Origin: Chloroflexota bacterium
GTDB lineage: Bacteria > Chloroflexota > Anaerolineae > UBA1429
Direction: 5' to 3'
NCBI GenBank assembly: GCA_012513595.1
Contig: JAAZBY010000594.1
Coordinates: 1 to 6,651 of the forward strand
Length of the DNA: 6,651 nt
Shown here: in pieces, positions 1-6,651 of the stretch
How the letters are laid out: the number at the start of each line of letters is the position of its first letter
Position numbering within the stretch: the stretch's first letter is position 1
Made by a program: the position numbers and the translations under genes
Notes under the pieces: model-generated
Database searches by the model: none
What the model saw: only the letters and a program-made list of their open reading frames with translations
What the model was told of the DNA's origin: nothing

Positions 1-5
1 AACTA

Positions 6-100
6 GACAGGATTCACAGGATGGACAGGACTGGCCGGGCTGGCAACGCGACCCCTCCTGTGCACTATCCGGAAATCCTGTGGAGCCCGTGAACCCTGTC
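6..100. repeat. Degenerate 9-bp direct repeats with inverted copies (intergenic)
   Basis: ACAGGAT occurs at 7-13 and 16-22, and ACAGGAC at 25-31, so the motif repeats exactly every 9 bp. Inverted copies follow: ATCCTGTG at 75-82 complements 15-22, and GTGAACCCTGTC at 89-100 complements 6-17 with one mismatch. The arms are nested, so the segment could fold into a large interrupted stem-loop. No coding sequence was recognised here. The pattern looks like a dispersed intergenic repeat, but copy number cannot be seen from one window, and the element may extend left of position 1. Confidence 0.45.
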
Positions 101-146
101 CTCTTGTCTCTTTCGCCCACCAACCAGGCGCGCCCCTCCGCCGCGG

Positions 147-170
147 GATTTTGCGAATCTCGCCAAAATC
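147..170. promoter_or_regulatory. Imperfect dyad just upstream of the operon promoter
   Basis: GATTTTGCGA (147-156) and TCGCCAAAATC (160-170) are inverted copies around a 3-nt centre, with one extra C in the right arm. The dyad ends 13 bp before the -35 hexamer of the promoter at 184-212. That position suits a transcription-factor operator. The DUF2089 protein encoded just downstream has a helix-turn-helix and is a possible binder, but that is inference. The other possibility is a remnant terminator hairpin of an upstream gene; no T-tract follows it. Confidence 0.35.
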
Positions 171-183
171 ATCCCCCAGGGCC

Positions 184-212
184 TTGACGTGCGCGCAAAT
201 CTTTGGTATGAT
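184..212 (+). promoter_or_regulatory. Sigma-70-type promoter of the DUF2089/pentapeptide operon
   Basis: TTGACG (184-189) and TATGAT (207-212) match the -35 and -10 consensus at five of six positions each, with an ideal 17-bp spacer. Transcription would start near 219, giving a leader of about 24 nt before the ATG at 243. The in-frame GTG at 189 lies inside the -35 element, which rules it out as the translation start. Confidence 0.8.
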
Positions 213-242
213 GCGGCCATCATAGCCGAAGGGAGGCTGCTC

Positions 243-647
243 ATGCGCAAAATGTTGGTCAAGTGCCCGAACTGCGGCGGCAAGTTGGAGGCGACCCGCC
301 TCTCCTGTACAGCCTGTGAGACGGTCATCCTGGCCCGCTACGAACCCTGCTCGTTCTGCCGGTTGCCCGCCGAAAGCCTCGCCTTCGTCGAGGCCTTCGT
401 CCGCTATCGGGGCAACCTCAAAGAGATGGAACGGGAGATGGGCCAGTCGTACTGGGCGCTGCGCACCCAGCTGGGCGAGGTGATCCGCGAGATGGGCTTT
501 GAGGAGGGCGCCCCGGGCGAGGAGGACGAGGCCGCCCGCGCCCTGCGGCGGCGCGAAGTGCTCGATCAGCTCGAGCGCGGTGAGATCGAGGCCCCGCAGG
601 CCGCCCGGCTGCTGGGTGAGCTGCGCGCGGGCCAGGAAGCCAGATAA
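243..647 (+). CDS. DUF2089 family zinc-ribbon/HTH protein
   Basis: This 134-residue protein matches the DUF2089 family by its motifs. The N-terminus carries CxxC pairs at C8/C11, C22/C25 and C36/C39, so a zinc-ribbon-like metal-binding fold is expected. Residues about 45-86 (FVEAFVRYRGNLKEMEREMG then WALRTQLGEVI) form the family's predicted helix-turn-helix, suggesting nucleic-acid binding. After an acidic linker (88-98), residues 102-128 form a short two-helix module (REVLDQLERGEIEAPQAARL) that recurs at the N-termini of the next two proteins. The start at 243 is chosen because GGGAGG (231-236) precedes it and the promoter overlaps the longer alternative. No signal peptide or membrane segment is present, so it is likely cytoplasmic. 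It is first in a three-gene operon, 14 nt before the next start. A regulatory role is inferred from the fold; target and signal are unknown. Confidence 0.9.
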   Translation: MRKMLVKCPNCGGKLEATRLSCTACETVILARYEPCSFCRLPAESLAFVEAFVRYRGNLKEMEREMGQSYWALRTQLGEVIREMGFEEGAPGEEDEAARALRRREVLDQLERGEIEAPQAARLLGELRAGQEAR

Positions 648-661
648 GGGGAGGAAAGACC

Positions 662-1471
662 ATGCCGAGTGAGGGACTGCGCATCCTGCGCATGGTGAAG
701 GACGGCATACTGAGCGTCGAACAGGCCACGCCTTTGCTCGCAGCCCTGGGGCCTGAGGCCCCGCCCGAGCCGCCGGACGGCCCGCGCGGAGAGGACCTCG
801 TCAACCCCTGGGCGGATCCGCTGGTCGCCGAGATCGAGGCCGATGAGCCCTTTGGCTCCGGACGGCTGGACCTGCAGCGGGTGAACATCCGCGGGACCGA
901 CGTGCGCGGTGCGCGCCTGCAGGGTGCCCGCGTCGAAGACACCGACCTCTCCGGGGCCGACCTGCGCGGGGTCGACCTGACCGACACCGATCTGCGCGAT
1001 GCCAGCCTGCACGGGGCCGACCTGCGCGGGGCCGACCTGCACGGCGCCGACCTGCGCGGGGCCAGCGCCGACCACGCCGACCTGCGTGACGCCAGCCTGC
1101 CCGGCTTGAACCTGCAGGGGGCCAGCCTGCAACGGGCCCGCCTGCGCGGCGCGCGCCTGGAGCGCGCCACTCTGGCCGGGGCCTGCCTCGACGAGGCGGA
1201 CCTGCGCGAGGCGGACCTGCGCGGCGCGAACCTCACCGGCGCTGACCTGAGCGGGGCCGACCTGCGCGGCGCGGCGCTCCTGGACGCCGACCTGCACGGC
1301 GCCTCGCTCACGGGGGCCCGCTTGCGCGGGGCCGCCCTGCACGGCGCGCGGCTGGCCGGGGTCGACCTGTACGGCCAGGCGCCGGAGGACGACGCGCTCG
1401 ACCACGAAGTTAATGACGACGCCTTGTGGACCACGGACGAGCCGAGCGGCTCGGAGGAGGGAACACCATGA
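662..1471 (+). CDS. Pentapeptide-repeat protein with N-terminal SHOCT-like module
   Basis: This 269-residue protein starts with a short helical module (residues 6-29, LRILRMVKDGILSVEQATPL and onward) of the kind found at the N-termini of YvlB/LiaX-type envelope-stress proteins and at the C-terminus of DUF2089 proteins. An acidic, proline-rich linker follows (30-69). Residues 71-240 are 34 consecutive pentapeptides of the A(D/N)LxG type with no change of register, predicting a right-handed quadrilateral beta-helix of about eight and a half coils. The central hydrophobic residue is Leu, Ile or Val in every unit except one, A136. The C-terminal tail (241-269) is acidic. There is no signal peptide or membrane segment. 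GGGGAGGA (648-655) is the ribosome binding site, and the stop overlaps the next start as ATGA. Pentapeptide proteins such as MfpA and Qnr bind DNA gyrase, but nothing here proves that role; a scaffold or partner-binding solenoid is equally possible. Confidence 0.9.
   Translation: MPSEGLRILRMVKDGILSVEQATPLLAALGPEAPPEPPDGPRGEDLVNPWADPLVAEIEADEPFGSGRLDLQRVNIRGTDVRGARLQGARVEDTDLSGADLRGVDLTDTDLRDASLHGADLRGADLHGADLRGASADHADLRDASLPGLNLQGASLQRARLRGARLERATLAGACLDEADLREADLRGANLTGADLSGADLRGAALLDADLHGASLTGARLRGAALHGARLAGVDLYGQAPEDDALDHEVNDDALWTTDEPSGSEEGTP
872..1381 (+). repeat. 34 tandem pentapeptide-coding units
   Basis: Fifteen-base units coding xDLRG-type pentapeptides run without interruption across residues 71-240 of the first pentapeptide protein. 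The DNA is itself strongly repetitive (GCCGACCTGCGCGGG and close variants), which explains the long open frames on the opposite strand through this stretch. Confidence 0.9.
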
Positions 1472-2574
1472 GCGAGGAACAGACCCGCATCCTGACCATG
1501 CTGCAAGAGGGCAAGATCACCGCCGAGGAGGCCATGGGCCTGCTGGAGGCGCTGGGCGCCTCGGGCCGGGGCCCCGCGGAGGGCCAGGAGGGCCCCGGCG
1601 CGGCGCCCGCTGGCGAGCCGGAGAGCCCCTGGAGCGAAGAGAAGGCCGAGCCGGCCGCTGAGCCCGGCGCCGAGCGGACGGACTGGGAGGAGCGCCAGCG
1701 CATCCGCATGGAGCGGCGGGCCGAACGCCTGGCCGAGCACGCCCAGCGGGCGGGCGAACGCGCCGCGCGCGCCGCAGAGCGGGCCACGCGCCACGCCATG
1801 CCGCGCCCGCCACGGCCGCCCTTCGGCCCCGAGTTCGGCAGCGCCATCGGGAGCGCCATCAGCGGGGCCATGCGCGGGGCCTTTGGGGCCTTCCGGCACG
1901 GCCTCAACCTGATGGGCACCGACCTCTCTGGCGCGCAGCTGGAGGGCGTGCAGCTGGAGGGCGCCAACCTGATGGGCGCCGACCTCTCTGACGCCAACCT
2001 GCGCAACGCCGACCTGCGTGACGCCAGCCTCACCGGCGCCAACCTGTCCGGCGCCAACCTGGAGGGCGCCAACCTGCGCGGGGCGGGCCTGCAGGGGGCC
2101 GACCTGCACGACACCGACATGCACGGGTTTGACCTGCAGGGCCTCTCGGCGCAGGGTGCAGACCTGCGCGGGGTGCACCTGGAGGGGGCCACGCTGGAGG
2201 GCGCCGGCCTACAGGGCGCTGACCTGCGCGGCGCCAACCTGCGGGAGGCCAACCTGCGCGGCGCCAACCTGCAGGGCACCGACCTGCGCGACGCCGTCCT
2301 GCAGGGGGCCGACCTGGAGGGCGCCAACCTGATGGGCGCCGATATCCGCGGGCTGGACCTCACCGGCGTGAACCTGCGCGGCGTCAGCCTGGCCGGCGTG
2401 GACCTGCGCCAGGTCGACCTGCAGGGCCTGCTGCGGCACCGCAAGCCAGCCGAGCCGGAAGAACCCACGGCTGCGCCGGGCGCCGAGGCCAGGGAGCCCG
2501 AGCCCCCGGCCGAGGAGGAACCCTTCGGCGTGGATACCGAGGAGCCGCCCGCCGGAACCTACCCGGAAGAGTAA
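1468..2574 (+). CDS. Pentapeptide-repeat protein with SHOCT-like module and charged helical linker
   Basis: This 368-residue paralogue of the preceding protein opens with the same module (residues 5-29, QTRILTMLQEGKITAEEAMG and onward). A Gly/Pro/Glu-rich linker (30-70) leads to a long Arg/Glu/Ala-rich predicted helix (72-110), possibly a coiled coil. Next come a proline-rich stretch (111-121) and a Gly/Ala/Phe-rich weakly amphipathic segment (122-146) that might touch a membrane or partner. Residues 148-322 hold 35 pentapeptides in one register, with Ala in place of the central Leu only at 228. The tail (323-368) is Pro/Glu-rich and acidic. The start is the ATG inside ATGA at 1468-1471, behind GGAGGAGGG (1453-1461), so translation is probably coupled to the previous gene. 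A GTG at 1426 would add 14 residues but lacks this spacing and disrupts the alignment with the paralogue's module. No signal peptide is seen. Function is unknown. Confidence 0.9.
   Translation: MSEEQTRILTMLQEGKITAEEAMGLLEALGASGRGPAEGQEGPGAAPAGEPESPWSEEKAEPAAEPGAERTDWEERQRIRMERRAERLAEHAQRAGERAARAAERATRHAMPRPPRPPFGPEFGSAIGSAISGAMRGAFGAFRHGLNLMGTDLSGAQLEGVQLEGANLMGADLSDANLRNADLRDASLTGANLSGANLEGANLRGAGLQGADLHDTDMHGFDLQGLSAQGADLRGVHLEGATLEGAGLQGADLRGANLREANLRGANLQGTDLRDAVLQGADLEGANLMGADIRGLDLTGVNLRGVSLAGVDLRQVDLQGLLRHRKPAEPEEPTAAPGAEAREPEPPAEEEPFGVDTEEPPAGTYPEE
1909..2433 (+). repeat. 35 tandem pentapeptide-coding units with long exact DNA repeats
   Basis: The units code for residues 148-322 of the second pentapeptide protein. 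Two exact 29-base copies lie at 1954-1982 and 2314-2342, 360 nt apart, which equals 24 pentapeptides or six solenoid coils. A 25-base segment at 1906-1930 recurs at 1966-1990 with one difference, 60 nt apart, which equals one coil. The spacing suggests growth by duplication of whole coils. Confidence 0.85.
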
Positions 2575-2602
2575 CCGGCACGACGGGCGCTGCAACAACC
2601 GA

Positions 2603-2637
2603 AAGGGCCGCCGCGGACACAGTCCGCGGCGGCCCTT
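2603..2637. terminator. Hairpin terminator shared by convergent operons
   Basis: A perfect 15-bp stem (2603-2617 with 2623-2637) encloses a 5-nt loop. It lies 28 nt after the stop of the second pentapeptide gene and 15 nt after the stop of the minus-strand methyltransferase gene. The T-rich tract is weak on both strands: TTGTCTGCC on the plus strand, and on the minus strand three T's followed by CGGTTGTTG, which is slightly better. Position between two converging genes and stem strength support a bidirectional terminator. Confidence 0.8.
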
Positions 2638-2652
2638 GTCTGCCTGGCGACT

Positions 2653-3690
2653 CTAGCGTGTTGCCCCGGCGCCCCAGGCAACCAGGGCGTCCCGCTGGGC
2701 GAGGAGGTTGGCGCGCGGGGTGCCGTCGGGGATCTCACAACCCGCGGCGCTGAGGGCCCGGGGGCCTCCGCGGCGCAGGCACTCGGCCACGGCGCCGCGG
2801 ACCTCGCCGGGCGTGCCCTGGAGCATCACGGCGACGGGGTCAAAGTTGCCGCAGACGGCCGGGCCGTCCGCGCAGGCGGTGGCCGCCGCGGAGAGGTCCA
2901 CCATCCAGTCGATATCGACAATATCGGCGCCCGAGGCGGCCATGTCTCCCAGGATGCGGGCCGTGTTCCCGCAGATGTGCAGGCGCGCCAGGGCGCCCTC
3001 CTCGTGGACGGCGGCAAAGATGCGCCGCTCGTAGGGCAGGGCCAGCTCGCGGTAGAGGCGTGGGGCGACCTGGGAGGCCAACGCGTCGCCCAGGCCGATG
3101 ATCGTGGCCCCGGCGCGCACCTGCTCGCGCGCAAAGGAGATCGCCAGTTCCGCGCAGCGCTCGAGGAGCTCGCCGACCCACGCGGGGCGGTCGTAGAGGT
3201 CGACCAGCAGGTTGGCGGCGCCGCGCAGGTCGGCGGCCTCGGCCAGGGCGCCCTCCACCCAGCCCAGCACCGGCACCTGGCCGCCGACGCGCTCGGCCAG
3301 GAGGCGCGTGGCCTCCAGCCGGTCGGCCATGCGGCGGCCCGCGTGGGGCGCGGGGAAGACCAGGCGAGAGAGGTCCGTGCCATCGGCCAGGAGGGGGCGG
3401 GCCAGCACCGGCAGGCCGTCGGCGGGGAAGCGGACCGTGTCGGGCGCGCCCGAGGCGGCGGCGATGTCGGCCGCCTCGCGGTAGGGGTCCGAGATGGTCT
3501 GCACCACGTCGAGGTCAAAGGCCTCCAGCGCGGCGAGGTTGGCCTCGGCGAGGACGCGGTGGTCCAGATAGTACTGCGAGAGGGGGGCGCCGATGAGGTG
3601 GGCGGCGTAGGTCATCAGGATGTCCAGGTTGGGCGGGCGGTCAACCGGGTGGCCGCGCAGGCGGGCGTGCAGGCGTTCGGTGCTGTTCAC
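2653..3690 (-). CDS. Uroporphyrinogen-decarboxylase-fold methyltransferase (MtaA/CmuA-like)
   Basis: This 345-residue protein is of full length for the URO-D superfamily. It shows the zinc-binding signature of corrinoid-linked methyltransferases such as MtaA, MtbA and CmuA: H238-x-C240 in HICGNT and a distal C318 in AAGCEIPDGTP. GDALAS (201-206) and GNFDP (281-285) are further family-typical loops. In characterised relatives the zinc activates a thiol that accepts a methyl group from a methylated corrinoid protein. True haem-pathway HemE lacks this His-x-Cys site, so a role in haem synthesis is unlikely. The substrate cannot be told from sequence, and no corrinoid protein or MtaB-type partner lies in the window. 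The start is GTG at 3690, forming GTGA with the stop of the upstream acetyltransferase gene, with GAGGA a few bases before it; translation is probably coupled. It is expected to be cytoplasmic. Confidence 0.88.
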   Translation of the reverse strand: MNSTERLHARLRGHPVDRPPNLDILMTYAAHLIGAPLSQYYLDHRVLAEANLAALEAFDLDVVQTISDPYREAADIAAASGAPDTVRFPADGLPVLARPLLADGTDLSRLVFPAPHAGRRMADRLEATRLLAERVGGQVPVLGWVEGALAEAADLRGAANLLVDLYDRPAWVGELLERCAELAISFAREQVRAGATIIGLGDALASQVAPRLYRELALPYERRIFAAVHEEGALARLHICGNTARILGDMAASGADIVDIDWMVDLSAAATACADGPAVCGNFDPVAVMLQGTPGEVRGAVAECLRRGGPRALSAAGCEIPDGTPRANLLAQRDALVAWGAGATR

Positions 3691-4223
3691 TGGGCGTCCT
3701 CTCTCTCGGGGCCGGGCCTATCGAGCCGCCACAGGTACAGGCCGCGGCGCAGCCCGAAGCGGCGCAAGCCCGCCTTGGTCAGCACCCGCTGTGAGGCGAC
3801 GTTGTCGGCACGGGTATCGGCAAAGACCGTGCGGCAGCCCGGCTGGGCAAAGGCCCAGGCGATCAGGGCGCGGACGGCCTCGGTCGTGTAGCCCTGGGAA
3901 CGGTAGTGCTCCGAGATGCCGTAGCCGATCTCGACCACCCCCTCGGGGCTGGGGGCGCCTTTGAAGCCGAGCAGGCCGATGCCCAGGTTCCCCTCCCGCA
4001 GGATCATCAGCCAGGAGGTGTGCCAGGGCCAGTCGGGCGGCGGGGCAAGGGCCATGCGGCGCAGCTTGACGCGGATCGCCTCACGAGAGGCGTCAGAGAC
4101 CAGGTCGGCACAGGCCGCCAGGCCCAGGGCCCCTTCGACCGCCTGGGGGCCGCGCAGGCAGGCGGCCAGGGCTTCCGGCTCCAGCGGGAGCAGCCGGAGC
4201 CTGTCGGTGACGAGAGCATCCAT
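3687..4223 (-). CDS. GNAT family N-acetyltransferase, RimJ/RimL type
   Basis: This 178-residue protein opens with the typical TDRLRLLPL strand of RimJ/RimL-like acetyltransferases. Motif A follows: strand VVEIGYGI (96-103), then the acetyl-CoA pyrophosphate loop at about 108-113 (RSQGYT) and helix TEAVRALIAWAF. Motif B is seen at 141-157 (NVASQRVLTKAGLRRFG), the usual N-x-x-S-x-x-x-x-x-K-x-G pattern. The family transfers acetyl from acetyl-CoA to an amine, which may be a protein N-terminus or a small molecule; the acceptor here is unknown. The ATG at 4223 is chosen because GGAGGAGG lies on the minus strand at 4240-4233 and the protein then begins at the family's normal N-terminus; longer in-frame extensions show no homology. 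It is the first gene of a two-gene operon and overlaps the methyltransferase start by four bases. Any functional link between the two is not evident. Confidence 0.9.
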   Translation of the reverse strand: MDALVTDRLRLLPLEPEALAACLRGPQAVEGALGLAACADLVSDASREAIRVKLRRMALAPPPDWPWHTSWLMILREGNLGIGLLGFKGAPSPEGVVEIGYGISEHYRSQGYTTEAVRALIAWAFAQPGCRTVFADTRADNVASQRVLTKAGLRRFGLRRGLYLWRLDRPGPEREDAQ

Positions 4224-4242
4224 GCGGTTGATCCTCCTCCGG

Positions 4243-4258
4243 TCGGGCGCTGGCCCGA
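4243..4258 (-). other. Small leader hairpin before the acetyltransferase RBS
   Basis: TCGGGC and GCCCGA form a 6-bp stem with a 4-nt loop directly upstream of the minus-strand ribosome binding site at 4240-4233. It would lie in the 5' leader of the acetyltransferase mRNA. A role in translation or mRNA stability is possible but unproven. Confidence 0.35.
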
Positions 4259-4268
4259 TGTTCCCCCC

Positions 4269-4297
4269 AGTGTACCCCTGCGCCGCGCGCGCACCAA
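4269..4297 (-). promoter_or_regulatory. Candidate promoter of the acetyltransferase/methyltransferase operon
   Basis: Read on the minus strand, TTGGTG (4297-4292) and TACACT (4274-4269) are separated by 17 bp. The match to the sigma-70 consensus is moderate (three and four of six), but spacing is ideal and the predicted leader is about 40 nt. No better candidate was seen between here and the opposing promoter. Confidence 0.45.
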
Positions 4298-4429
4298 GCG
4301 GCGCGGCAGCCAGCCGGGGGGCCGCTCGGCGCAGATAGGGCGTTTTGACCTTGTCTCGGGCGGTTCCATGGCGATTTGGTGTTTTCCTGCGGGATGCTGT
4401 CGCATCAGGGGCTTTCCCAGGAGTGGCCT

Positions 4430-4469
4430 TGTAACCATGCTGCAACCTTGGTGTTACCTGACGTTCACA
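4430..4469 (+). promoter_or_regulatory. Direct-repeat activator site, 11-bp period (PhoB/OmpR-like layout)
   Basis: Three heptamers fit TG[TC][AT]ACC: TGTAACC (4430-4436), TGCAACC (4441-4447) and TGTTACC (4452-4458). Each start is exactly 11 bp after the last, with 4-bp spacers. A weaker fourth copy, GTTCACA (4463-4469), ends 9 bp before the -10 element. Direct repeats with an 11-bp period that overlap the -35 region are the hallmark of sites bound by winged-helix response regulators of the PhoB/OmpR class. Which regulator binds is not shown by the window. The outermost copies also read as an imperfect inverted repeat (GTAACCA and TGGTGTTAC), a less likely reading. Confidence 0.5.
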
Positions 4470-4484
4470 CCCGTCCGTCATAAT
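4458..4484 (+). promoter_or_regulatory. Candidate promoter of the secreted repeat protein
   Basis: CATAAT (4479-4484) is a good -10 hexamer. The only -35-like sequence is CTGACG (4458-4463), with a short 15-bp spacer, as expected for an activator-dependent promoter. The start near 4491 gives a leader of about 110 nt. GTTACC at 4453-4458, 17 bp before CGTC at 4476-4479, is an alternative ECF-sigma-like reading that I rate lower. Confidence 0.5.
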
Positions 4485-4602
4485 GCGCCTAGACGAGACG
4501 GCCCGAGCCGGGCAACGGGGACATCCCGGCCGGCGGGGGGGCGGGCCCCGTCCCGACCAGAGAGCGTGGCAGGGCACAGAAAGACTGTGCGAGGGAGGAA
4601 CG
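4485..4602 (+). other. GC-rich structured 5' leader of the secreted repeat protein
   Basis: The leader contains a 5-bp hairpin at 4501-4513, a long G/C-rich tract at about 4514-4556 able to form further pairing, and a clean 6-bp hairpin at 4574-4590 (GCACAG, loop AAAGA, CTGTGC) that ends 2 nt before the GGGAGGAA ribosome binding site at 4593-4600. No known riboswitch class was recognised. The rest of the 379-nt gap between the two divergent genes (4298-4429) shows nothing I can assign. Confidence 0.4.
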
Positions 4603-6651
4603 ATGAACGTACGGGTGACCCGGTCACAGGCGGCGCTGCGGGTGCTGGCGCTGGTAGTCGTGCTGACCGCCATGGTCACAGGTCTGGTGTCGGCGCAGGC
4701 CTGGCCCAACTGCGGGTGGGGCTGCACGGCAAACGACGTGACGGTATCGCGGTTCTGGCTGGCCGACGCGGCGGGCAATCCGTTGACGTCGACCTGCACG
4801 CCGGGGCAACCGGTCACGGCGTACCTGTGGGCCGAGATCGTCAGCACGCAGAACTCGACGCGCTATGCCACGGCCTTTATGGCCACCTACACGGTGGGGA
4901 GTAACGTGTACTCCCTGGATACCTGCGTGGCCCCGAGCAACATCTCGGGCACCGGCGTCTACGACATCAACGTCGGCCAGGTAGAGTGGGCCTGCGGGCA
5001 GGAGATGAAGATCGTCAGCGGGGTCCTGGCCTGGACGACGAAGAAGAATGTCGTGTGCGATCCCGCGACGCCGCGGAACTGCGCGGACTATATCAAGTCC
5101 AAGTGCTGGATGATCCCCGAGGCGGTCATCGTCGAGGCGCCGCTGGTGGCCGACTTTTCGGCCAGCGAGGTCTGCCTGGGCGAGCCGACCATCTTCACCA
5201 ACCTGACCACGGGCGGCCGCCTGCCCTACGCGTACCAGTGGAACTTGGGTGACGGCGGCGCGAGCACGGCGGCCAACCCAACGCACACTTATGCCGCGGC
5301 GGGCACCTACACGGTGACGCTGACGGTGAACGATGCGCAGGTGCCCCCGGCCGTGGATACGCAGACGCGCACGGTGACGGTGCACCCGAACCCGGTGGCG
5401 GCCATCACGCCGTCGGCGGCGGTGCTCACCTGTGCCGAGCCGTCGGCGGTTCTGGTGGCCTCAGGCGGCGGCACGTACGCGTGGAACACCGGCGCGACCA
5501 CGGCCTCGATCACCGTGGCGGCCGCCGGCACCTACACCGTGACCGTGACGAACGAAGCAGGCTGCACCGACACGGCCACCGCCGTGGTGACGGAGAACAA
5601 GGCGGCGCCGGTGGCCAGCATCGCCTCTTCGGCCACCCAGCTCACCTGTGCGCTGCGCAGCATCACCCTGACGGCCGGGGCCTCCGGTGGCTCGGCGCCG
5701 TACACGTACCTGTGGAGCACCGGCGCCACGACGGCGTCGATCTCGGTGACTGCGCCGGGCACCTACTCGCTCACGGTGACGGGCGCCAACGGCTGCCAGG
5801 ACACGAAAGAGATCACCATCACGCAGGACATCGCCGCGCCGGCCGTGGGGATTGGCGCGACGGCGACGCAGCTGACCTGCGCGGTGCCGACGGCGACCTT
5901 GACGGCGAACGTGACGGGCGGTACCGGCCCCTATGCCTACGCCTGGAGCACCGGCGAGACCGGGGAGTCGATCGTGGTCGACGCCCCCGGCACCTACTCG
6001 GTGACGGTGACGGGCGCCAACGGCTGCAGCGGCCGGGACGACATCACCATCACGCAGGACATCTCTGTTCCGAGCGTCGCCATCGAGGCGACGGCGGAGG
6101 AACTGACCTGCGCGCTGCCGACGGTTACCCTGACGGCGGACGTGACGGGCGGGGTCGCCCCGCTGGCCTACCTCTGGAGCACCGGCTCTACGGAGCAGTC
6201 GATCGTGGTGAACGCCCCCGGCACCTACTCGGTGACGGTGACGGGCGCCAACGGCTGCGAGGATACGGATGAGATCGTCATCACGCAGGACATCGCCGCG
6301 CCGGCCGTCGCGATCGGTGCGTCGGTGACGGAACTGACCTGCGCAGTGCCGACAGCGACGCTGACGGCGAACGTGACGGGCGGCACTGGCCCCTTCACCT
6401 ACGCCTGGAGCACGGGTGAGAGCAGTGAGTCGATCGTGGTCGACGCCTCCGGCACCTACTCGGTGACGGTGACGGGCGCCAACGGCTGCGAGGATGGCGA
6501 CGAGATCACCATCACGCAGGACATTGCCGCCCCGAGCGTCGAGATCGGCGCGTCGGCGACGGAGCTGACCTGCGCGGTGCCGACGGCGACCTTGACCGCG
6601 AACGTGACGGGGGGTACCGGCCCCTTCACCTACGCCTGGAGCACCGGCGCC
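4603..6651 (+). CDS. Secreted PKD and SprB-like repeat protein, probable surface adhesin (3' end beyond window)
   Basis: The frame is open for 683 codons from ATG 4603 to the window edge, so the gene is partial at its 3' end. GGGAGGAA (4593-4600) supports the start. Residues 1-33 form a signal peptide: basic start, hydrophobic core at about 11-29, and an AQA-W cleavage site after 33. Residues 34-179 form a domain I do not recognise, with eight cysteines (37, 41, 65, 108, 131, 152, 160, 168) that could form disulfides. Residues 183-262 are one PKD domain, with W213-N-L-G-D-G218 and NPTHTYAAAGTYTVTLTV. From residue 261 a tandem array of Ig-like units resembling SprB repeats begins. Proteins built this way are typically exported and work in adhesion, gliding or surface coating. 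The C-terminal anchoring or sorting signal lies outside the window, so the export route past the inner membrane is unknown. Confidence 0.88.
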   Translation, partial: MNVRVTRSQAALRVLALVVVLTAMVTGLVSAQAWPNCGWGCTANDVTVSRFWLADAAGNPLTSTCTPGQPVTAYLWAEIVSTQNSTRYATAFMATYTVGSNVYSLDTCVAPSNISGTGVYDINVGQVEWACGQEMKIVSGVLAWTTKKNVVCDPATPRNCADYIKSKCWMIPEAVIVEAPLVADFSASEVCLGEPTIFTNLTTGGRLPYAYQWNLGDGGASTAANPTHTYAAAGTYTVTLTVNDAQVPPAVDTQTRTVTVHPNPVAAITPSAAVLTCAEPSAVLVASGGGTYAWNTGATTASITVAAAGTYTVTVTNEAGCTDTATAVVTENKAAPVASIASSATQLTCALRSITLTAGASGGSAPYTYLWSTGATTASISVTAPGTYSLTVTGANGCQDTKEITITQDIAAPAVGIGATATQLTCAVPTATLTANVTGGTGPYAYAWSTGETGESIVVDAPGTYSVTVTGANGCSGRDDITITQDISVPSVAIEATAEELTCALPTVTLTADVTGGVAPLAYLWSTGSTEQSIVVNAPGTYSVTVTGANGCEDTDEIVITQDIAAPAVAIGASVTELTCAVPTATLTANVTGGTGPFTYAWSTGESSESIVVDASGTYSVTVTGANGCEDGDEITITQDIAAPSVEIGASATELTCAVPTATLTANVTGGTGPFTYAWSTGA
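5383..6651 (+). repeat. Tandem 231-bp repeats coding 77-residue Ig-like/SprB-like units
   Basis: Units start at 5383 (72 codons, most divergent), 5599, 5830, 6061, 6292 and 6523 (cut by the window edge). All complete units after the first are exactly 77 codons. Each carries LTC at unit position 17 and, where complete, NGC near position 66, with YxWSTG and GTYSVTVTGANGC between them; the two cysteines could pair. Similarity is high even in DNA: a 47-base segment at 5981-6027 is identical at 6212-6258, and another 47 bases at 6218-6264 recur at 6449-6495. This indicates recent duplication or gene conversion. Confidence 0.92.

What the first reader, a model, noticed from the sequence alone, without database searches (positions are those of the whole stretch)
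243..2574. Three-gene operon in which a DUF2089 regulator and two pentapeptide solenoids share one helical module
Seen: the C-terminus of the DUF2089 protein (REVLDQLERGEIEAPQAARL) and the N-termini of both pentapeptide proteins (LRILRMVKDGILSVEQATPL; TRILTMLQEGKITAEEAMGL) follow one pattern, (R/E)-[IV]-L-x2-[LV]-x2-G-x-[IL]-x3-x-A-x2-L-L. The genes are tightly packed behind one strong promoter. Known: this SHOCT-like module also precedes the beta-rich DUF4097 domain of YvlB/LiaX envelope-stress proteins. Inference: here the beta-solenoid of a pentapeptide protein takes the place of DUF4097, and the common module may let the three products bind each other, giving a regulator plus two paired solenoid effectors. 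I know of no described system of this form.
Basis: partly seen in the sequence, partly recalled or inferred. Interest (0 to 1): 0.72.

Follow-up and report, generated by a model that had tools for sequence, protein, structure and literature searches.

The report
Regulator operon with two pentapeptide solenoids
A three-gene bacterial operon joins a probable DNA-binding regulator to two spring-shaped pentapeptide proteins that carry the same small helical tag, a variant of a stress-operon layout already described in which a different beta-rich domain takes the place of the solenoids.

Summary
Gene A (243-647) is a DUF2089 protein (zinc ribbon, HTH, C-terminal helical module). Genes B (662-1471) and C (1468-2574) each carry an N-terminal copy of that module plus a pentapeptide beta-solenoid. 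Pfam names the module PF22746 (SHOCT-like_DUF2089-C): over cut-off in B and C, below it in A; A's family profile does match the N-terminal modules (hhalign E 5e-10). In 58 of 60 fetched Bacillota DUF2089 loci a SHOCT-like gene follows on the same strand, and 26 have two or more. So regulator plus module-bearing partner is a conserved operon, already described by Ravi et al. 2024 with Toastrack (DUF4097) partners. New here: the partner domain is a pentapeptide solenoid, twice. I found no other such case: 0 of 104 SHOCT-like ORFs in those loci, no listed match spanning both parts in 398 Bacillota genomes. The likely home phylum, Chloroflexota, could not be searched. That the three products bind each other is untested: a coevolution test was uninformative, and first published tests of the related SHOCT domain did not support oligomerisation. 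Verdict: new variant of a known kind, moderate interest.

The parts
184..212 (+). sigma-70-type promoter-like site TTGACG-N17-TATGAT
   Evidence: consensus match only
243..647 (+). gene A: DUF2089 regulator, 134 aa
   Evidence: SD-like GGGAGG 231-236 read
264..359 (+). A zinc ribbon (PF22747), residues 8-39
   Evidence: 42.1 bits, cut-off 27.6; C11, C22, C25 invariant and C8 nearly so in 38 sequences
363..503 (+). A helix-turn-helix (PF09862), residues 41-87
   Evidence: 57.9 bits, cut-off 33.4
531..626 (+). A C-terminal SHOCT-like module, residues 97-128
   Evidence: PF22746 below cut-off, 13.6 bits; family profile match
662..1471 (+). gene B: SHOCT-like module plus pentapeptide solenoid, 269 aa
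671..751 (+). B SHOCT-like module, residues 4-30
   Evidence: PF22746 29.1 bits; helices 4-13 and 19-28 in AlphaFold2
866..1375 (+). B pentapeptide beta-solenoid, 34 pentapeptides, residues 69-238
   Evidence: PF00805 161.3 bits; register count; Foldseek 2j8k, rmsd 1.2 over 159 columns
1468..2574 (+). gene C: SHOCT-like module, linker, charged helix, pentapeptide solenoid, 368 aa
1474..1560 (+). C SHOCT-like module, residues 3-31
   Evidence: PF22746 37.4 bits; helices 3-13 and 19-31 in AlphaFold2
1666..1794 (+). C charged long helix, residues 67-109
   Evidence: composition
1900..2418 (+). C pentapeptide beta-solenoid, about 34 pentapeptides, residues 145-317
   Evidence: PF00805 182 bits
2603..2637 (.). 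16-bp hairpin between convergent genes C and D, probable terminator
   Evidence: z -6.1; no T run follows on the + strand and one search did not list it

Best explanation
This is a DUF2089/SHOCT-like operon, the kind described around Toastrack (DUF4097) envelope-stress proteins, in which the partner domain has been exchanged for a pentapeptide beta-solenoid and the partner gene is present twice. Most likely mechanism: A is a cytoplasmic zinc-ribbon/HTH transcription factor that controls its own operon and perhaps others. B and C are cytoplasmic scaffolds whose solenoids hold client proteins, and whose hairpin module brings them to the site where A is also held, either at the inner face of the membrane or on each other (rivals 1 and 2 are the two arms of this). 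Occupancy of that site by scaffolds or clients would set how much A is free to act on DNA. Shown by computation: the domains, the shared module, the gene order and the conservation of the layout. Inferred: DNA binding, localisation, any contact between the products, and the stress signal.
For: Domains. Module homology by profile-profile comparison; 13 of the 120 listed homologues of A carry a precomputed PF22746 match. Layout: 58 of 60 fetched Bacillota DUF2089 loci have a downstream same-strand SHOCT-like ORF within 4.5 kb, 26 of 60 have two or more. Of the 51 same-strand next genes picked, 46 match PF22746 and 25 match DUF4097 (its totals, 48 and 25 of 53, include the window's B and C). From the other side: the first 91 residues of C searched against 72,556 plasmid records gave 4 weak hits (E 0.08-0.9; three from one species), and all 4 lie just downstream of the DUF2089 hits of the same records. 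An Embleya (Actinomycetota) record has the same order. No signal peptide is apparent by eye in B or C. In B. subtilis, YvlB (which has DUF4097) interacted with its operon partners and with PspA and LiaH in two-hybrid tests (PMC9239133, passages).
Against: No binding evidence for any module pair. Distances of the next-gene module track A's zinc ribbon and HTH as well as A's own module (partial r 0.22-0.29 against 0.245), so coevolution shows no special contact. For the related but distinct SHOCT domain the authors' first experiments did not support oligomerisation (PMC3581485, abstract). The window has no PspC, LiaF or PspA gene. A's own module is below the Pfam cut-off. Two of the four plasmid DUF2089 regions examined, from Legionella and Phocaeicola, had no SHOCT-like neighbour detected. 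Hand selection of 60 of the 100 genomes with an over-cut-off DUF2089 match may favour well-formed loci.
Confidence: 0.5

Rival explanations
1. Direct module-to-module binding: the hairpins of A, B and C pair like a four-helix bundle, so B and C form a pair and titrate A away from DNA.
For: Same module on a regulator and its neighbours in most fetched loci. A hairpin of about 28 residues with conserved Leu/Ile positions is small for a fold of its own (inference). Ravi et al. suggest a role in assembling complexes (abstract).
Against: No contact evidence; coevolution test not specific; the related SHOCT domain was not supported as an oligomerisation domain.
Confidence: 0.25
2. Membrane tether only: the module docks each protein separately on the membrane or on a host partner, with no contact between the three products.
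For: Prediction of Ravi et al. 2024 that SHOCT-like domains anchor disparate domains to the inner leaflet (passages). C has a charged helix and a glycine/alanine-rich stretch before its solenoid.
Against: The stretch is only weakly hydrophobic (mean 0.47, moment 0.40 on a scale typed from recall). No lipid-binding data. It does not by itself explain why the regulator shares the module.
Confidence: 0.3
3. DNA-mimic gyrase protection: B and C are Qnr/MfpA-like proteins under a drug-responsive regulator.
For: Same solenoid fold; MfpA and Qnr structures are among the Foldseek matches. C's solenoid is net -14.
Against: NCBIfam Qnr and MfpA models score far below their cut-offs (B: Qnr 49.4 of 240, MfpA 80.1 of 360; C: 59.5 and 71.9). 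B's solenoid is nearly balanced, 27 acidic to 21 basic residues.
Confidence: 0.05
4. Chance fusion: ordinary pentapeptide proteins picked up a common N-terminal tag and happen to lie behind a DUF2089 gene in this one genome.
For: No other SHOCT-like pentapeptide protein found: 0 of 120 listed hits of B (of 7199) carry PF22746; no listed match spans both parts in 398 Bacillota genomes; none of the 30 best pentapeptide loci from that search has a module or DUF2089 match at E 0.01.
Against: It happened in two adjacent genes in the exact layout of the conserved operon; my searches could not reach Chloroflexota genomes.
Confidence: 0.1

Closest known systems
DUF2089-Toastrack (DUF4097) gene contexts of Ravi et al. 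2024 (PMC11237479)
   Same: Zinc ribbon-HTH-SHOCT-like regulator in an operon with SHOCT-like partner proteins that carry a beta-rich domain
   Different: Partner domain here is a pentapeptide solenoid, in two tandem genes; no DUF4097, PspC or LiaF gene in the window
yvlABCD operon of B. subtilis (core sigma-W regulon, PMC3498285, passages)
   Same: PF22746 rings in B. subtilis in the control searches; YvlB has DUF4097
   Different: PF09862 did not ring in B. subtilis, and PMC9239133 calls the other three products putative membrane proteins
HAAS-pentapeptide proteins of Firmicutes (AOH56696.1, named in PMC11237479)
   Same: A small helical signalling module combined with pentapeptide repeats, in a system with a transcription factor
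   Different: HAAS is another domain and its partner is a PadR-like wHTH, not DUF2089
Alr5209 family pentapeptide repeat protein (NCBIfam NF052603)
   Same: B passes its cut-off (129.2 of 125 bits) and C just misses it (119.7), both by matches to part of the solenoid
   Different: The model has 113 positions and the matches cover none of the N-terminal module; repeats alone may carry the score
LiaX of Enterococcus (NCBIfam NF038025)
   Same: Weak match of residues 3-95 of C to its N-terminus (11.9 bits, E 0.065)
   Different: Far below the cut-off of 350; described as a surface protein whose N-terminal domain is released to the milieu

Membership tests
DUF2089 regulator | zinc ribbon PF22747 and HTH PF09862 over cut-off | tested here: met
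   42.1 (27.6) and 57.9 (33.4) bits
DUF2089 regulator | C-terminal SHOCT-like module over cut-off | tested here: inconclusive
   13.6 of 27 bits in A; 13 of 120 listed homologues carry the match; profile-profile match
SHOCT-like_DUF2089-C (PF22746) | B and C over the curated cut-off | tested here: met
   29.1 and 37.4 bits, cut-off 27
Pentapeptide repeat proteins (PF00805) | A(D/N)LXX repeats forming a beta-solenoid | tested here: met
   161.3 and 182 bits; 31 of 34 and 33 of 34 central residues L/F/M/I; models
Alr5209 family (NF052603) | NCBIfam cut-off of 125 bits | tested here: inconclusive
   B 129.2, C 119.7; low-complexity repeats may inflate the score
DUF2089-Toastrack operon | DUF2089 gene followed by a SHOCT-like partner gene | tested here: met
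DUF2089-Toastrack operon | partner carries DUF4097 | tested here: not met
   no DUF4097 match in B or C at E up to 1
PSP/Lia envelope-stress system | PspA, PspC or LiaF component in the locus | tested here: not met
   none among the six window genes scanned; rest of the genome not held
Qnr/MfpA gyrase-protecting proteins | NCBIfam cut-off | tested here: not met
DUF2089/SHOCT-like operon | physical contact between the modules, DNA binding by A | not testable with these tools
   no multimer modelling or wet assay available

The most novel reading that the evidence does not exclude
The SHOCT-like hairpin is a plug that couples one regulator to exchangeable beta-solenoid scaffolds. Toastrack and pentapeptide proteins are then interchangeable outputs of one chassis, and in this lineage two pentapeptide solenoids joined by the plug hold the regulator and release it on stress.
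Probability: 0.2. Interest if true: 0.6.

Novelty: new variant of a known kind. Interest (0 to 1): 0.42.

Why it matters
Many pentapeptide repeat proteins have no known task (recalled). Tying two of them to a conserved regulator operon gives a testable link to envelope-stress-type signalling, and the exchange of Toastrack for another beta-solenoid suggests that a long beta-surface, rather than the Toastrack fold itself, is what such operons need. It also offers a simple test of what the SHOCT-like module does, since a regulator and its partners carry it together.

Tried and rejected
Chloroflexota context: no whole genome is held for the window. The single genome-contig scan returned one locus, L001 from Alteribacillus, in which the DUF2089 and module HMMs found nothing at E 0.001, so it is probably a spurious match. 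Two viral-contig scans confirmed no relative among 22 and 26 candidate stretches. So the recurrence of the pentapeptide form in the likely home phylum is untested.

Protein searches: residues 1-60 of C gave 67 candidates and none at E 0.001 or better. Whole B was swamped by generic pentapeptide proteins, 7199 hits of which 120 were listed, none with PF22746; this says little about rare fusions.

Bacillota negative: one search scored at most five candidates in most genomes and did not list all matches; in the 30 best pentapeptide loci from it, all 30 with a pentapeptide ORF, no module or DUF2089 match reached E 0.01 within about 1.5 kb.

Coevolution: the first run had DUF2089 columns out of register and is discarded; the repeat shows the controls as strong as the test, so no claim is made.

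Solved structures by sequence: A's family gave 7 weak matches, the best E 0.005 over the zinc ribbon; the partner-gene alignment gave nothing below E 0.08. The 50 Foldseek rows shown for each model are nearly all pentapeptide solenoids (one search also shows a phage tailspike and an alginate epimerase), so no solved counterpart of the module was found by these searches.

Rows dropped before counts: of the 100 Bacillota genomes with an over-cut-off DUF2089 match I fetched 60, picked by hand mostly down the ranking, skipping several near contig ends, most with very long open frames, and some others by no fixed rule. Nine of 60 had no same-strand next ORF by my greedy choice (51 of 60); 58 of 60 had a downstream SHOCT-like ORF when all ORFs were scanned, the exceptions being L039 and L043.

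Full report
What is there. The window has a compact three-gene operon at 243-2574 on the + strand. A promoter-like site at 184-212 precedes it and a 16-bp hairpin follows it at 2603-2637, just before the end of the convergent gene D. A and B are 14 bases apart; B and C share ATGA. A is a DUF2089 protein with zinc ribbon and HTH over the Pfam cut-offs. B and C are pentapeptide proteins with an N-terminal SHOCT-like module over the cut-off. AlphaFold2 without an alignment gives each a two-helix hairpin (block pLDDT 81-96), a low-confidence linker and a solenoid mostly near or above 90; overall confidence is moderate, mean pLDDT 76.6 and 75.2, pTM 0.61 and 0.50. Both solenoids have about 34 pentapeptides, with 31 and 33 of 34 central residues L, F, M or I.

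Is the module shared? Yes, with a caveat. PF22746, whose very name ties it to DUF2089 C-termini, hits B and C over cut-off and A below it. Thirteen of 120 listed homologues of A carry a PF22746 match. Single-sequence scores are mixed: an HMM from 46 Bacillota next-gene modules finds B and C beyond 3000 shuffles each, but 15 of 3000 shuffles of A score as well as A; an HMM from 60 Bacillota DUF2089 C-termini finds A and C but not B (52 of 3000 shuffles as good). Profile against profile the match is clear, E 5.3e-10 and 1.6e-11 over 27 and 28 columns.

Is the layout conserved? One search found DUF2089 over cut-off in 100 of 299 Bacillota genomes. In 60 of those 100 I fetched up to about 11 kb around the gene; the regulator was recognised in 60 of 60. 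In 58 of 60 a SHOCT-like ORF lies downstream on the same strand within 4.5 kb; 26 of 60 have two or more. This HMM was built from the same loci, but Pfam agrees: 46 of the 51 next genes match PF22746 and 25 match DUF4097. Genomes with a PF22746 match have one to six of them, so chance proximity is small (inference, not computed). From the other side, C's first 91 residues hit 4 plasmid records, weakly (E 0.08-0.9), and all four places are just behind that record's DUF2089 hit. Of four plasmid DUF2089 regions opened, Embleya and Niallia show a SHOCT-like next ORF; Legionella and Phocaeicola show none.

Is the pentapeptide form seen elsewhere? Not in what I could reach. None of the 104 downstream SHOCT-like ORFs has pentapeptide runs by a pattern that scores 21 in B and 22 in C (maximum 3 in the 104). 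A model of B plus C searched in 398 Bacillota genomes matched 142, but no listed match runs from the module into the solenoid; not all matches were listed and most genomes had at most five candidates scored. None of its 30 best pentapeptide loci has a module or DUF2089 match at E 0.01. The organisms named among the 120 listed homologues of A are Chloroflexi or Anaerolineae in 3 of 4 cases and Armatimonadota in one; Chloroflexota genomes could not be searched.

What is known. Ravi et al. 2024 (PMC11237479; abstract and passages) describe DUF2089 as zinc ribbon, HTH and SHOCT-like, in a four-gene context with Toastrack proteins across diverse lineages; [quoted passage not shown] The main text has one mention of pentapeptides, not with DUF2089; supplements were not read. 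Searches for DUF2089 (7 papers), SHOCT-like with pentapeptide repeat (1), two or more of DUF2089, SHOCT, YvlB and DUF4097 (4), the Pfam accessions or SHOCT-like domain (1), and pentapeptide repeat with operon, Chloroflexi and envelope stress (15 of 31 listed) showed no other paper on this form by title and start of abstract; most of these papers were not opened. One listed paper, PMC12864828, deals with a secreted YjbI-type pentapeptide protein of the Caulobacter envelope, a different setting (listing only).

Mechanism. I put most weight on a regulator-scaffold unit with the module as a localisation or recruitment device, and less on direct module pairing. Two-hybrid data for YvlB show that such a partner protein binds operon mates, but B. 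subtilis gave no PF09862 match, so this is not evidence about DUF2089. The coevolution test gave no specific signal, and first tests of the SHOCT domain did not support oligomerisation (abstract). A gyrase-protection role is unlikely by family cut-offs and, for B, by charge. B does pass the cut-off of one pentapeptide family, Alr5209, and C nearly does; this concerns part of the solenoid only.

Verdict. The finding is real, its general form is known, and its pentapeptide form was not seen elsewhere within my searches: a new variant of a known kind.

Noticed in passing
2653-3690 (-): URO-D domain protein, closest to MtaA/CmuA-type methyltransferase models but below their cut-offs.
   Followed up: no
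3687-4223 (-): GNAT acetyltransferase whose stop overlaps the start of the URO-D gene; probably one transcript.
   Followed up: no
4603-6651 (+), runs off the window: Long PKD/SprB-repeat protein with, by eye, an N-terminal signal sequence and closely similar repeats.
   Followed up: no
L045, L060, L062, L064, L068, L074, L078, L083, L090: Nine Bacillota loci with four successive SHOCT-like ORFs behind one DUF2089 gene, of about 115-135 and 330-355 aa.
   Followed up: partly
L034, L035, L041, L055 and similar: Bacillota next genes of about 140 aa with a SHOCT-like module and a short tail of unidentified kind; 26 of 51 next genes, 5 of them without PF22746, have no DUF4097 match at E 0.001.
   Followed up: no
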